Below are positions 1 to 64,000 of a DNA stretch of 64,000 bases, one piece after another. The stretch is from Peribacillus frigoritolerans. Lineage in GTDB: Bacteria > Bacillota > Bacilli > Bacillales > DSM-1321. The DNA is taken from positions 5,240,001 through 5,304,000 of the forward strand of contig NZ_CP158190.1 of NCBI RefSeq assembly GCF_040250305.1, in the 5' to 3' direction. The notes beneath the pieces are model-generated. The model saw only the letters and a list, made by a program, of their open reading frames with translations. It did not search any database and was not told the DNA's origin. How positions within the stretch are numbered: the first letter of the stretch is position 1; every line of letters starts with the position of its first letter. The position numbers and the translations under genes are program-made.

Positions 1-2181
1 AATATGGTCCATCCACTTACTATCGACCGCACGAAGAACGATTACTTTTTCGAATTCACGCATTTGTTCTTCAGATAGCTCTTCTTCTTTTTGGTCATAG
101 CTTTCTTTCACTTTTGCTAAAATGAACTCAACCAATTCCGATTCATTTTTCCCTTCCAAATCAGCTACAGTGATTGAACCTTCATTGAATAGGTTACCAT
201 TCAGGTAATCGACAAGGCCTTGTAAATTCCAGCCTTCCTCATCGCCCATTGGTGCAAACGCGACAACATTTCGCTGGATGGATGCCGTGATCATCGTTTC
301 GACGATTTCACGTAAATTCTCACTTTCCATGACATCGAAACGCTGTTTATAAATAATTTCCCGTTGTTGACGGAGAACATCGTCATACTGCAGTAATTGC
401 TTACGTGAATCGAAGTTATTGCCTTCGACCCGTTTCTGTGCGGATTCAACGGCCCTTGTCACCATTTTACTTTGAATTGGCTGGGAATCATCCATACCAA
501 GGCGTGCCATCATGTTTTTCATGTTATCCGAACCAAAGCGGCGCATCAATTCATCTTCCATTGATAAATAGAATTGAGTGACCCCTGGATCTCCCTGACG
601 GCCGGACCGACCACGCAGCTGGTTATCTATACGCCTGCTTTCATGACGTTCCGTACCGATGACAGCAAGGCCCCCAAGCTCCTTGACACCTTCACCAAGC
701 TTGATATCCGTACCGCGCCCTGCCATGTTCGTAGCGATCGTAACTGATCCTTGATTACCTGCATTCGCAATGATTTCCGCTTCACGCTCATGGTTCTTGG
801 CATTCAAAACATCGTGAGGGATTCCTTTTTTGGATAAATAGGCAGATATGACTTCAGATGTTTCGATGGCAACCGTACCGACAAGCACAGGCTGACCCTT
901 TGTATAGCGTTCGGCGATGTCTTCCACAACAGCCTTGAATTTCCCATCGGTTGTAGCGTATATAAGATCTGCCCTGTCGTCCCTGATGATATTCCTGTTT
1001 GTCGGGATCGCAATGACATTCATATTATAAATATTGCGGAATTCCTCTTCTTCCGTTTTGGCTGTACCGGTCATACCTGAAAGCTTTTCATACATCCTGA
1101 AATAGTTCTGGAATGTAATCGTCGCAAGAGTCATGCTTTCATTTTGAATTTCAAGTCCTTCTTTCGCTTCGATCGCCTGGTGGAGACCTTCACTGTAACG
1201 GCGGCCTTTCATCAAACGGCCAGTGAATTGGTCAACGATGACTATCTCGCCTTCCTGGACAACATAATCCACATCCAAATGCATGGAAACATGCGCCTTT
1301 AACGCCTGATTGATATGATGATTCAAAGTAACGTGATTAATATCGAATAAATTATCGATATTAAACGCTTTTTCAGCTCGATTCATCCCATCTTCCGTCA
1401 GCTGAACACCTTTTGTCTTTTCATCATATGTGTAGTCGGTTTCTTTTTTTAAGGTTCTTACAAACGCATTGGCCTGGATATAAAGCTGAGCCGATTTTTG
1501 TGCCGAACCGGAAATGATCAATGGCGTTCTTGCCTCATCGATCAAAATCGAATCGACCTCATCAATGACGGCGAAGTGCAGCGGGCGCTGTACCATTTGT
1601 TCTTTATATAACACCATATTGTCACGAAGATAATCAAAACCTAACTCATTATTCGTACTGTACGTAATGTCAGCATTATACGCCGCCTGCTTTTCTTCTT
1701 TAGAATGACTGTTCAAATTCAATCCGACGGTCAAACCAAGGAAATCATACAATACGCCCATCTCGGTGGCATCACGGTGTGCCAAGTATTCATTGACAGT
1801 AACGACATGTACACCTTTACCGGTAAGCGCGTTTAAATAAACCGGCATCGTGGATGTTAAGGTTTTACCTTCCCCTGTTTTCATCTCGGAGATATTTCCA
1901 TCATGAAGTGATGCCCCACCCATGATTTGAACACGGTAAGGATATAAGCCCAGAGCACGCTTTGCCCCTTCACGTGCTACCGCAAAAGCCTCAACAAGCA
2001 AATCATCAACGGTTTCCCCATTTTGATAACGCTCTTTAAACTCACCCGTTTTGGCACGCAACTGTTCATCCGATAACGCTGCCGTCTCATCAGCCAGCGC
2101 TTCGACCTGATCGGCGATTTTTTCTAAACGTTTGATTTCTCGCTTATTCGGATCAAAAACTTTATTTAATATATTAAGCAT
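1..2181 (-). CDS. secA: Preprotein translocase ATPase SecA (3' end outside window)
   Basis: SecA is the cytoplasmic motor ATPase that drives secretory proteins through SecYEG. The first 727 codons are visible; the family is usually about 840 residues, so roughly 110 residues including the C-terminal metal-binding tail lie off the left edge. Readable signatures are the Walker A MKTGEGKT, the [19 protein letters not shown] stretch (Walker B region) and the motif VI region [13 protein letters not shown]. The ATG at 2181 is preceded by GAGGAGCG on the minus strand. Position next to hpf and the flagellar cluster is as in B. subtilis, except that sinR and sinI are inserted between. Confidence 0.97.
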
Positions 2182-2598
2182 TCAATAACGCTCCTCTATT
2201 ATGGTAATGATCGTTCAATGACAAAATTCATATAAGTAAGAAGAAACACACTTCTATTATTACTAATGCACGCTTAATTTTACCACTTCTATCATAGAGG
2301 TACAACTTCATGTCACTTCCCTGGTATAGACCTGAATTCAATTCTTGCGAAAAACAATGGATAAATGAGGAGTAAAACTGTTAAAATAGAAGGAAGTATA
2401 AAAAATATGTTGCAAATTCCCCACTATTCCATGTGCAAATGAGAATTATCCATAACCTTCCATCACTAGATGCTGTGTCCTCTCTAGCGATAGCATGTCA
2501 AGGTAATCCTACCTTACAGTCGTCTTGTTTGAATGATAAGATTGGCTACTGACACTTATTAGCGGAAGATAAATAGAACATGTTTCGAGGTGGTATTG
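2182..2598. other. Intergenic region between divergent secA and sinR
   Basis: This 417 bp stretch has no convincing ORF and must hold the divergent promoters of secA and sinR. A perfect 6-bp inverted repeat, AAGGTA-ATCC-TACCTT, lies at 2500-2515, about 85 bp before sinR, and could be an operator. I do not see an unambiguous SigA promoter pair. Confidence 0.5.
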
Positions 2599-2922
2599 AT
2601 GATTGGTGAACGTGTAAAAAAACTGCGAGAAGAAAAGAAAATGTCGATGACTGAACTTGCCGATAAAGCCGGTGTGGCAAAGTCTTATTTAAGTTCGCTC
2701 GAGCGGAACTTACAAACGAATCCTTCTATTCAATTTCTTGAAAAAATCTCCGCCGTACTTAACATTCCTGTTGATGCCCTGCTTTATGATGCACCAAATA
2801 AGGAAACCTTGGACACTGACTGGATGAAAATCGTTGAGGAAGCCATGAATTCGGGTGTTTCAAAACAACAATTCAGGGAATTTATCGAGTTTAATAAATG
2901 GAGAAAAGATAAAGAAGAGTAG
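2599..2922 (+). CDS. sinR: Master biofilm/motility regulator SinR
   Basis: SinR is a DNA-binding tetrameric repressor of matrix genes that switches cells between motility and biofilm and is antagonised by SinI. The 107-residue product has an N-terminal XRE helix-turn-helix (residues 5-60, including AGVAKSYLSSLERNLQTNPS, almost the B. subtilis sequence) and a C-terminal SinI-interaction segment (DWMKIVEEAMNSGVSKQQF). I chose the ATG at 2599 because AGGTGG precedes it at normal spacing; a GTG at 2590 overlaps that site. The sinI partner lies downstream on the opposite strand, not upstream in tandem as in B. subtilis. Confidence 0.95.
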   Translation: MIGERVKKLREEKKMSMTELADKAGVAKSYLSSLERNLQTNPSIQFLEKISAVLNIPVDALLYDAPNKETLDTDWMKIVEEAMNSGVSKQQFREFIEFNKWRKDKEE

Positions 2923-3008
2923 AGTGGTAATGCACTAGTTTACCTACATAATCCTGAAGAATACAGTTTGAATAAGCTAGACTTGTTAGAATCTCAAGGA
3001 AGAATAAA

Positions 3009-3048
3009 CCCTATAAACAGCTAATGAATCGAATTACTGTTTATAGGG
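3009..3048. terminator. Long inverted repeat between convergent sinR and sinI
   Basis: CCCTATAAACAG at 3009-3020 pairs perfectly with CTGTTTATAGGG at 3037-3048 across a 16-nt loop. It sits between the converging sinR and sinI stops, where a bidirectional terminator is expected. There is no strong T tract on either side, so it may act mainly as a 3'-end stabiliser. Confidence 0.55.
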
Positions 3049-3071
3049 ATGTTCTCGATCTTGTTCGGAAG

Positions 3072-3212
3072 CTATTTTCCATTGTTCTCCTCTAATGTTA
3101 CCTCAAGGCTTTCCCGTTTCAAAAAAGCACTGATTTCCTCTTTTTTGAAACCCAAGCTCCTTGCTTCTGAAATCAATTTCACCCATTCTTGATCCATCTC
3201 CACATTAGCCAC
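3072..3212 (-). CDS. sinI: SinI antirepressor, 46 aa
   Basis: SinI-family peptides bind SinR and break its tetramer, relieving repression of matrix operons. The short frame encodes MDQEWVKLISEARSLGFKKE followed by EISAFLKRES, matching the Sin dimerisation helix pattern of B. subtilis SinI (DQEW, x-EI-x-x-F/Y-L). A GTG at 3212 follows AGGAGGT with normal spacing; an internal ATG at codon 6 is an alternative. It converges on sinR, an inverted arrangement relative to the tandem sinIR operon of B. subtilis. The upstream segment contains TGTCGTGG (3322-3329) and TTGTCGGA (complement of 3432-3439), degenerate Spo0A-like boxes. Confidence 0.85.
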   Translation of the reverse strand: MANVEMDQEWVKLISEARSLGFKKEEISAFLKRESLEVTLEENNGK

Positions 3213-3488
3213 CTCTTCTACCTCCTAAAATACTCTTTGTATTTCAGGCAGACCAGCCATCATAGTCTCGAGGACCTTAGACCTGTGCCTTTGCGCCCTC
3301 ATCTTTCAATAAGTTTGCCTTTGTCGTGGTATTTATTACCAAATACATTACTTATAATCATATTATAACGGATACCCACTCCATATATTGCTATTTTATG
3401 TCGGTAATCTACCTAAATGCAAAAACTTTTATCCGACAAAATATTACAATATTAAGAAAATTCAAATTCCAGGTGATTTTTCATAGAA

Positions 3489-3689
3489 TTATTCAATTTC
3501 TTTTTTTATAAAATAGTAAATATTACTCTTCTTAATATTCCGTTTCTGCGCATTGATTCTCTCCATTGTAAGTGCATCCAAGGCTTTTTGCGCAGTTAAA
3601 TCCTCACCGCAGGTCGGGCAAAGCCACTTTCCATATTCCGTACTGCTAAAAGAAGCCCTATGGCAAGTATGGCAATTCTTTCGATACAA
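3489..3689 (-). CDS. Small zinc-ribbon protein, possible SinR target
   Basis: A 66-residue protein with two CxxC knuckles (CHTC near residue 6 and CPTCGEDL near residue 25) separated by about 16 residues, so probably a zinc ribbon, followed by a basic helix. I do not recognise the family. I chose the TTG at 3689 because AGAGGGG (3699-3705) lies 9 nt upstream; the upstream TTG at 3698 abuts that site directly. The interest lies in its upstream region, which carries three inverted GTTCTTT-type repeats that look like SinR operators. Confidence 0.6.
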   Translation of the reverse strand: MYRKNCHTCHRASFSSTEYGKWLCPTCGEDLTAQKALDALTMERINAQKRNIKKSNIYYFIKKEIE

Positions 3690-3742
3690 GTAATCCAACC
3701 CCTCTGCACCTTAATCAAATTGTTTTTTATAAAAAACCAATC

Positions 3743-3884
3743 GTTCTTTTTAAAGAACTTACAATTTGAGTATAGTGCAAAAGAAAGGGGTTATTAAATA
3801 GGTAAAACTGACTATTTATCTTAATAAAGAACAAAAATTGTTCTTTATTAAGCGTCTTTCGTTAATTTGAATTCTTTAGAGAAC
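3743..3884. promoter_or_regulatory. Cluster of inverted GTTCTTT boxes (candidate SinR operators)
   Basis: Three inverted repeats share the SinR consensus GTTCTYT: GTTCTTTTTAAAGAAC at 3743-3758; a perfect 31-bp palindrome at 3821-3851 with TTGTTCTTT in its right arm and AAAGAACAA in its left; and ATTCTTTAGAGAAC at 3871-3884. They flank a possible minus-strand -10 (TATACT, complement of 3770-3775) reading toward the zinc-ribbon gene. The GTTCTYT consensus is established for B. subtilis SinR; binding here is inferred, supported by a SinR gene 1 kb away. Confidence 0.6.
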
Positions 3885-3934
3885 AAAAGAAGCAATCATT
3901 TTTTCCTTTTCAAACAAATTCTATCAACAGGCAT

Positions 3935-3969
3935 TAAAAAAGCACAACCCAAAGGCTGGGCTGTGCTTG
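3935..3969 (-). terminator. Terminator downstream of hpf
   Basis: On the minus strand AAGCACAGCCCA and GGGTTGTGCTT form a stem followed by TTTTTTAA, a standard intrinsic terminator 18 nt after the hpf stop codon. Confidence 0.85.
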
Positions 3970-3986
3970 TGATCTTAGAATAATAA

Positions 3987-4544
3987 TTAACTAGGTTCAA
4001 TCAATCCATAGCGTCCATCTTTTCGGCGGTACACTACGTTCGTTGTATTAGTATCCGCATTCGTGTAAACGAAGAAACTGTGACCAAGCATATTCATTTG
4101 TAAAATCGCTTCTTCACTGTCCATCGGCTTTAAATCAAAGCGCTTATTGCGGACCACTTCAATATCATTATCGTCTTCGAATTCATCCACCACTTCGTCA
4201 ACTTCCGTATTGAAGGCGAATGCATCTGGTGCAGTCGATAGATTGTTTCGGAACTTGCGATTGACCTTCGTTTTATGTTTACGAATTTGGCGTTCAAGCT
4301 TATCATTGATCAAGTCAATGGCAGCATACATATCCGCATTTTCCTCTTCAGCACGAAGAACCAAATTCTGCATGGGAATCGTCACTTCGACCTTTGATGT
4401 ATTATTGTTCACTTTTAAATTCACTAACACATTTGCATCTGGTGTATTGTTAAAATATCGTTCTAACTTGCCAATTTTCTTTTCGACGTATTCTCGAATT
4501 GCTGGAGTTACCTCAATGTTTTCACCGCGTACGTTGTAATTCAT
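3987..4544 (-). CDS. hpf: Long-form ribosome hibernation promoting factor
   Basis: Long HPF (YvyD in B. subtilis) dimerises 70S ribosomes into inactive 100S particles in stationary phase. The 185-residue length is that of the long form. Residues 1-100 form the S30AE ribosome-binding domain (NYNVRGENIEVTPAIREYVE) and residues 125-185 the dimerisation domain (RFDLKPMDSEEAILQMNMLG). AAGGAGGACTCACTTT precedes the ATG. It has its own terminator, and its upstream region is about 250 bp after the fliT terminator, so it is probably transcribed separately from the flagellar operon. Confidence 0.96.
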   Translation of the reverse strand: MNYNVRGENIEVTPAIREYVEKKIGKLERYFNNTPDANVLVNLKVNNNTSKVEVTIPMQNLVLRAEEENADMYAAIDLINDKLERQIRKHKTKVNRKFRNNLSTAPDAFAFNTEVDEVVDEFEDDNDIEVVRNKRFDLKPMDSEEAILQMNMLGHSFFVYTNADTNTTNVVYRRKDGRYGLIEPS

Positions 4545-4761
4545 AAAGTGAGTCCTCCTTAAATTAAGACTATACAGTTAGATTCTACAATACCCCTCCG
4601 GTTCCTTTTAGAAACACATCATGAAATATGTCGAAATAATGAAACAATTGTCGGAAGGTTTGGAAGGGTTGATGTCTGCCCTAGCTTCATTATATCAAAT
4701 GCTATGCTATAAAGAAAAAATTAAGCCTATTTTATTTACAGAAAATTTAAAAATAATTAAC

Positions 4762-4790
4762 ATAAAAACCGTTTGGAAACCAAACGGTTG
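4762..4790 (-). terminator. Terminator of the flaG-fliD-fliS-fliT operon
   Basis: On the minus strand AACCGTTTGG-TTT-CCAAACGGTT is a perfect 10-bp stem with a 3-nt loop followed by TTTTATG. It starts 6 nt after the fliT stop codon. Confidence 0.9.
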
Positions 4791-4795
4791 CGTAA

Positions 4796-5140
4796 TCAGT
4801 ATCTTTTATCGTAGAACATACCATCAACTGATAGACTTTCATACGGATTCGTGTATTTATTGGATGATTTTTTCTTCTTATTTATTTCCTGGATATCCCG
4901 CTGTATCTCCTGCTTTTGGAGCTTCAGCAAGTGATCGACCTGTTGGTTGAGCAACAGTGCTGCACGTCCCAGCTGCTGCTCTTCACCAGTAAAAGGCGGT
5001 TTGATTTGAGAAAGAAGTCCATCTCGCTGATCAATCAGCTGTGTGACCCTTTCTATTTTTTCATCACGTTCTGTGATCGAGTGATCTTCCAGAACGGCAA
5101 GTAATTCAGCGGTTAAATCATGAAAGGTTCTAATCACCAT
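4796..5140 (-). CDS. fliT: Flagellar chaperone FliT
   Basis: FliT is a small helical export chaperone, for the cap protein FliD in characterised systems. The 114-residue product is rich in predicted helix and ends in a lysine-rich tail. The ATG at 5140 shares its A with the fliS stop (TAATG), so the two genes are translationally coupled; the longer frame upstream lies inside fliS. Identity rests mainly on position after fliD-fliS and on length, since FliT sequences diverge quickly. Confidence 0.85.
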   Translation of the reverse strand: MVIRTFHDLTAELLAVLEDHSITERDEKIERVTQLIDQRDGLLSQIKPPFTGEEQQLGRAALLLNQQVDHLLKLQKQEIQRDIQEINKKKKSSNKYTNPYESLSVDGMFYDKRY

Positions 5141-5541
5141 TACACTTGACCGCTTTGGGTGAATTGTTTTTTCCGATTGATTTGAATTACTTCTTTCCAA
5201 GTATTCCGGAACTCAGTAACAAGTCCCTCCACTTCTTCCAAGGCAGCAACATCATTTTTCAGATTCGCTTCTATCAGACGCCGGTTCATGAAATCATACA
5301 GACTCATCATATCTTTGGATACATCCGCATCCATATTCAGCGTCACCATCAATTCATGGACAATGTTTTGCGCCTTAATGATGTTCGTATTCCTCGCTTC
5401 GATATTTCCTGCTTCAATGGCTTTCTTCCCAAGCATGATGAACTTCAAACAGCCATTATAAAGCATTAATGTAAGCTCACCCGGGGATGCTGTATTGACT
5501 GAATTTTGCTGATACGATTGATATGGATTATTTATTGCCAT
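5140..5541 (-). CDS. fliS: Flagellin export chaperone FliS
   Basis: FliS binds the C-terminal D0 segment of flagellin in the cytoplasm and keeps it unpolymerised until export. The 133-residue product begins MAINNPYQSYQQNSVNTASP and contains ELTLMLYNGCLKFI, both hallmarks of the family. Because FliS recognises the flagellin C-terminus, the alternative C-termini created by the hag introns should matter directly for this partner. Confidence 0.96.
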   Translation of the reverse strand: MAINNPYQSYQQNSVNTASPGELTLMLYNGCLKFIMLGKKAIEAGNIEARNTNIIKAQNIVHELMVTLNMDADVSKDMMSLYDFMNRRLIEANLKNDVAALEEVEGLVTEFRNTWKEVIQINRKKQFTQSGQV

Positions 5542-5565
5542 ATTTAACTTCCTTTCTGACTTACC

Positions 5566-7077
5566 TTAACTAAAATAAGAAGCTAACGATGCACTTTGGC
5601 TGTTTGCCTTTTGAATCGCTTTTTCCATCGCTGTGAACTGGTTGTAATAGCGCGATTCCAATTTCGTTAGCTTTGCTTCAAATGTTGAGATCCGGGTATC
5701 CAATCCATTAACCAGCTTCCCGATGGTAAACGAGTTATTAACATATCCGGCTTTCCCGGCCTTTTCCGTTATCGTTTTCATTGAAGATTGTATATCATCC
5801 CGCAAACGGCGAGCGAGACCTTTTTCGCTCTTTTCCGTACCATCAGCCATGAACACATTATAAATCGCATTGGGATCCTCACTAATGGCTGCCCGGAGCT
5901 TGTCCTCATCAATCGTTAATTTACCGCCCTCCAAATAATTCTTGGTCGTGGTGATTCCCAAACTGCTGAGACTGTTTTTTCCTGTGATTCCATCCACCGA
6001 GGTGTATAGGGATGACCTCATTGTGGTCAGGAGGCTTTTTAATGTCGAATCGCTTTTTAACGTTCCGCTCTTTGCTTTTTCTTCCCACAGCTTCACTTCA
6101 TCCTCTGTCATTGCCTTCTTTTGCTCCGAGGTAAGCGGGGTAAAGGAGCGATATTTCGCTTCACCCGTTTTATCTTGAACCTTTTTAATGATTTCATTGT
6201 ATTTATTCACAAACTGTGTGATCGTGTCTAAGATGGCATCCACATCAGCTGTTGATGAGAATGTTACTGTATCCGTCGTTTTTTGCTTTATCGTTATTTC
6301 CGCTCCATTAATCTGAAACGTATTCGAGGGCCGGGAAATGTCCAGGCCATTATAAGTAATCGATGCATTTTCCCCTATTGTGCCGCCAGTCCCTTCATTG
6401 TTACTGCTCATTTTTAGCGTATTGAAGAAATCTCCGGTACCCCCTAATTCAATTTCAGGGCGATCTTTTACATCACCTGTGTTTTTAGCAGTGATGGAAA
6501 ATTTCTGGGACGTTTCATCGAAAAATAGAGTCACTCCCGAGTTGGCATTAATTTTATTGATAACACTCTCTAACGTATCATCCGCATTAAGAGTAAGCGT
6601 ATAAGGTTTTTCCACTGTTATCCCATCTTTTACTTCCGTATCAAAACCGCCATCTTTATTGATGGCCAGTATCGTAATATCTTGAGGTGTCGTAATACCC
6701 AATTCAGACAGTTTCTTTTTAGGGTCAGTAACAGCCGATTTTTCCGTACTGGTCATACTCGCTGCTTTGGCAAGTCCATTCACCTTGATATTTCCAGTAA
6801 AATCACTTGTCGAGCTTATATTTTTCACTGATACAGCATCTGGATTCGATACCGATACCTTTTTTTTAATGAAGGAAGACTGCTTCCCAATTCCATCACG
6901 AATGAGCGTATCCAATTCTGATAAAGCTGTATTTATCGAGCGGTAATCATCACGCTGCCACTCGGAATACTGCTTTTTCTGTGTTAATTTATCCAATGGC
7001 ACCCGTTCTGCCTGCATCATGCTCTTAACTAATTCATCAATGTCCATTCCACTTGCTAAACCACTGATTCGTACCAA
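5566..7077 (-). CDS. fliD: Flagellar filament cap protein FliD
   Basis: FliD (HAP2) caps the growing filament and folds incoming flagellin. The 503-residue product starts with VRISGLASGMDIDELVKSMM (FliD_N domain), has a central variable adhesin-like region and ends in the FliD_C heptad-like region (residues about 260-500, with RYYNQFTAMEKAIQKANSQS). A TTG start at 7077 follows GGGTGATC. flaG lies 14 nt upstream, so the two are co-transcribed from the SigD promoter before flaG. Confidence 0.96.
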   Translation of the reverse strand: MVRISGLASGMDIDELVKSMMQAERVPLDKLTQKKQYSEWQRDDYRSINTALSELDTLIRDGIGKQSSFIKKKVSVSNPDAVSVKNISSTSDFTGNIKVNGLAKAASMTSTEKSAVTDPKKKLSELGITTPQDITILAINKDGGFDTEVKDGITVEKPYTLTLNADDTLESVINKINANSGVTLFFDETSQKFSITAKNTGDVKDRPEIELGGTGDFFNTLKMSSNNEGTGGTIGENASITYNGLDISRPSNTFQINGAEITIKQKTTDTVTFSSTADVDAILDTITQFVNKYNEIIKKVQDKTGEAKYRSFTPLTSEQKKAMTEDEVKLWEEKAKSGTLKSDSTLKSLLTTMRSSLYTSVDGITGKNSLSSLGITTTKNYLEGGKLTIDEDKLRAAISEDPNAIYNVFMADGTEKSEKGLARRLRDDIQSSMKTITEKAGKAGYVNNSFTIGKLVNGLDTRISTFEAKLTKLESRYYNQFTAMEKAIQKANSQSASLASYFS

Positions 7078-7091
7078 AATTGATCACCCGC

Positions 7092-7451
7092 TTATATTTT
7101 TTCATCCACCATTATGCCGACAAACTCCGTCATTGCCGCATAGAAATCCAATAACTTCTTCGGAGGAATTTCCCTGATCGTCTCATCCGTCACATCATCC
7201 ACTACCTTGACATAGTACTCATTCAGCTTCTCGTGATATTCAAAACGAACGGCCGTATGTGTAGGATTCAGGAAGGTGTTCAAACTATCCACCGCTTCCT
7301 GCACCTTTTCTTTTGTAGGCTGATTGGATTCCACACTTTGTTCAGAATAGGCAACTGTATTGATTTCTCTTTGATAGTAAGAACTAATTCCCTCTGAGAT
7401 GGCTGTTCTAAGTTGTGAGGAAAGAATATTCGTGGACAAACTCTCCAGCAT
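7092..7451 (-). CDS. flaG: FlaG family flagellar protein (YvyC)
   Basis: FlaG proteins influence filament length and sit in front of fliD in many bacteria; in Bacillus the gene is yvyC. The 119-residue product carries the conserved C-terminal FlaG domain (VRFEYHEKLNEYYVKVVDD and IREIPPKKLLDF). It is the first gene of the flaG-fliD-fliS-fliT unit, directly behind a SigD promoter. Confidence 0.9.
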   Translation of the reverse strand: MLESLSTNILSSQLRTAISEGISSYYQREINTVAYSEQSVESNQPTKEKVQEAVDSLNTFLNPTHTAVRFEYHEKLNEYYVKVVDDVTDETIREIPPKKLLDFYAAMTEFVGIMVDEKI

Positions 7452-7485
7452 TTAAAAAGCCCCCAATATGATCTCTTTACTTTTT

Positions 7486-7512
7486 ATATCGGTAATTAAG
7501 ATTTTATATTTA
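7486..7512 (-). promoter_or_regulatory. SigD promoter of flaG-fliDST
   Basis: On the minus strand TAAA (7509-7512) and ACCGATAT (7486-7493) are separated by 15 nt, matching the SigD consensus TAAA-N15-GCCGATAT. It is 34 bp upstream of the flaG start. Confidence 0.85.
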
Positions 7513-7634
7513 GTCACTCTTACATTTTGGTTGCACCTGCAGACATTCATTAATGATCCTTTGTTATAAAAGAGATTCTACTAAAAAAACTCTTGAAAAA
7601 TATCTGGAGTTTTTTGGTTTTTTAAATTTTGACC

Positions 7635-7762
7635 GTTGATTTCCTCTCCAGGCACTCGCTTTCCGCGGGCGGTCCGGGAGCCTCCTCGGCGCTTTTGCGC
7701 CTGCGGGGTCTCCCTTGGACTCGCATTCCCGCAGGAGTCTCGCACCTTCCGTTCCAATCAAC
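7635..7762. repeat. Dispersed GC-rich Bacillaceae intergenic repeat, 128 bp
   Basis: The element is far richer in GC than its surroundings and is bounded by inverted ends GTTGATT (7635-7641) and AATCAAC (7756-7762). Internal blocks such as CTCGCTTTCCGCGGGCGGTC, GCGCTTTTGCGCC and GACTCGCATTCCCGCAGGAG give it strong folding potential. I recognise this type as an intergenic repeat found in many copies in Bacillaceae genomes; only one copy is in this window. It lies between the flaG promoter and the hag terminator and encodes nothing convincing. Confidence 0.75.
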
Positions 7763-8067
7763 TTTGTTTTAACAGTTAGATAGTATTCCTTTTACTTACA
7801 CTTTTTTGAACAGATTTTCTATCGAACCTTAATGAGAGCTTCAGAAAGAAAACGGATAAGTATAAGAATGTATTGCTAACTCCGTACATGAGAAAGCCAG
7901 TGGGGAATAAGCGGAATGTAGGAAAACCTCCAGGCGTTTTAGCAAATGCAGCTTACAAACACCAGCTTTACCTATACACGCGTCCTCGAACAAAAGAAGG
8001 ATTCTTTCGGAAGTATGATTATATGTACGATGAACATTTCTATAAATGCACAAACCCAATGAAAAAA
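7763..8067. other. Intergenic stretch between repeat and hag terminator
   Basis: An open frame on the plus strand (7873-8070, 65 residues, starting at a TTG) runs into the hag terminator. It has no visible ribosome site and no recognised domain, and a minus-strand frame overlaps it. I do not support a gene here. Confidence 0.3.
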
Positions 8068-8108
8068 TAAAAAGGTGTCGGAATGAAACCATTCCGACAC
8101 CTTTTTAT
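8068..8108 (-). terminator. hag terminator
   Basis: AAAGGTGTCGGAATG (8071-8085) pairs perfectly with CATTCCGACACCTTT (8090-8104) around a 4-nt loop, with T and A tracts on both sides, so it can work in both directions. It lies 60 nt after the stop codon of flagellin exon 3, which supports exon 3 being part of the hag transcript. Confidence 0.92.
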
Positions 8109-8166
8109 TTACAAACTTAAGACTCTATACAATATCTTAAGTCTTTGAATGAAAACCAGGTAAAGA

Positions 8167-8211
8167 TTAACGTAATAATTGAAGAACGCCTTGTGGTTGT
8201 TGGTTCGCTTG
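8167..8211 (-). CDS. hag: Flagellin exon 3 (C-terminus QANQQPQGVLQLLR)
   Basis: Fourteen codons plus TAA encode QANQQPQGVLQLLR, the textbook flagellin end, with no start codon of its own. It follows directly after the terminal G of group I intron 2, so it can only be translated from spliced RNA. The frame after joining to exon 2 is correct (AMLA/QAN). It differs from the copy encoded at the 5' end of intron 2 only at SA versus QQ. The hag terminator lies 60 nt downstream. Confidence 0.85.
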   Translation of the reverse strand, partial: QANQQPQGVLQLLR

Positions 8212-8581
8212 CTTTGCGACTATGTCTTTCGATCATAGAATAGACTATATCTTCATCCATGTTTTTCATGGAGCTGGGCACTTCGATCAGCTTATGCTGC
8301 CCTACGAGATTCATAGTCATAGCTTTCGCCTTAGACCGTATTCCCTAGTCGTTGAACCTTCTCCAGAGTTTCCTCTCAGGAGCTTGGCTGCTGATTATCC
8401 ATTGTTTCATCTCCATCATTTTCAGACCATCACGCTTACCGTTTCCAGTTACGTTGTGGTTGATAAGGCTTTAGGAAGTTCCAGCAATTCACCCAGTTAT
8501 ACTTTTATCCATTACTGGATAAAACGCCCTTCAAATTTACCTTAGAAGTTGTAAAACTCCTTGAGGTGCGGAATTTGCTTG
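8212..8581 (-). ncRNA. Group I self-splicing intron 2 in hag, 370 nt
   Basis: Core elements on the minus strand are P (GAATTGCTGGAA, complement of 8479-8490), Q (AATCAGCAGCCAAG, 8383-8396), R (GTTCAACGACTA, 8346-8357) and S (AAGATATAGTCTA, 8241-8253). P1 can form between exon 2 end GCU/C and GGGC in the intron, with the U-G wobble at the splice site, followed by CAAAUU/AAUUUG. P2 is UUATCC/GGATAA and P9 is CTATG/CATAG; the last base is G. There is no homing endonuclease ORF. The first 45 nt continue the flagellin frame as QANSAPQGVLQLLR then TAA, so unspliced RNA still encodes a complete C-terminus. Confidence 0.88.
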
Positions 8582-8650
8582 AGCCAACATTGCTTGTGCT
8601 GCTTGACTAAGAATAGAATTCTTAGTTTGGTTCATCATTTCTTTCGCCAT
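8582..8650 (-). CDS. hag: Flagellin exon 2
   Basis: Twenty-three codons encode MAKEMMNQTKNSILSQAAQA plus MLA, the conserved D0 C-terminal helix that packs in the filament core and is bound by FliS. Its boundaries were set by protein continuity (DVD/MAKEMM on the left, AMLA/QAN on the right), by the rule that a group I 5' splice site follows a U (exon 2 ends GCT), and by the terminal G of intron 1. Without splicing of intron 2 the frame reads on to a stop at 8537. Confidence 0.88.
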
Positions 8651-9017
8651 CGTGCGAACATTTACTTTCATAAATGACTAGACTATATCTTCACCCTCAA
8701 CATGATTTGTTAGGGGTCGGGCACTTCGGATTCACAATGCTGATGTACATTGTTTCACCTATGGATTTCATCACCTTGAGCTTAGCTTTTAGATGGTCTA
8801 TCCTAGTCGTTGAACCTTCTCCACTCTTTCGAGACAGGAGCTTGGCTGCTGATTGCCCAATCTTTTCTTTTTTCAAACCTTCACGCCTGTCGTTTCCAAC
8901 TACGTTGTGGCAAGAAAAGCTCTAAGGGGTTTCCAGCAATTCACCCGATAATAATCGCTAGCCGTTACCAGCTAGGACGACTGTGCTTGTCACTGTTTTT
9001 TAAGCAGCTAAAGCATA
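8651..9017 (-). ncRNA. Group I self-splicing intron 1 in hag, 367 nt
   Basis: Core elements on the minus strand are P (GAATTGCTGGAAA, complement of 8930-8942), Q (AATCAGCAGCCAAG, 8841-8854), R (GTTCAACGACTA, 8804-8815) and S (AAGATATAGTCTA, 8679-8691). P1 forms from exon GAU|UAUGCUU with AAGCACAGUC and places a U-G pair at the splice site. P2 is CTAGC/GCTAG, P9 is CATTTA/TAAATG, and the intron ends in G before ATGGCG. In unspliced RNA the frame reads YALAA then TAA, 18 nt into the intron, giving a flagellin that lacks the C-terminal D0 helix. It resembles intron 2 throughout the core, so the two are relatives, and it too lacks an ORF. Confidence 0.92.
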
Positions 9018-10280
9018 ATCTACGTCACGGATACGAGATTCCGCAGCAGTTAGGTTTTCAGATGAAGTTCCTAAGTTGTTGATTGTGTGCTCTAGACGGT
9101 TTTGGAAAGAACCAAGTTTTGATCGTTCAGCTGATACTTGTTTAATTGCTTCGTCTAACACTTTAACAGCGTCGTTAGCACCAGATTGTGTAGTTAAATT
9201 AATATCTTTAACCAAATCATTATTTGCTCTATCACCAAGAGTATTTGTACTGATTTCATTAATATCAACTGTCATATTTTGGTCTTTGTTAGCACCAATC
9301 TGTAAAGTAGCTCCACCACCAGCGATTGTGATTGTTGCTGTGCTAGTAGCTGTACCTTTTGCTACAAATTCTGCACCTTTAAAGCCAACTTCCTGGCCTA
9401 GACCTGTTACTTGTTGACTAGCGCTATTTGGTTCTACTATTGTAACAACTGCGTCAACACCTGCCGTTACAGCTCCACCAAATTCTGCAGCATCCGCTCC
9501 ACCTAATGTCATTTTATTCGAAGAACCAAATTTTGTTTGGTCTAGTTTAATATTTGCTTCGCCAGTATTAGTTGTAGTATCAACTGCAGCTTCCACACCA
9601 GTTACGTCTTTATATTCATTAATTTTATTCATGATATCTGTAGCAGTTGCAGACGTCATTCCAGAAAAGTCAATCTTTGTCCCATTAATAACTAATTCTT
9701 TTGTACTAACATCGCCAGCTGCTATAAAGTCACCAGTTCCAAGAGCTGCGCTAGCTTTTGTTGCAGCTGTATCAACAGTAACCGTGTATGCCCCAGGTGC
9801 TAATCCAGTAGCTGATGTAATATCAACATTAGCTTTAGCAGAAGAAGTACCTGAAACACCTAAACTACCATTTAATAATTTTTGCGTGTTAAATTCAGTT
9901 GTTTCTGAAATACGATTAATTTCGGATTTTAACTGTTCAACTTCTTTTTGAATTTCTTTTCTATCATCTAAAGTATTTGTGTCGTTAGATGATTGAACAG
10001 ATAATTCACGCATACGTTGAAGAATGTCATGAGTTTCGTTCAATGCACCTTCAGCAGTTTGGATCATCGAAATTCCATCTTGAGAGTTACGGGATGCTTG
10101 ATCAAGACCCCGAATCTGTCCACGCATTTTTTCAGAGATTGCAAGACCTGCAGCATCGTCCCCAGCTTTGTTAATACGCATACCTGAAGACAATTTCTCC
10201 ATTGATTTTGATTGGTTTGCAGAAGCACTTGATAACTGGCGATGAGTGTTTAACGCTGCGATATTGTGATTGATAATCAT
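9018..10280 (-). CDS. hag: Flagellin exon 1 (421 of 458 residues)
   Basis: Flagellin is the filament subunit, exported through the flagellar type III system. Exon 1 begins [20 protein letters not shown], the classical D0/D1 start. It has a large variable central region (about residues 145-345, rich in A, T, G) that is longer than in B. subtilis Hag, then the D1 C-terminal helix ([27 protein letters not shown]). The unspliced frame stops 5 codons later. AAGGAGG precedes the ATG. Joining exons 1-3 gives 458 residues in frame. Confidence 0.95.
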
Positions 10281-10289
10281 TTTTTGTTT

Positions 10290-10374
10290 CCTCCTTGAGT
10301 TTTAAGTTCCCACATCCATGTGGTTGTTTACGATGGGCAGTGAATAAGTCGGCCGCCTATTTCACTGCCCATCG
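10290..10374 (-). promoter_or_regulatory. hag 5' leader: stem-loop and CsrA binding sites
   Basis: The predicted transcript starts near 10379. Almost at its 5' end is a perfect 14-bp stem (10331-10344 with 10361-10374, CGATGGGCAGTGAA and its complement). Next comes a small hairpin CACATGGATGTG (10311-10322) that exposes GGA, close to the CsrA consensus ACARGGAUGU, and then CAAGGAGG at the ribosome site. Two sites, one in a hairpin and one over the Shine-Dalgarno, reproduce the known CsrA control of B. subtilis hag. csrA and fliW lie immediately upstream. Confidence 0.8.
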
Positions 10375-10385
10375 TTGTATACTTA

Positions 10386-10412
10386 ATATCGACCTTCTTG
10401 GAAACATATTTA
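10386..10412 (-). promoter_or_regulatory. SigD promoter of hag
   Basis: On the minus strand TAAA (10409-10412) and GTCGATAT (10386-10393) are spaced by exactly 15 nt, matching SigD. The promoter begins 8 bp after the csrA stop codon. Confidence 0.9.
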
Positions 10413-10419
10413 GGGGATT

Positions 10420-10653
10420 TTACGATTTTTTCTTGAAATACTCATTTATGTTTTCCAGAAGGTTGGATTCCATTTTCATGGCTTCGCTATTTTCCTGCTG
10501 GATGGACAGGTAGATTTCCTTCCTATGGATTTCGACGTTTTTCGGGGCATTGATACCGAGTTTGATCTGTTCCCCCTCAACGGACAGGATCGTAATTTCG
10601 ATATCATCGCCAATCATGATTGCTTCATTTGGTTTTCTGGTCAATACGAGCAT
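10420..10653 (-). CDS. csrA: Carbon storage regulator CsrA
   Basis: CsrA is a small RNA-binding dimer that represses hag translation by covering its ribosome site. The 77-residue product has the canonical [20 protein letters not shown] start and the conserved [20 protein letters not shown] chose the ATG at 10653, the second of two adjacent ATGs, because it gives the canonical N-terminus and better spacing from GGGGG; it overlaps the fliW stop (TGATG). The target sites are in the hag leader directly downstream. Confidence 0.95.
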
Positions 10654-11096
10654 CATTTTTCCCCCTGTTCTGCTGGAGGTTCAAACAGTCTGTGCTTTGT
10701 ACGGTATTCACTAGCGGTCATGATAAATTGCTTTCCCGTTTTTTTTGAGCTATTTATGATGATGGGGGCCTGGAGATTCGCCGTCGTTTCATTGAAAGGG
10801 TCCTGGATCGTTAAGATGACGAAAGTAATGACTTCCAGTTCCGTTTCTATTTGTAAAGAAGATAATACCTCATCCGTAAGCTTCACTTCGTAATCATGAA
10901 ACACTTCAAAAGGATTCGTCACAATGAAGGCCAGCTCTTTAGTTTCTGTCGATTGCAGGACGAAAAATGGCGTTTCTTCCAAAGCTAGCAAGCAAAACTG
11001 TTTTTCTTCTAAAAATCCCGGTATCCCGCTTTCAAATACATAAATCTCTTTCTCTGCCAATTCGATTTCGCCATGAAATTTTGTTTGTAGTATCAT
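10653..11096 (-). CDS. fliW: Flagellar assembly factor FliW
   Basis: FliW binds CsrA or flagellin in a partner switch that links hag translation to flagellin export. The 147-residue product shows the family motifs [20 protein letters not shown] and [14 protein letters not shown]. It overlaps csrA by one base, so both partners are made together. Known FliW binding involves the C-terminal region of flagellin, which is the region altered by intron retention in hag. Confidence 0.95.
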
Positions 11097-11104
11097 CTAT
11101 GTTT

Positions 11105-11686
11105 TCACTTCCCTATCTCATCCGGAAATAAATTGATGAAATCTATATCCAGCGCATTTTTTTGTAAAATTTCCACTTCCACACTGCCTGGTGTGTATGT
11201 ATGGTTCACCCTATTGATTTGAGCATCAATGATCGGTTTTTGAGCGGTTGCTTCAATCTTCACTTGGGCCGGCTGGTAGTCAAGCTTCACGCTAAATGGA
11301 GAGGGAATCCAGCCGAGATTGAATCGCTTCTCAGGTCCTTTGCTGTTTTGCCTGGCCTGTTCAGCGAGTGGATTACCGCCATTTTCAATATGCCTCAGCT
11401 CAGTTCCCTGCTGGGCACGTCTTGCCATACCCGCCAGCCAATCCTGATATCCCTGCTGCGCAAATTCATCGACTCTTACTGAGAGGCTTTTCAAATCCAT
11501 GTCTTCCCTTGCTTGTGACTGATCGATCGTCAGCTTGCCTGGTGTCGTTTGAATCTCCAGGATCGCATGCGGCTGTTCGATTGATTGGACCGCTGCCTTC
11601 TGTTCGATTTGCTGTACAGGCTGCTCTATATTCAATCCAATCTTCATTGGGGTGGATTGCAATCTAATTTGTGGAATCTGCATCAT
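11105..11686 (-). CDS. yviE: DUF6470 family flagellar-cluster protein (YviE)
   Basis: A 193-residue protein that occupies the yviE position between flgL and fliW. It begins MMQIPQIRLQSTPMKIGL and has short repeated segments of similar flavour (LDIEQ-like, PGKLTIDQSQAREDMDLKSL), typical of this family. Molecular function is not established. I chose the ATG at 11686 behind AAGGAGTGTTG; the GTG at 11692 overlaps the ribosome site. Confidence 0.85.
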   Translation of the reverse strand: MMQIPQIRLQSTPMKIGLNIEQPVQQIEQKAAVQSIEQPHAILEIQTTPGKLTIDQSQAREDMDLKSLSVRVDEFAQQGYQDWLAGMARRAQQGTELRHIENGGNPLAEQARQNSKGPEKRFNLGWIPSPFSVKLDYQPAQVKIEATAQKPIIDAQINRVNHTYTPGSVEVEILQKNALDIDFINLFPDEIGK

Positions 11687-11727
11687 CAACACTCCTTATA
11701 GAAAAAAGCTATCCATTTAAGAATAGC

Positions 11728-12606
11728 TTAACGAAGAAAATCCAATAAACTCGGCTGCATGATTTTTGCTCCGATACTTAATGCAGCACTATGGACACTT
11801 TCCTGGGTCGTCAAATCCATGATCGCTTTTTCGATATCGACATCCTCATTTTTCGAAAGGATTTCAGTGGCAAAAACCTCCTGCTGCTTGAGACGGTCCG
11901 TCATCAGCTCAATCCGATTCTGCCTTGCACCAACCTGGGCCTGCATGCCTAAGAAGGTATTTATCGTCGCGTCAAGTCCTTCCAGCGTGCCAGTCACGTC
12001 GCCGCCGTTTTCCAGTGCTTCGATTGTTTTGTCGATGCTTCCTCCAGCAGCAAGTGCATCTCCAAAAGTCTTGGAACCATTTGTATTGATTTTAAGGGAA
12101 ATCCCCGAAAACACTTCAAGGTTTATGTCCCCTGTGCCATACACCGTATTCCCATTTCCGTCTTTAACGGACGATGGTCTCACATTCGTATCCTGACCGT
12201 TGAAAATATATTTCCCGCCTATTTGTGTGTCGCCAAGAGTTATGAGATGTTCTTTTAATTGCTTGATTTCTTCAGTAATTGTTTTAAGTTGTTCCCCTTC
12301 ATACGTGCCATTACTGCCTTGAACGGTTAATTCACGAATCCGCTGCATGGCGGAAACACTTTCAGTAATGGCATCATCCGTGCTGTCGATCCAATTGGTC
12401 GCCTCGGCGATGTTACTTTGATACTGCCCTATTTGATTGAGGTTTGTCCTGTACCCCATTCCCATCATGGCCGCAACAGGGTTATCGGATGGTTTGGAGA
12501 ACTTCTTTTGAGTAGATACCTGCTCTTGCAGCTTGGACATCTTTTCGTAACTGCTGCTTAAATTGCTCAGCATATTATTGGTTAGCATCGATTGCGTTAC
12601 ACGCAT
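11728..12606 (-). CDS. flgL: Flagellar hook-filament junction protein FlgL
   Basis: FlgL (HAP3) joins the hook-adjacent FlgK ring to the flagellin filament. The 292-residue product starts MRVTQSMLTNNMLSNLSSSY and ends in a flagellin-like C-terminal helix (SVHSAALSIGAKIMQPSLLD FLR), as usual for the family. It lies 15 nt downstream of flgK in the same operon. Confidence 0.96.
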   Translation of the reverse strand: MRVTQSMLTNNMLSNLSSSYEKMSKLQEQVSTQKKFSKPSDNPVAAMMGMGYRTNLNQIGQYQSNIAEATNWIDSTDDAITESVSAMQRIRELTVQGSNGTYEGEQLKTITEEIKQLKEHLITLGDTQIGGKYIFNGQDTNVRPSSVKDGNGNTVYGTGDINLEVFSGISLKINTNGSKTFGDALAAGGSIDKTIEALENGGDVTGTLEGLDATINTFLGMQAQVGARQNRIELMTDRLKQQEVFATEILSKNEDVDIEKAIMDLTTQESVHSAALSIGAKIMQPSLLDFLR

Positions 12607-12621
12607 ATTCGTCTCCTCCTA

Positions 12622-14181
12622 TCATCGGCCTACTGTACCCATTCCGTTTATGATTTTATCGAGCATTTCATCCATCATCGTCATCATTCTTGCAGATGCG
12701 TTGTATGCCTGCTGGAATTTGATCATGTCGGTCATTTCTTCATCAAGGGATACGGAACTGACGGACTCCCTATTTTGGTTAACCGATGTAGCAAGCACGA
12801 CAGAGTTGGAAAGGTTCTTTTGGGCGCTTTGGGAATCCACACCAAGCTTTCCGATGATACCGGAATAATAGGTATCAAAGCTTCCTGTCAATTCCTTTGA
12901 ATTTTGGTCCTTAGTCGAGTACTCACTGAACGCCTTCTTCTTCAGGTCAGCCAGGAGTTTAGCATTTTCATTATCCCCGGATGCCCCTCCGCTTTTACCG
13001 CCTGCGGCAATTTTCGAAGAATCCTTAACGATCTCACTATTCACCCTGATGCTTTGGGCGGCACTCTTACCTGGTTCAAGTTCAAAGAAATTCAATGTTG
13101 AAGTGTTGCCATCACCTAAGGCATAACCTTGTTTATGGATCGCATTAAACTCATTCACAAAAGCCGTCGTCATATTATCGAGCTTTTTCAGCATATCAGG
13201 ATAAGCGCCGCCGATCGTGCCATCAGCCTTCTTATAGCCGAAACTTTTGATCAAGCCGGATAGTTCTCCCGAGAAATTGTAATCCGTCAATGTTTTCGAA
13301 CCGAACTTCAATCCATCCACCATACCTGTCGTTTTATCATGGCTAACTTCAACTTTTGAAGTTCCCACCATCCCGGTTTGGTTAACACTGACTAGATTGA
13401 TTGGCGGCACAAAAGACGAACCGTCCTCTTGCATCAATTCGATATTGTATAGCCCTGTGGCCACATCGCTGGCTCTGCCGTAATCCGTCGGAATGACGTT
13501 ATTCACTTTAATGCTGACAAGCTGTGAGAGATTGTCCAGGAGTACATCACGTTTATCATAAAGGTCATTGGGGATATAACCATGCGGCTCCACTTTGCTG
13601 ATCTGTTGGTTAAGCTGATCAATACTGCTGATTAGCGTATTGATTTCGTTCGCTTTGACGTTTATCTGATTGCCGATATCCGTTTGAACGTTCGTTAACG
13701 AATTGTAGTAGTAGTTTAAAGTATCCGCGACCATGACGCCCGTCGAGGCAACGACTTCACGCGCCCCGGAGTTTTCCGTATTCGCCGTCAGCCCTTGAAG
13801 CGAATTCCAGAACTTCTCCATCGTGGCGGCTAATCCGCTGTCGGTCGGTTCATTCATGATCCCTTCCATTTTCGTCAGGGATTCGCTCATGGCCCCGTAA
13901 TAACCGATTTTATTACTTTGTGTCCTGTATTGTGCATCCAGGAAACTGTCGCGGATCCGCTGAACCGTTTCAGCTGCCACCCCTGTCCCGATTTGGCCGG
14001 CAACGCGCGGGCTGTTCAAACCGACAGTAGGGAAGCCCGACGTCTGGACCAGGTTGACCCGCTGCCTTGAATATCCTAATGTATTGGCATTGGCCACGTT
14101 ATTTCCTGTTGTATACAAGGCCCCTTGAGAGGTGGATAATCCGCGTTTAGCGGTCTCAAGACCCATAAAGGTTGAAATCAT
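12622..14181 (-). CDS. flgK: Flagellar hook-associated protein FlgK
   Basis: FlgK (HAP1) forms the first junction ring on the hook. The 519-residue product begins MISTFMGLETAKRGLSTSQG and contains GNNVANANTLGYSRQRVNL, then ends in the conserved helix FQQAYNASARMMTMMDEMLD. Length and domain order are normal. flgN lies 30 nt upstream. Confidence 0.97.
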   Translation of the reverse strand: MISTFMGLETAKRGLSTSQGALYTTGNNVANANTLGYSRQRVNLVQTSGFPTVGLNSPRVAGQIGTGVAAETVQRIRDSFLDAQYRTQSNKIGYYGAMSESLTKMEGIMNEPTDSGLAATMEKFWNSLQGLTANTENSGAREVVASTGVMVADTLNYYYNSLTNVQTDIGNQINVKANEINTLISSIDQLNQQISKVEPHGYIPNDLYDKRDVLLDNLSQLVSIKVNNVIPTDYGRASDVATGLYNIELMQEDGSSFVPPINLVSVNQTGMVGTSKVEVSHDKTTGMVDGLKFGSKTLTDYNFSGELSGLIKSFGYKKADGTIGGAYPDMLKKLDNMTTAFVNEFNAIHKQGYALGDGNTSTLNFFELEPGKSAAQSIRVNSEIVKDSSKIAAGGKSGGASGDNENAKLLADLKKKAFSEYSTKDQNSKELTGSFDTYYSGIIGKLGVDSQSAQKNLSNSVVLATSVNQNRESVSSVSLDEEMTDMIKFQQAYNASARMMTMMDEMLDKIINGMGTVGR

Positions 14182-14211
14182 TTGCTCGAACCTCCATCTT
14201 TTTTCTGCTTC

Positions 14212-14700
14212 TTATGCTTTGGAATCAAACATCCCCATGCCGGTTTTTGCCGTTTTCCCGACCGAATCCCCGTAATTCAGGTTCTGGTTCTGCGGCCTCA
14301 GCATATCCAAAGAGACATTGATGAATTGAAGGGACTGATAGATCAATTGCTGATTTAAACCGTTCCGCTCCTTCAGCTTTGCCACCTCATCAATCAATTC
14401 CGCTTTTAGCATTTCCAGGATTTCCGTTTCTTCAGGTCCTGTCAGTTCCGTTACGGCATGGATGGAGGCAGGCTGTCCCGCCGTTCCGTTGGCTGCAAGA
14501 AATTCCTCGACTGCCCTTTCTCTTTCCTTATCCGTCTGACTGATCGCTTTAATATGCTTTTGTTCCGAAATCAGCAGGGCAGTGATCGCCTCGGTATCGT
14601 TCGCTTTCAAAATGGCCGTTTTTCTTATCGCCAATTGATTGAAGCTTTTATGAAGCTTGATCAATTTTTCAAGCGATCCGATGATGTTCCGTGCAGACAT
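14212..14700 (-). CDS. flgN: Flagellar export chaperone FlgN (YvyG)
   Basis: FlgN is the cytoplasmic chaperone of FlgK and FlgL. The 162-residue helical product has the FlgN pattern of an N-terminal coiled region (IIGSLEKLIKLHKSFNQLA) and a C-terminal helix (LNQQLIYQSLQFINVSLDML). It sits between flgM and flgK as in B. subtilis. Confidence 0.9.
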   Translation of the reverse strand: MSARNIIGSLEKLIKLHKSFNQLAIRKTAILKANDTEAITALLISEQKHIKAISQTDKERERAVEEFLAANGTAGQPASIHAVTELTGPEETEILEMLKAELIDEVAKLKERNGLNQQLIYQSLQFINVSLDMLRPQNQNLNYGDSVGKTAKTGMGMFDSKA

Positions 14701-14776
14701 TTTGCTGCCTCCTCACTCATAAATGAAGGACGGAAAATGGCTCCGTCCACTTCATTCAAGCTTTTCCATTGAAAAT

Positions 14777-15040
14777 TCATTTCCGGTAAAAATCGATGAG
14801 ACCCTTAGCCGTTGCTTGTGCATTCAATTTATAATTTCCTTTTTCAACTTGGATTTTCAATTCGTCCACTTTTGCTTGTCTTGCAGCAAGAATCGGTGAT
14901 GATTGCTGCATTTCTTTTGCCGCTGAAGAAATTTCAACTTTATCCGAGGATTTGACCTTGGATTCTTTGATATTCCCCGTTTTATTGGCTTGAAGATTAT
15001 AAGGGTTAACACCTGTCATACCGACGTTATTGATTTTCAT
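14777..15040 (-). CDS. flgM: Anti-SigD factor FlgM
   Basis: FlgM binds and holds SigD until the hook is complete. The 87-residue product has the N-terminal MKINNVGMTGVNPY and the C-terminal sigma-binding region DKVEISSAAKEMQQSSPILA followed by ARQAKVDELK. It is preceded by a SigD promoter, which gives the usual negative feedback, and by a pair of Spo0A-type boxes. Confidence 0.95.
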   Translation of the reverse strand: MKINNVGMTGVNPYNLQANKTGNIKESKVKSSDKVEISSAAKEMQQSSPILAARQAKVDELKIQVEKGNYKLNAQATAKGLIDFYRK

Positions 15041-15140
15041 ATTCCAGATCCTCTCCTTCGGTCGATTTTATAAATCCCATAATGTTTCGATTCCTTAACC
15101 ATTAAAATAGCTCTGGACTGTGTTATTCTCCCTATCGTTA

Positions 15141-15166
15141 TTATCGACAAGGAATGGATTTCTTTA
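15141..15166 (-). promoter_or_regulatory. SigD promoter of flgM
   Basis: On the minus strand TAAA (15163-15166) and GTCGATAA (15141-15148) are spaced by 14 nt, one short of the SigD optimum. It is about 100 bp upstream of the flgM start. Confidence 0.7.
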
Positions 15167-15186
15167 ATTGTTTCGTGCAATCTTCC

Positions 15187-15205
15187 TTCGACACCCATTG
15201 TCGAA
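15187..15205. promoter_or_regulatory. Inverted pair of Spo0A-type boxes upstream of flgM
   Basis: TTCGACA-CCCAT-TGTCGAA is a perfect palindrome made of two canonical 0A boxes (TGTCGAA). It lies about 20 bp upstream of the -35 element of the flgM SigD promoter and about 50 bp downstream of the yvyF stop. Its layout matches that of the box pair in front of the second prophage sinI-like gene. Confidence 0.6.
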
Positions 15206-15258
15206 TATTGTTCTCAATATCGAATATCTTAACAAATGCCGCATCATGTTTCCATGAT

Positions 15259-15678
15259 TTATCCTTTTTGATCATCCTTCATGTAGTACGTATTTTTTTT
15301 ATCATTTCCTTGAATTTCAGTCAGGCGCTTTTCCTCATTTTCAAACGCCTGCAAATCCGTACGCAGTGAATCGCTGCATTTGACGCATAACCTTCCGCTC
15401 TTGATGGTAGTGCCACACTTTTCACATGGAATTCCTAGATTGGGAAACTGCGAAATTCTCAGCTTTCCTGTTCTCACAAATTTAATAATTAACGTTTCTT
15501 CAACGCCGGTGTCCTTAACCACCTGCATAATGGACGCCGTTCTATTTATTTTTTTGCGAATATATGCATACACTTTATCATATTTGACTTCTTCTTCTTT
15601 ATAACAGGCATCGCATACATCACGGAATTTCGTCATGACGAATAACGAATTACAGCTTGGACAGTTGAATACTTCCAT
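15259..15678 (-). CDS. yvyF: Flagellar operon protein YvyF
   Basis: A 139-residue zinc-finger protein of the TIGR03826 flagellar operon family, the same length as B. subtilis YvyF. Cysteine pairs CPSC, CDAC, CEKC and CVKC are visible. I chose the ATG at 15678 (MEVFNCPSCN) behind GGAGGGGCC; the longer open frame upstream lacks a ribosome site. Precise role in flagellar regulation is uncertain. Confidence 0.88.
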   Translation of the reverse strand: MEVFNCPSCNSLFVMTKFRDVCDACYKEEEVKYDKVYAYIRKKINRTASIMQVVKDTGVEETLIIKFVRTGKLRISQFPNLGIPCEKCGTTIKSGRLCVKCSDSLRTDLQAFENEEKRLTEIQGNDKKNTYYMKDDQKG

Positions 15679-15776
15679 CGAGGCCCCTCCTTCACCATCA
15701 CAGCGATTATTCTTCAGTACTGTATATATCGAATAATACCGGCGATACTTTAGGATGTTTAAAAAAATAAGCTTTT

Positions 15777-16469
15777 TCACCTAGCCAAGGTGATGGATGA
15801 TACTTCTTTGGCCCCAGCCAGTATTAAGGCTTTGGCTGCATGCCTGAGAGTTGTGCCTGTCGTGTAAATGTCATCGATGATCAAAATTGATTTATGCTCC
15901 AGCAAATCTGATTGCATGACTTGAAAAACCTGCGGTAATGACATTCTCTCTTGACGTGATTTTTTTGATTGTTTTTCCGTATGGATTCTTGTCAAGATCT
16001 CAACCGTCTGAAGTCCAAGAAGGTCTGCCAAGGCCTGTCCCTGGTTGAATCCCCGTTCCGTAAGCCGTTCATGACTAAGCGGGATGACCGTTACGAGGTC
16101 AAACTCCATGTACTTTAACCTTTCTTTCAAAAAAGGGACGAAAACCTCAGCTAATGCATAATCCCCACGGTACTTATATTTAGCAATAATATCTTTTAAG
16201 TATTCATTATAATGAAATAGCGATATGTTCTTCGACAAATAGCCTCCCCATTCCCTATTCCTTTCCCATCTTGAACAATCGAGACAAAGGGCACCGGTCA
16301 TATGATCCCCACCAAGCTCCCTTGAGCACATTGAACATGTTTCTCCGGTTATTCTATTAAGTTTCCCCTCACATCCTTCACAGATTGCCCTTGCCTCGGC
16401 CTGCTTAAGCAGGCTCCTCCATGTCAAAGCTTGCTCCATTCCTTCATCACAAACAAGACATCTATTCAT
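15777..16469 (-). CDS. comFC: Competence protein ComFC
   Basis: ComFC is a cytoplasmic protein with a phosphoribosyltransferase-like fold needed for efficient transformation. The 230-residue product has N-terminal zinc knuckles (CLVC, CEGC, CSMC, CLDC) and the PRPP-loop signature ILIIDDIYTTGTT. Its start overlaps the comFA stop by 8 nt, so comFB, which lies between them in B. subtilis, is absent. Integration of the prophage into comFA separates this gene from the native comF promoter. Confidence 0.94.
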   Translation of the reverse strand: MNRCLVCDEGMEQALTWRSLLKQAEARAICEGCEGKLNRITGETCSMCSRELGGDHMTGALCLDCSRWERNREWGGYLSKNISLFHYNEYLKDIIAKYKYRGDYALAEVFVPFLKERLKYMEFDLVTVIPLSHERLTERGFNQGQALADLLGLQTVEILTRIHTEKQSKKSRQERMSLPQVFQVMQSDLLEHKSILIIDDIYTTGTTLRHAAKALILAGAKEVSSITLAR

Positions 16470-17424
16470 CCAGCAGCCCCCTTTTCATGGCATCTTTATT
16501 CATCATTTGTATATGATGAACCGCCTCGGCCATCGCTTTACTTTTACCGTAATGAAAAAATGTGATCGTCCCGGCAGGGTTAGCAAAGCTTCTCCCTACC
16601 CTGCCGGCAATCTGAACGAGGGCACTATCAGAAAACACTTCATGTTCAGCACCGATCACGGCCACTTCCAACCGCTCAATTGTCACGCCGCGTTCGAGGA
16701 TGGTCGTGGTCAGTAATCCTGGAACCAACCCATTCCTTAATGCCATTACTTTTTCTTTTCGATCAGGGTGCCGGGAATGGACAATCGATAATTTAGGGGA
16801 CAGCCTTTGAAACAGTGGAATGACCTGCTCCATCACTTCAATGCTTGGAAAAAACAATAAGAAGGGGATATTCTGCTTAAGGCGTTCACTTACCCATGCG
16901 TTGATTTTGGAGGGAATCTTTTGTTGAAGAAATAGTTTTTGCCAGTTGCCGCTCCACTTCATTTCAGGGACAGGGATTGGCTGACGATGGTAACGTGCGG
17001 GGATTATGACGGCTTTCAATTTGCCGCTTCGATATAGCCGCTGCATCCGTTTCGAGGGTGTGGCGGTCAAGTAGATGGTTGCCGCAGAAACCTTTTTCGA
17101 TTTATTAACCGCGTAATGCAGCGAATCATCAATTGAATAGGGAAACGCGTCGACTTCATCAACGATGATGACATCGAAAGCTTCAATAAAACGGAAAAGC
17201 TGATGGGTCGTGGAAACGGTCATTGGCGAAAAACCATGTCGATCTTCACTGCCGGCATGGAGGGTCGTGACTTCAATGGCCGGAAAGGCTTTTTTTAACC
17301 TTGGGGAGAGTTCGAGAACGACATCGGTCCGCGGTGTTGCCAAACAAATCCGTTTCCCGGCTTGCAAGGCTGCCTCAATCGCCGGAAATAGGACCTCCGT
17401 CTTCCCTGCCCCGCAGGTAGCCCG
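16462..17424 (-). pseudogene. comFA: comFA 3' portion, cut by prophage integration
   Basis: ComFA is the DEAD-box-like ATPase that helps pull transforming DNA into the cell. Here the frame starts inside Walker A (ATCGAGKTEVLFPAIEAALQ) and runs through Walker B (IIVDEVDAF), SAT-like TATPSKR and motif VI (QIAGRVGRS) to a normal stop. The residue before ATC, usually W in this motif, is encoded CGG, and then TCA, GAA and TAG codons follow, so homology ends at about 17424. The N-terminal zinc finger and start must lie beyond the prophage, past 64000. Confidence 0.93.
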
Positions 17425-17433
17425 TTCTGACTA
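17413..17433. other. Left attachment junction (attL) in comFA
   Basis: comFA codons for the Walker A motif end at about 17424 and unrelated A-rich sequence with two in-frame stop codons begins. This is the left prophage boundary. The exact crossover dinucleotide cannot be fixed without the right junction, which is outside the window. Confidence 0.8.
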
Positions 17434-17471
17434 CTAAAAAAATGCAAACAAAAAAAAGAAGAGCACAACGT

Positions 17472-17524
17472 GTTCAGAAAGTGCTGGTAACACTTTTTGA
17501 ACCATTCGCCTAACTAGACTAGGC
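17472..17524. other. Two inverted repeats at the left prophage end
   Basis: GTTCAGAAAGTG (17472-17483) pairs with CACTTTTTGAAC (17491-17502) with one mismatch, and GCCTA (17508-17512) pairs with TAGGC (17520-17524). They are 50-100 bp from attL and could be a terminator-like structure or part of a site for integrase accessory factors. Confidence 0.4.
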
Positions 17525-17638
17525 AAACTCCTGCTGTACCCTTCTCATGCATTTTATTACAGATGCGGAAGGTTAGCAATGTTTTGTCTTGATTCAAGCG
17601 AACCGTTGCTTTTCCTATTTAAAGGGAGCAGATTTAGT

Positions 17639-18484
17639 ATGAAGAAACGTATTGATGTAATCGCAAGTGAAGAAGCATATAACAACCTATCATCTTTCAT
17701 TGACGTAGAAGAATTAAATAAGAATGTACGAGTTTACCGAGACTTCATTAGAGTGTCTGTAAAACGTGTAGATGTACAAGCTAGATTAATTAAGTTGTTA
17801 GAGATTTTAAAGCGTCACAGTTGCAAACAAATAGGTGTGAGCTATATGTGTAAGAATACCATTGCAGCTAAGCTTGAAGTCTCTTATAAAACTGTTCAAC
17901 GTTTAATGAAAAAACTTGAAGACCTCGGCATGATCCGCCAGGTACCCATGAAGAGAAAAAAGGATATGATGCAAACAGCCAATGCCATCATTATTCAGCC
18001 TGTGAAAGATGATATGACCGGCAAGACCCCTGCGAAAGAGGTCAAGAAGTGTCCGGCCATTAAAACAAATACTTCTTTCTTAAAACAAAATATTAAAAAC
18101 AATAAACGTAAAGATGTTGCTCAATTCTCTCATGTGGATAATTCTCCAGAAAACTCTTTGAAACAAGCAAATTTCGTAGCCCATTGGGTTCCAGGTGTAT
18201 TTAGTAACCTAGTTGGTTCATTCTACGAAAAAGCTGAAACTATACAGGAATTCTGGAAGGTAATTAAGCAATGTAATAGAGTGGTGGATTATTCGACTAA
18301 CAAACGGGCATTTACAAGGAAACAGGAAATAGAAATCGGCACCAAAGCATTCAAGAAATTTGCTATGAAGATTAAGAGTGGAGTTAAGATGCATAAAGGG
18401 CAATTTGCTTACTTCAACGGCATTGTAAACAAACTTATGAATAATCTTTACTTTGATGCAGATTTTATGGACAACCATAATTAA
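17639..18484 (+). CDS. HTH-domain protein, phage/plasmid replication-initiator-like
   Basis: A 281-residue basic protein. Residues about 75-125 form a winged helix-like segment (MCKNTIAAKLEVSYKTVQRL, then MKKLEDLGMIRQVP). The middle is lysine-rich linker, and the C-terminal half contains KAFKKFAMKIKSGVKMHKG, as in a family of Bacillus helix-turn-helix proteins of unknown role. I chose the ATG at 17639 behind AAAGGGAG; the frame is open from 17579. It is the first gene inside attL and the only plus-strand gene before the cargo, so it may be a cargo regulator and not part of the main replication module. Confidence 0.7.
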   Translation: MKKRIDVIASEEAYNNLSSFIDVEELNKNVRVYRDFIRVSVKRVDVQARLIKLLEILKRHSCKQIGVSYMCKNTIAAKLEVSYKTVQRLMKKLEDLGMIRQVPMKRKKDMMQTANAIIIQPVKDDMTGKTPAKEVKKCPAIKTNTSFLKQNIKNNKRKDVAQFSHVDNSPENSLKQANFVAHWVPGVFSNLVGSFYEKAETIQEFWKVIKQCNRVVDYSTNKRAFTRKQEIEIGTKAFKKFAMKIKSGVKMHKGQFAYFNGIVNKLMNNLYFDADFMDNHN

Positions 18485-18808
18485 TCTCAGAAAAGGTGAT
18501 TATTGATTTTCTTATAGAACTAAAGGGGCAGTTTAGTGCAAGAAGGATTACTGAAACAATTAGGATAGTTATTTATACTTTCGTTTGCTAAGGTTCTAGT
18601 GAGGTCTATTTTAAAAACACGCATTGTTGCCTGTCTGAACATTTTCTTCAGTATCATAAAAAGTTCGGACCAGATTATAGGCACGAACCACTGATTTGAG
18701 ATTTCAAACAGACTGTCATGTGTGTTTAAGTAATTGGAAACAGAAATCAGGATTAAAATGATGTGGTGTTTTAACAATGTAATTAAATGATTTCTCCATC
18801 ATACTTTT
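18485..18808. other. Gene-free stretch with a dispersed cassette-border repeat
   Basis: No gene with support. An 85-codon minus-strand frame (18520-18777) lacks a ribosome site and overlaps a GGGGCAG-TTAG motif at 18517-18549 (GAACTAAAGGGGCAGTTTAG then TGCAAGAAGG). Related motifs recur at 21741, 22396 and 23051. Confidence 0.4.
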
Positions 18809-19678
18809 TCACTCACTGTTCCTATATGATAAATATTCTAAAAATCTCTTGGACGCAAGGGAAAGTGATTTTTGCTCTCTCGTTGCAATGCCAATATTTC
18901 TAAAAGCAGGAACTTCAAGCTCTTTCGCTATAATTTTGTGAGGAATACGCTGTAAAATCAATTCTGGTAATATACTGATTCCTAGTCCATTTTCCACCAT
19001 AGACATAATTGCGTAGTCATCCCATGTTGTAAAATTAACTTGCGGTGAAATATGGTGCTTCTCAAAAATTTCAGAGATTTCTGCTTTTGCTCCCTTTTCT
19101 AATAGCATAAAAGGACTGTTTAGTAATTCGTTGATTGGAAACTTTTCGCAATTAGCAAGCGGATGTTTTTGTGGAATCACTACCAGCAAACGGTCTTGCT
19201 CCAAGAAGGTAGTTTCAAGTTCTGTTTTTGACGGTAGCCGCACAAACCCGAAGTCAACACGTCCATTTATAATCCAGCTTTCAATTTCTGTATAATCACC
19301 AAGCAGAAGTTCAAAATCAATCTTTGGGTAATCCTTCTTAAAAATTCTAATAATGTTAGGGAGCCAATGGGTTGCTACGCTGGAAAATGTCCCAATACGG
19401 ATCATCCCAGAATGCATATCGTGTAAGTCTTCGATCTGCGTCATTAAGATTTCATGCTCATTACAGATTCGCTTTAATTGGGGCAGTAACTTTAAGCCAT
19501 CCGAGGTTAAACTGATACCGGCACGTCCTCTTTCGAAAAGGAAAACCCCCCATTCCGTTTCTAAATCGTTAATCATACGGCTGATTCCAGACTGTGTATA
19601 GTCCAATGCTTCGGCAGCTTTGGTAAAGCTACCAAATTCTACTGCTTTGATAAATGCCATATATTTTTGGATATTCAT
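18809..19678 (-). CDS. LysR-family transcriptional regulator
   Basis: A 289-residue LTTR with the N-terminal winged helix (YMAFIKAVEFGSFTKAAEAL, SGISRMINDLE) and the effector-binding domain of the CynR/CysL type. Start ATG at 19678 follows GGAGGAAAGAGAC. It is divergent from the YbaK-domain gene with 128 bp between them, the usual arrangement for control of that target. Neither gene is a phage structural or replication function. Confidence 0.93.
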   Translation of the reverse strand: MNIQKYMAFIKAVEFGSFTKAAEALDYTQSGISRMINDLETEWGVFLFERGRAGISLTSDGLKLLPQLKRICNEHEILMTQIEDLHDMHSGMIRIGTFSSVATHWLPNIIRIFKKDYPKIDFELLLGDYTEIESWIINGRVDFGFVRLPSKTELETTFLEQDRLLVVIPQKHPLANCEKFPINELLNSPFMLLEKGAKAEISEIFEKHHISPQVNFTTWDDYAIMSMVENGLGISILPELILQRIPHKIIAKELEVPAFRNIGIATREQKSLSLASKRFLEYLSYRNSE

Positions 19679-19806
19679 GTCTCTTTCCTCCAATCATCTG
19701 GTTTAGTCATGGACATCATGAAAAACATTCGTTTTTGTAATACATGTGAATATGATAAGTTATTACTAATAAAAATTCAAATTGGGAAAGGAAAAGGTAT
19801 TTAAGG

Positions 19807-20346
19807 ATGTTTTTTGTGAGTGATATTATGGAAAAAGCACCAGACAGCTATAAGGCTCCACTACAAGAAATGGTCTACGAAGCATTGACAAAGTTACAGA
19901 TTGCATTTGAACGAGTGAATACAGATGAAGCAATTTCAATGGAGGACTGTATCGAGATCAATCAAAAATTGAATGTGAAAATGGTAAAAACGCTGTTCCT
20001 CTGCAATAGTAAAAAGACAGAATTTTATTTATTTATCACTACCGCAGATAAGCTATTCAAATCAAAGGATTTCAGCAATGCACTCGGCATTTCACGCGTA
20101 TCCTTTGCTCCTGCAGAGCTGATGGAAAATATTTTGGGCGTAAAAATCGGCGCTGCTACTGTATTTGGCGTTTTAATGGATAAGGGAAATCTTGTGCAGG
20201 TTGTCTTTGATAAGGATGTGCTTTTGGAAGAGTGGTATGGATGTAGCGATGGGACTACAACCGGATATATGAAAGTCAAAACAAAGCTGGTCGTCAATAA
20301 CTTCCTAACCTATGCAAAGCACATTCCGACTGTGATTGAAATGTGA
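19807..20346 (+). CDS. YbaK/ProX-type aminoacyl-tRNA deacylase domain protein
   Basis: The 179-residue product has the YbaK/aminoacyl-tRNA editing fold: an N-terminal region ending FERVNTDEAISMEDCIEI, the core KMVKTLFLCNSKKTEFYLFI, and SRVSFAPAELMENILGVKIG plus AATVFGVLMDK. Length and order are those of PrdX-type free-standing Ala/Cys-tRNA(Pro) editing proteins. AAAAGGT precedes the ATG at 19807. Probable role: hydrolysis of mischarged tRNA. It is divergent from a LysR gene and followed by an EamA transporter. Confidence 0.85.
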   Translation: MFFVSDIMEKAPDSYKAPLQEMVYEALTKLQIAFERVNTDEAISMEDCIEINQKLNVKMVKTLFLCNSKKTEFYLFITTADKLFKSKDFSNALGISRVSFAPAELMENILGVKIGAATVFGVLMDKGNLVQVVFDKDVLLEEWYGCSDGTTTGYMKVKTKLVVNNFLTYAKHIPTVIEM

Positions 20347-20475
20347 AATGCAGAAAAAGAATGTGATTAAAATGAAAAGTGCATATTTTATTTGAAACAT
20401 GCGCACAAATCGGTGTAAGTATTGCCACCCTGCATATTATCGAGGTCTGTGATCGCTTATATTAAAAAAGGTTAA

Positions 20476-20508
20476 GAATCTACGAAATATAAGCTGTTTC
20501 GCAGATTC
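20476..20508 (+). promoter_or_regulatory. Hairpin in front of the EamA transporter gene
   Basis: GAATCTACGAAA (20476-20487) and TTTCGCAGATTC (20497-20508) form a stem with one mismatch and a 9-nt loop. It ends just before the ribosome site AGGAGAAG and could be an operator or translational attenuator; no T tract is present. Confidence 0.45.
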
Positions 20509-20521
20509 GTAGGAGAAGACG

Positions 20522-21415
20522 ATGAAATCTAAAATTCAGTTTATATTATCAATGATTATTTTCGGTACAATTGGTTTAGTTGTTCGATACATTGATCTAT
20601 CTTCGAGCGAAAGAGCTTTACTAAGCAGTTTCATAGGATGCTTATTCTTACTGTTAATATTCTTCATGAGTAAGAAGAAAATATCATGGAATTTAGTTAA
20701 ATCTAATGCTTTATTTTTGATTCTCTCAGGTATTGCATTGGGAGGGAATTGGATCTTTCTTTATCAATCCTACGATCATACAACACTTGCCAATGCAACG
20801 CTAGGTTATTATTTTGCACCTGTGTTTGTGATGGTTCTTTCTCCCTTTGTACTTCGGGAACAATTATCCATTAAAAAAATTGTGTGTATTGGTGTAGCAA
20901 TCATTGGTATGTTAATGATTGTAGGAGAAGGCGTGAGTGCATCCAAATCAGATGACATACTTGGACTTTCCTTTGGATTAATCGCAGCTGCATTTTATGC
21001 CGCATTATTGCTTTTAAATAAATTTATTGAAGATATTGGAAGGTTAGAGCTGACCATCATTCAGCTTGGAACAACCACTTTACTTCTAATGCCATATGTT
21101 TTCCTTACTGAAGGATTTGGTATCTTTGAAGTATCAAGTTCTTCCATTCCTTTTATTTTAATTTTAGGGATCATCAATACAGGAATTGGGTTTTGGTTAT
21201 TTTTCTCTGGTATGGAAAAATTAAAAGGACAGAGTATAGCTATGCTAAGTTATGTAGATCCATTTGTAGCTATATTGATTTCTGCAATTATTCTGAAAGA
21301 ACAAATGACAATTGTTCAAATGCTTGGTGGGGCATTGCTATTAGGCTCTACATTTGTTAGTGAAATTAAATCAGTCAACTTTTCAAAACAATTAATGAAA
21401 ACACCAGCTGAATAA
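20522..21415 (+). CDS. DMT-superfamily EamA transporter
   Basis: A 297-residue integral membrane protein with about ten hydrophobic segments in two EamA repeats (around 5-135 and 150-285). GIALGGNWIFLYQSYDHTTL is the typical first-repeat motif, and INTGIGFWLFFSGMEKLKGQ lies in the second. Such proteins export metabolites or amino acids; the substrate cannot be told from sequence. AGGAGAAG precedes the ATG. It is downstream of the LysR/YbaK pair and may be co-regulated. Confidence 0.92.
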   Translation: MKSKIQFILSMIIFGTIGLVVRYIDLSSSERALLSSFIGCLFLLLIFFMSKKKISWNLVKSNALFLILSGIALGGNWIFLYQSYDHTTLANATLGYYFAPVFVMVLSPFVLREQLSIKKIVCIGVAIIGMLMIVGEGVSASKSDDILGLSFGLIAAAFYAALLLLNKFIEDIGRLELTIIQLGTTTLLLMPYVFLTEGFGIFEVSSSSIPFILILGIINTGIGFWLFFSGMEKLKGQSIAMLSYVDPFVAILISAIILKEQMTIVQMLGGALLLGSTFVSEIKSVNFSKQLMKTPAE

Positions 21416-21812
21416 CGTTAAGAAGTGGGAAGCATTCGTTTCCACTGTTTTATCTTAAGCATAGTATTACTCTAAGAAGAAGCATGATTAGTGTAGAAGA
21501 GTAGGATAAATTTATCTTACTTTTTTTGTTTTAGCAATTCTAAGTCTTAATAATAGCCCTTATGTAAATGCAGGTATAGAAGGTATATAATATGCTATGG
21601 ATTAAAATTTAATATCCCACAATACAAGCTAATATTAGTCAGTCTTATTCCATTAAAGGGAGCGATTCTTTAATAAAGATCTCTTTTCTTAATGAACTAA
21701 CGGGTGCGTTAGTTCTTTAACAGGGGGTGCTTCGGCAGCCTTTTGGGGGCAGGTTAGTGAAAGAGGGTTATGGTAAACTTAACTTATGGAAAATACAAAA
21801 AAGGTATTTTAT
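21416..21812. other. Gene-free stretch with inverted repeats
   Basis: No supported ORF. A perfect inverted repeat GAACTAAC-GGGTGC-GTTAGTTC lies at 21694-21715, followed by GGGGGTGCTTCGGCAGCC (21723-21740) that can form a small hairpin, and by a GGGGGCAGGTTAGTGAAAGA copy of the dispersed border repeat at 21743. This may be a terminator and cassette junction. Confidence 0.45.
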
Positions 21813-22325
21813 ATGAGACGAAATATTATTATTTTCATTACATTTGGAGTTGTTCTTCTATTATCGGTATTTTTATTTAATCATACTTTCTCTCGCTCTT
21901 ATCATCATATATTTACGAAAACAACAGATTTAAGTAAAGAAAACATTGAAGGGTTATTTTTAAATGATGATTTTTATAGTGAAGCAATCACAAAAAGGTA
22001 TGGGAAGAAAACAGAACAAAGTAGGAATGTAACAAATTATGATTATTTTGAGTTAAAGAAAGGAATTGAAATAGCAGTAAGTGAAACAGGAAACATTACG
22101 AGATTTATTATAACTAACAGTAGTTTAGAGACTATAAAAGGAATAAAAATTGGTGACAAAAAGGAAGATGTAATAAAAGTATATGGAAAGAATTATTATT
22201 TTCGCTCGGAACAAGGAGTAGATATTATCGGTTATGTAGATAAAAAAAGCGATACATCCATAGAATTCTGGTTATTTGATGGTAAAGTTGATATTTATAA
22301 ACTTGATAATAAATCAATGAAGTGA
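21813..22325 (+). CDS. Membrane-anchored protein of unknown function
   Basis: The 170-residue product has an N-terminal membrane anchor (IIIFITFGVVLLLSVFLF) and an extracytoplasmic domain of about 140 residues containing ETIKGIKIGDKKEDVIKVYG, a short motif seen in several Bacillus secreted proteins of unknown role. I chose the ATG at 21813 because AAAAAAGG lies 8 nt upstream; an in-frame ATG at 21786 lacks a ribosome site. No family name can be given. Confidence 0.65.
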   Translation: MRRNIIIFITFGVVLLLSVFLFNHTFSRSYHHIFTKTTDLSKENIEGLFLNDDFYSEAITKRYGKKTEQSRNVTNYDYFELKKGIEIAVSETGNITRFIITNSSLETIKGIKIGDKKEDVIKVYGKNYYFRSEQGVDIIGYVDKKSDTSIEFWLFDGKVDIYKLDNKSMK

Positions 22326-22518
22326 AAGTAATTTATCGGATTGCTATTTATTTTCCACTTTCGGTTGTAATAAATGTGAATAATTGTACTTAAAGTAACG
22401 GTGCAGGTTAGTTGAAGAAGGATTTATATCCGAAGTTAAAGAATAACTAATGAATTACAATACTTATTTTGTTAATGGTGTCAGGTTCGTTTAAGAAAAA
22501 ATTAAAAGGAGAACAACT

Positions 22519-22977
22519 TTGATAAAAAAAATCGATATAACTAATCCTAAATTAGCTGAGGAAGTATTAAACATTCAATTACCTTCTTATATGGTAGAGG
22601 CAGAGTTAATTCATTTTTATGAAATACCGCCATTAAAAGATACAGTTGACACGTTACAACAATCCGGTGAAACTTTCTATGGGTATTACTTACATGAAGA
22701 GTTAAGTGGAGTCATTTCTATAAAAGTTGAAAAAGGTGTAATCGATATACATCGTCTAATGGTTCATCCAACACATTTTAGAAAAGGAATTTCCAAAATG
22801 TTATTAGAATTCATTGAAAACAATGAGGAAGATATTGAAACAATAATAGTATCAACGGGTTCTAAAAATACACCAGCAATAAATTTCTATGAAAAAAATG
22901 GTTTCTCAATTACAGGAGAAACAAATGTGACAGAACGTCTATCTGTAACTTCTTTTAAAAAGAAAATTAAATATTAA
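22519..22977 (+). CDS. GNAT-family N-acetyltransferase
   Basis: A 152-residue acetyl-CoA-dependent N-acetyltransferase. The fold is supported by VIDIHRLMVHPTHFRKGISK (acetyl-CoA loop, with the usual R/QxxGxG/A degenerate as RKGISK) and NTPAINFYEKNGFSITGE. TTG start at 22519 follows AAAGGAGAACAAC. Substrate unknown. Confidence 0.88.
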   Translation: MIKKIDITNPKLAEEVLNIQLPSYMVEAELIHFYEIPPLKDTVDTLQQSGETFYGYYLHEELSGVISIKVEKGVIDIHRLMVHPTHFRKGISKMLLEFIENNEEDIETIIVSTGSKNTPAINFYEKNGFSITGETNVTERLSVTSFKKKIKY

Positions 22978-23017
22978 ATAAAGTCTTATTAAGCTATTAG
23001 GTGCGTTAGCTGAAAAT

Positions 23018-23047
23018 CGGAGCTGTCTTTAAGGCAGCTTTTTCTTA
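23018..23047 (+). terminator. Terminator-like hairpin after the GNAT gene
   Basis: GGAGCTGTC-TTTAA-GGCAGCT is a short imperfect stem followed by TTTTCTT, 40 nt after the GNAT stop codon. Confidence 0.55.
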
Positions 23048-23217
23048 TTGAACAAACGGGGCAGATTTGTGAAAGAAGAAAACGAATTGATTGGTGTTGA
23101 ATTAAATACCTAACTATATTTTTTTATCGCTGAGAAGGAAGAAATATTTAGACAGTTGGTCAGAATGAATAAGAAAAAAGAGTCGGCAAAGCGACCCTCC
23201 TCTAAAGTTCTACGTGT

Positions 23218-24036
23218 TTAACTTGTTAAATATTTATTCAACGCTTGTTGTAAAGTTCCTAATGTTTGTGCTTTATCATGTAGTCTAATTCCTAAGCGTA
23301 CCATATTTCTAACCACTTCAGCTCTTAACCCGGTAATCACAGTGGTACACCCCATTAATGAAGTGCCGTCAATAATCTTCATTAAATGATCAATTACTTC
23401 AGGCTCCATTTCCATAATTCCAGATAAGTCAATTATCAATGTTTGAATACGTAATTTACCAATCTCCACTAAAACTTTTTCCTCGAGAATATTCGTTCGG
23501 TATATATCAACTGAACCAATTAAAGGTAAAATACATATAGTGGGTGTTATTGGTATTATAGGCACCGAAAGGTTTTCAACCAATTCTTTTTGAGCCATTA
23601 TCAATTTATCTTTGTATTGAGAATATGTGATAAAAAAAGTATTTAAAAACTTGTCTACTTGATTATTAATTTGTTTTTCTACCGAAAAAAATTCTTCAGT
23701 TATATTATTCGTTACCATGTTAAATTCTTGTAGGTTCCTCCACAATGTTCTTCGAATGGCTTGTATCCACTCTAATTTGAAATATAAAGGTATTTCGTGT
23801 GTCGCCCAAGCTATACCTTCTTTTTTAGCAAATGATTGAAGTTCTTTTTCTTCACCCTTAATAATGTATTGAACCAGCTTGTGGGCATTATTTATCAGGT
23901 CAATATTACCAATCGTTAAAATTTCTTCAATTTTGTCTTTCACATTAAATGCTTCGTTTAATAATGAACCTTCAAAATCCTCTTTATTTTCTTGGATGAA
24001 TTCCAATAATTTATATGTATCTAGTGACTCCTTCAT
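23218..24036 (-). CDS. RsbR-like STAS domain protein
   Basis: A 272-residue protein with an N-terminal helical sensor-like domain (about 1-150) and a C-terminal STAS domain (about 155-270: LSVPIIPITPTICILPLIGS, IQTLIIDLSGIMEMEPEVID, TSLMGCTTVITGLRAEVVRN). This is the layout of RsbR co-antagonists of the stressosome that controls SigB. Partner and ligand are unknown. A phosphorylatable Thr/Ser is expected near the DLSG loop; the position normally before that loop is I/E here, so phosphorylation may differ. Confidence 0.87.
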   Translation of the reverse strand: MKESLDTYKLLEFIQENKEDFEGSLLNEAFNVKDKIEEILTIGNIDLINNAHKLVQYIIKGEEKELQSFAKKEGIAWATHEIPLYFKLEWIQAIRRTLWRNLQEFNMVTNNITEEFFSVEKQINNQVDKFLNTFFITYSQYKDKLIMAQKELVENLSVPIIPITPTICILPLIGSVDIYRTNILEEKVLVEIGKLRIQTLIIDLSGIMEMEPEVIDHLMKIIDGTSLMGCTTVITGLRAEVVRNMVRLGIRLHDKAQTLGTLQQALNKYLTS

Positions 24037-24410
24037 AATTTAATCCCCCTTTTTATATATACCAAAAGCACAATTACCCATTTAATTTAATTTCTAAACC
24101 CGTTTACACTATAATCTTCTAATTTAAAGGGAAAATGATATTTATGTTAATTAATATATTAAGATTTCTACGTAAACTAACGGGTGTGAGTCCATAGGGC
24201 ACGAAATGAGGCTATTATATGAGTGGTCTCTTTTTTTATTTGTTCAGCGAATCCTAAAGAAAAAGGGGAAAAAAATATTCGGAAATATAAGTGATCCACC
24301 ACAAATCCCTTACTGGATAAACATGAGGTGATTTATAATGAGGATATTGATATTACGGAGTTAGTTAAGAAGGTTAGTCCAAAAATATGAGGCCGTTATA
24401 AAACAAAAAT
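24037..24410. other. Gene-free stretch with possible gene remnant
   Basis: A frame without a start codon on the plus strand (about 24305-24391) reads NPLLDKHEVIYNEDIDITEL then VKKVSPKI and a stop. It looks like the C-terminal scrap of a protein, but I do not recognise it. A CTAACGGGTGTGAG copy of the dispersed border motif lies at 24178. Confidence 0.35.
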
Positions 24411-24439
24411 AAGCCCCTACTCAAAGCGAGTAAGGGCTT
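24411..24439 (-). terminator. Terminator of the yolD-like gene
   Basis: AAGCCCCTACTC (24411-24422) pairs with GAGTAAGGGCTT (24428-24439) with one mismatch; on the minus strand it is followed by ATTTTTGTTTT. Nearly the same hairpin occurs at 25557 and 26153. Confidence 0.8.
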
Positions 24440-24442
24440 TTA

Positions 24443-24787
24443 TTAATCCTTAACGATTACACTAACGATATCACTAAATTGAATGTACTTAAAGGAACTA
24501 TCTTTCTTTTGAATGCGTAACTCTTTCGTGACAGGATGAATGTACCCACAATAACCATGCAATTCTTTTGGATTTCCCTTATTATGCAATCTGAAACTTA
24601 TCGGTAAATGATATTCCATAGCATAATGAATGTTGTTTTCAAATTCTTCAACCTGGTATTCATCAAGGACTGGCTGTTTATTTAAGAAATAATCAACCTC
24701 ACCTATTTTTTTATTTAAGGCTTTATGTTCTGGCATAATCAATGCTGCTTGCCATTTAACAAGCCCTCTATCACGAATTGTACTCAT
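24443..24787 (-). CDS. YolD-like family protein
   Basis: A 114-residue YolD-like protein. The family signature is the N-terminal IRDRGLVKWQAALIMPEHKA, and the C-terminal half is the small beta domain typical of YolD. In other Bacillus phages and chromosomes such genes often sit beside a Y-family polymerase (UvrX) under SOS control; no polymerase gene is present here. I chose the ATG at 24787 behind GGAGGAAAC. A LexA-type box lies 33 bp upstream of the start. Confidence 0.82.
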   Translation of the reverse strand: MSTIRDRGLVKWQAALIMPEHKALNKKIGEVDYFLNKQPVLDEYQVEEFENNIHYAMEYHLPISFRLHNKGNPKELHGYCGYIHPVTKELRIQKKDSSFKYIQFSDIVSVIVKD

Positions 24788-24819
24788 CAGAAAGTTTCCT
24801 CCTCTACATCCATTATACA

Positions 24820-24833
24820 CGAACGAATGTTCT
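24820..24833 (-). promoter_or_regulatory. LexA (DinR) box in front of the yolD-like gene
   Basis: CGAACGAATGTTCT fits the Bacillus SOS box CGAACRNRYGTTYC except for the last base. It lies between the divergent cupin 3' end and the yolD-like gene, close to its start, so DNA-damage induction is likely. Confidence 0.75.
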
Positions 24834-24894
24834 TGTTGGAGTCAAAAAAAAATTCCTTCCCCGATTATGGAGAAGAGTATTTTTTAGGGATGAT

Positions 24895-25485
24895 CTATTG
24901 CCACAACCGCTGCCCTTCTTCCGCAGCCAATGCATCTGCCTTGGTAACATGAACAGTACCAAATGGATGGTGAGGAGGTGCATATATCGAGTAAAGTTTT
25001 AGCGGAACATTACCTGTATTGGTTAAATTATGCCATGTGCCAGCAGGTATCATTATTGCATAATCATCATAGACGTTTTTTACAAAGTTTAAATTATCCT
25101 GTCTATTACCCATTTGAACAACCCCTTGACCTTGTTCAACACGTAAAAATTGGTCAACGTTAGGGTGAATTTCTAAACCTATATCTTCACCAACTTTAAG
25201 ACTCATCAATGTAACTTGCAAATGTTTCCCTGTCCATAAAGCGGTACGGTAGGTAGTGTTTTGTTTCGTAGCCTCATTGATATTCACTACAAATGGTTTT
25301 GGTCCATAATCTTTTACCTCAATATTATTTCTTCCGTTTGATGATTGTAAAAAACCCAATTGGTTAGCATTATTAACACACCAATAATCATGATTTCTTA
25401 CATAGTTATACATTGGTACATTAACATAATAAGGATTTTGATATTGATAAGGATGGATATAAGGAATATAGTACATTTTTCTCAA
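24895..25485 (-). CDS. Cupin domain protein
   Basis: A 196-residue protein. Residues 1-45 are rich in Y, P and N (YIPYIHPYQYQNPYYVNVPM), reminiscent of spore or surface-associated proteins. Residues about 85-185 form a cupin barrel with motif 1 around GLEIHPNVDQFLRVEQGQGV and motif 2 around IPAGTWHNLTNTG, including metal-ligand histidines. Catalytic role unknown. Confidence 0.85.
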   Translation of the reverse strand: MRKMYYIPYIHPYQYQNPYYVNVPMYNYVRNHDYWCVNNANQLGFLQSSNGRNNIEVKDYGPKPFVVNINEATKQNTTYRTALWTGKHLQVTLMSLKVGEDIGLEIHPNVDQFLRVEQGQGVVQMGNRQDNLNFVKNVYDDYAIMIPAGTWHNLTNTGNVPLKLYSIYAPPHHPFGTVHVTKADALAAEEGQRLWQ

Positions 25486-25865
25486 CCCTTCACAATTAAT
25501 AAAATTATCATATGCACTAATTAAGTGAATGTACTTGAAACACAGCTATAAATAAAAAATGCCCCTACTCAAAGCGAGTAAGGGCTTTTCAATTTATCGC
25601 ATTCAAAAACAAGGTGTAAACTTATGGTATACATATTATTCTTTTGTATTCATTCTACATAACAAAAAACCCTCTTAATTAAGAGAAAGGTTTTTTTGAT
25701 GGTGTTTAAAAAGGATTATTTAAAGTGTATTCATTTAATTAACTTTTATTCATCCAACACACAAAAAAAGCCTACTCACTAAGAGGAGGGCTTTGAAAGA
25801 TGGAGGTAGAGCGTGGGGATAGTACCGTAATTTTATTTTCTCCGTTCTTTTTCTTAATATTCATC
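25486..25865. other. Terminator-rich spacer
   Basis: No gene. It contains three hairpins: 25557-25589 (GCCCCTACTC/GAGTAAGGGC), 25665-25698 (AAACCCTCTT with AAGAGAAAGGTTT) and 25764-25794 (AAAGCC/GGCTTT), each with T tracts. They probably end transcription of the small Q-rich gene and insulate the cupin gene. Confidence 0.6.
25557..25589 (-). terminator. Terminator-like hairpin, copy 2 of the GCCCCTACTC family
   Basis: GCCCCTACTC-AAAGC-GAGTAAGGGC is the same hairpin as at 24411, followed on the minus strand by ATTTTTTATTT. It is upstream of the cupin gene. Confidence 0.75.
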
Positions 25866-26036
25866 CTACAGGAACCAAGACTGTTGAACTTGTTGAAGTT
25901 GCTGTTGAGCTTGTTCAAGCTGTTGCTGTGCCTGTTGGAATTGTTGTGGATCTGCATTACCTTGAGCTGATTGAACAGCCTGTCGTGCTTGTTGAGCCGC
26001 ATTGATAGCTTGCTGATATTGTCGTTTCTGTGTCAT
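25866..26036 (-). CDS. Small Q/A-rich helical protein, 56 aa
   Basis: The 56-residue product (MTQKRQYQQAINAAQQARQA at the start, SWFL at the end) consists largely of Q and A in repeats such as QQAQQQLEQAQQQLQQ. It should form a single amphipathic helix or coiled coil. AGGAGA lies 9 nt before the ATG at 26036. It resembles small Q-rich spore-associated peptides in composition only; no function can be assigned. Confidence 0.7.
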   Translation of the reverse strand: MTQKRQYQQAINAAQQARQAVQSAQGNADPQQFQQAQQQLEQAQQQLQQVQQSWFL

Positions 26037-26152
26037 TTTACATGTCTCCTACACCATTTTTGCTAAAGGCTAAACATCTAGTAATTATTGTGGACAAAAA
26101 ATTTGAGATTATTCATTGGATTCCCCCTTGCACATAAACATTTAACAAAAAA

Positions 26153-26181
26153 TAGCCCTTACTCAATACGAATAAGGGCTT
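26153..26181 (-). terminator. Terminator of the late operon
   Basis: TAGCCCTTACTC and GAATAAGGGCTTA form a hairpin; on the minus strand it is followed by TATTTTTTGTTAA. It lies 5 nt after the endolysin stop, at the end of the whole late transcript. Confidence 0.82.
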
Positions 26182-26185
26182 ATTG

Positions 26186-27163
26186 CTATTCAGCAAACAA
26201 TTTAGTGAAAGTGGCTTTTCCAGCCTTCTTATCCGCAGTTATCCTTTTAGCTTTTTGGAATTTAGATATTGCTGATTCTGTCCCTTTTCCGAAGTTTGAA
26301 TCAAGTGATCCAAGGTTAAATCCTTCCAAATAAAGTGCAGCCTGTAGGATCCAAGTAAGATTGCCTTTTGCACCCTTTTGGACAGTAACAACGGCAGCCT
26401 TAGTTTTAGCCCCCCATATCCCATCCACAACAAGCTTTTTGTTGAATTGTTTATTAAGTTCCATTTGTAACGCTTTGATAAGTGCAGTTTGGATTTCCGG
26501 ACCATTAATTCCGTCCACAACTATCTCTGCATCATAACGGCTGTTTAACGTTTTTTGAATGGATCTGATTGTTTCGTCCCCTTTTTTCTTAGATGGTTCC
26601 TTAGTTATCTCTGAAGCAACCTCAGTCTTTGGAGGAACAGTAACAATGGTTTCAGTTTCTGTTTTAAATTTCAATGAAAGACTTGGCCTTTTACCTGATT
26701 GCATCTGTGAATAGGATAATCCCCCCGTCATTTCCAAGTGAGGATAATCTTTAAAGCCGGACCAATCTCCACCCCATGTAAAACCTAATTCTTTACCAAT
26801 AGCTGCAACTCGTCTCCATTTTGTATTAATAGTCCACAATGCTGTTTTTCCGTCATTACTTACAAGGAAATAGTCAATTGCTACACCAAAGTTATGGAAA
26901 GACTGTCCTGGCTTTGCGTTGGTCACCTTTGGTTTGGCAAGATTGCTATAATTTTTACCACGGTAGCTATAATATAGTCGACCTTGACCATATAGTGCAG
27001 CTTGTTCTTCCATTGAGCGATGGCCAGCGCTGATTTGAGCGTAAATACCTTCTTTATAGGCACGTTTAATCATTTCTAATGCCGAGGCTTTCACAATTGA
27101 GTGAATACCAGAACCCATATTTTTAATTGACCGATCTAATAAAGTTTGCAATGATACTGTCAT
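26186..27163 (-). CDS. Endolysin, M15/VanY-type L-Ala-D-Glu peptidase with two cell-wall binding modules
   Basis: The endolysin cuts peptide bridges of the host wall at lysis. Residues 1-150 form a CwlK/Ply500-like M15C peptidase: SAGHRSMEEQAALYGQGR, SFHNFGVAIDY (metal ligands H and D) and DYPHLEM (H). Residues about 195-325 contain two peptidoglycan-binding repeats (VVDGINGPEIQTALIKALQ; VVDGIWGAKTKAAVVTVQKG and the last FQKAKRI). 325 residues is a normal length. Holin and XhlA-like genes lie immediately upstream. Confidence 0.93.
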   Translation of the reverse strand: MTVSLQTLLDRSIKNMGSGIHSIVKASALEMIKRAYKEGIYAQISAGHRSMEEQAALYGQGRLYYSYRGKNYSNLAKPKVTNAKPGQSFHNFGVAIDYFLVSNDGKTALWTINTKWRRVAAIGKELGFTWGGDWSGFKDYPHLEMTGGLSYSQMQSGKRPSLSLKFKTETETIVTVPPKTEVASEITKEPSKKKGDETIRSIQKTLNSRYDAEIVVDGINGPEIQTALIKALQMELNKQFNKKLVVDGIWGAKTKAAVVTVQKGAKGNLTWILQAALYLEGFNLGSLDSNFGKGTESAISKFQKAKRITADKKAGKATFTKLFAE

Positions 27164-27219
27164 TTCTCATCGTCTCCTTTTAATTTAAATTCATAATAAA
27201 AAGCCACCTATTGGGCAGC

Positions 27220-27492
27220 TTATTTTGAAGTTCCTTCTCTTTTGGCAACTAACTCATAAAGTCCGGTTCCACCAAGACCAGCAAATGCCCCGGCCCATAA
27301 CCTTAATACAATATCCATTTCTGTGAATGGAAAAGCAACTGAGCCTACTCCCAGCCCGATTACCAAGCTTAAGACTGGCAATACGTTGTTTGGTAAGGTA
27401 ACCGTCTGTTTAACCACTTGAACCATTGCTGCTACGATTGGTGCCAATATAGTCGTAAAAATTAATACTTGTTGCATGACTTCGTTATCCAT
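27220..27492 (-). CDS. Holin
   Basis: A 90-residue protein with hydrophobic segments (ILAPIVAAMVQVVKQTV; VLPVLSLVIGLGVGSVAF; LRLWAGAFAGLGGTGLYEL) resembling the holin of Listeria phage A118, in particular the C-terminal WAGALAGAGGTGLFE motif. It releases the endolysin through the membrane. I chose the ATG at 27492 behind GGAGGAT; the upstream TTG would put that ribosome site inside the gene. Confidence 0.85.
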   Translation of the reverse strand: MDNEVMQQVLIFTTILAPIVAAMVQVVKQTVTLPNNVLPVLSLVIGLGVGSVAFPFTEMDIVLRLWAGAFAGLGGTGLYELVAKREGTSK

Positions 27493-27496
27493 TATT

Positions 27497-27874
27497 TTAT
27501 CCTCCAAACGAATTTAAGATTTTCGGTATATATTCAAATGCAGCTAACAATAGCCCTGGAGCAGAAAGTAAAGCTACGATAATCTTCTCTTGCTTTGATA
27601 ACTTTGCTACTTTGACATCCTTTTCTGCTGCGATTTTGGTTAATTGAACCTGTCCTTTTACTTCTTCTTGCTTTTGATTAAGAGTAAGTAAATGCTGCAG
27701 CATAGTTTGATTTTGTGAAACCAAGATATCTTTTTGGGAACTTGACGCTTGCAATACTGTTTTTTCAATCTGATCCTGGCCCTGCTTGATGATTGTTATT
27801 TCCTTAATAACTTCGCCATAGTTCCTTTCTAATTTCGCTATACGCTGCTCATGATTCTCTAACCGTTGTGGCAT
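27497..27874 (-). CDS. XhlA-like lysis-associated membrane protein
   Basis: A 125-residue protein: a long coiled coil (about 1-90, HEQRIAKLERNYGEVIKEIT) followed by one C-terminal membrane span (KIIVALLSAPGLLLAAFEYI). This is the architecture of hemolysin XhlA-type proteins that assist the holin. Start ATG at 27874 follows GGAGGAG at 6 nt. The stop overlaps the ribosome site of the holin. Confidence 0.8.
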   Translation of the reverse strand: MPQRLENHEQRIAKLERNYGEVIKEITIIKQGQDQIEKTVLQASSSQKDILVSQNQTMLQHLLTLNQKQEEVKGQVQLTKIAAEKDVKVAKLSKQEKIIVALLSAPGLLLAAFEYIPKILNSFGG

Positions 27875-27985
27875 GTCCATCTCCTCCAATGTCCACAACC
27901 CCCTTTAACATAAAATTCTCTCTATCTCTGTATGTCTAGGATGTTTTTGCATAATAAAAGCCGCCCACAGTTTGTGAACGGCTGG

Positions 27986-28111
27986 TTATACTTCTGATGT
28001 AGTTTCTTCTAATAGGTATCCTTCTTCAATCAGCATTCCTTGATAAGGTTTAGGGACATCTTTTAGTTTTTTCATATTGTTTTCAATCATATAACGGTAT
28101 AAATTAAGCAT
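27986..28111 (-). CDS. XkdX-like small phage protein, 41 aa
   Basis: A 41-residue protein (MLNLYRYMIENNMKKLKDVP, then KPYQGMLIEEGYLLEE). Small XkdX/CD1375-type proteins of this size occur between baseplate and lysis genes in many Firmicute phages. The start overlaps the upstream gene by 8 bp. Role unknown. Confidence 0.72.
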   Translation of the reverse strand: MLNLYRYMIENNMKKLKDVPKPYQGMLIEEGYLLEETTSEV

Positions 28112-28340
28112 TCTTCAACGCCTCCAATTCGATTTGTTGTTGCATAACCATCATCGCTAAATCGTTCATTTGCAAAAACAGAGACATAACCAGCACTCCC
28201 AGCTGATCAGTGCTTTGAAAAGTCGATACAAGCGAGTTACCCAAGTCTTTAATAACCTTTGGTTCCACAACCTTATCCAATTCCTCCGGGGAAACCCCTT
28301 TATTAATCAAGAATTCCCGCATTACATCCATTGGCTCCAT
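28104..28340 (-). CDS. Small phage protein of the baseplate-lysis junction
   Basis: A 78-residue protein (MEPMDVMREFLINKGVSPEE) with a hydrophobic, methionine-rich C-terminal helix (LVMSLFLQMNDLAMMVMQQQ). It overlaps the next gene and lies 4 nt after the baseplate gene, so it is part of the late operon. Family not recognised. Confidence 0.7.
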   Translation of the reverse strand: MEPMDVMREFLINKGVSPEELDKVVEPKVIKDLGNSLVSTFQSTDQLGVLVMSLFLQMNDLAMMVMQQQIELEALKNA

Positions 28341-28344
28341 TTAA

Positions 28345-31300
28345 TCACCCCCCTAAGGCTTTCAAACGTTTATAGAACTCCGTCATAGATTGTATTAAAC
28401 CACTAATATTTGTGGTATTGTCTTCAACTCTTTGTACGGTATCATCAAGAGCGTTCCGGATGTTCTTGGCAAAAGTTGCTTTCACGTTGTATGGCGTCAC
28501 TGTGAACAGGTTTTTGTCTTGCACTTGATAGGTTACTGTATATTCGGCTGTAGCATCGAAATCTTTTTCGTCAATACGGGCATATCTCGAGCCTAACACA
28601 ACCTCTTTATTAGGGTAAGATTGCAAAATATCCAAGAACCATTTATTATCCCTCACGCCATTTTTATAAATCGCCATAATTTTATTTGACCTATTATTTA
28701 ATTTCCCTATAATTTCAGCGTTTATAAATTTGTTGGTTTGATAGGTTGTGATAATTGCCTTCTCCCTAACAATAACACCGGATCCAACTTCTATTTGTGT
28801 CAATCCACTTACTGTAATATCTCCCTCGACCTTATCTGATACGTCTTCAACCTTAGGAGTTACCAACAAATAAGATAATTTATAGGGCGTGAATCCTGGG
28901 GCCATATTCGCTGATACATAGGCCAATGTTTGTGTTGGCGCATCCGTTCCATTTCCGAGTGAACGCCATGCTGTAGGCTTCCCAGCTCCGTCGACGGTTT
29001 TTGCTTGCCATCCGTTAAAATAGGCTTTCCACTCATCACGCAAAGGCAAGTACGCTTGCCCGAAACCAGTCAAAACATTACTTGTTCGGATGTATAAAGA
29101 ACCACCATTACCAGACCAAATATAATATGCGTTTTCAATCATAGTCCCACTTTGGGTCATTTTCTGACCTAAAAAATTATACATAATACTAGGGTTGTTA
29201 TCTTTAACATTGGAATTTAGGAAGTAATTAACTCCAACTTCTTTGTAACCCGTTTGGTTTTGTGCGGACGTGGTGTTATTAAAGTTTAAAGAACCATCTA
29301 TAAAAACGTCTTTTTCAACTAGTTTTTGGACTTTCCAAGCACCATCTTGTTTGAATAACCTATCCTTATTCGTTTCAATTTGTCCTAGCTTTGTTTGGGC
29401 GAATAAGTATGATGGGTTACGTGGGACAAACGGCCTTTCGACATTGCCAAGTGTTAACATCGGATTGGAAACGTTGTACGTTCCTAAAGTTGACCCAACA
29501 TAGTTATCGTACCTAATCCAAATCTCTTTAACGTCTGAAGGAATAACAAACGATTTCGATTGCGGTTGTATAGTTTGGAAGTCAATAAACACTAATGTTG
29601 CCCCGTTGTCCATAGAGTCCCTGCGCACGGTCAACCTCCCACTGTTTGTTGCTGATAATGTATAGGTTTGGCCAGGTATAACATTCACTTTGACATAGCT
29701 ATTATTATAGGGGCTTGTTGCCACCAACTCTAATGAATATGGGCTAATGATCCTCGCATTTGAATGTATCGTCCACTCATAGAATGGAGGGATAATATTG
29801 TCACCTTCTGCAATTACATAAGGATTTTGAATATGTTGGACGCCTTGTACTGCTGGGTAACGTTCTAATACCTTCGCCTCGTCCCATTCAACCAAGATTT
29901 TTTTATACTCGGAATCGTCAACTTCATATAACGGGATAATTGGGTCTTGGAAGTCTGCAGTTGGTTTCATTTCTAATTCAAGTTCGGCATAATCAGTCAT
30001 TATTGCAGATGGAATCGCACCACTGGAAGGTTCAGCATGTACTGTAAAGTAAGCATATCCATCATCCGCAATCCCTATCGATAATTGAGTAGAGATAGAA
30101 AGTTTCTGCGGAGCTGCAGAAGTATGAGTCATACTTGTTACGAAATATGTCCCGTTGCCCCACATTCTTAATGTCGCCTTATTTCCCGTTGGGGAAGTAC
30201 CAAAACCATACCAGGCAAAACGCAACTCTTTAAAGTTAGCTCGTAACCACGAAACCTTTAGCGCTGTGGTTGAAGCAGGAATTCTCCCTATTTTACGTTC
30301 AACTTCCGCAATAATATCAAATGCAAACAATTGTTGTGCCATATCTCCACTAGTACCACCGCCAATATTAACAGTAGGGGCATCGCCTAATAGTGTCATT
30401 CTTCCGTAATCAGTCGGACCCGATGCGTTTGTTAATTCAAGTACGAATTGTGTTGGAGTTTGTAAAGCACTATTGAAACGATATTTGGAGACATGGGGAC
30501 TTTCCACCGTACTACCCGAAACTTTACCTTCAAAGTTTGCAACCTTTACAATTGCCGGCCTTGTATCTAGTTGTGCTGTTGGTTTAAGGTCTATTTGCAA
30601 TTCGACAAAATCAGTGTTAACCACTGACGCAATCGTCCCGTTTGATGGTTCGGCATAGGCTAAGAAATGGACATAACCGTCAGCGTCAATTTCATTCCCG
30701 TTTGCCGAACCTGTTGACAATTTTGTAACTGACGCATTAGTTGAAGTTGCTGACGAAAAATAAGAACTCGTTTGCGCTGCCCAACGTGTCAACGTCACTT
30801 TGTTTCCGTTCGGGCCCGACCCAAACCCATGCCAATTAAGAGTATAAGAAGAAAGATTATCTTTTATCCATTGGGTTTTTGCTGCTCGTGTCGCCCCTGG
30901 GATAATACCCATGTTTCGTTCTATCTCTTCTATAAGGTCAAAGGAAAATACAGTTTGAGCAATACTTAAATTGGCCGTCGTGGTTATTGTAGCCACACCG
31001 TTTCCTAAAGTGCTAATATTTGAGTAACCGGCAACATATTCACCCAATGAACTAGAATTCGGGGTAACCAATACTGTATCTGTTTTAGTTGAATTACTCT
31101 TCGCAAAATGCGGGTTTCCTGTTGTGTTGTTGGTTGTTTTCCCTACAAAGTTCGCCTTTCGAGTAAATGTGTTATTCTTAGTAAATTTACCTACACCTGA
31201 AATCACATTATTATCAACGATTACTTTTGTTTTCTTGTCGGCCAATACATATTTTTTATCACCAGTCAGATTACTGTTGGACATGTTAACAAGCGTTCGG

Positions 31301-31998
31301 CCTTCGATTTCAATATCAACTGGAGCCTTATTATTTCCTTTTAGAACGGACAATCCATACTCAATAGTTTCTGTTTGTCTGGATGATTCCATTACTTGGG
31401 CTGAAATGCTCTCAGCTGTCTCAGCGTCCAAACGATTTCTTTGATCTCTTATTGCTGCTGCCATTGAATTAACTTCTGTTTGCTGCCCCTTTACTGCTTG
31501 AATAATAGTATCTACTTTAGCATTATATTCAACTGCAGATTCTTCCAAATTCCCTTCTAGTAATTGTCTTAGAGATTCAAAATCTTTCACATAATACTCA
31601 GCAAGGGGAACAATATTCTGGTCCTTCAATGTCTTTTCAATAAAGAAAGAAAATTTGCAGATTGTCATGGACTGACCATTAGAAAAATACACATTTAGGT
31701 TGCCTTCTACGTTGCCTGGATGATTGAGTTCTTCCTTCAAGATATGTTCAACTTGTCCATTAATCCGGTCCGTAATTGTCCCAACTTTTTCAAATACACT
31801 TCCATCGGCCATGCGAAGAAAGATCTTCGCTGTGGCTGCTGTACTTAAAGGCAAAGGGCCACCATCTTTAGTTATATTAAAAATAAGCTTTGCTGTACCA
31901 TTGTCTTGTGTAGTGAATTTAATGGAGGTCTTATACATGCTGGATGTTGCAGCTACATTGGCATTAATGGAACCACTTTTAAAAATTTCATTTACCAT
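28345..31998 (-). CDS. Baseplate upper protein-like (BppU, DUF2479) with duplicated module, 1217 aa
   Basis: Residues 1-170 match the BppU N-terminal domain (KFTTQDNGTAKLIFNITKDG, the usual extracellular beta domain). A coiled coil follows at about 155-215. Two copies of a module of about 170 residues occur next (about 305-480 and 500-695), sharing FDLIEEIERNMGIIPGATRA / FDIIAEVERKIGRIPASTTA, then WHGFGSGPNGNK / WYGFGTSPTGNK and AYAEPSNGTI / VHAEPSSGAI. The C-terminal part includes a pyocin-knob-like region (RTSNVLTGFGQAYLPLRDEW). Probable host-receptor binding device at the tail tip. Confidence 0.85.
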   Translation of the reverse strand: MVNEIFKSGSINANVAATSSMYKTSIKFTTQDNGTAKLIFNITKDGGPLPLSTAATAKIFLRMADGSVFEKVGTITDRINGQVEHILKEELNHPGNVEGNLNVYFSNGQSMTICKFSFFIEKTLKDQNIVPLAEYYVKDFESLRQLLEGNLEESAVEYNAKVDTIIQAVKGQQTEVNSMAAAIRDQRNRLDAETAESISAQVMESSRQTETIEYGLSVLKGNNKAPVDIEIEGRTLVNMSNSNLTGDKKYVLADKKTKVIVDNNVISGVGKFTKNNTFTRKANFVGKTTNNTTGNPHFAKSNSTKTDTVLVTPNSSSLGEYVAGYSNISTLGNGVATITTTANLSIAQTVFSFDLIEEIERNMGIIPGATRAAKTQWIKDNLSSYTLNWHGFGSGPNGNKVTLTRWAAQTSSYFSSATSTNASVTKLSTGSANGNEIDADGYVHFLAYAEPSNGTIASVVNTDFVELQIDLKPTAQLDTRPAIVKVANFEGKVSGSTVESPHVSKYRFNSALQTPTQFVLELTNASGPTDYGRMTLLGDAPTVNIGGGTSGDMAQQLFAFDIIAEVERKIGRIPASTTALKVSWLRANFKELRFAWYGFGTSPTGNKATLRMWGNGTYFVTSMTHTSAAPQKLSISTQLSIGIADDGYAYFTVHAEPSSGAIPSAIMTDYAELELEMKPTADFQDPIIPLYEVDDSEYKKILVEWDEAKVLERYPAVQGVQHIQNPYVIAEGDNIIPPFYEWTIHSNARIISPYSLELVATSPYNNSYVKVNVIPGQTYTLSATNSGRLTVRRDSMDNGATLVFIDFQTIQPQSKSFVIPSDVKEIWIRYDNYVGSTLGTYNVSNPMLTLGNVERPFVPRNPSYLFAQTKLGQIETNKDRLFKQDGAWKVQKLVEKDVFIDGSLNFNNTTSAQNQTGYKEVGVNYFLNSNVKDNNPSIMYNFLGQKMTQSGTMIENAYYIWSGNGGSLYIRTSNVLTGFGQAYLPLRDEWKAYFNGWQAKTVDGAGKPTAWRSLGNGTDAPTQTLAYVSANMAPGFTPYKLSYLLVTPKVEDVSDKVEGDITVSGLTQIEVGSGVIVREKAIITTYQTNKFINAEIIGKLNNRSNKIMAIYKNGVRDNKWFLDILQSYPNKEVVLGSRYARIDEKDFDATAEYTVTYQVQDKNLFTVTPYNVKATFAKNIRNALDDTVQRVEDNTTNISGLIQSMTEFYKRLKALGG

Positions 31999-32048
31999 AA
32001 TACCCCTACCTTTCTAAAACAAAGTGAAAAGGACTGGAAAACCAGCCC

Positions 32049-34688
32049 TTAACGGATAAAACATAAAGCTATTCCATAACCCTTATCCGGGTCATATTTA
32101 GTCGTAATTTTCATGGCTCTCCAGCCTTGACCGAAATCTTCCGAACGTGTAGCAATCCCCTCATGTGGTTTTAGATAATCTCCTGCTTCCACAGTGTTAT
32201 CTATTCGAACATAAACTTGTCCTAAAAGCCCAACGATATTCCACTCAGGGCGTTCTTCTCTTGATAAATAGTCCCCGTCTACCCATTCAGGATTTTCTTT
32301 AGGCATCATTCGGACTTCTTGGGTTACTTCTCCAGTATCATCATTGATAATATCGATAGTTCGTTCCTCATAAATTAATCCACCAAATTCATTAAGGATA
32401 TATCGGTTTTTCCAATGGAAGGTCATTTCCCCAAGAACCACACCAGCCGTTTCGGAAATGACACCCAGCATATGATCTCCCTCAACAGCAGCTTTGATTT
32501 TTTCATTTTCCAACGTGACAATCGTTCCGGACTTGATTGCTTTTCCATCCACAGACTCGAAATACTCCGCATAATCGGAAAAAGAAGAGGATCCTGTAAT
32601 ACTGCCTGCCCCTTTAATATTCCCATTCATGGAGTCCAATTCCCATTTCGTATTAGCTGCAGTTGGACTCGCACTGTCCCCATAACCACCCCGAACACTG
32701 TAATTGTTATTATTTAAAACAGCATTACTTGCCATGATAATTTTACCGTTTTCATCCACTCCAGAAGTCTTGGAGTTATTGGAACCGATGATAGCATCCC
32801 GGCCACCTTCTGTTTTAGAACCGCCAGATGAAGCAATAATGGTACTTCCTTCCCCGGCAGCCTCAGAACTGGAAGAGGCAATGACGGCCGTTTTATTACC
32901 GGAAGCCTTGCAGTCTGATGTTGATGCTGCAATAAAAGAAGTTTCCGTTAAAACTTGACCACTAGAGGAAGCCACCCTTGTTCCTTTTGATATGTTGTTA
33001 GGGACAAACGTTTTGTAAGCAATCCCCGCAATTACGGCTGCATTCGCGTATCCCTCCGCATACACACCAATGATGCTGTTCTGTGAATTGACGGATCCAA
33101 GTCCATTTGTTCCGGACCCATCGTTGATCATGGAAATATTGGAGAGATTCACCGTGTAAATGGCACTACCAATACCCATGCCTTCTGGTGCTGAGTTGAA
33201 TATTTGTACGTTACTGATATTGATATTGTCAGTTTTCTGATCTCCGCCAATAAGCGCTATATCGGTGCTTGCCTTTTTGAATCCACGAATATTAATACTA
33301 TTTAGGCTAATGTTCCGAGTCTTATATTGAATGGCAATCACCGGGTTGTTCTTGTAGTCATAAGTAGGATCCCCGATTGCAGTAAAACCATTGATGGTAA
33401 CATTTCGATAAGCAGACACTACCAGGGCTCTCGGTGACAGGTCTGCATATAGTCCATTGAAAACAGGTTCCAAAGCTGTGCAATCCGTGACTGTGACATC
33501 AAAGGCAGTTGTGGAAATCGGATCATTCGCTTCATGGTGCCCTATATGACGGAAATCATAAGAGCGACAATCTTTATAAGAAATATGCCCAATAATGTGG
33601 ACGTCCTGGGATGCTGGCCAATCTGTATGAGCTTTGACTTCTACCCCTCGAATATTCTCGGAAGTAAAGTTATTTGTCACCCATACATGTTTAGAACCAT
33701 CGTCAATTTCTATACCGTTCGAATTGGACACCCCATCCTCATGCGCTTTCCCTGATGGATTAAGACAGAAACTATTGCTGATAAAAACAAACTCGCTATA
33801 GTGGGTCGTTATGCCATCATCCCCATAGCCATAGCTCAAGCAATTATCAATCCAGATGTAACGGCAGCCGTCCTTTGTATAGGCAGTATCAGCAGCATGG
33901 TTGTATTGTGGAGCTGTGATATCAATTCCATGCAATCCGGCATTAATAGCCTCTACATCCTTAATCCATCCATAACTTACTTTGGCTAAGGTTAAGCAGC
34001 TGGACTTCTGTCCACCGACAGCTCCGACTCCACCTTGCCTGTCTGGATTCCAATCCAATGACAGGCCTTGGATGAATATATTTCTATTTCCGTTAAGGTA
34101 ATCATTATTTGTGATGACCCATTCGCCGGCAGGTGTTTCTTCGTGTAATTTTAGAATTGTTAACCCTTTTCCGTCACCAATTAAATAGGTCCAGGAAGGC
34201 AGCTTTAACCCTCTGACAATATAGGTACCTGCCGGGACAAGCAGCCTTACCCGTCCATTTCCTAATGCCCTCTTAAAGGCTTCAGAATCATCCGTTACAC
34301 CGTCACCGACAGCACCAAAGTCTTTAACATTTACTACTCGGTCAATCCGGTTCTTTAATTTATTGTATTCCTTATCTAAACGGTCTTTTAATAATGGATG
34401 AAGCTCTCCTTCCGTATCAAGACGGCCATCCACAACTTCTGCTAGTTCAGCCGTGTTCAAAATTAAATTATTGATACGTTTATTGGTGTTAACGATTCGG
34501 TTGTATACCGAGTCATCATCAAAGAAAATGTCTCGGGCATCATGCGCTTTTTTGGTTAGGACATGGGTTCTAATCTCCCCTAATAATTGATTTAGGGCAC
34601 TTTCTGTATACCTAGCATTTTGATCCAATTCAGCAAGTAATTTTGCATTTTTAGTAGGATCATAATTTTTAATTAAATTAAAGGACAT
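32049..34688 (-). CDS. Tail spike: pectate-lyase-fold with C-terminal autoprocessing domain
   Basis: An 879-residue spike. Residues 1-115 form an adaptor helix region. Residues about 118-545 form a right-handed beta helix that starts with the signature VNVKDFGAVGDGVTDDSEAF. The next region has repeated S/A-rich hexads of the type found in trimeric stalks (about 590-670), and the C-terminal part from about 715 (SDYAEYFESVDGKAIKSG) matches the peptidase G2 intramolecular chaperone/autocleavage domain known from SPbeta-type spikes. Likely binds or degrades wall polysaccharides. Confidence 0.9.
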   Translation of the reverse strand: MSFNLIKNYDPTKNAKLLAELDQNARYTESALNQLLGEIRTHVLTKKAHDARDIFFDDDSVYNRIVNTNKRINNLILNTAELAEVVDGRLDTEGELHPLLKDRLDKEYNKLKNRIDRVVNVKDFGAVGDGVTDDSEAFKRALGNGRVRLLVPAGTYIVRGLKLPSWTYLIGDGKGLTILKLHEETPAGEWVITNNDYLNGNRNIFIQGLSLDWNPDRQGGVGAVGGQKSSCLTLAKVSYGWIKDVEAINAGLHGIDITAPQYNHAADTAYTKDGCRYIWIDNCLSYGYGDDGITTHYSEFVFISNSFCLNPSGKAHEDGVSNSNGIEIDDGSKHVWVTNNFTSENIRGVEVKAHTDWPASQDVHIIGHISYKDCRSYDFRHIGHHEANDPISTTAFDVTVTDCTALEPVFNGLYADLSPRALVVSAYRNVTINGFTAIGDPTYDYKNNPVIAIQYKTRNISLNSINIRGFKKASTDIALIGGDQKTDNINISNVQIFNSAPEGMGIGSAIYTVNLSNISMINDGSGTNGLGSVNSQNSIIGVYAEGYANAAVIAGIAYKTFVPNNISKGTRVASSSGQVLTETSFIAASTSDCKASGNKTAVIASSSSEAAGEGSTIIASSGGSKTEGGRDAIIGSNNSKTSGVDENGKIIMASNAVLNNNNYSVRGGYGDSASPTAANTKWELDSMNGNIKGAGSITGSSSFSDYAEYFESVDGKAIKSGTIVTLENEKIKAAVEGDHMLGVISETAGVVLGEMTFHWKNRYILNEFGGLIYEERTIDIINDDTGEVTQEVRMMPKENPEWVDGDYLSREERPEWNIVGLLGQVYVRIDNTVEAGDYLKPHEGIATRSEDFGQGWRAMKITTKYDPDKGYGIALCFIR

Positions 34689-34700
34689 TTCTCACACTCC

Positions 34701-36788
34701 TTACTGTAGATAGGCGGAAACGGTAATTTGCGCGCCTGTTGGTATATTGGTTTCAGGAGTTACAATTACCCTATCTTTTAATAGGTTAATCTTTATAGCA
34801 TTGTCCGCTGTCTCGTAATCGGTTCCCGTATCAAAACCATTTCCTTTAAGTAATATATCTTCGTTGATTACGATGGATATGGTGTTAACAGAAACTCCAC
34901 CGGTCAATACAAAAAGAGCATCCCCTTGAACAGAGACACTCGCTGATGATAGATTGCTTGATTTAATGGTCCATTTCGTCCCATCAAATCGTAAGATCAA
35001 CATGATTTGTTGGGGTAAGCTGTTTCTAATCCCACTCGATGTATTTCGGATGTATTTCGATTGCCTTTTGATTTGTATCTTGTCATCCACCTGCATATCA
35101 TAGATATCTTTCCGAAAGTTAGAAAAGTTCAATTCTGGTTTGCTGTACTGATCAAGAGGATTGTACTTTATGTCAATGATACTAAGTTCATCCTGGTATG
35201 TCCCACCGCCACCAGTGTCAGCAATCATACTTATGGTATCTCCCTTAAAGAAAACCTCTTCAAACCCTTCAAGTCTCGGGTCATAAAAAATGGCCAAGTC
35301 TACATTTACTGTTACTTCAGGATAGGGATTGACCAAGTTTTCTAAAGCAGTTTTTATACTACTTTCTTTAGTGAACCTATCATCTCTAATATCATCAGCA
35401 TACCGGGGAAATCCATCCAATAGATAATTCTTCTCTTCAGGGTGAACATATAAAACAGGATCAAATAGATACTTCCCTTTATCATCCTGCTTTCCATATC
35501 CCCATGCCCTTGTGGTGCTGTTTCGAGTGGATGAAGAAATTTGCAATCCAGCTACATTATACCGAGTGTCTAATAAATAATTCACTTTCTTACCCATTTG
35601 TTTATAGACATATATTTTGGTATTGTCTACATCCAATTCAATCTTATAATCTTCAACGATTTCGTCCATTAACGTTTGGGAATTTTGTTCCCCAAAATTC
35701 TCCTGTTCTACTGCTTCTATGGTTTTTGCAGAGGCATCCAATACATAACTAAACCCACTTCCTTTTAAAGCTATATCTAAAACCTCCGTAAGTTTCAATG
35801 TTCCCGTTTTGGATGTGTTCACCATATTGTTAACGAGCCTTGCCACATACGTATGTGAAGCAGTTATGGTTTTCGTAAAAGCTATATTATCTGAATCTAT
35901 GTCTAAAATGAAATATCTCTGAGCCTTAAACCTCTTTTCATCAATAACGATGATGTTGTCATTGACCAACATGTCATATTCCACTTGGTTTTCCTCGGTT
36001 CGACTAATGGTAAAGGACAATTCCTTTTTTCCATTCAACCCATCACTTATGGTAGGGACTACGTCCACAATTTCAACACGTTCCCCTGTAGTTTTGTTTT
36101 CCACAAATATTTGATTCAAGAATACATCCTTTACCACTTCATATGTTGTATCGCCTGTGACTTCCAAATTAGGCGTATCCAATATTGGTGGTTCAGGTGT
36201 AGGGGTAGAAGTATCCAGATTATCAAAAAAAGAATCGATCGCTCGATTCACATCCACATTTCCTGTTATTCCATTAACTTTTCCTTCTTGTGTGTATTGC
36301 CAAACGGTCCAGCCAGTAATATCTGGGTCTGATGCTGTTGTGTATCTTGCAATCCATAGAGGGTAACCACTGGCATCGATACTATTTTTGTAGAAAGAAA
36401 GATAAGTGTATATCATCACTTTTCTTCCTTGAGATATTAGATATTCAAGAAAAGTTCTGGCAGCTGCTGTCAAAGCTGATTTTCCAATATTGCCTGAATC
36501 CGTTTCAATATCCAATACCAGGGGTAAATCCATTTCAAAATCTTTGACGGTATTTAAAAAGAATTTCGCTTCAGCTAATGCCTCAGAATTGGACTTGAAA
36601 TTGGCGAAGTGATAGGCACCCACTTTTAAGCCGTTTTTCTTAGCATTAGAGATATTCGTTTTAAAAGTTGAATCAATATAAGTGGTACCCTGTGTTGCCT
36701 TAATAAAAGCAAACTTCACACCATCTGCCGCAACAAGTCCCCAATTAATTGAACCTTGCCAATGCGATACATCAATCCCTTTAATCAT
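34701..36788 (-). CDS. Tail-associated lysin: GH25 lysozyme fused to prophage tail endopeptidase (Tal)
   Basis: Residues 1-190 are a GH25 muramidase (MIKGIDVSHWQGSINW, FIKATQGTTYIDS, LPLVLDIETDSG, all catalytic-site motifs present). A proline/threonine linker (TSTPTPEPP) joins it to a Tal-like prophage tail domain of about 480 residues, recognised from VVDVVPTISDGLNGKKELSF and AGLQISSSTRNSTTRAWGYG. In most Tal proteins enzymatic modules follow the structural domain; here the lysozyme precedes it. It follows the Dit gene, as expected for a tail-tip protein that opens the wall during infection. Confidence 0.9.
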   Translation of the reverse strand: MIKGIDVSHWQGSINWGLVAADGVKFAFIKATQGTTYIDSTFKTNISNAKKNGLKVGAYHFANFKSNSEALAEAKFFLNTVKDFEMDLPLVLDIETDSGNIGKSALTAAARTFLEYLISQGRKVMIYTYLSFYKNSIDASGYPLWIARYTTASDPDITGWTVWQYTQEGKVNGITGNVDVNRAIDSFFDNLDTSTPTPEPPILDTPNLEVTGDTTYEVVKDVFLNQIFVENKTTGERVEIVDVVPTISDGLNGKKELSFTISRTEENQVEYDMLVNDNIIVIDEKRFKAQRYFILDIDSDNIAFTKTITASHTYVARLVNNMVNTSKTGTLKLTEVLDIALKGSGFSYVLDASAKTIEAVEQENFGEQNSQTLMDEIVEDYKIELDVDNTKIYVYKQMGKKVNYLLDTRYNVAGLQISSSTRNSTTRAWGYGKQDDKGKYLFDPVLYVHPEEKNYLLDGFPRYADDIRDDRFTKESSIKTALENLVNPYPEVTVNVDLAIFYDPRLEGFEEVFFKGDTISMIADTGGGGTYQDELSIIDIKYNPLDQYSKPELNFSNFRKDIYDMQVDDKIQIKRQSKYIRNTSSGIRNSLPQQIMLILRFDGTKWTIKSSNLSSASVSVQGDALFVLTGGVSVNTISIVINEDILLKGNGFDTGTDYETADNAIKINLLKDRVIVTPETNIPTGAQITVSAYLQ

Positions 36789-36796
36789 TCCATCAC

Positions 36797-37645
36797 CTAC
36801 TTATAATAAAACCTTGTGTTAAATTTGATGCTTTTCTGACTAGCTCCGGATACTTCCATGAGATTGTAGCCAGGGAGTAGTGAAGGAAAACGCCCTGTTG
36901 TCTTTGCGATTTTCCCATTCACAGTGATGTATTGGCGAAAAATAACGACCTGCGCATTTGTTAAAGTCTCATTGATGATTAAATACTCCCCAGTATTTCT
37001 GTTGCTGATCTTCACATCTTTTCCTGTAAGGGTCAATTCCACCTCAAAGTCATGTTCCGTGGTGTATAAACGAATATCTCCCCCGTTATAAACCCTGAAT
37101 TGATAAGGGATTTGGGCATTACTATCCTCGAAAAGATAGACAAGATCTTCGTTAGGAATGTTCATTCCAATGCCAAATCGCTCCTTGCTTAAATTGTAAG
37201 CAGACTCAGTATTATATTTGGACTCCGCCACACCAGAAAGACATGTGAACTCAACTTGAAATTCCTTATGGTTGTATCGCTCTTCCTTTTCAATCGAAAA
37301 ATTTCCATCACATGTGACTAACCATCTTTTATATGGCTCAAATGTATTGGAAATATAATAAGGTTCATCTCTTACCAATAATCTATAAACTTCACTTCTC
37401 CACAAATAAAATTGTTGAGGGATTACTGATTTTATAAGCAGTTTTACAGGTATTGCCCTTTCCTTGTAGACTACTTTTTTATGGTTTGTTTGGACTAATC
37501 CACTTTTGCCTGGTATGGACTGGACATCCCTTTCGACGATGGGTGCAGGTGGGCTAATTGATAGGAGATTTACTTTTGGTAATAACTCACTCAATTTCTG
37601 TTCACCGTTTCCATAATCGATTATCAAGTCATACTCTCCCATCAC
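36797..37645 (-). CDS. Distal tail protein (Dit)
   Basis: A 282-residue phage tail family protein. Dit forms the hexameric hub between tail tube and Tal. The N-terminal belt is seen in YGNGEQKLSELLPKVNLLSI and RDVQSIPGKSG, the C-terminal galectin-like part from about residue 130. Its start overlaps the tape measure stop by 4 bp. Confidence 0.9.
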   Translation of the reverse strand: MMGEYDLIIDYGNGEQKLSELLPKVNLLSISPPAPIVERDVQSIPGKSGLVQTNHKKVVYKERAIPVKLLIKSVIPQQFYLWRSEVYRLLVRDEPYYISNTFEPYKRWLVTCDGNFSIEKEERYNHKEFQVEFTCLSGVAESKYNTESAYNLSKERFGIGMNIPNEDLVYLFEDSNAQIPYQFRVYNGGDIRLYTTEHDFEVELTLTGKDVKISNRNTGEYLIINETLTNAQVVIFRQYITVNGKIAKTTGRFPSLLPGYNLMEVSGASQKSIKFNTRFYYK

Positions 37646-40600
37646 CTAACCCCCATGTTAAAAGATTTACTTTTTAATACATTCGTACTGCGATTATCAA
37701 GCACCCGTCCGACCTGGTCTTTGCCAAGATAAATGTCTCCTGTTTTTTCCGAAATAATCCTCAATAAATTAGCTATCTCTTTAGAAAGAATTTCATTTTG
37801 CCGTAATGTCGCATTTAATAATTGGCTCATGACTGAATCGTTGCTACTACCTCCACGTACATTCGGCAATTGATTAGGTCGCTTATTTCCACTGTCAATT
37901 TTCTTTCCTGCTAAAGCCAATAGCTTCATCGCGTCTGTTCGCTTACTCGGATCAGTAGGGATAACAAACTCTGGCCATCCACCCTCTGCTAATTCATACA
38001 TGCCAGCATTATTAATCAACCCGCCTGTTTCATATCCATGGCCATGACCCACATATTTAAGCATGCTTGAGCCATAACGTGATTTAGCGTAGTTCATACC
38101 TGCAAGCAAGCTGTCTAAGCCGTTCATTTGGTTCTTGTGACCTGGGAATGCATAGGCCCTAAATGTTGGTGGGATTACCTGGACGAGTCCACGAGCCAAA
38201 TTTCCAGAGTAATAATTGACATCTTTTACAGCTGTTGATTGGATAGCTTTTTCATTACCGCCCGATTCAGACTTGATTTGCCTTAACCATGCGTTAATAT
38301 AAGCTTCAGTTACAGGAAGACCGTTCATTCCTAAAGCCTTCATGACAGTTCCACGCCATCTTTCAACTCCACTGCCAACAGGTGCCGCACTTCCACCTGA
38401 ACCTATCAAATCCTCCATTTTATTCTTAACAATACCTGTGGATTTATCTTTGAGAAAATCCAATGTTCCACTTCCGAGTTTTCCTAACGCACCACTAAAC
38501 CCAGAAAAGAAAACACCAAACTTTTCAAATACTTTTCCCATAAGCTTTTTAGGGTCAGATATATAACTCCATACATCAAGTCCTATATCTTTTACTTTGG
38601 AAACTGTTTGGCTTAGGATATTCCCTTTTGAGCCTTCCCCTTTCACACCTTTTTTATAGGCAGGCAATCCTGCTTTTAAAAGCTGTTTACTTTGCTGGTA
38701 AGGTAAAACCTCTGTCCCTCTAGGAATGTTCATTAATGTGGCTCTTCCTGGTGATAATCCCACAAAACCATCTGGTGTTCGGAAAAGTTCTGGACCTAAA
38801 CCATCACCTAAAATGGCTGGACCTCCAGGATGGAACGGAGTCCCTTTTGCGTATTTTGCAGGGCCACCTCTTTTGTTTACACCGCTTGATGATCCACCAC
38901 CAGTTGGGTTCCAATCGGGAATCTCAAAATCAATCCCTATTTTACCCATAACCCAGTTGATTCCGTCAGTTAAACTATTAACCTTTTTCGCCAAAGCTCC
39001 GGCCATACTACCTATACCATCTATTAATCCGTTGATAATAGCTTTTCCGGTACTTCTTAAATCAATATCTTTAAAGAAACCAATGATATTTTTCATGATT
39101 CCAAGGGCTGTTTTCTTAATGGCCTTCCAGGCTCCGTCCCAATCGCCACGAATTAAAGCTAGAATTGTACGGATTATTCCTAAAATTAAGGTAAGCCCAT
39201 TATTGATCACTAACTTCAAGCTCGACCATGCAATTTTCACTATCCCAACTAAGATTGGCCAAAAAATTTGGAAAAGACCCTTAATTAAGCCAAAAACGAC
39301 TTGTATATTGGTCCATATGAGAGAAAGATAATACTTTAATCCATCCACTATTTGTGCGCCATTTTCATCCCAAAACTTCTTGAATTCAGCTAGTTTTTGG
39401 CCTCCAAATGAAGTGATGGAAGATAGTGCTTCCATGATATACGGCTTTATAAAACCATAGACAGAAACTGCTGCTGACTTTATAGCATTCCATCCAGAAA
39501 TTACTCCATTTCGAAAAGTTTCAGAACGAGTCCACAGAAGATAAAGTGATGTACCCAGCAAAGCTAAAACCCCAATGACTATTCCAACTGGCCCCGTCAA
39601 TGCTACCAAACCTAACCTTAACCAGTTAAGCAATCCTCCTGCTTTTGCGATGGCCGGGAAAATTGTATTAAGTCCTGTTAGAAAACTTCCTAAGAAGCCA
39701 ATGAATAACCCACCTATAAGAAGCAATGGTCCTAAACCGGCTAACAGTAAACCAAAAACAACGGTCATTTTTTGAGTAGCTGGTGTAAGATCTAGAAATT
39801 TTTGAACTAGTCCTTGTGTAAATTCTGATAGTTTTTTAATTGTAGGAGTAAGAATGGTCCCGATTTCTATGCCCGCGGATTCTAAAGATCCCTGGAGTTC
39901 GTCTAATGCCCCTTTTAAATTATCCCTCATTATAGCTGAGGCTTCTGCTGATGCTCCCCCACTGTTTTCAAGTGCTTTGGTCATCTTATCTATTTCATCC
40001 GGACCAGCTTTCATAAGAGAAAGCATTCCTGAAACTGCCTCTGTACCGACAAGGCTTGCAAGGGTTGCGGCCTTCTGTGTCTCTGTTTGACCTTCCATTG
40101 AACCGGAAAGATTCTCCACTAGTTGAGATAGTCCTACAAAATTACCCTCAGCATCCGTTATGGAGATTCCCATTGTTTCCATCATTTTGCTATTTGCTTC
40201 TGATGGATTTAAGAGTGCAAGTAAGGCACCTCGCAAAGTGGTTCCTGCCTGTTCGCCTTCCATACCAGCATTGGTAAGAATACCAATAGAACCAGATAAC
40301 TCCTCCAAACTGATGCCCAGTGCTGCCGCGGGTGGACCGGCGTACTTCAGAGCATATTGCATATCTGTGAGATCAGCTGCAGATTGATTGGCGGTTTGTG
40401 CTAAAATATCCGCAACCTTACTTGCTTCTGAGGCTTCCAATCCGAATATATTTAATGAAGAAGCCATGACATCCGCAGTTTGAGCCATATCGGAACCCGA
40501 TGCTTCGGCTGCACTAATTACACCAGGCATAGAACCTAATATTTCCTCCACAGTGAAACCCATTGCAGCCAAACTTTCTTGACCGGCCGCGACTTCACTT

Positions 40601-41259
40601 GCAGATTTACTTGTGGAGGCACCTAGTTCTAACGCAGCATCTTTAAGTTTTATTACTTCCTCTGCAGTTGCTCCTGAAATTGCAGCTACTTTGGACATTT
40701 GCGCTTCAAATTCTTTAGCTGTATTAAGGGCTGCTACTCCCAGACCAGCAATAGGTGCTGTAATATACAAAGACATAGATTTACCAAGGTCCTTCAATCC
40801 ACTTCCAATACTAGTTAATTTTGATCCTGCTTTCTCTGCAGAATCACCAAACTTTGTCCATCCACTACTTGCGATACGTTGTTCTTCTTGTAAATCTTTT
40901 AGTTCGCCGGTTGTGCGTTCGATATTACGTTGCAAACTTTGTAACGCTGCTGATTGGTGATTATAAGATTTCGCTGCTTTATCTGCTTCCTTACTGCCTT
41001 CACCAAATTCCTCTACAGCTTTTCTATAAGCCACTTGTGCTTTTTCTGTTATTCTTCTTTGTAATTCAATTTTTTTATTTAAGCCATCGAGTGTTGTTTG
41101 GTACTTTACCACTGATTTGTCCGCACGATCGAACACTGAGAGATTGGCTTTCATCTCAGAAGAAACTAATTTCATTTTTGAACGTAAATCTGTAAGACCA
41201 CTATTTAGATTAAGAGTGTCTAAATCTAGCCCTATTGACAATCCTTCAATTTTCTCCAT
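37642..41259 (-). CDS. Tape measure protein with lytic transglycosylase domain
   Basis: A 1205-residue protein that sets tail length. Residues 1-135 are coiled coil. A TP901 core domain occupies about 165-500 (LELGASTSKSASEVAAGQES, GTTLRGALLALLNP). Several hydrophobic segments follow (about 500-720). A C-terminal SLT-type transglycosylase lies at about 970-1090 (IKSESGGNEKAIQ; GLVQVIPPTFRAYAFPGH; MNYAKSRYG), with the catalytic E in SESGG. The protein would therefore also cut peptidoglycan during DNA entry. Confidence 0.93.
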   Translation of the reverse strand: MEKIEGLSIGLDLDTLNLNSGLTDLRSKMKLVSSEMKANLSVFDRADKSVVKYQTTLDGLNKKIELQRRITEKAQVAYRKAVEEFGEGSKEADKAAKSYNHQSAALQSLQRNIERTTGELKDLQEEQRIASSGWTKFGDSAEKAGSKLTSIGSGLKDLGKSMSLYITAPIAGLGVAALNTAKEFEAQMSKVAAISGATAEEVIKLKDAALELGASTSKSASEVAAGQESLAAMGFTVEEILGSMPGVISAAEASGSDMAQTADVMASSLNIFGLEASEASKVADILAQTANQSAADLTDMQYALKYAGPPAAALGISLEELSGSIGILTNAGMEGEQAGTTLRGALLALLNPSEANSKMMETMGISITDAEGNFVGLSQLVENLSGSMEGQTETQKAATLASLVGTEAVSGMLSLMKAGPDEIDKMTKALENSGGASAEASAIMRDNLKGALDELQGSLESAGIEIGTILTPTIKKLSEFTQGLVQKFLDLTPATQKMTVVFGLLLAGLGPLLLIGGLFIGFLGSFLTGLNTIFPAIAKAGGLLNWLRLGLVALTGPVGIVIGVLALLGTSLYLLWTRSETFRNGVISGWNAIKSAAVSVYGFIKPYIMEALSSITSFGGQKLAEFKKFWDENGAQIVDGLKYYLSLIWTNIQVVFGLIKGLFQIFWPILVGIVKIAWSSLKLVINNGLTLILGIIRTILALIRGDWDGAWKAIKKTALGIMKNIIGFFKDIDLRSTGKAIINGLIDGIGSMAGALAKKVNSLTDGINWVMGKIGIDFEIPDWNPTGGGSSSGVNKRGGPAKYAKGTPFHPGGPAILGDGLGPELFRTPDGFVGLSPGRATLMNIPRGTEVLPYQQSKQLLKAGLPAYKKGVKGEGSKGNILSQTVSKVKDIGLDVWSYISDPKKLMGKVFEKFGVFFSGFSGALGKLGSGTLDFLKDKSTGIVKNKMEDLIGSGGSAAPVGSGVERWRGTVMKALGMNGLPVTEAYINAWLRQIKSESGGNEKAIQSTAVKDVNYYSGNLARGLVQVIPPTFRAYAFPGHKNQMNGLDSLLAGMNYAKSRYGSSMLKYVGHGHGYETGGLINNAGMYELAEGGWPEFVIPTDPSKRTDAMKLLALAGKKIDSGNKRPNQLPNVRGGSSNDSVMSQLLNATLRQNEILSKEIANLLRIISEKTGDIYLGKDQVGRVLDNRSTNVLKSKSFNMGVR

Positions 41260-41293
41260 TAATCACCCTCCCTTCACATGCCAAAAAAAAGCC

Positions 41294-41516
41294 CTATCCT
41301 CCGAATGCGGCAATTAGGGACTTTTCCTGTCTTGGCTTATTTTGTTCGCTGAGGATTTCAATTAGAAAGTGAAATGGCATGCTTAACACTTCATTGATGT
41401 CCTTCCCATTTTTCACATTTTCAAGGATGACCTTGTCCATATATTCCTTTTGTTTGGCTGGAGAAAAGTCCTCATCCTTTAACCTTTCTTCGCCAAAAAC
41501 TTTTTTGTTTCATCGG
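41294..41516 (-). CDS. Tail chaperone frameshift extension (gpGT, -1 frame)
   Basis: The -1 frame beyond the slippery site reads VFGEERLKDEDFSPAKQKEY and ends IAAFGG then TAG, about 73 codons, with no start codon of its own. The heptamer A AAA AAG (complement of 41510-41516) sits in the gpG frame near its end. Shifting there fuses the last part to gpG, as in the lambda G/GT pair that loads tail subunits onto the tape measure, whose gene follows directly. Confidence 0.85.
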
Positions 41517-41841
41517 TCTGACGTCCTTGAGCCACAAAGATAATTTGTTCTTGAAGTGTTTGAATAGCATCAGGTGCATGCAGACCATTAAATAGATCTT
41601 CTTTTGTAAATTGTTTGTTATAAATCTTGTTGGCTACAAATTCCAGTAGTTTATCGATCATTTCCTTTTCAGATGACGCATTTTTTTCTTTTTCACTCTT
41701 CTCCATTTCTTGTGTAAGATCCACAGCCTCATATACTACTGAAAAAGGGATAAATATTGGAGTTAGGTGTTTTTCTGTGACGATTTCCCCTTCTTTTACT
41801 TCTTTCACCAATTCGATCATGTTACGTTTTAAATTAGCCAT
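41479..41841 (-). CDS. Tail assembly chaperone (gpG)
   Basis: A 120-residue helical protein (MANLKRNMIELVKEVKEGEI) between the major tail protein and tape measure genes, the classic place of the tail chaperone. I chose the ATG at 41841 behind AGGAGA; the open frame extends upstream without a ribosome site. Its 3' end carries the A AAA AAG slippery heptamer (41510-41516), 11 codons before the stop, feeding the -1 product. Confidence 0.87.
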   Translation of the reverse strand: MANLKRNMIELVKEVKEGEIVTEKHLTPIFIPFSVVYEAVDLTQEMEKSEKEKNASSEKEMIDKLLEFVANKIYNKQFTKEDLFNGLHAPDAIQTLQEQIIFVAQGRQTDETKKFLAKKG

Positions 41842-42019
41842 TCTAAAACATCTCCTTTTCTTATAGGCTTTGTTAAAGATTATCGTTGATTTTTGAACAA
41901 ATAAAAGAAGACCACCTACTATAAGTGGTTTTCTTAAGTGCACTTTTAATGAACTAACGATTTATTTAGAGTTGACACAAATTGTGCAATAAGTTAGAGG
42001 GATGGAATAAAAAAAGACC

Positions 42020-42157
42020 TTATTCAGGTCCCGCAGATTGCGAACGATTTAAGAATTCTCTAATTTCATCAATAGATATACCTAACTCTCGGGCATATAA
42101 TATCAATTCTGCCCATTCCTTATCTAAGCCTTTTTCGATAAATAAAGAATTTGACAT
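42020..42157 (-). CDS. Prophage SinI-like antirepressor, copy 1 (45 aa)
   Basis: A 45-residue peptide with the Sin dimerisation helix: LDKEWAELILYARELGISID followed by EIREFLNRSQ. The conserved D-x-x-W and EI-x-x-F/Y-L pattern is that of SinI. ATG at 42157 follows AGGAG at 8 nt, and a terminator-like GACCTT/AAGGTC context is at the end. It lies inside the late operon between the tail chaperone and the major tail genes, the usual place for a moron. It is identical to copy 2 at 38 of 45 residues. Confidence 0.82.
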   Translation of the reverse strand: MSNSLFIEKGLDKEWAELILYARELGISIDEIREFLNRSQSAGPE

Positions 42158-42777
42158 GTTCACTCTCCTGATTTTAGAAGTTCCCATCTCCCGATAGGAT
42201 TTACCTGGAATTATTGTCTGATATTAAAATTACATATCCTCCCTCTTCTATTTCTTTAAAACCACGTTTAAACATACAATAAAAATATTAAGTGATAAAT
42301 AATAATATAATAACTCAAGAAAAATAAGATAAATTATAGTAATTAATAATTAACGAAGGTAGTATCTAACTTAAAATATAGAGTGAACTTTTTTGCAACA
42401 AATAGGGTTCATATTTATTCTATATTTCAATCTACATTAAACAACATAAACTGACATCATTAAACACAATATATTTCGCTTTCCTATTTTACATAATACT
42501 GATTATTAACATAACAGTTAAAAATCACCGATTAAAATAATAATTTATTTTGATATGAATAGACGGTTCTGCAGATTTCAATCAAGTGGTTTATTTTTCC
42601 AGATCATAGCTTTCATTGTTGTAGCTTTTTCCTTTGCAACTAAAAGGGATTTACTTCAATAACAGGGTTCCTGCGGCATCATTTTTTTATGGAACTATTC
42701 TGCCCCGTTAGTTCATCAAGAAAATCAACAACTTAACAGAGCCTTCTACTAAAAAAGAGCAGGCATTTTTCCCACTC
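42158..42777. other. AT-rich 620-bp spacer in the late operon
   Basis: No gene with support. It is much richer in AT than the flanking structural genes and carries a GAACTAACGGGGCAG motif on the minus strand (complement of 42701-42715), the same dispersed motif as in the cargo region. It probably holds the promoter of the SinI-like moron and marks a recombination junction. I do not find Spo0A boxes (TGTCGAA) in it. Confidence 0.5.
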
Positions 42778-42960
42778 TTAGATTTCTTTGATGACTGGTT
42801 TTCCCATCTTATTATCAGAGGACAATAATTCCTCTAATCGCTCTTCCTCAACCTTTTTATTACCCGGTTTAGGAAATGAATCCCCTTTACGATATATCTT
42901 ACCCTTGTCCTGAAGGTCTTTAAAATCAACTGTGGCTTGATATTTCTTTTTTTCACTCAT
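42778..42960 (-). CDS. Small late protein of unknown function, 60 aa
   Basis: A 60-residue, highly charged protein (MSEKKKYQATVDFKDLQDKG) that starts 3 nt after the major tail gene. A FKDLxDKGKxYRKGDxFP-type motif is common in small phage proteins at this position, which may decorate or assist the tail tube. Function unknown. Confidence 0.75.
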   Translation of the reverse strand: MSEKKKYQATVDFKDLQDKGKIYRKGDSFPKPGNKKVEEERLEELLSSDNKMGKPVIKEI

Positions 42961-42963
42961 TTA

Positions 42964-43578
42964 TTACACCCCCGCCGGTGCGCCAGTACCAGGATAAGCT
43001 TTTCCAAAGATAGCTTGGAAGAGGGCATCACGGCTTGTAGTTTCGCCTTTTTTATCCATACCGAAAAGTACAGATTTAGGATCTTCAAACCCTTCCACAT
43101 CCCTGTCCATGAATTCTGCAGTAACTTCTTCATTTTGAAACTCTACGCTATCTTCTTTCGTTTTACTAGAAATGTTAGGACGCATAAAAATCCCTTTCGG
43201 TAGGCCTACCCATTCCGTTGATCCATCTTGATATGTTTTGGCAAATACACAGGCTACATATGGAGGGAAATCGTTTGGACCGTATGAATATAGACCATCC
43301 ACAGTTGATTCCAATCCAAACAATACTTTCTTATCCTCAACTGGCACTTTGTGAAAGGCTGATGTAACACTGATATTTCCGTTTGATACTGCAATTTCAG
43401 CTGTTGTATTATCACCGTAAGCCCTAACTGCTTCTTGTGGCATTTCAATCGTTATTTCTTGAAGGAACTTCACTCGCTCAGGTTCCATTGAAGTTATCTC
43501 AATGCCTGTTTCAGTCAATGTCGCATAATGAAATTCGTCAACCCCGGTTGTTGCTCTGTAATTTTTTTCTACTGCCAT
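42964..43578 (-). CDS. Major tail protein (phi13 type)
   Basis: A 204-residue tail tube subunit. The family start is seen in ATTGVDEFHYATLTETG, and the beta core in YGPNDFPPYVACVFAKTYQD. It follows the head-tail joining genes and precedes the chaperones, as in HK97-like siphoviruses. Confidence 0.88.
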   Translation of the reverse strand: MAVEKNYRATTGVDEFHYATLTETGIEITSMEPERVKFLQEITIEMPQEAVRAYGDNTTAEIAVSNGNISVTSAFHKVPVEDKKVLFGLESTVDGLYSYGPNDFPPYVACVFAKTYQDGSTEWVGLPKGIFMRPNISSKTKEDSVEFQNEEVTAEFMDRDVEGFEDPKSVLFGMDKKGETTSRDALFQAIFGKAYPGTGAPAGV

Positions 43579-43615
43579 TCCTAATCACTCCTTTTATGAT
43601 ATAAAAAAAGACACA

Positions 43616-44005
43616 TTATAAAGTGTCTAAGTCTTCTCTGTATAATTTTCCTCGGTACCTTCTGGCATCGCGGTAAATACCTGTATCTTCATCCCATTCA
43701 TCCACACCTGGACGTTGATGAAAACCAAATTCCCACATGACTTTACTGATCTGTTCAGATAATTCTCTTGTCGCGGTTCTATTCTTTGACCACACTTCAA
43801 TTTGATAAAGGCAGTCATATGTCAGCCAGGTATCATCTGCGAAGTCTTTAGGAAGAGGGACATCTAATGGATCTATGATGATATTTGGAGCCATTGTCAC
43901 GCTGCTGGTTTCAGGAAAATCATAAAATTTAATCCTTCCTGCTGCCTTCTCCATAATAAATGGGTCAGCAATTAGTTGGTTATATACCATCCCTAATACA
44001 TCCAT
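43616..44005 (-). CDS. Tail terminator/completion protein (gp17-like, DUF3168-like)
   Basis: A 129-residue protein. Start VLGMVYNQLIADPFIMEKAA and central YDCLYQIEVWSKNRTATREL fit the minor capsid/tail completion family that caps the tail tube. It overlaps the previous gene by one base. Confidence 0.75.
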   Translation of the reverse strand: MDVLGMVYNQLIADPFIMEKAAGRIKFYDFPETSSVTMAPNIIIDPLDVPLPKDFADDTWLTYDCLYQIEVWSKNRTATRELSEQISKVMWEFGFHQRPGVDEWDEDTGIYRDARRYRGKLYREDLDTL

Positions 44006-44397
44006 TAAATCCCCTCCTTTATCACCCTTTTTATGGTGTCACGATATTCCTTCTCGGCATTTCTCATAGCCCTGGCTATTGCTCCCTTACCTTGTGGATT
44101 GGGATTCTTCACTGTGCCAAATTCATTCAAGTGGATAATCCTGTATCGATCTTTAGGGCCTTTCCAATGAATCTTTATAGTACGGGAACCATTCACCCAC
44201 ATTGGTTCGGAAATAGTCATTTCATCGATTGTCGCACCTGTATCCTTGAAGGATTCAAACTGACTCTTTAGTTCCCTGACAAAAACCTCGGCTCCTTTTT
44301 TTAGAGCCATATCGCTTAATTGCTGCACCTTCAATTGTCCGTAACGTTTTTCTATTTCAGCAATCAATTTCTTTTCTCCTGAAATTTTCACACTCAT
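44005..44397 (-). CDS. HK97 gp10-like head-tail component
   Basis: A 130-residue protein with the gp10 pattern: start VKISGEKKLIAEIEKRYGQL, then GAEVFVRELKSQF and a basic C-terminus (AIARAMRNAEKEYRDTIKRV). It lies between closure and completion genes in the connector operon. Confidence 0.85.
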   Translation of the reverse strand: MSVKISGEKKLIAEIEKRYGQLKVQQLSDMALKKGAEVFVRELKSQFESFKDTGATIDEMTISEPMWVNGSRTIKIHWKGPKDRYRIIHLNEFGTVKNPNPQGKGAIARAMRNAEKEYRDTIKRVIKEGI

Positions 44398-44762
44398 TCT
44401 TTTATCCCTGCCACAATCGTGATAAATCCTTTGTTCTGTAAGTCAGGTTGAACGTGTTTAACGTTATACCGCTTGTCGCGGTATTCAAGAGCATCGATAG
44501 AAAGATAATGCTTATTATTAGGGATATAATCTGCTTGCGGATCTCGTATCGTAATGGTGATATCAGATAGGGTTCCATTTGCTTTAGCAATCTCCAAATC
44601 TTTCATCCAAACATTATCAATCTTGGCCCATGCCTGATAGAGAATTTCTTTTTCAGACTCACCAGGTTCAGGTCCTTCATTTGCTACATACTTATAAAAA
44701 TATATGGGTGTGCGTAAATCCCCTGTATTAACCCTTGGTGGTTTATATTTAAATGGTTGCAT
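44394..44762 (-). CDS. Head closure / head-tail adaptor protein
   Basis: A 122-residue SPP1 gp16-like protein: NTGDLRTPIYFYKYVANEGP, WAKIDNVWMKDLEIAKANGT and the final IDALEYRDKRYNVKHVQP are typical. I chose the ATG at 44762 behind GGAGAG at 8 nt. Confidence 0.85.
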   Translation of the reverse strand: MQPFKYKPPRVNTGDLRTPIYFYKYVANEGPEPGESEKEILYQAWAKIDNVWMKDLEIAKANGTLSDITITIRDPQADYIPNNKHYLSIDALEYRDKRYNVKHVQPDLQNKGFITIVAGIKE

Positions 44763-45054
44763 CTGTATCACTCTCCGGTATCAAAGAAATCCCTAAGCTT
44801 GTTATCTGACTTAAGAAATTGTCATCAAAATACTCAAGAGCATCATTGTAAGCATAACGGGTACGTTCAAATACAAGTTCCTTCGCTCTTTTATCAGTAT
44901 CCTTTTCACCATTAATATCAAACTCTCCACAACTGCTTTTTATCGCAGAAATAGAAAAGGACAACAATCTTTTTAAATTGTCGTCCTCACTCGAATGGGA
45001 AATATGCATGCGCTCTTTAAACTCTTCCAATAGGTCAGATGTTACAACCTCCAT
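44749..45054 (-). CDS. Head-tail connector (gp6-like)
   Basis: A 101-residue adaptor. LLEEFKERMHISHSSEDDNL and AKELVFERTRYAYNDALEYF match the gp6/gp15 connector family that binds the portal ring. It overlaps the closure gene. Confidence 0.85.
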   Translation of the reverse strand: MEVVTSDLLEEFKERMHISHSSEDDNLKRLLSFSISAIKSSCGEFDINGEKDTDKRAKELVFERTRYAYNDALEYFDDNFLSQITSLGISLIPESDTDATI

Positions 45055-45068
45055 TTACCTCACTCCAA

Positions 45069-46226
45069 TCAAACGCCAGCTGGTGCAGGTGCAAACGAAA
45101 TATCCAGATCATAGACCAATGCAGCTTTATTATCCTTTGGTTTACCATTCGCAAATTGCTTGATTGTGTAGAGCATAGCATCCTCGATTGCCAGTGTCTG
45201 ATCAAATTTATTTGCTTTGTAACCCCCGGCAACAGCAGCTAGATATTGACCTTTCACAAAGAATAAAGTTTGGCCAACCGGAATTTCTTCTGACTCTACA
45301 ACTTGAATGTTATAAGGTAAAGCTGTAACCCATTGACCATTTGCTGTCTGGATGGTGTTTCTAGCTTCAACACTAATTGCATCGATAGGATTTACTACCA
45401 TTACAATCTTGTTGAGCACCTTACGCGCCTTGCCTTCCTCATTTGTTGATAATGCTTTAATGACATCATGCAATTCACCTGCAATGATCTCTCCATACTG
45501 AGAAGGAGCAAATGTCAAAGTGCCAGAAGTAGTTTTAGTTGTCACCGCCCCATTCTCAGCAACATCTTTCATTATGCCAACAGGTTCATTTTGAGAAGGT
45601 CCTCGGCCGTTTACTAAACCGTATTCAAGGCCAACAGAGTAAGATTCCACTAACAGGTTACGGACGTAACGCTCAACCCACTCTGGTCCAAGTTCAAGCA
45701 TATCCTTTGGAATGACGGCAAAGGCAGTAAGTTTCAGTTGGCCGATTTGTTCTTCACTGAAGGCGGCACTGACTTGTCCTTTAATTTCTCCAAACAATTT
45801 ACCCCACGCATAGGCTTTTGTTGGGTCAGACGTGATAAAGCGTGTGACAGCTCCTAAGTCCTGCAGGCCGATTGCATCCAATAAAGGATGTTCTTGCACC
45901 AAGTCTTCAAAAATTCTTTCTTGAGTCGTTACAGGAAGGATTGATTCCTCAGCAAAGCCTTCACTAGAAATAACCTCATTGAAGAATTTTCTTTCTTCTG
46001 ATGTAAGGACGTTTTGGCCGCGGGCGGTAAGAATCTGAGCATCCATTTGTTGCGTGCGTACCTGAGTAGTGATTTTTTCGGTCAAGTCTTCAGCAAGCGC
46101 AGATTGCATTTCATCCCATGCCAAAGCAAGCTTTTCCGCATCTTGCTCTTCTGCTTTCACCAAGTTCATGTAAGCTGCTTTCTTTGCTTCAAAGTTCTCC
46201 ATTTTACCTTTTAATTTCATAGTCAT
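45069..46226 (-). CDS. HK97-fold major capsid protein
   Basis: A 385-residue protein. Residues 1-90 are a coiled-coil delta domain removed by the prohead protease, and the HK97 fold begins near SSEGFAEESILPVTTQERIF. Motifs such as YVRNLLVESYSVGLEYGLVN with GRGPSQNEPVGIM and the C-terminal FVKGQYLAAVAGG support the call. GGGAGG precedes the ATG. Confidence 0.95.
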   Translation of the reverse strand: MTMKLKGKMENFEAKKAAYMNLVKAEEQDAEKLALAWDEMQSALAEDLTEKITTQVRTQQMDAQILTARGQNVLTSEERKFFNEVISSEGFAEESILPVTTQERIFEDLVQEHPLLDAIGLQDLGAVTRFITSDPTKAYAWGKLFGEIKGQVSAAFSEEQIGQLKLTAFAVIPKDMLELGPEWVERYVRNLLVESYSVGLEYGLVNGRGPSQNEPVGIMKDVAENGAVTTKTTSGTLTFAPSQYGEIIAGELHDVIKALSTNEEGKARKVLNKIVMVVNPIDAISVEARNTIQTANGQWVTALPYNIQVVESEEIPVGQTLFFVKGQYLAAVAGGYKANKFDQTLAIEDAMLYTIKQFANGKPKDNKAALVYDLDISFAPAPAGV

Positions 46227-46245
46227 TCTGGTTTCCTCCCTTTAA

Positions 46246-46971
46246 TTAAAAAATGAACCCTTTACGTTTTGTCTTAACTGGCTCGCGCTCAGATGGGACA
46301 GGGGGAAAAGGTTCATTGTTTTGGTTATTATTTTGTTTTAAATTGTTGGTAACTGCATTAATGATATCTTGTAATTGTTCGTCAGTAATGACTTCTTTTG
46401 AATCATCTTTAGGTTCATATTCCACTTTGTCAGCGAAACCATCCTTAACAGCTTGTTCAGCCGTCATCCAAGTTTCAGCCTCGATCAGCTTTGCAATTTC
46501 CTCACGACTCTTTTCCGTCTTCTGTTGATAGATGGATATGATTGATTCGTCGTAAGTCTCAAGAGCATTAAGAGTTTTCTTGATATCTTGTTTAGTTCCA
46601 TATGCTAAGGTTGCCGCTTCATGAATCATCATTCTAGATCCTGTACGCATGATCACTTCATCCGCACCCATAGCGATAATTGATGCGGCAGATGCAGCCA
46701 ACGATGTCACTTCCACAACGATATGTTTATCTAGGTCTTTTAAGTAATTGTAAATTTCAACCCCTTGATCAGCATCGCCGCCACCGCTATTTAATTTAAT
46801 TCGCACAGTTGAGGCAGTAATTTCAGCTAAAGCATTTCGAACATCTTCTGCACTTGTGGCCGTATAAAACCATCCACTTTTACCAATCACACCTGAAATA
46901 ATCATTTCATGCTCTTCTCCATTGGTTTGGTTCAAAAACTTATAAGGGATTGCTTGAATTTTTTTCGTCAC
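46246..46971 (-). CDS. ClpP-like prohead protease
   Basis: A 241-residue head maturation protease of the ClpP fold. LNSGGGDADQGVEIYNYL, SLAASAASIIAMGADEVIM (catalytic S) and MMIHEAA (catalytic H) are visible. The start overlaps the portal stop (ATGA type). It cleaves the capsid delta domain. Confidence 0.94.
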   Translation of the reverse strand: MTKKIQAIPYKFLNQTNGEEHEMIISGVIGKSGWFYTATSAEDVRNALAEITASTVRIKLNSGGGDADQGVEIYNYLKDLDKHIVVEVTSLAASAASIIAMGADEVIMRTGSRMMIHEAATLAYGTKQDIKKTLNALETYDESIISIYQQKTEKSREEIAKLIEAETWMTAEQAVKDGFADKVEYEPKDDSKEVITDEQLQDIINAVTNNLKQNNNQNNEPFPPVPSEREPVKTKRKGFIF

Positions 46972-48107
46972 TTAGTCTCACCTCCTTCAACAGGACCCGC
47001 AGCCTGGTAGTTTTTCGTAATAACAAATTCATCTAATTCTGGATTGTCTGATCGTTCCTTGCCAAACAACTCCCTCACCTCGTTTCTGGTAAACGCTCCA
47101 GAGGCCACTAATTTATCAACTGCCTCGGCATTTTCTATTAAATCCCTTTCTGTTAACCCAAACACATCTATCCGGGACCCTTTTAAAAAATCTTCTTTGG
47201 TAACTAATTTTGCATTTAATTCATCCTGTATTTTCTTGACGATTGGGTTATTACAGAACCTTACATAAGCCTTAATAGATGTTTCATAATCAGATAATTC
47301 ACCATGAATTAAAGCATTGGGAATACCTAACACATTGGCTACATCATCAATAACAGACCGTTTTAACTTGGTTAATTCTTCAATGGATTGCACCTTCACA
47401 TCGCCTTTTGATACTTCGTTGTATTCAAAACCTTTTAGCTTAGGGACTAGAGCAATGGAATTTACCTTAAACGATTTAAATAACTTATCAATGAAATTCT
47501 GCAGTTTATTTGTGTTCTTTTCATCCAGGGCTTGACTTGAATCAATTCCAACTGTTCCCCGAATTTGATTATTCCTCATGCTGATTTCAATCATCCGACT
47601 GAACAAATCAGCATAATCATCAAACATCCCTTCCATGAATTTTGAAAGTTTCTCATTGTTATAAGTTAGATAAATAACCTCGTCCATTTGGAATGATCGT
47701 TTGAGCGTATAATCCTTAACGGTTACGTCTTTAAATTTGTCTGGATACACAGCATATTCATCCCTGACAAAATAGTCAGCTATAAGCAAATTATTGTCAT
47801 CCGTCAAAACAACTAGTACTTCATTTTCATCAATCAATTTGTAGATAAAGCTTTGCCAAAAGTCCGCAGCACTTTGATCTGTGTTCGGCCTTACATTTAA
47901 AAGATAATGCCAATCATTATGCTGGCGCTTGTCCCCCTCCATAACCCGGAAGTCAGATTGGCTTATGGTACGACCGATGAAGTTGACGCAAATCTCCAAA
48001 GCCATCTTTTTTAAATATGTTCGATGGCTGGTTTCATCCATTAAATCCAAATCAAATAATGATTCTAATTCGCTATTTCTTCTTAATACGTTTCCTAACC
48101 ATCCCAT
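46968..48107 (-). CDS. Portal protein (HK97 family)
   Basis: A 379-residue portal subunit that forms the DNA entry ring. HYLLNVRPNTDQSAADFWQS and the C-terminal VLGIPNALIHGELSDYETSI are typical of HK97-type portals. It lies between large terminase and protease. Confidence 0.93.
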   Translation of the reverse strand: MGWLGNVLRRNSELESLFDLDLMDETSHRTYLKKMALEICVNFIGRTISQSDFRVMEGDKRQHNDWHYLLNVRPNTDQSAADFWQSFIYKLIDENEVLVVLTDDNNLLIADYFVRDEYAVYPDKFKDVTVKDYTLKRSFQMDEVIYLTYNNEKLSKFMEGMFDDYADLFSRMIEISMRNNQIRGTVGIDSSQALDEKNTNKLQNFIDKLFKSFKVNSIALVPKLKGFEYNEVSKGDVKVQSIEELTKLKRSVIDDVANVLGIPNALIHGELSDYETSIKAYVRFCNNPIVKKIQDELNAKLVTKEDFLKGSRIDVFGLTERDLIENAEAVDKLVASGAFTRNEVRELFGKERSDNPELDEFVITKNYQAAGPVEGGETK

Positions 48108-48126
48108 TTACATTTTCACCCCCTCC

Positions 48127-49842
48127 CTAGAAATTGAGTGCATCTAAAGCATCTAAAGCATCTGTAAAATCGTAATCCTCTAAATCTCTAGATGCCCAAA
48201 CTCCATATAAAAACATCATAAAACCATCCGTTTTACGTTTGACTGGCTCTTTTTTTCGATATAACTTATTGCCCTTGTTATCAATAACAACCAATACATT
48301 ATTTGTATACCAACGCATAATAGGATTTTCACCAAAAATGACTCGCTCCTCATCAAACGCAAGGTCAATTTTTGGGGATAACAAAGCACTCGCCGCATCT
48401 GGATTTCGAATGGTTTCAACTTCGAATCCTTCTGCTTCAAAAAGAGGCCGTAAAATTTCCATACGGAAACTATCTCCTATGATTTTCTTTATATTCCAGC
48501 CTTCATTACGGCGGTTAACGAACCACCCAACAACGATGTATGGATCCATTGAATCTTTATCTAGCACTTTCAATAAACCATCTTCTTCCCATTCGCGAAT
48601 AGGCGCAAATTTGCGATGGTCCTTTTTGTTATTACCTTCTGCTTTTGGCGTACTATAACCGTAATGTTTATCAGCAAAAGGTTTGCAAACGAACGAATAC
48701 GATAGTTCTCTTGGTATGATGTAATTATCGTTTTTCAAGAAAAGCAACCCACATGCAACAAAGTCTCGAATAGCTGCATAGTCAACAGAACCTATACATT
48801 CGCGTTTTTTCAATTCCGATAAATCATATCCTTGATTGGTAGCTTTTATTTTCTCCCATGCTGCAACTGATTTTTCTAAATCAACTTTTGGTAGATTCAT
48901 ACGTTTGGTAATGAAATTTTCGTATCCTGATGAATCGTTTTCGAGCTTCTTGTATTGCTTCAACACTTTCTTGAATAATGTTTTTGCATAGTTACTTAAT
49001 GGCGGATGAAACTGTGGATTCGCCTTTTGCCACATGTCTGGATTATGCATTTCTTCTTCATCATCAATACAACACATGAATGGAAATAATGAATCTTCTT
49101 TTACCGAAACTTCACGCTTCAAAATACTCATAGCACGTTCTTTTAAACGATCAATAAAACCATCTCGTACAAATCCATCTGTACCAATAAAAAATTCCCG
49201 ACTGTCTCGCACTTTACCGAGACCACCCGAGAATACATCTACTACATCATTGTTTTCATATTCGTGTACTTCATCATAAATAACACAACCATCGCGCAAA
49301 CCATCTTTCGTGCTTGCGTTTGACGTATGGAATTGGAAGATAGCCTTTGTATCTACCGATTCAATAACAGCTTTTTGATGCTTGAAATAAGACTTCAAAT
49401 CATCATTCATATCAATTGCATTGTAGACTTCTGCAAATGAAGTTTTAGCTTGTTTTTCACTGTTGGCCACAATTGACACATTATAAAATTTGATTCCGTG
49501 AAGCTCGCTAATTAGATAATTTACAAGTGCTGAAATAAAACCGTTTTTACCGGCTCCGCGTGCCATGTAAATGAAAAATTCATCGAATACTAAATCATCA
49601 GTATCCTTATAACGCAAGAAAATAAAACAAGTGATAAATGTTTGAAATGGCTCTAAATCGAAATACCACTTTTCAGCAAATTGTATAAACTGTTCAATGT
49701 GCTTACTATCGAAGTAAACGTTATCCATAGTCAGAATGTCCGCTTCAAGCCACTCGATAAGCATGATTCGCTCTTTGTTTAAAATGATGTCGCCGTTACG
49801 CCACATCGAAATATATTCTTCTACGTAGTTATAAGTAATCAA
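48127..49842 (-). CDS. Large terminase subunit
   Basis: A 571-residue packaging motor. The ATPase domain has Walker A-like MARGAGKNGF (about residue 92) and Walker B VIYDEVHEYEN (about 190). The C-terminal RNaseH-like nuclease starts near CIGSVDYAAIRDFVACGLLF. The start overlaps the small terminase stop by 4 bp. Confidence 0.95.
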   Translation of the reverse strand: MITYNYVEEYISMWRNGDIILNKERIMLIEWLEADILTMDNVYFDSKHIEQFIQFAEKWYFDLEPFQTFITCFIFLRYKDTDDLVFDEFFIYMARGAGKNGFISALVNYLISELHGIKFYNVSIVANSEKQAKTSFAEVYNAIDMNDDLKSYFKHQKAVIESVDTKAIFQFHTSNASTKDGLRDGCVIYDEVHEYENNDVVDVFSGGLGKVRDSREFFIGTDGFVRDGFIDRLKERAMSILKREVSVKEDSLFPFMCCIDDEEEMHNPDMWQKANPQFHPPLSNYAKTLFKKVLKQYKKLENDSSGYENFITKRMNLPKVDLEKSVAAWEKIKATNQGYDLSELKKRECIGSVDYAAIRDFVACGLLFLKNDNYIIPRELSYSFVCKPFADKHYGYSTPKAEGNNKKDHRKFAPIREWEEDGLLKVLDKDSMDPYIVVGWFVNRRNEGWNIKKIIGDSFRMEILRPLFEAEGFEVETIRNPDAASALLSPKIDLAFDEERVIFGENPIMRWYTNNVLVVIDNKGNKLYRKKEPVKRKTDGFMMFLYGVWASRDLEDYDFTDALDALDALNF

Positions 49843-50171
49843 ATTAAACTACCACGCTTTGGTTTGCCTTCCACAGATGATGATGCAGGGGCAGGAGTTG
49901 CCTTTAATTTAAATTTAATTGATCTTTCCAACGCGATTTTTTGAGCGTTAATTTTCATTTTCTCATTCATACTAGGATGGCTCTTTATAAATTTTTGCGA
50001 ACCATTTTCGATGGTGATACTTACTCCATCACGATCAATCACTGTATCGCACTCTGCATCTAATTCATGCAGTCGAATTAAATCATTTACTTTCTTTACT
50101 TCCAGCAAATCATCAGTATCAATACGTGATAATAATTGATTTTTTAATTTTTCAAAGTCTATTCTTTCCAT
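49839..50171 (-). CDS. Small terminase subunit (P27 family)
   Basis: A 110-residue P27-type small terminase (MERIDFEKLKNQLLSRIDTD; VNDLIRLHELDAECD; VSITIENGSQKFIKSHPS). I chose the ATG at 50171 behind GGGGGAGGGGG; the longer frame upstream begins in the GC-rich segment. Recognises the packaging site together with the neighbouring HNH protein. Confidence 0.9.
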   Translation of the reverse strand: MERIDFEKLKNQLLSRIDTDDLLEVKKVNDLIRLHELDAECDTVIDRDGVSITIENGSQKFIKSHPSMNEKMKINAQKIALERSIKFKLKATPAPASSSVEGKPKRGSLI

Positions 50172-50224
50172 ACTACCCCCTCCCCCCATCACCCCTAATG
50201 TGAAGGACTTATTTTTCATATATT

Positions 50225-50294
50225 TTTAGACAGTTGGGCCCCCTCCCGGTCCCCGTGATGAAAAATATATGCCAAAGTTTTTGACCCAGGGGTG
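50225..50294. other. Candidate packaging (cos) region
   Basis: Between the HNH and small terminase genes is a short, unusually GC-rich segment (GGGCCCCCTCCCGGTCCCCG at 50237-50256). HNH-terminase phages of this kind usually use cohesive ends, and their cos site lies at this spot. The cut position cannot be read from sequence. Confidence 0.5.
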
Positions 50295-50624
50295 TTACCA
50301 CCTTTCATCATCCCATTTTTTCTTTTTCTGTTCACCAAACACTCGATCATGCATTTTGTTATGACAGTTCAGGCATAAGGTTTCAAGGTTATCTAATACC
50401 AATGCCAATTGCGGATAGTCCTCAATCTCATACTTATGATGAACGTTGAGCTCTACTCTCTTACGTTCACCTTCCACCTTGATTGAATCGACATGCACCT
50501 TACCTTCTCGCTTACACTGTTGGCATTCATGGTTGTCTCTATCTAACGCCTGCTGCCTTAATGATTCCCAATCACCTGACCGATAAAACTTCTTCTTCTG
50601 TGCTTCTGTCTTATACTCGGCCAT
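50295..50624 (-). CDS. HNH endonuclease (packaging-associated)
   Basis: A 109-residue HNH protein. FYRSGDWESLRQQALDRDNH and CQQCKREGK, then NVHHKYEIEDYPQLALVLDN and LCLNCHNKMH give the His-His-Asn core and two zinc CxxC pairs. Such genes next to the terminase are needed for cos cleavage in HK97-like phages. Confidence 0.93.
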   Translation of the reverse strand: MAEYKTEAQKKKFYRSGDWESLRQQALDRDNHECQQCKREGKVHVDSIKVEGERKRVELNVHHKYEIEDYPQLALVLDNLETLCLNCHNKMHDRVFGEQKKKKWDDERW

Positions 50625-50808
50625 TAGTCTCTATCGTGGGATTAATCTTTGAGCATTGAATGGCCTCACTGTACTCTGGACACCTATCCTTATCAATCTC
50701 ATCCAGTTCATTAACTAAGGCCTCAGTATGTTTGGTAATAGCTCTAGGCTTACTTTGCAAACGACCTGTATTTATATCAACATCAATACTTACTTTACCT
50801 TTCTCCAC
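50611..50808 (-). CDS. Small phage protein upstream of HNH
   Basis: A 65-residue protein (MEKGKVSIDVDINTGRLQSK) with GTG start at 50808 behind AAGGAG at 9 nt; its end overlaps the HNH start. Similar small proteins occur next to HNH genes in Bacillus phages. Function unknown. Confidence 0.65.
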   Translation of the reverse strand: MEKGKVSIDVDINTGRLQSKPRAITKHTEALVNELDEIDKDRCPEYSEAIQCSKINPTIETNGRV

Positions 50809-50998
50809 CCCTGCTCACTCCTTATCATTCACTTTTAACAACAAATATTTTACATGCTTCATCAAGACCTTCTTTAGTATATTCTAACCTCATAAAAATT
50901 AGGAATAAATACCTATTTTCATACAATTACATATAATATTTTCTAACTTATGATACTATGGTTCTGGTATTAGAAAATTATTCAAGGAGTGTTAAAAA

Positions 50999-51433
50999 AT
51001 GAAAAAAGTCATCAAAAAAATGTATATTGTCATGTTGATCTCAGTAATAGGGATTACTGGGCTATTTACATTTACACCAAGTGCATCAGCAGCATCGGGT
51101 TGTAATGATACTTCTTCAGGTTCAGGGTATAATAAAACTTTTAAAGTATGTGGGACTGATTCCGGTGACAATGTAATTGGATCAATTAAAGGATCTGGAA
51201 ATATGACTTATGGTAAGAATTATTGGAAAATGGATTTGCAAAGAAATGTAAATGGAAGCTATCAAACAATTGGAACTCGGACTGGTTACATAGATTGGTT
51301 TAGCCCTTCAAGTAGAACATTTACAAATGTATCGAAAAAAAATGCTAAAACTAGAATAAAGGTAACTTTTTATGATGATTCGTCTTATTCATATGCAAAT
51401 GGTACTGTTTATTCAGGATACTGGTATAGATAA
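50999..51433 (+). CDS. Secreted protein of unknown function (moron)
   Basis: A 144-residue protein with a clear signal peptide (MKKVIKKMYIVMLISVIGIT, then GLFTFTPSASAA, cleavage after ASA). The mature part of about 110 residues is a beta-rich, Y/S/T/G-rich domain with two cysteines (GCNDTSS and FKVCGT) that could form a disulfide. It stands alone on the plus strand with its own AAGGAG site and terminator, the picture of a lysogenic-conversion gene. Family not recognised. Confidence 0.85.
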   Translation: MKKVIKKMYIVMLISVIGITGLFTFTPSASAASGCNDTSSGSGYNKTFKVCGTDSGDNVIGSIKGSGNMTYGKNYWKMDLQRNVNGSYQTIGTRTGYIDWFSPSSRTFTNVSKKNAKTRIKVTFYDDSSYSYANGTVYSGYWYR

Positions 51434-51459
51434 CATTAACTGAATAGCCATCACAAACA

Positions 51460-51494
51460 CAAAAAAGCACTGACTCAAAGGTTAGTGCTTTTTC
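51460..51494 (+). terminator. Terminator of the secreted-protein gene
   Basis: AAAGCACTGAC and GTTAGTGCTTT form a stem around TCAAAG followed by TTTCT; A tract on the left side makes it usable from both strands. Confidence 0.85.
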
Positions 51495-51569
51495 TAAATT
51501 ATAAAATTGATAGGAAACAGTTAGTTTTGTTCTATTATTTCATTCTTCCACTCCTTTTTGCTTATACGT

Positions 51570-51803
51570 TCAAAAAAAGTTAATTTCCCGCAAATAAAAA
51601 GCACCCAATGAATGAGTGCCCTTGATTTCATGACATTCCTTTAACTGATATATCCAAGACTTCTGACATTGGAAAAACACCCTATATACCTTACCGTTCA
51701 TGCATTCTGTTCTAAATTCTCTATATAAATGGTCACATTTATTAATGGTTTCAAGCTGCTCGTTATTCTGACGAACCCTAGCTGTTGGTGTTCTATATAC
51801 CAT
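51570..51803 (-). CDS. Hypothetical phage protein, 77 aa
   Basis: A 77-residue protein (MVYRTPTARVRQNNEQLETI) with three scattered cysteines in the second half. I chose the ATG at 51803, behind CAGGTGAG. Family not recognised; it lies in the early-late transition region. Confidence 0.5.
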   Translation of the reverse strand: MVYRTPTARVRQNNEQLETINKCDHLYREFRTECMNGKVYRVFFQCQKSWIYQLKECHEIKGTHSLGAFYLREINFF

Positions 51804-51857
51804 CAACTCACCTGCTTTCTCCAAAAAATAAAGAACTCCCAAAGAAATTCTCAGAAT

Positions 51858-52166
51858 TTAATATGCCTTTTTCAAAATAGGTAAAAGCTCGTCTAATAGG
51901 TTCACATCTTTATTTTCTAACTGAAGCCATGGTATAAAATTCATTCCACCTTTGTCATTCACCATTTCAGCTTTCCCATAGTATTCTTCTCCATTTGAAG
52001 CGATATAAACATCCCATAACCTTGTAACATTACCTTCATACTCAATACTAACCAAATAATGTTCGACGTTAAATATTTTATGATTTGACAAAACAAGAAC
52101 CTCCTTCCACCCTATTATTTGACAAAAGTCCTGTATTTCCTTCTTTTCCCACACAAAAAACGACAC
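51858..52166 (-). CDS. Hypothetical phage protein, 102 aa
   Basis: A 102-residue protein (MSFFVWEKKEIQDFCQIIGW) ending LLPILKKAY, with aromatic-rich central sheet-like segments (VTRLWDVYIASNGEEYYGKA). No domain recognised. Followed by the 77-codon gene. Confidence 0.55.
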   Translation of the reverse strand: MSFFVWEKKEIQDFCQIIGWKEVLVLSNHKIFNVEHYLVSIEYEGNVTRLWDVYIASNGEEYYGKAEMVNDKGGMNFIPWLQLENKDVNLLDELLPILKKAY

Positions 52167-52297
52167 TCGTAATTTGAGTGCCGCCCCTTTTCTTTATTCC
52201 CGATGATATAAATTTACCATGTCTAAATCCAAATGAATGAAAGTTATATGAAAATATTTCTAAATAATCTTGAAAGTTTTTTGAAACATTTTTGAAA

Positions 52298-52744
52298 CTA
52301 ACTCCCTACGGTTACAGCAAGATTAAGCGTTAAAGCCAAGCGATAGAAGGCCTTCCATCTAATCTTTCCATAAGTGACATGGCTAATTGCAGGCTGGAAT
52401 TTAAAACAGTACACCTGAAAATCATTTATATAATCGCTGTCCTGAGACATGTAACGTTCTTCAATTAAAAATCTCTCCATTTTAGGCAATCGTCTTACAG
52501 CCCATTCAGTACGTTCACAATAATCTTTTTGATATCTTTGTTGATCCGCATTATAGATGGCAATATCACCTGTCTGATCACTAGTCTGATTAGTTGGGCC
52601 ATGATAACGTACTTCTGAGCTTGCTGTTACAGATGCTTCTCGCTCTTCAAAGATTAAGTATTTATATAGGCGATATATTTCCAAATGAGACTCCACAGCT
52701 GACTGCGTAGCATTCCGATCTAATTCAGGTAATTTAAAGCTCAT
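52298..52744 (-). CDS. ArpU-family late transcription regulator
   Basis: A 148-residue ArpU-type regulator: FKLPELDRNATQSAVESHLE IYRLYKYL and the C-terminal LPKMERFLIEERYMSQDSDY match the family that activates late genes. It is the last early gene upstream of the HNH/terminase operon, the usual position. Start ATG at 52744 behind TGGGGG. Confidence 0.85.
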   Translation of the reverse strand: MSFKLPELDRNATQSAVESHLEIYRLYKYLIFEEREASVTASSEVRYHGPTNQTSDQTGDIAIYNADQQRYQKDYCERTEWAVRRLPKMERFLIEERYMSQDSDYINDFQVYCFKFQPAISHVTYGKIRWKAFYRLALTLNLAVTVGS

Positions 52745-52795
52745 TGTATCCCCCATTTCTTAAAAACACCCCAAGCCTAAGCTCAGGGCAGATAA

Positions 52796-53032
52796 TTACT
52801 GATTGATTGCTTCATCTTCTGATTCAAGTTGATCATCTGGAACATTCACTGTCCCATTGCCGTCCACAGAATACTCAATGCCTTCATGATCATCAATACT
52901 CATTTGACCGTCTGGCGCATTATCTTTTTGTGGCCTGCTTTCCATTACTTCTTTAGGAGTTTGATAAGCGTATGTTAAATCGATTAAGAAATACTGACCG
53001 TACTTGTTATATTTCTCTGTGATTTTGTGCAT
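52796..53032 (-). CDS. Hypothetical phage protein, start uncertain
   Basis: From the first ATG (53032) the product is 78 residues (MHKITEKYNKYGQYFLIDLT), acidic at its C-terminus. The frame continues upstream to a stop at 53142 with convincing coding sequence (ITVINYADTREQAEEIVSAA KENDNLQ) but no ATG, GTG or TTG there. Either it starts at an ATT (53124-53126) or its 5' end was lost. Family unknown. Confidence 0.55.
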   Translation of the reverse strand: MHKITEKYNKYGQYFLIDLTYAYQTPKEVMESRPQKDNAPDGQMSIDDHEGIEYSVDGNGTVNVPDDQLESEDEAINQ

Positions 53033-53179
53033 TTGAAGGTTGTCATTTTCTTTAGCAGCTGAAACAATTTCCTCTGCTTGCTCCCGAGTATCTGCGTAAT
53101 TAATAACCGTTATTTTTGATTGAATGTATAAGTGGACTAACTAGTCCTTTATAGAGAGTTAATAAAAGTTTTCCTTTGT

Positions 53180-53459
53180 TTATAGGGCGTTTCTAGCCTT
53201 AGAAAGTCTTTCGGCTGCTCTTTCCCTTTGTTCATCTGTATAGACCCGTTCTTTTTTCATACTGACCTGTTTTTCCGTTAAAGTTCCCTTAACGGCTATC
53301 GGTCCATCATCCTCGGATTCTATGACGAATAACTCTGTTAAATTAGAGAGTTTTCGAATGTGTTTTGGCACAGTAGAGTAAATGGTCCACTTGCCTGTAC
53401 TGTTGTCAAAAACCAATGAAGTTTCTTGTTCTTCTCAGGAATAACCCATATATGCTTAC
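53180..53459 (-). pseudogene. Phage protein gene with a nonsense codon at position 5
   Basis: AGGGAGG and an ATG at 53459 start the frame MGYS, then TGA (53445-53447), then EEQETSLVFDNSTGKWTIYS and about 70 further in-frame codons with normal phage-like sequence (KQVSMKKERVYTDEQRERAA). A TGG-to-TGA change would explain this. A TTG at 53416 could restart translation, but it lacks a ribosome site. Confidence 0.6.
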
Positions 53460-53880
53460 CTCCCTGTTTAATCGAACTGTGTACTACTTCTCCAAAGATT
53501 CAAACAATGGATATATATTCCTGTTGTGGGTTAATCCGTTAAGATGATAAAATTATCCCTTATTCTTAACATTCAGAAGTGGGGTAATTATTTGTATTTT
53601 CCAACCATCCAATTTAATTCTAATGATATCCATATTGTGAAAAATAAAAGTCAATGTGAATGTAACATTGAATATTTTTCGTTTAATAATTTTTCAAGAA
53701 ACACTTTAAGACAGATTAAATTCAGACCCCTGTCAAAAGTAACTTGTACTACTTGCAAATCCTTCCTACATTTTAAGGGCAATTTGTAAATAGACTCTTA
53801 GTTGATAGATTTGTGTAACTATTCTTGTTTCCAGGATAGTTACTTTTTTGTGTCGTGGTATCAAACAGTTTCTAACTAAT

Positions 53881-53899
53881 TTCGACAATTAATGTCGAA
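53881..53899. promoter_or_regulatory. Inverted pair of Spo0A boxes upstream of prophage sinI-like gene 2
   Basis: TTCGACA-ATTAA-TGTCGAA consists of two perfect 0A boxes (TGTCGAA) in inverted orientation, 127 bp before the start codon and 26 bp before the -35 candidate. Host sinI of B. subtilis is itself activated by phosphorylated Spo0A, so the phage copy appears to use the same input. Confidence 0.75.
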
Positions 53900-53925
53900 G
53901 GGTAAAAAAAAGTGTCTAATAGATG

Positions 53926-53954
53926 TTGTTCAACGTCCTTTAAAATTATGGTAT
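53926..53954 (+). promoter_or_regulatory. Candidate promoter of sinI-like gene 2
   Basis: TTGTTC (53926-53931), 17 nt, TGGTAT (53949-53954) is a weak SigA-like pair, as expected for an activator-dependent promoter. It is the best pair between the Spo0A boxes and the gene. Confidence 0.45.
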
Positions 53955-54025
53955 CGTAAATATAAGGTAATATAACCATATAAAGACTATAAAAAGATTA
54001 GGATACCTTATATATGGGAGGGAAC

Positions 54026-54163
54026 ATGTCAAATTCTTTATTTATCGAAAAAGACTTAGATAAGGATTGGGTAGAATTGATATTATATGCCCGAGAGTTA
54101 GGTATATCTATTGATGAAATTAGAGAATTCATAAATCGATCACAACCTTCGGAACCTGAGTAG
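54026..54163 (+). CDS. Prophage SinI-like antirepressor, copy 2 (45 aa)
   Basis: A 45-residue peptide, LDKDWVELILYARELGISID then EIREFINRSQ, with the SinI helix pattern D-x-x-W-V-x-L and EI-x-x-F. GGGAGG ends 3 nt before the ATG. It differs from copy 1 at seven residues, mostly in the tail. It is on the plus strand, against the direction of the early genes, with its own regulatory region, so it should be expressed in the lysogen under host control and not with the lytic operon. Confidence 0.85.
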   Translation: MSNSLFIEKDLDKDWVELILYARELGISIDEIREFINRSQPSEPE

Positions 54164-54207
54164 GGTCTTTTTTATTTCAACTTTTTAACTTATTGCAAAG
54201 TTTGTGT

Positions 54208-54431
54208 CTACGGTACGATTCTCATCAACTTAGCAAACCGAGGAGAAGAGAAATCTTCTACCGGGAATCGCCTTTGCTCGAATGTGAGATTATGAAGCAC
54301 TTCAGATTGTAGACTTTCTGTTTAAGAGGAGAGATAACCTCAAATCCCCTCACTAATAAATCCTTGATGGCTTGTTCAGCTTCATGCTTCCTTTGGCGTC
54401 TGATAATATCTGGTTGAATTTTATTAATCAT
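54208..54431 (-). pseudogene. Phage protein gene, probably frameshifted
   Basis: From the ATG at 54431 the frame reads INKIQPDIIRRQRKHEAEQA, then IKDLLVRGFEVISPL, a recognisable small phage protein start. It then runs into unlikely sequence and stops at 54258. Another frame just after the same point reads TESLQSEVLHNLTFEQRRFP, then VEDFSSPRFAKLMRIVP and stop at 54208, which looks like the genuine C-terminus. A small indel near 54325 would connect them. Confidence 0.5.
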
Positions 54432-54588
54432 GTCTTCCCCTAGCTTTTTCAGCTTTATAGATATCCTCCAATTCGCTCAAAGTTAACTCATATAGCTGCA
54501 ATCCTTCCGGCGTTTTGAAATACCCCATTTTCAAAAGTTCATTTTTATAAAAATCTTTTTCAAGTTCTACTCTTTTAGGTAAGTACAT
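54424..54588 (-). CDS. FbpA-like small basic protein, 54 aa
   Basis: A 54-residue protein (MYLPKRVELEKDFYKNELLK, then GYFKTPEGLQLYELTLSELE). The LYELTLSELEDIYK end matches the Fur-regulated basic protein A family, many members of which are phage-borne. AAAGGA precedes the ATG. Its stop overlaps the start of the next gene by 8 bp. Confidence 0.75.
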   Translation of the reverse strand: MYLPKRVELEKDFYKNELLKMGYFKTPEGLQLYELTLSELEDIYKAEKARGRHD

Positions 54589-54591
54589 AGT

Positions 54592-54738
54592 TCAATCCTT
54601 TCTAGCAAAATTAATATCTAGTACAAAATGACAGCCGCACGTACAAGAAAATTTATAATTATTTAGGCGTTGACGCTTCCCTGAATACACAACAAACTTA
54701 CAAGCTGGACAGAAAGCTTTAAATATTTGTCCGTTCAT
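54592..54738 (-). CDS. Small zinc-ribbon phage protein, 48 aa
   Basis: A 48-residue protein with CPAC (residues 10-13) and CTCGCH (32-37), so a zinc ribbon, joined by a basic loop (SGKRQRLNN). It ends 4 nt before the FbpA-like start. Possibly DNA-binding; function unknown. Confidence 0.7.
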   Translation of the reverse strand: MNGQIFKAFCPACKFVVYSGKRQRLNNYKFSCTCGCHFVLDINFARKD

Positions 54739-54759
54739 AAGTCTTCATCCTTTCACAGT

Positions 54760-55296
54760 TTAGATAAATCCTTTTTTCAGTAATTCTCGAGTCATATAGT
54801 AAAAATGATGGAAAATATAGTTCCCTGTGGCACCAGGAGCTAAGAAAACAGTTGAGAAGTTATATCTAACCTCAAATGTCTTCAAGCTTCCCAGCAGCGC
54901 TTTAGGTTCGTATTTACTCCGGTACAATCCATTCAATATTTTTTGATAGCCTTCCAGGTCTTCTACAATCATGACGAATGGATTTTTGGAGGCCCTAATC
55001 AATTCATTTTCAAACCGGTTCCGGTCCTTAATGGATCCCACCAGCTCATCCACTCCATTTTTTCGTTCAATACCTGCGGCCAGGTATAAGTCCCTGGTGA
55101 TTCCCATTTCAATATTTTTAGGAATCATTGCAGAGTAATCGGCTGTTTTCATTGTCCTTATTTTGAAAGGAACATTTTTCTTTCTAAAATAATCAAGTAC
55201 ATGTTGGTTTTTTTGCTCCCTGGTATCCACAATGATTTCAAGTGTTCCCAGGATCTGTTCTAATTCCTTGTCGGAATATCTATAATGTATGGCCAC
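54760..55296 (-). CDS. ERCC4-domain nuclease
   Basis: A 178-residue protein with the XPF/ERCC4 nuclease motifs: LEIIVDTREQKNQHVLDYFR, KTADYSAM and GIERKNGVDELVGSIKDRNR (the ERKxxxD signature is present). It should act on branched DNA in phage recombination or replication. It lies 2 nt after a hypothetical gene in the early operon. Confidence 0.92.
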   Translation of the reverse strand: MAIHYRYSDKELEQILGTLEIIVDTREQKNQHVLDYFRKKNVPFKIRTMKTADYSAMIPKNIEMGITRDLYLAAGIERKNGVDELVGSIKDRNRFENELIRASKNPFVMIVEDLEGYQKILNGLYRSKYEPKALLGSLKTFEVRYNFSTVFLAPGATGNYIFHHFYYMTRELLKKGFI

Positions 55297-55298
55297 AT

Positions 55299-55730
55299 TT
55301 ACTGCCTCCTAAAGTACGACATTGCACGATTAAAAATTTCCTTGGATAGTTTATCCGTCACTTCATTTTCAAAATTACATATTGGCTCAGTGACCTTATC
55401 CCAGCCGTTATTATTCAAATCGATTAGCAATTGCATAACAGCTGCCGTGCCAGCAGCATCATAATTTAACCAATCATTTATTTTTCCGTTCATATCCTGG
55501 TCGATACCACAATAGAATTTAATAATCTTGTCCATCGTCTGCTTAACTGCATGATCCTGGTCAGAATAATTCCCTTGCAGGAAAGCAACGATTCTAGCTT
55601 TATATGATTTGGCTAAGTCTTCTAGTTCTGGATAGATATTTTCTGGGTTGTCTATGTACAATTCGTCATTTTCCAGAACAAAGGGAGATCCTAACGATTT
55701 GAAATCATCAATTATTTGTTTTGGATGCAT
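55299..55730 (-). CDS. Hypothetical early phage protein, 143 aa
   Basis: A 143-residue acidic protein (MHPKQIIDDFKSLGSPFVLE; CGIDQDMNGKINDWLNYDAA). I chose the ATG at 55730 behind GAGGTG. It lies between primase-helicase and ERCC4 nuclease genes, so a replication role is plausible; no domain recognised. Confidence 0.65.
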   Translation of the reverse strand: MHPKQIIDDFKSLGSPFVLENDELYIDNPENIYPELEDLAKSYKARIVAFLQGNYSDQDHAVKQTMDKIIKFYCGIDQDMNGKINDWLNYDAAGTAAVMQLLIDLNNNGWDKVTEPICNFENEVTDKLSKEIFNRAMSYFRRQ

Positions 55731-55976
55731 AAAACACCTCTTTTTCATGGGTTACAAAAGGGTTACAAAGTTAAACACGCTTCAGCCTTAGAGCCACAAG
55801 GGATTAAGCCCTAGGGTTACTAAGTGTTACCCATTTTCGTAAAAGATCCCTATATATATATATTATTTTTTTATTTATTTTTTCATGGGAGTGAACAGGG
55901 AAAATAAGTAACACTAAGTAACCAAACAATAAAAACCAAAATCTAGTATTCTCTTAAACCCTTATACACCAAAAGT

Positions 55977-58406
55977 TTAAAGCTTCTTTCTAGTAATATG
56001 AGTGACCTTGTTTGGGTTACTTTTCTGTGTCTGTTTAGTAACCCCCTTAGTAACCCTTTCTTCATCATCTGGTAAAAATCCAGCACCTGCATATTGATTC
56101 AAGGTGATTCCATGAATGAAGTTTTTGTTCTTTGCACCTTTTTCCTTTTTAAATCCTCGAATTTCTAACTGCCTATAAAAAACACGATTTTTTAATTCCA
56201 TTTCGTTATTCTGATAACACCACTTTGTGTAATTCTCATATAAGGTTTTAGCTTCAATTTTTGCATTTACTTTAATTGAACAATTTTCATCAATGAAGGG
56301 TCCTAAAATATCCATGTCTTGTCTGTATTCCTCTGTTGCATCTCTTACGGCATCAGGCTCACCCAATCCATCAGCCTGCCATTTTAAGCAGCCTTCCACA
56401 GCCCAACGAAGTATGCCGGGCATTTCCCTTGCTAATTTATCTGGAAGATCGTAGTCGATTTTGTCTTTAGGTATCGTTACAGTGAAAGGAATTAATTTAA
56501 TCCTTCTCCATATACCTTCATCCGATCCTTTGATAATTGGCTTATGATTTGTCGTGAAGAAAACTTTAAACTCAGGTGTAAATTCAAAGTATTCTTGTCT
56601 AAGGAAACGGGCGGACATCTTCTCTCCACCGGTGATTTGCTTAACCAATGATTCAGACAGTTGCTGCCCTTCCTCACTCTCTACGGCTGATACAAACCGG
56701 GCACCGTCCAGCCTGGCCACATCATTATTGATTCCACTGTCATTTTTCTTTTTTAAAAAAGTGTCACTGTTTGTTTGCCGGCCGTAATCTCCAAGTAGAT
56801 CCTGGATTGTATTTATGAAAGTTGATTTTCCATTTCGACCATTACCGAAAAGGAAAAACATGATTTGTTCCTTTGTTACACCCGTGAATGAATATCCAAT
56901 GGCTTTCTGAAGAAATCCAATAAGCTCAAAATCCGGTTTCCCCTCTGGTGTTAGAAAAATGCTTTCTAAGAATCCAATCCAGTTCGGACATTTTGCATCC
57001 TTCTTATATTCGATTGGAGAAATCTTAGTAAAGAGCAAGTCTCTATCATGTGGGCTTAATTCTCCTGTTTTTAGGTCAATAACTCCGTTATCACAATTAA
57101 AAAGAAATTTATGAGCATCCAGGTCTTTCTTTTTGATTGAGACCATTGGCCTTACATCCAAAATGCTGTTTATTCGAATGGCTCGTTTTTCACACTTCTT
57201 TGCCCAATCGTTAAGCTGTTTTGCACGATATCGATCTTCTTCCGTTTTTGACTCCTGGTAGAGCCCTCTAAGCGTTTTAGCAGCAAGAGCTTCGATGTTC
57301 CTTTTGCTATCCTCCTGCCATTGCTTTCCGTTCCATATGAGCCATTCCAGTTCGTTACAGTACCGGATATTGTCGCCATGGTAATAAACGATTCGCTCTG
57401 CATTTCCCAGCTCTGTTAAATGAAAATTTGGGACCTTATCAATGATTTCCTCAGTATCTTCGATTTCATTTGGCTCATCCGAAATGTATATTTCATATTT
57501 CTTTTCCTCAGGCGGTTCAAAATCAGATATGGTTGAGGGAGTAGCAAGAATGGCCGTTTCAATTGTCATTTGACCATATGTCCGACCGTCCCCTGAATGC
57601 TGCTTATCCCACTTTTCACGAAGAAGACTTGATTCACGAAACATGGAATCCATTTTCGATGCGTCCTTACCAGTCCAGAAGGCCAAGTGATTGCACAAAG
57701 CCATATCTGTGGAAGAGTGGTCTCCATTGATCAGGAGGCCTTGAAACAAATCCTTAATGTTGCCGCCACTCTTACTGTTGAACATTCTTTCCCACAGATC
57801 GGCATTAGAAAGGCTACTGAAGTCTTCCCTTTCCCTTTGCTCTGTCCTCGCCTTTGGAGCCGGCATTTCTTTTCCCTTCAGGTACTTATCAAAGAGAACC
57901 TTTAATTCATCCGAACGATCCACAATTAGGACCTCTCCCAGGCTATTCCCTGTGAAGGTGAAGTAACGACCGTGACGATAAACCTCTAAGCCAATCCCTG
58001 AGTTTTTCCGGCCGGTACCAGGCCCCTTTAACGGAAGCTTACCTTTCGCGATAATATGAATGCCTTCTCCACTTGGGGAATATTCCGTATAGCTTTGGAC
58101 CGTTTCAATAACATCTTCAGCAAGCTCAGTAAGGGCTCCTTCATTCACACAATGGTCGATATCAATTCCAATGAATGGATCATCTTTGGAAAACATAAAC
58201 CCTATTCCGTCATATCCGCCCTTCTCAAAGAACTTAATAATTGTCGGAAAGGTAGACCAGCTGCGTTTATTATTGGATTGTGCCATCTCCCCGTTTATTT
58301 GATATGGAACCTTGGTGCTTTTTCCCCCACGTTCTTCTTTTCGCCATAGGATCCAATGAGGAGTGTTTTTAAGCTCTACAGGTATATTGTGAAATTGATG
58401 TGTCAT
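55977..58406 (-). CDS. Primase-helicase (AEP-like primase and SF3/D5 helicase)
   Basis: An 809-residue replication protein. Residues 1-180 resemble the primase-polymerase part (GIGFMFSKDDPFIGIDIDHC, EYSPSGEGIHIIAKG). A D5-N region follows, and residues about 490-660 are a SF3 helicase with Walker A FGNGRNGKSTFINTIQDLL. It initiates and unwinds phage DNA. Confidence 0.93.
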   Translation of the reverse strand: MTHQFHNIPVELKNTPHWILWRKEERGGKSTKVPYQINGEMAQSNNKRSWSTFPTIIKFFEKGGYDGIGFMFSKDDPFIGIDIDHCVNEGALTELAEDVIETVQSYTEYSPSGEGIHIIAKGKLPLKGPGTGRKNSGIGLEVYRHGRYFTFTGNSLGEVLIVDRSDELKVLFDKYLKGKEMPAPKARTEQREREDFSSLSNADLWERMFNSKSGGNIKDLFQGLLINGDHSSTDMALCNHLAFWTGKDASKMDSMFRESSLLREKWDKQHSGDGRTYGQMTIETAILATPSTISDFEPPEEKKYEIYISDEPNEIEDTEEIIDKVPNFHLTELGNAERIVYYHGDNIRYCNELEWLIWNGKQWQEDSKRNIEALAAKTLRGLYQESKTEEDRYRAKQLNDWAKKCEKRAIRINSILDVRPMVSIKKKDLDAHKFLFNCDNGVIDLKTGELSPHDRDLLFTKISPIEYKKDAKCPNWIGFLESIFLTPEGKPDFELIGFLQKAIGYSFTGVTKEQIMFFLFGNGRNGKSTFINTIQDLLGDYGRQTNSDTFLKKKNDSGINNDVARLDGARFVSAVESEEGQQLSESLVKQITGGEKMSARFLRQEYFEFTPEFKVFFTTNHKPIIKGSDEGIWRRIKLIPFTVTIPKDKIDYDLPDKLAREMPGILRWAVEGCLKWQADGLGEPDAVRDATEEYRQDMDILGPFIDENCSIKVNAKIEAKTLYENYTKWCYQNNEMELKNRVFYRQLEIRGFKKEKGAKNKNFIHGITLNQYAGAGFLPDDEERVTKGVTKQTQKSNPNKVTHITRKKL

Positions 58407-58476
58407 TTGATTACTCCCTTTTGAAAAGGGAGCCTATCAAGCTCCCCTCTATTCATTGAATCTATTAATTTGTTGC

Positions 58477-58914
58477 TTAAAATGGAACATCATTGTCGGA
58501 AATCTTGATTTCATTGTCCGGCGCTGAAGCTTCAGAAACTTTAAACGCTTTAACCTCTGCGAATTTCTTGCCATTATACTCACGTTCACCCACTACTAAA
58601 CGAACAGGCTTTTTCAAAAAGGTATCTGCCCATTCCTTATAAGAACCAAATTCCATTCCGTCCGGGAATTGTGCAGCTTTCGAAGCCTGTTGGAACCTCC
58701 ACAGTGTGTTATCAGAAACGATGAAGTTATCAAAAAGGACCTTTTGTCCTTGGCATGGTTGATCTACATCTGAACGAATTTCATAATCAACAACAACCAT
58801 GTTTTTTCCTGTTGAGGATACCTTTTGTTCATAATTCATCACGATTGCTTCATATTCACCTGGCTTGATTTGTTCGAAATTGGATTCACCTTTTGTATGG
58901 TCTACTTTAAACAT
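58477..58914 (-). CDS. DUF669 family protein
   Basis: A 145-residue protein: GEYEAIVMNYEQKVSSTGKN and VLFDNFIVSDNTLWRFQQAS are family marks. DUF669 proteins stand with RecA-like ATPase genes and are thought to bind single-stranded DNA. It lies 15 nt after the ATPase gene. Confidence 0.88.
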   Translation of the reverse strand: MFKVDHTKGESNFEQIKPGEYEAIVMNYEQKVSSTGKNMVVVDYEIRSDVDQPCQGQKVLFDNFIVSDNTLWRFQQASKAAQFPDGMEFGSYKEWADTFLKKPVRLVVGEREYNGKKFAEVKAFKVSEASAPDNEIKISDNDVPF

Positions 58915-58929
58915 TTAAAATTCCTCCTA

Positions 58930-59847
58930 TTATATAAATTCTGCTAATCTTTCAAGCGCTGTACTTGCAAGTTTGATAGAGAAATCATCAAGCTTTGTAT
59001 TTGCTTTAAATTCAAATTCTTCGACTTTCTTTTGAGCTTCAGCATTGCTGGATGCAATAGCCTTCACCTGTTCAATCAAGCTAACCCTTCGGTCTTCTTC
59101 CTCGGCTTTTACATCTATCCCGAGCTCGAGCCATCGAAAAAGCTTTCGACCAACATCAACAGTAATTTTCTGCGGCTTACCTTCAAACATCTGAGTATTA
59201 TCCTTGGATACATCAGCAACATGATCAATATCAATTATAAAATTGAGCATGAACTCATATTCCATTTCTTCCTTTTGTACAGGCTTGGTACCAACTTTTC
59301 TTGGTGCCATCTTACCTTCACTGTTCGGCTCCACAACATACTCTGTTTTGGTCCTAAAGGTTGCCAAGATATGAACATTATTTTGAGTAAGTGTTTTGAT
59401 TAACTTAGTTGTTTCCGGTGCAAGCTTGCCCCAGTTTTGAAATGAATTACCGGACATTTGCCCATGGGTTTCAACTATGCCGCCCTCACCCATCCAATTG
59501 TGAGAAATAGAGTCCACTATAACCACCTCAGCACCAGCTGCCTTTATTGTTTGAACGGCCATTTGATATCGGTCAGTTGTGAATGGCGGTGTAAAATCAA
59601 TGTGTCTGAATTTACCGATACGAATATCACCGATTTGCAAGTTGGCATATAATTTTGATCTCCTGTGTTCGGTATCAACTACACCAATCTTCAGCCATAA
59701 CTCAGACTCACTGGCATCTGGATATGCTTCTTTCATCATTCCGTAAGCAACGACCAGGGCACTTACTGTTTTGCCAGAGCCGCTGCAGCCAATGAAGCCT
59801 ACGACTGCCTTTTCCTTTTCGCGTTCAGCTTCTGTGACTTGGAACAC
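58930..59847 (-). CDS. RecA-like phage ATPase
   Basis: A 305-residue AAA/RecA-type nucleotide-binding protein with Walker A GFIGCSGSGKTVSAL and Walker B VVIVDSISHNW, then AHIL-type VHILATFRTKTEYVV. I chose the GTG at 59847 behind AAGAAGGTG. The frame is open to a TTG at 59964, but that lies in a promoter (TTGACA) reading the other way and lacks a ribosome site. Confidence 0.85.
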   Translation of the reverse strand: MFQVTEAEREKEKAVVGFIGCSGSGKTVSALVVAYGMMKEAYPDASESELWLKIGVVDTEHRRSKLYANLQIGDIRIGKFRHIDFTPPFTTDRYQMAVQTIKAAGAEVVIVDSISHNWMGEGGIVETHGQMSGNSFQNWGKLAPETTKLIKTLTQNNVHILATFRTKTEYVVEPNSEGKMAPRKVGTKPVQKEEMEYEFMLNFIIDIDHVADVSKDNTQMFEGKPQKITVDVGRKLFRWLELGIDVKAEEEDRRVSLIEQVKAIASSNAEAQKKVEEFEFKANTKLDDFSIKLASTALERLAEFI

Positions 59848-59957
59848 GTAATCACCTTCTTTACACTTATTTCTTATAGTTGCATCTAGTTGATTCAGAT
59901 TAATTAATAGTGAATAAGGGCTAACAAAATACAATAATTGTCGATATATCACTTTTT

Positions 59958-59986
59958 TTGACAAAACTATTTAAAATATTCATATT
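59958..59986 (+). promoter_or_regulatory. SigA-type promoter of the Spo0E-like gene
   Basis: TTGACA (59958-59963), 17 nt, CATATT (59981-59986) reads into the Spo0E-like gene. The -35 is a perfect match. Confidence 0.65.
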
Positions 59987-60039
59987 TCGTAATACTATAG
60001 ACTTAGTTATTCCATAAGAATTTAAAAGGAGCCACTACT

Positions 60040-60207
60040 ATCTGTAATTTCAAATCCCAGACGGAATTATTAGATTTAAAAATAAAGTTTCTAAGAAAAA
60101 AACTTGTACATTGTGGTCTAAACAAAGGTCTTTCTCATTGGGAAACCATTCACTATAGCCAAAGGCTAGACAAGTTAATTTTTATGTCTTTATTACAATC
60201 TAAATAA
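60040..60207 (+). CDS. Spo0E-like aspartyl-phosphate phosphatase with ATC start
   Basis: Spo0E-family proteins dephosphorylate Spo0A and delay sporulation. The 55-residue frame has the two-helix pattern: LLDLKIKFLRKKLVHCGLNK, then GLSHWETIHYSQRLDKLI with the SQxLD signature. AAAAGGAG is followed 8 nt later by ATC where ATG is expected; no ATG, GTG or TTG occurs before the domain. So it either starts at ATC or is silenced by an ATG-to-ATC change. A good promoter lies upstream, and it is on the plus strand, opposite to the early operon. Confidence 0.75.
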   Translation: MCNFKSQTELLDLKIKFLRKKLVHCGLNKGLSHWETIHYSQRLDKLIFMSLLQSK

Positions 60208-60258
60208 CCTTTAACTATTGACACTTTCCTCTAGCCCTTTGAAACTTTTAATTCTGAG

Positions 60259-60807
60259 TCATACTTCAACAAAATAAGAAGTTGACTCAGGTTTAACAAT
60301 AACTCCAGGTACAATCTGGCCGTTCTCATCCACCACTACCTTTTCACCACTGATTTTTACGATTTTCAATGACTTTTTCAAGTCGGCCCATTTCACACTA
60401 TTCTTGATGAATTCATCCATTTCGTTTTCAATAACGTATTGAAGGATAACTTCCTCATTTGCCTTATCAGGGGCCTCCTTAGATTTGCGGGTTTTCGATT
60501 TGCCATATGGTGTGCTGATGGTTTTAGCCTTTGGATCCTCAGCCAGCTGTTTAGCATGGTACAAGGTAACAAGTGATTCAAAAAAGCTCACGCTATTGGT
60601 AATAGATGAAAGTTCTACTTCCTCCCATTCAGCAATACGATCACGTTCCACGTTAGCCAGCTGCTTGATTTCCTTCTCCTTTGACTTAAGAGCAGTAAGT
60701 TTACGGAATGCCCAATTTAGGCTGTTGATGTCCGTAATTTCAAAGTTTGTTTCCTGCGATTGGATTTCTTCAACTTCCATAAGCTCAATTTGTTGTAATG
60801 AATTCAT
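60259..60807 (-). CDS. Gam-like host-nuclease inhibitor family protein
   Basis: A 182-residue protein: FEITDINSLNWAFRKLTALK, a long coiled coil (about 35-100) and PYGKSKTRKSKEAPDKANEE fit the Gam-like family. Gam blocks host nuclease action on linear phage DNA. It overlaps the upstream gene by 4 bp. Confidence 0.82.
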   Translation of the reverse strand: MNSLQQIELMEVEEIQSQETNFEITDINSLNWAFRKLTALKSKEKEIKQLANVERDRIAEWEEVELSSITNSVSFFESLVTLYHAKQLAEDPKAKTISTPYGKSKTRKSKEAPDKANEEVILQYVIENEMDEFIKNSVKWADLKKSLKIVKISGEKVVVDENGQIVPGVIVKPESTSYFVEV

Positions 60808-60977
60808 TTGTTTTCCTCCTTCAACTCGTTTTCAAGAGATTCATATATTTCAATTAGATCATCATAAAAGTGGCTTCCACCTAAAGCAGGTTCATGTTTC
60901 TCCAGGATTTTATAGAGACTTTCTAATTTAGGATTAGCAGGACTAAAAACAGTATTTTTCTTTGTTTCGAAATACAT
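60804..60977 (-). CDS. Small early phage protein, 57 aa
   Basis: A 57-residue protein (MYFETKKNTVFSPANPKLES, ending NELKEENK). GGAGG lies before the ATG at 60977, and its stop overlaps the start of the Gam-like gene (ATGA). Its start touches the stop of the upstream gene. Function unknown. Confidence 0.72.
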   Translation of the reverse strand: MYFETKKNTVFSPANPKLESLYKILEKHEPALGGSHFYDDLIEIYESLENELKEENK

Positions 60978-61307
60978 TTATTTGTCCTCCTGTTGCATAT
61001 TTGGATTAAAAATGAATAGAATATCTATAAGCGTTGTAAAATTTTTAGGACTCCTGTCTGCAAACAGGGGTCTATTATAATTGATTGAGTATGAAGGATA
61101 TACATACTTCACACCAACAACAGGTAAATTAATTTCTGTGATAAGCTCGTCCTTGCGATTAAACAATTTGAAAACCCCATCATGCTCGATAATGTCATCC
61201 ACAGCTTGTCCACCGAATTCCTTACCAACCTCAATGGTATAAATAAAAGGATGGGTTGCTTCAGCAGTTACCTCAAAAGACTTAATCCTTCTTTCCAATT
61301 GCTCCAC
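60978..61307 (-). CDS. Hypothetical early phage protein, 109 aa
   Basis: A 109-residue protein (MEQLERRIKSFEVTAEATHP; GVFKLFNRKDELITEINLPV) with GTG start at 61307 behind GGGAGG. Family unknown; part of the tightly packed early operon. Confidence 0.7.
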   Translation of the reverse strand: MEQLERRIKSFEVTAEATHPFIYTIEVGKEFGGQAVDDIIEHDGVFKLFNRKDELITEINLPVVGVKYVYPSYSINYNRPLFADRSPKNFTTLIDILFIFNPNMQQEDK

Positions 61308-61404
61308 CTCCCTTCAAACGCCCTGCAGTCAAAGAGCTACCGCACATACATCCACCTAAAAACACCAGTAATACGAAGAATCCGGAAACCATGAATTCGC
61401 CCAA
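61282..61404 (-). CDS. Small membrane protein, 40 aa
   Basis: A 40-residue frame starting at a TTG (61404) behind GGGGGG: MGEFMVSGFFVLLVFLGGCM then CGSSLTAGRL. It has one hydrophobic span followed by a Cys pair. It overlaps the next gene by 26 bp. Length and lack of a strong start keep confidence moderate. Confidence 0.5.
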   Translation of the reverse strand: MGEFMVSGFFVLLVFLGGCMCGSSLTAGRLKGGGAIGKKD

Positions 61405-61418
61405 TGAGTTATCCCCCC

Positions 61419-61670
61419 TTAAGAAACCTTCTTATCTTCTTCACTTTTTTCTAATGGCTTTTTATAGGTCAAATAAGTTCGGAAATGCCCGTTTTCCTTA
61501 ACAACTGTTCGATCATAATTTTCTAATGGATTTTCCTTTTGGGTTGAGCCAGGTGCTGTATACTTCCAAGCACCGGCTCTATTAAGGAGTTCAGACAGCC
61601 CTTTAGGAACAGGTACTTCATATCCCCCTAGAGATATACTAGTTACAATTAAATCCTCCTTAATCCTCAT
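61419..61670 (-). CDS. Hypothetical early phage protein, 83 aa
   Basis: An 83-residue protein (MRIKEDLIVTSISLGGYEVP, TVVKENGHFRTYLTYKKP) between Cro and the small membrane gene. GGAGG lies 8 nt before the ATG. No domain recognised. Confidence 0.7.
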   Translation of the reverse strand: MRIKEDLIVTSISLGGYEVPVPKGLSELLNRAGAWKYTAPGSTQKENPLENYDRTVVKENGHFRTYLTYKKPLEKSEEDKKVS

Positions 61671-61689
61671 ATGACCACCTCCCTCTACT

Positions 61690-61923
61690 TTAGTGGGTAG
61701 AAATCCTCTCTATTTCTCTACTTAAAGTAGAGTCTGCATTAAAAAAAATAAAATCATAACTTAAATCTAAAATGTCACAAATCTTCTTAGCTTCCTTTAT
61801 CGTTACGTCATCAGGTTGTTTCTCCATCTTGCTGTATGTTTGAACATGAACACCTAGCTTTGAAGCTATTTCGCGTTGTGTAAAACCTTTTAATAATCTG
61901 GCTTGTTTTAGTGTGAGAATCAT
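61690..61923 (-). CDS. Cro-like XRE transcription regulator
   Basis: A 77-residue XRE protein (LTLKQARLLKGFTQREIASK LGVHVQTYSKMEKQPDD) divergent from the CI-like gene, so it is the Cro equivalent. I chose the ATG at 61923 behind GAGGTG. An AAGTAGAG palindrome lies inside its own 3' end. Confidence 0.88.
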   Translation of the reverse strand: MILTLKQARLLKGFTQREIASKLGVHVQTYSKMEKQPDDVTIKEAKKICDILDLSYDFIFFNADSTLSREIERISTH

Positions 61924-61962
61924 GGTTATCACCTCGCTTTTTACCCTTCACAATCACATGTT

Positions 61963-62094
61963 ATTCTACTTTTAGTAGAATGTCAACGATCTTCTAGTAA
62001 TTTTTATCTACATAATCTACTTATTTTTCACCAAATATACTAAAAGTAGAATTTTTTCGTTATTATATTGAATTAATTCTACCTTTGGGGTAAT
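61963..62094. promoter_or_regulatory. Cro/CI operator region
   Basis: Three copies of one box lie between the divergent regulators: ATTCTACTTTTAGTAGAAT at 61963-61981 (perfect palindrome), TACTAAAAGTAGAAT at 62038-62052, and ATTCTACCTTTGGGGTAAT at 62076-62094 (degenerate). This is the expected set of operators of the lysis-lysogeny switch. Further boxes are inside the Cro gene (61716-61732) and just after it (61683-61700). Confidence 0.85.
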
Positions 62095-62131
62095 ATAAAC
62101 TTTATAAAGAGACCGAACGGAGGGAAATAAA

Positions 62132-62791
62132 TTGAGTATTGGTAAAAACATTAAAAAGCTGAGAGAAATACATAATCTTTCCCAAAAAGATCTAGCTGAA
62201 ATTGCTGGAGTATCGGATAAAGCTGTATCAACTTGGGAGAATGGAATAAAAGACCCTCGAATGGGTGCAATTCAAAAAATAGCTGATCACTTTGGTATAT
62301 TGAAAAGCGATATTATCGAAGACAAGGAAACAAAAGTTAATCCCATTAATCCTTTAAAACAGCCTAAAGTTGAAGGATTTTCAAAACCAATGCCATTACT
62401 AGGTTCCATTGCAGCAGGTCTCCCTCTTGAAATGATTCAAGTTCAAGAATGGATTAATGTTCCCTCAGAAATTGCTGATAAATATCCTCACGCTTTCTTA
62501 GTAAAAGTAAATGGAGATAGTATGAATAAAATTGTACCTTCAGATGCTTTAGCTTTGATTGACCCTACTTTAGAAGTAAATAACGGGGATGTTGCTGCCG
62601 TTGCAGTAAATGGTTATGATGCAACTTTAAAAAGGTTCTTTAAGTTCCAAAATGGAATCACGCTGGAACCAGAGAGCTTTAATGAAAAACACATAACACA
62701 ATATTACGATCATAAGGAACAAGAATTTAATCCTATTCACATAAAAGGAAAGTTAGTTTGGTACATGGCTCCATTAGATATTAAATTCTAA
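62132..62791 (+). CDS. CI-like repressor with S24 (LexA-type) protease domain
   Basis: A 219-residue lysogeny repressor. Residues 1-65 form an XRE DNA-binding domain (LREIHNLSQKDLAEIAGVSD KAVSTWENG). Cleavage is expected at AAG/L in LLGSIAAGLPLEM, and the catalytic Ser (VNGDSMNKIV) and Lys (DATLKRFF) are present. So it should cleave itself with RecA after DNA damage. TTG start at 62132 follows CGGAGGG. The integrase gene follows in 17 nt. Confidence 0.92.
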   Translation: MSIGKNIKKLREIHNLSQKDLAEIAGVSDKAVSTWENGIKDPRMGAIQKIADHFGILKSDIIEDKETKVNPINPLKQPKVEGFSKPMPLLGSIAAGLPLEMIQVQEWINVPSEIADKYPHAFLVKVNGDSMNKIVPSDALALIDPTLEVNNGDVAAVAVNGYDATLKRFFKFQNGITLEPESFNEKHITQYYDHKEQEFNPIHIKGKLVWYMAPLDIKF

Positions 62792-62808
62792 TTTGAAAGG
62801 TGATTATT

Positions 62809-64000
62809 ATGACTAAGGCGGCCCTATATATTCGCGTTAGTACACGGGAGCAGGTCGAAAATTACAGTATTGAAGTACAAAAGGAACGTTTGGAAGCATT
62901 CTGTAAAGCTAAAGGCTGGGATATTTATAATATTTATGTTGATGGTGGATTCTCAGGTTCAACATTAAACCGACCAGACTTGCAAAGAATGATTAAGGAT
63001 TTAAAAAATATTGATGTAGTCCTGGTTTATAAATTAGACAGATTATCTAGATCACAAAAAAACACACTAGAATTAATCGAAGAACATTTTTTAAAGAACA
63101 ATGTGGATTTTGTTTCCATCACAGAAACTCTTGATACCTCTACTCCTTTTGGAAAAGCCATGATTGGAATACTATCTGTTTTTGCACAATTAGAACGTGA
63201 AACGATTGCTGAACGCATGAGGATGGGACACATTAAGCGCGCTGAAAATGGTTTAGGTTCAATGGGTGGAGATTATGACCCAGCAGGATATTTGAGAGAA
63301 GATGGGCTCCTAAAAATTAAGGATGCAGAGGCAAAACATATTCAAAGAGCGTTTGATCTCTATGAACAGTATCATTCAATCACAAAGATTCAACAAAGCC
63401 TGAAAGAAGAAGGACACCCCGTATGGAGATTCAGAAGATACAGAGACATCCTAGCTAATCCTTTATACATAGGCATGGTTAGCTTTGCTGGTAAGCTTTA
63501 TAAAGGACATCACCAACCTATTATTACCTCTGAACAATTTGAACGCGTACAGGTACTATTACAACGCCATAAAGGGAACAACGCTCATAAGGCTAAAATG
63601 AGCCTATTATCGGGGCTATTACGTTGTCAATGTTGTAATGAACCTTTTGTATCGTATTCATCGAGCATATCTAAGAAAAATCCCAAAAGTTATTATTACT
63701 ACATTTGCCGAGCAAGAAGATTTCCATCTGAGTACGATGAGAAATGTAACAACAAGATTTGGAATAGATCAAAATTAGAATCTATAGTGATTAGTGAATT
63801 AAAAAATATCTCAATTAAAAAGTCAAAGGCTCAAAAGAAAGAGCAAACGATCAACTACGAAAAACTAATTAAAGATACGGATAAAAAAATGGAAAGAGTC
63901 ATCGAATTATACACAAATGAATTAATCAATAATGACTTACTGGAAAAACAAATGAGCAAGTTGAATGCTGAAAAAGAAAAATTAATAAAGAATCAAAGGT
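62809..64000 (+). CDS. int: Large serine integrase (3' end outside window)
   Basis: The first 397 codons are seen. The N-terminal resolvase domain has ALYIRVSTREQ (nucleophile S), YKLDRLSRSQ and SVFAQLERETIAERM. A recombinase domain follows (YDPAGYLREDG...), then a zinc ribbon with CQCC (about residue 270) and CRARR...CNNK, and a coiled coil at the edge. Such integrases act between a phage and a host site without a motif repeat longer than a few bases; the host site here is comFA. GAAAGGTG precedes the ATG. Confidence 0.95.
   Translation, partial: MTKAALYIRVSTREQVENYSIEVQKERLEAFCKAKGWDIYNIYVDGGFSGSTLNRPDLQRMIKDLKNIDVVLVYKLDRLSRSQKNTLELIEEHFLKNNVDFVSITETLDTSTPFGKAMIGILSVFAQLERETIAERMRMGHIKRAENGLGSMGGDYDPAGYLREDGLLKIKDAEAKHIQRAFDLYEQYHSITKIQQSLKEEGHPVWRFRRYRDILANPLYIGMVSFAGKLYKGHHQPIITSEQFERVQVLLQRHKGNNAHKAKMSLLSGLLRCQCCNEPFVSYSSSISKKNPKSYYYYICRARRFPSEYDEKCNNKIWNRSKLESIVISELKNISIKKSKAQKKEQTINYEKLIKDTDKKMERVIELYTNELINNDLLEKQMSKLNAEKEKLIKNQR

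Follow-up and report, generated by a model that had tools for sequence, protein, structure and literature searches.

The flagellin gene hag of Peribacillus frigoritolerans is interrupted near its 3' end by two group I introns, here called A and B, and each of them begins with codons that continue the reading frame of the preceding exon into a conserved protein end. In intron A this end is a tail of five residues that finishes in Ala-Ala. In intron B it is a complete copy of the flagellin C-terminus. We propose, with a probability of roughly three in four, that both introns render harmless whatever is translated from unspliced mRNA, A by means of a degron and B by completion of the protein. The DNA that was analysed, called the window below, is a stretch of 64,000 nucleotides of the forward strand of contig NZ_CP158190.1 (assembly GCF_040250305.1, positions 5,240,001 to 5,304,000).

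Two group I introns near the end of hag

The hag gene occupies the minus strand from 10280 to 8167 of the window, and its parts are listed in Table 1. An earlier sequence-only reading of the window had placed two group I introns in the gene, with the same lengths and at the same codons. Both a covariance search with the Rfam model RF00028 and a comparison with the hag genes of relatives bear this out. The model matches the minus strand at 9011-8659 for intron A (E 2.2e-22) and at 8555-8220 for intron B (E 3.4e-19), over model positions 1-253 in both cases and with scores above the gathering score of 50. At E <= 0.001, the 5.6 Mb genome contains no RF00028 match besides these two.

The borders of the introns were placed by comparison with uninterrupted relatives, in which precise empty sites were found. 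Intron A is inserted at a GAT/ATG junction (between DVD and MAKEMM) and intron B at a GCT/CAA junction (between AMLA and QAN), 14 codons before the gene end. The uninterrupted A site reads RDVDMAKEMM or RDTDMAKTMM in relatives, including those at loci L010 and L017. The uninterrupted B site, AMLA-QANQQPQGVLQLLR, was found in 30 of 50 genes that have no B intron, and the remaining genes carry close variants of it. The edges of the Rfam model were considered as splice sites and rejected: the relatives put the 5' sites upstream and the 3' sites downstream of these edges. At the borders set by the relatives, U precedes each intron and the last intron nucleotide is G. The terminal G had been read correctly from the sequence, as had the U-G pair at each 5' splice site, which is formed by GAU/GUC in A and by GCU/GGC in B.

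With both introns removed, the protein covers positions 2-86 of the 86 of Pfam Flagellin_C, compared with 2-53 only for the unspliced product. From the fold and the borders we infer that these two group I introns excise from the hag mRNA. The description of the introns as ORF-less holds in so far as they carry no ORF of a known family. Neither A nor B contains a homing endonuclease gene, which would mark a mobile group I intron, and of the three ORFs of at least 60 codons that lie within the introns or extend across them, none reaches the cut-off of any Pfam family.

Two further observations concern the surroundings of the gene. A c-di-GMP-I riboswitch (71 bits) lies at 3244-3329 of the window on the minus strand, 31 nt upstream of a 46-codon ORF (3072-3212, minus strand) that we take by eye to be SinI antirepressor-like; a convergent ORF (2590-2922, plus strand) is presumably SinR-like, judged in the same way. 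If the riboswitch does act on sinI, two biofilm switches would be joined. The intergenic stretch at 7640-7760 is GC-rich and has the look of a repeat element; a segment of 40 bases taken from it is present in the window in a single copy.

Table 1 Features of the interrupted hag gene (window positions) and loci of the genus with adjoining tmRNA and group I matches (genome:contig:positions)
Feature	Position	Strand	Basis or remark
hag exon 1, N-terminus to ...SRIRDVD	9018..10280	-	ORF 9000-10280; Pfam Flagellin_N and start of Flagellin_C
Group I intron A, 367 nt	8651..9017	-	RF00028, 92.2 bits; borders from relatives
Intron A 5' end in the frame of exon 1, YALAA then TAA	9000..9017	-	degron-like tail if unspliced
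Intron A internal guide GUC, opposite exon GAU	8979..8981	-	U-G at splice site
hag exon 2, MAKEMMNQTKNSILSQAAQAMLA, 69 nt	8582..8650	-	border comparison
Group I intron B, 370 nt	8212..8581	-	RF00028, 81.6 bits; borders from relatives
Copy of the flagellin C-terminus at the 5' end of intron B, in frame with exon 2, QANSAPQGVLQLLR and stop	8537..8581	-	read if B is unspliced
Intron B internal guide GGC, opposite exon GCU	8526..8528	-	
hag exon 3, QANQQPQGVLQLLR and stop, C-terminus of the spliced product	8167..8211	-	
tmRNA/group I loci	G005:C23:97365-97971; G003:C1:4304776-4305387; G002:C1:6766-7377; G035:C3:212271-212878		

Distribution and kinship of flagellin introns

A group I match is present in 19 of 36 genomes of the genus. 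A DNA query with intron A, which also catches B introns, found matches in at least 169 of 397 genomes of the order, belonging to at least 71 of 135 genera. Among genomes drawn from wider groups, the RF00028 model matches in 72 of 299 of the class and in 36 of 398 of the phylum.

The reading frames were analysed in 112 introns at site A and 104 at site B, all of them distinct and those of the window included. This sampling is non-random, as the introns are the best matches of each search, and they are related by descent, so that the counts given below are not independent of one another. The antisense locus L143 was left out of the A list, and L178 (SWWWKSILS) was left out as well. Five rows without an intron, from L022, L128 (two), L336 and L408, were left out of the B set, and the B list was filtered of genes counted twice in other frames. 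Loci of the phylum set that lie at contig ends (L267, L281, L282, L287) are outside the readings.

The sequence-only reading held the tandem pair to be exceptional, and this part of it fails. Among the relatives collected, a B intron lies in the same hag gene for 45 of the 112 A introns and none was found for the other 67 (a count for which a list of 112 distinct A introns was drawn up separately), which rules out the pair as unique. In a genome of the same species (G024, L017), the hag copy that was fetched carries a B intron and is uninterrupted at the A site. Judged by these sequences, the A+B pair is frequent and patchy and no singular accident.

We built a tree of the cores of 78 introns, rooted on a non-flagellin intron. 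The nine non-flagellin introns in it are those of 18 chosen loci that have the core motif. The 69 flagellin introns form one clade against these nine, with a support of 0.70, in keeping with the earlier view that A and B are related. A-site and B-site introns are intermixed within this clade. Because the flagellin introns form a single clade with the two sites intermixed, they have probably moved between sites of the gene; the spread within the gene that had been suggested earlier fits this pattern, at the support just given.

Neighbouring hag genes that each carry their own A intron were seen at L128 (at least three) and at L126 (at least two), where introns and hag genes seem to duplicate together. 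At L254 the B-site flagellin intron is 1073 nt long, almost threefold the usual length, and may hold an ORF.

The tail of the unspliced product of intron A

What the earlier account of two related introns at these codons overlooked is the tails that the introns encode. When exon 1 is read into intron A, five intron-coded residues, YALAA, are followed by a stop. The final residue of this unspliced product is Ala in 110 of the 112 A introns. The endings are Ala-Ala in 104, VA in five and TA in one, the other two being AV and AS. The commonest tail is YALAA itself (60 introns), followed by YAEAA (9), YVLAA (5), YALVA (4), YTEAA (4) and others. The other two frames of the same introns have Ala before the first stop in 3 of 215 cases, and 2 of the 41 ORFs of at least 150 codons in the window end in Ala. 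Over all loci, 190 of 1063 end in Ala, but the flagellin introns are part of this background and raise it.

The tails use all four types of Ala codon and all three types of stop codon. On the intron tree, 47 changes were inferred in the last codon and 45 of them are synonymous; the figures for the penultimate codon are 16 of 22, and all 13 changes inferred in the stop codon lead to another stop. The third-last codon is free, with 5 of 25 changes synonymous. Tails with an extra codon keep the AA end (YDLIAA and YDLAAA, three each, and YALAAA, YVLAAA and YVLTAA), and it is also kept in one tail where the usual stop is read as Ser (YALAASAA).

A C-terminal Ala-Ala about five residues past the folded part defines an ssrA-type C-degron in the sections of PMC7652416 that we drew on. 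By this sequence criterion, the YALAA of the window and the tails of 104 of the 112 A introns are candidate ssrA-type degrons. According to the same sections, ClpP together with an E. coli ClpX from which the N domain is missing robustly degrades GFP-YALAA but not GFP-LAA, and the final Ala-Ala is the most important element of the degron. ClpXP of B. subtilis also recognises poly-Ala tails, as stated in an excerpt of PMC8138137. The third-last residue is E, Q or T in 17 of the 112 A tails, a caveat on the strength of the degron. Both clpX and tmRNA are present in the host genome.

The tail is not an exact copy of the host tmRNA tag, which ends in AFAA at all 15 loci scanned in the 36 genomes of the genus. 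Two observations on tmRNA genes stand apart from this. L033 has two of them about 1.1 kb apart that encode an identical tag peptide. In at least four genomes of the genus (G005, G003, G002 and G035; Table 1), a tmRNA match of lower score lies directly beside a weak match to a group I intron, and these loci look like an intron in the tmRNA gene.

A copy of the C-terminus in intron B

When exon 2 is read into intron B, the result is QANSAPQGVLQLLR and a stop, which is a complete flagellin end. Such a complete copy is kept in 99 of the 104 B introns. Over these 99 introns the dN/dS of the copy is 0.089, and 0.027 for its last seven codons, to be compared with 0.064 for the true exon and with 0.80 and 4.39 for the two shifted frames. 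The copy is under purifying selection that is about as strong as in the true exon. Three of the five exceptions have degron-like ends (QFEQIAA, QFEQVA and QLLVA). The other two, L159 with its copy out of frame and L160 with an immediate stop, fit neither the degron nor the spare-end design.

The proposed fate of the unspliced product

Transcription and translation are coupled in bacteria, and ribosomes follow closely behind RNA polymerase. Exon 1 of hag would be translated before intron A is complete or folded. Because ribosomes would reach the border between exon and intron before the intron has been made and has folded, each transcript would also be read unspliced. These ribosomes, along with those on RNA that fails to splice, would terminate inside the intron.

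The resulting product of intron A would keep the N-terminal part of flagellin and lack the end of the C-terminal helix, and such a truncated flagellin might disturb export or assembly. Since YALAA has the sequence of a degron of the ssrA type, this shortened flagellin would be expected to fall to ClpXP or to a protease like it. The diverged, functional copy of the codons in intron B would yield complete flagellin from spliced and unspliced mRNA alike. The two designs would thus serve one purpose, namely that no harmful product arises from unspliced mRNA. If splicing were conditional, intron A would in addition tie the supply of flagellin to splicing, without a stable by-product.

Alternative explanations

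The introns could act as a conditional switch. The efficiency of splicing, set by temperature, GTP or growth state, would then determine the output of flagellin, with A as the off state and B neutral. This idea is compatible with the explanation above, to which it adds regulation, and we regard it as possible but doubtful. Flagellin introns of thermophiles splice in a temperature-dependent manner and may regulate flagellin, as far as the consulted part of PMC4853749 goes, and a degron would give unspliced A a clean off state. However, B seems made to leave the product of the very same gene unchanged, the patchy presence in relatives suggests a tolerated element, and the sequence gives no reading of condition dependence.

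It is unlikely that A and B are simply ordinary group I introns, in which an early stop does no more than keep ribosomes off the ribozyme and Ala-Ala comes about incidentally through the hairpin of the P1 extension. In-frame stops are indeed viewed, in the passages of PMC3984707 that we used, as a sign that ribosome stalling aids folding. In intron A, moreover, the 5' end pairs with nucleotides just upstream of the internal guide, and this P1 extension covaries over the 112 introns. The pair at intron nucleotide 4 is G-C in 95, G-U in 8 and A-U in 8 introns; at nucleotide 5 it is C-G in 94, A-U in 9 and U-G in 5; at nucleotide 6 it is U-A in 78 and C-G in 25. Nucleotide 2 forms an A.C mismatch in 107 of 112. 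Because this hairpin overlaps the last two Ala codons, their conservation may be due in part to RNA structure.

Yet structure is probably not the whole answer, because Ala ends recur where the stems are different. A third flagellin site, C, lies just upstream of B and was found in eight more distant genomes drawn from the phylum. Its tails are EEIAA, EGIAA (twice), EVRWAA, EGLAA, ERMAA, EVLAA and EAPAA, i.e., AA in 8 of 8, with stems and preceding residues that differ from those of A. The last Ala codon falls in the hairpin loop in all five of the site C introns that were folded. The three B introns without the copy that have degron-like ends argue in the same direction, since their short tails also end in AA or VA on other stems. 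Moreover, the AA of intron A survives extra codons or an altered stop, an Ala end is rare in the other frames, and the intact coding copy in B would be left unexplained by a structural by-product.

There is very little probability that the copy in B has stayed similar to the exon through recent duplication or gene conversion rather than through use. The two peptides are similar, but the DNA of the copy is 57-81% identical (mean 68%) to that of its own exon and the peptide is identical in 0 of 99 introns. The last residue is nevertheless the same in copy and exon in 97 of 99 (R/R in 87, Q/Q in 5, G/G in 5). Diverged DNA with a shared last residue argues for the use of both ends and against recent duplication.

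Least probable of all is that the two introns act as a pair that joins exon 1 to exon 3 in a third flagellin isoform without exon 2: the 69 nt of exon 2 would keep the frame and the introns are related, but 23 conserved residues of the C-terminal helix would be removed, the guides differ (GUC in A, GGC in B), and no B was found in the same gene for 67 of the 112 A introns.

Relation to known systems

Group I introns in flagellin genes are described for Geobacillus stearothermophilus and thermophiles related to it (Hayakawa and Ishizuka 2009, 2012, according to parts of PMC3984707 and PMC4853749), and the sequence-only reading had rightly pointed to such an intron in a thermophilic species of the Bacillaceae. 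Those introns are likewise group I introns of a Gram-positive host, and they are reported to be self-splicing, of subgroup IA2 and temperature dependent. The introns studied here differ from them, as they are told of in the same parts of the two papers, in that there are two per gene and that they encode tails with a likely protein fate. The group I introns of bacterial recA and nrdE and of phage genes, mentioned in the consulted part of PMC3984707, have the RF00028 fold in common with ours.

Tagging by tmRNA (ssrA) and alanine tailing by RqcH also put an Ala-rich tag on the C-terminus of an incomplete protein, and this tag is read by ClpXP, according to excerpts of PMC7652416 and PMC8138137. 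In contrast, the tag proposed here would come from the intron itself, in cis, and ordinary translation and termination would suffice to attach it, with no ribosome rescue. Some integrating elements rebuild the 3' end of the gene into which they insert. These and the IStrons, for which alternative splicing is described (PMC4853749, in part), resemble the flagellin introns as inserted elements with a limited or varied effect on the host gene. The copy in intron B differs from both in that it is part of a ribozyme intron, where it precedes the internal guide, and would serve unspliced mRNA only.

Among the matches listed by our literature search, in which subscription literature was thinly covered, no paper joins group I introns with degrons or spare flagellin ends. 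Within the same scope, degrons or spare protein ends encoded by bacterial group I introns are likewise not the subject of any paper. As far as this search went, the intron-coded tails are an undescribed feature, and one that is directly testable.

Introns of other genes and significance of the finding

The non-flagellin sample comprises 44 of 77 rows, each with at least 100 open codons upstream; some of these 44 are endonuclease-like frames rather than host exons, and related sites recur among them. By their look, the host genes include ribonucleotide reductase and phage tape-measure proteins. Twelve of the 44 end in Ala, eight of these in AA or VA, whereas 104 of the 112 flagellin A introns end in AA; ten rows end at once in GGSR and a stop. 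Unspliced ends of introns in genes that look like these two kinds are RVA (L030), RLA (L258), KVA (L027 and L209), NVA (L247), NAA (L248), LVA (L243), YAA (L223) and QAA (L227). Such Ala-ending tails suggest that the rule may reach past flagellin, which we take as a lead and no result. Put generally, the first codons of group I introns in bacterial protein genes may be selected to encode a ClpXP-type degron or, near the gene end, a spare C-terminus, so that retention of the intron would be a proteolysis switch. We put this forward tentatively, as an idea with a serious chance of being right and a somewhat greater one of being wrong.

How self-splicing introns survive in highly expressed genes that are translated co-transcriptionally is an open question, to which the usual answer is the early stop codon. 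The sequence evidence points to selection on the peptide that precedes this stop, which at two flagellin sites would amount to a minimal degron and at the third to a spare protein end. If the general idea above is true, motility would, in the case of flagellin, be tied to ribozyme splicing. The proposed explanation would link intron splicing to proteolysis in bacteria. The explanation also predicts protein isoforms that automatic annotation may take for truncated flagellins.
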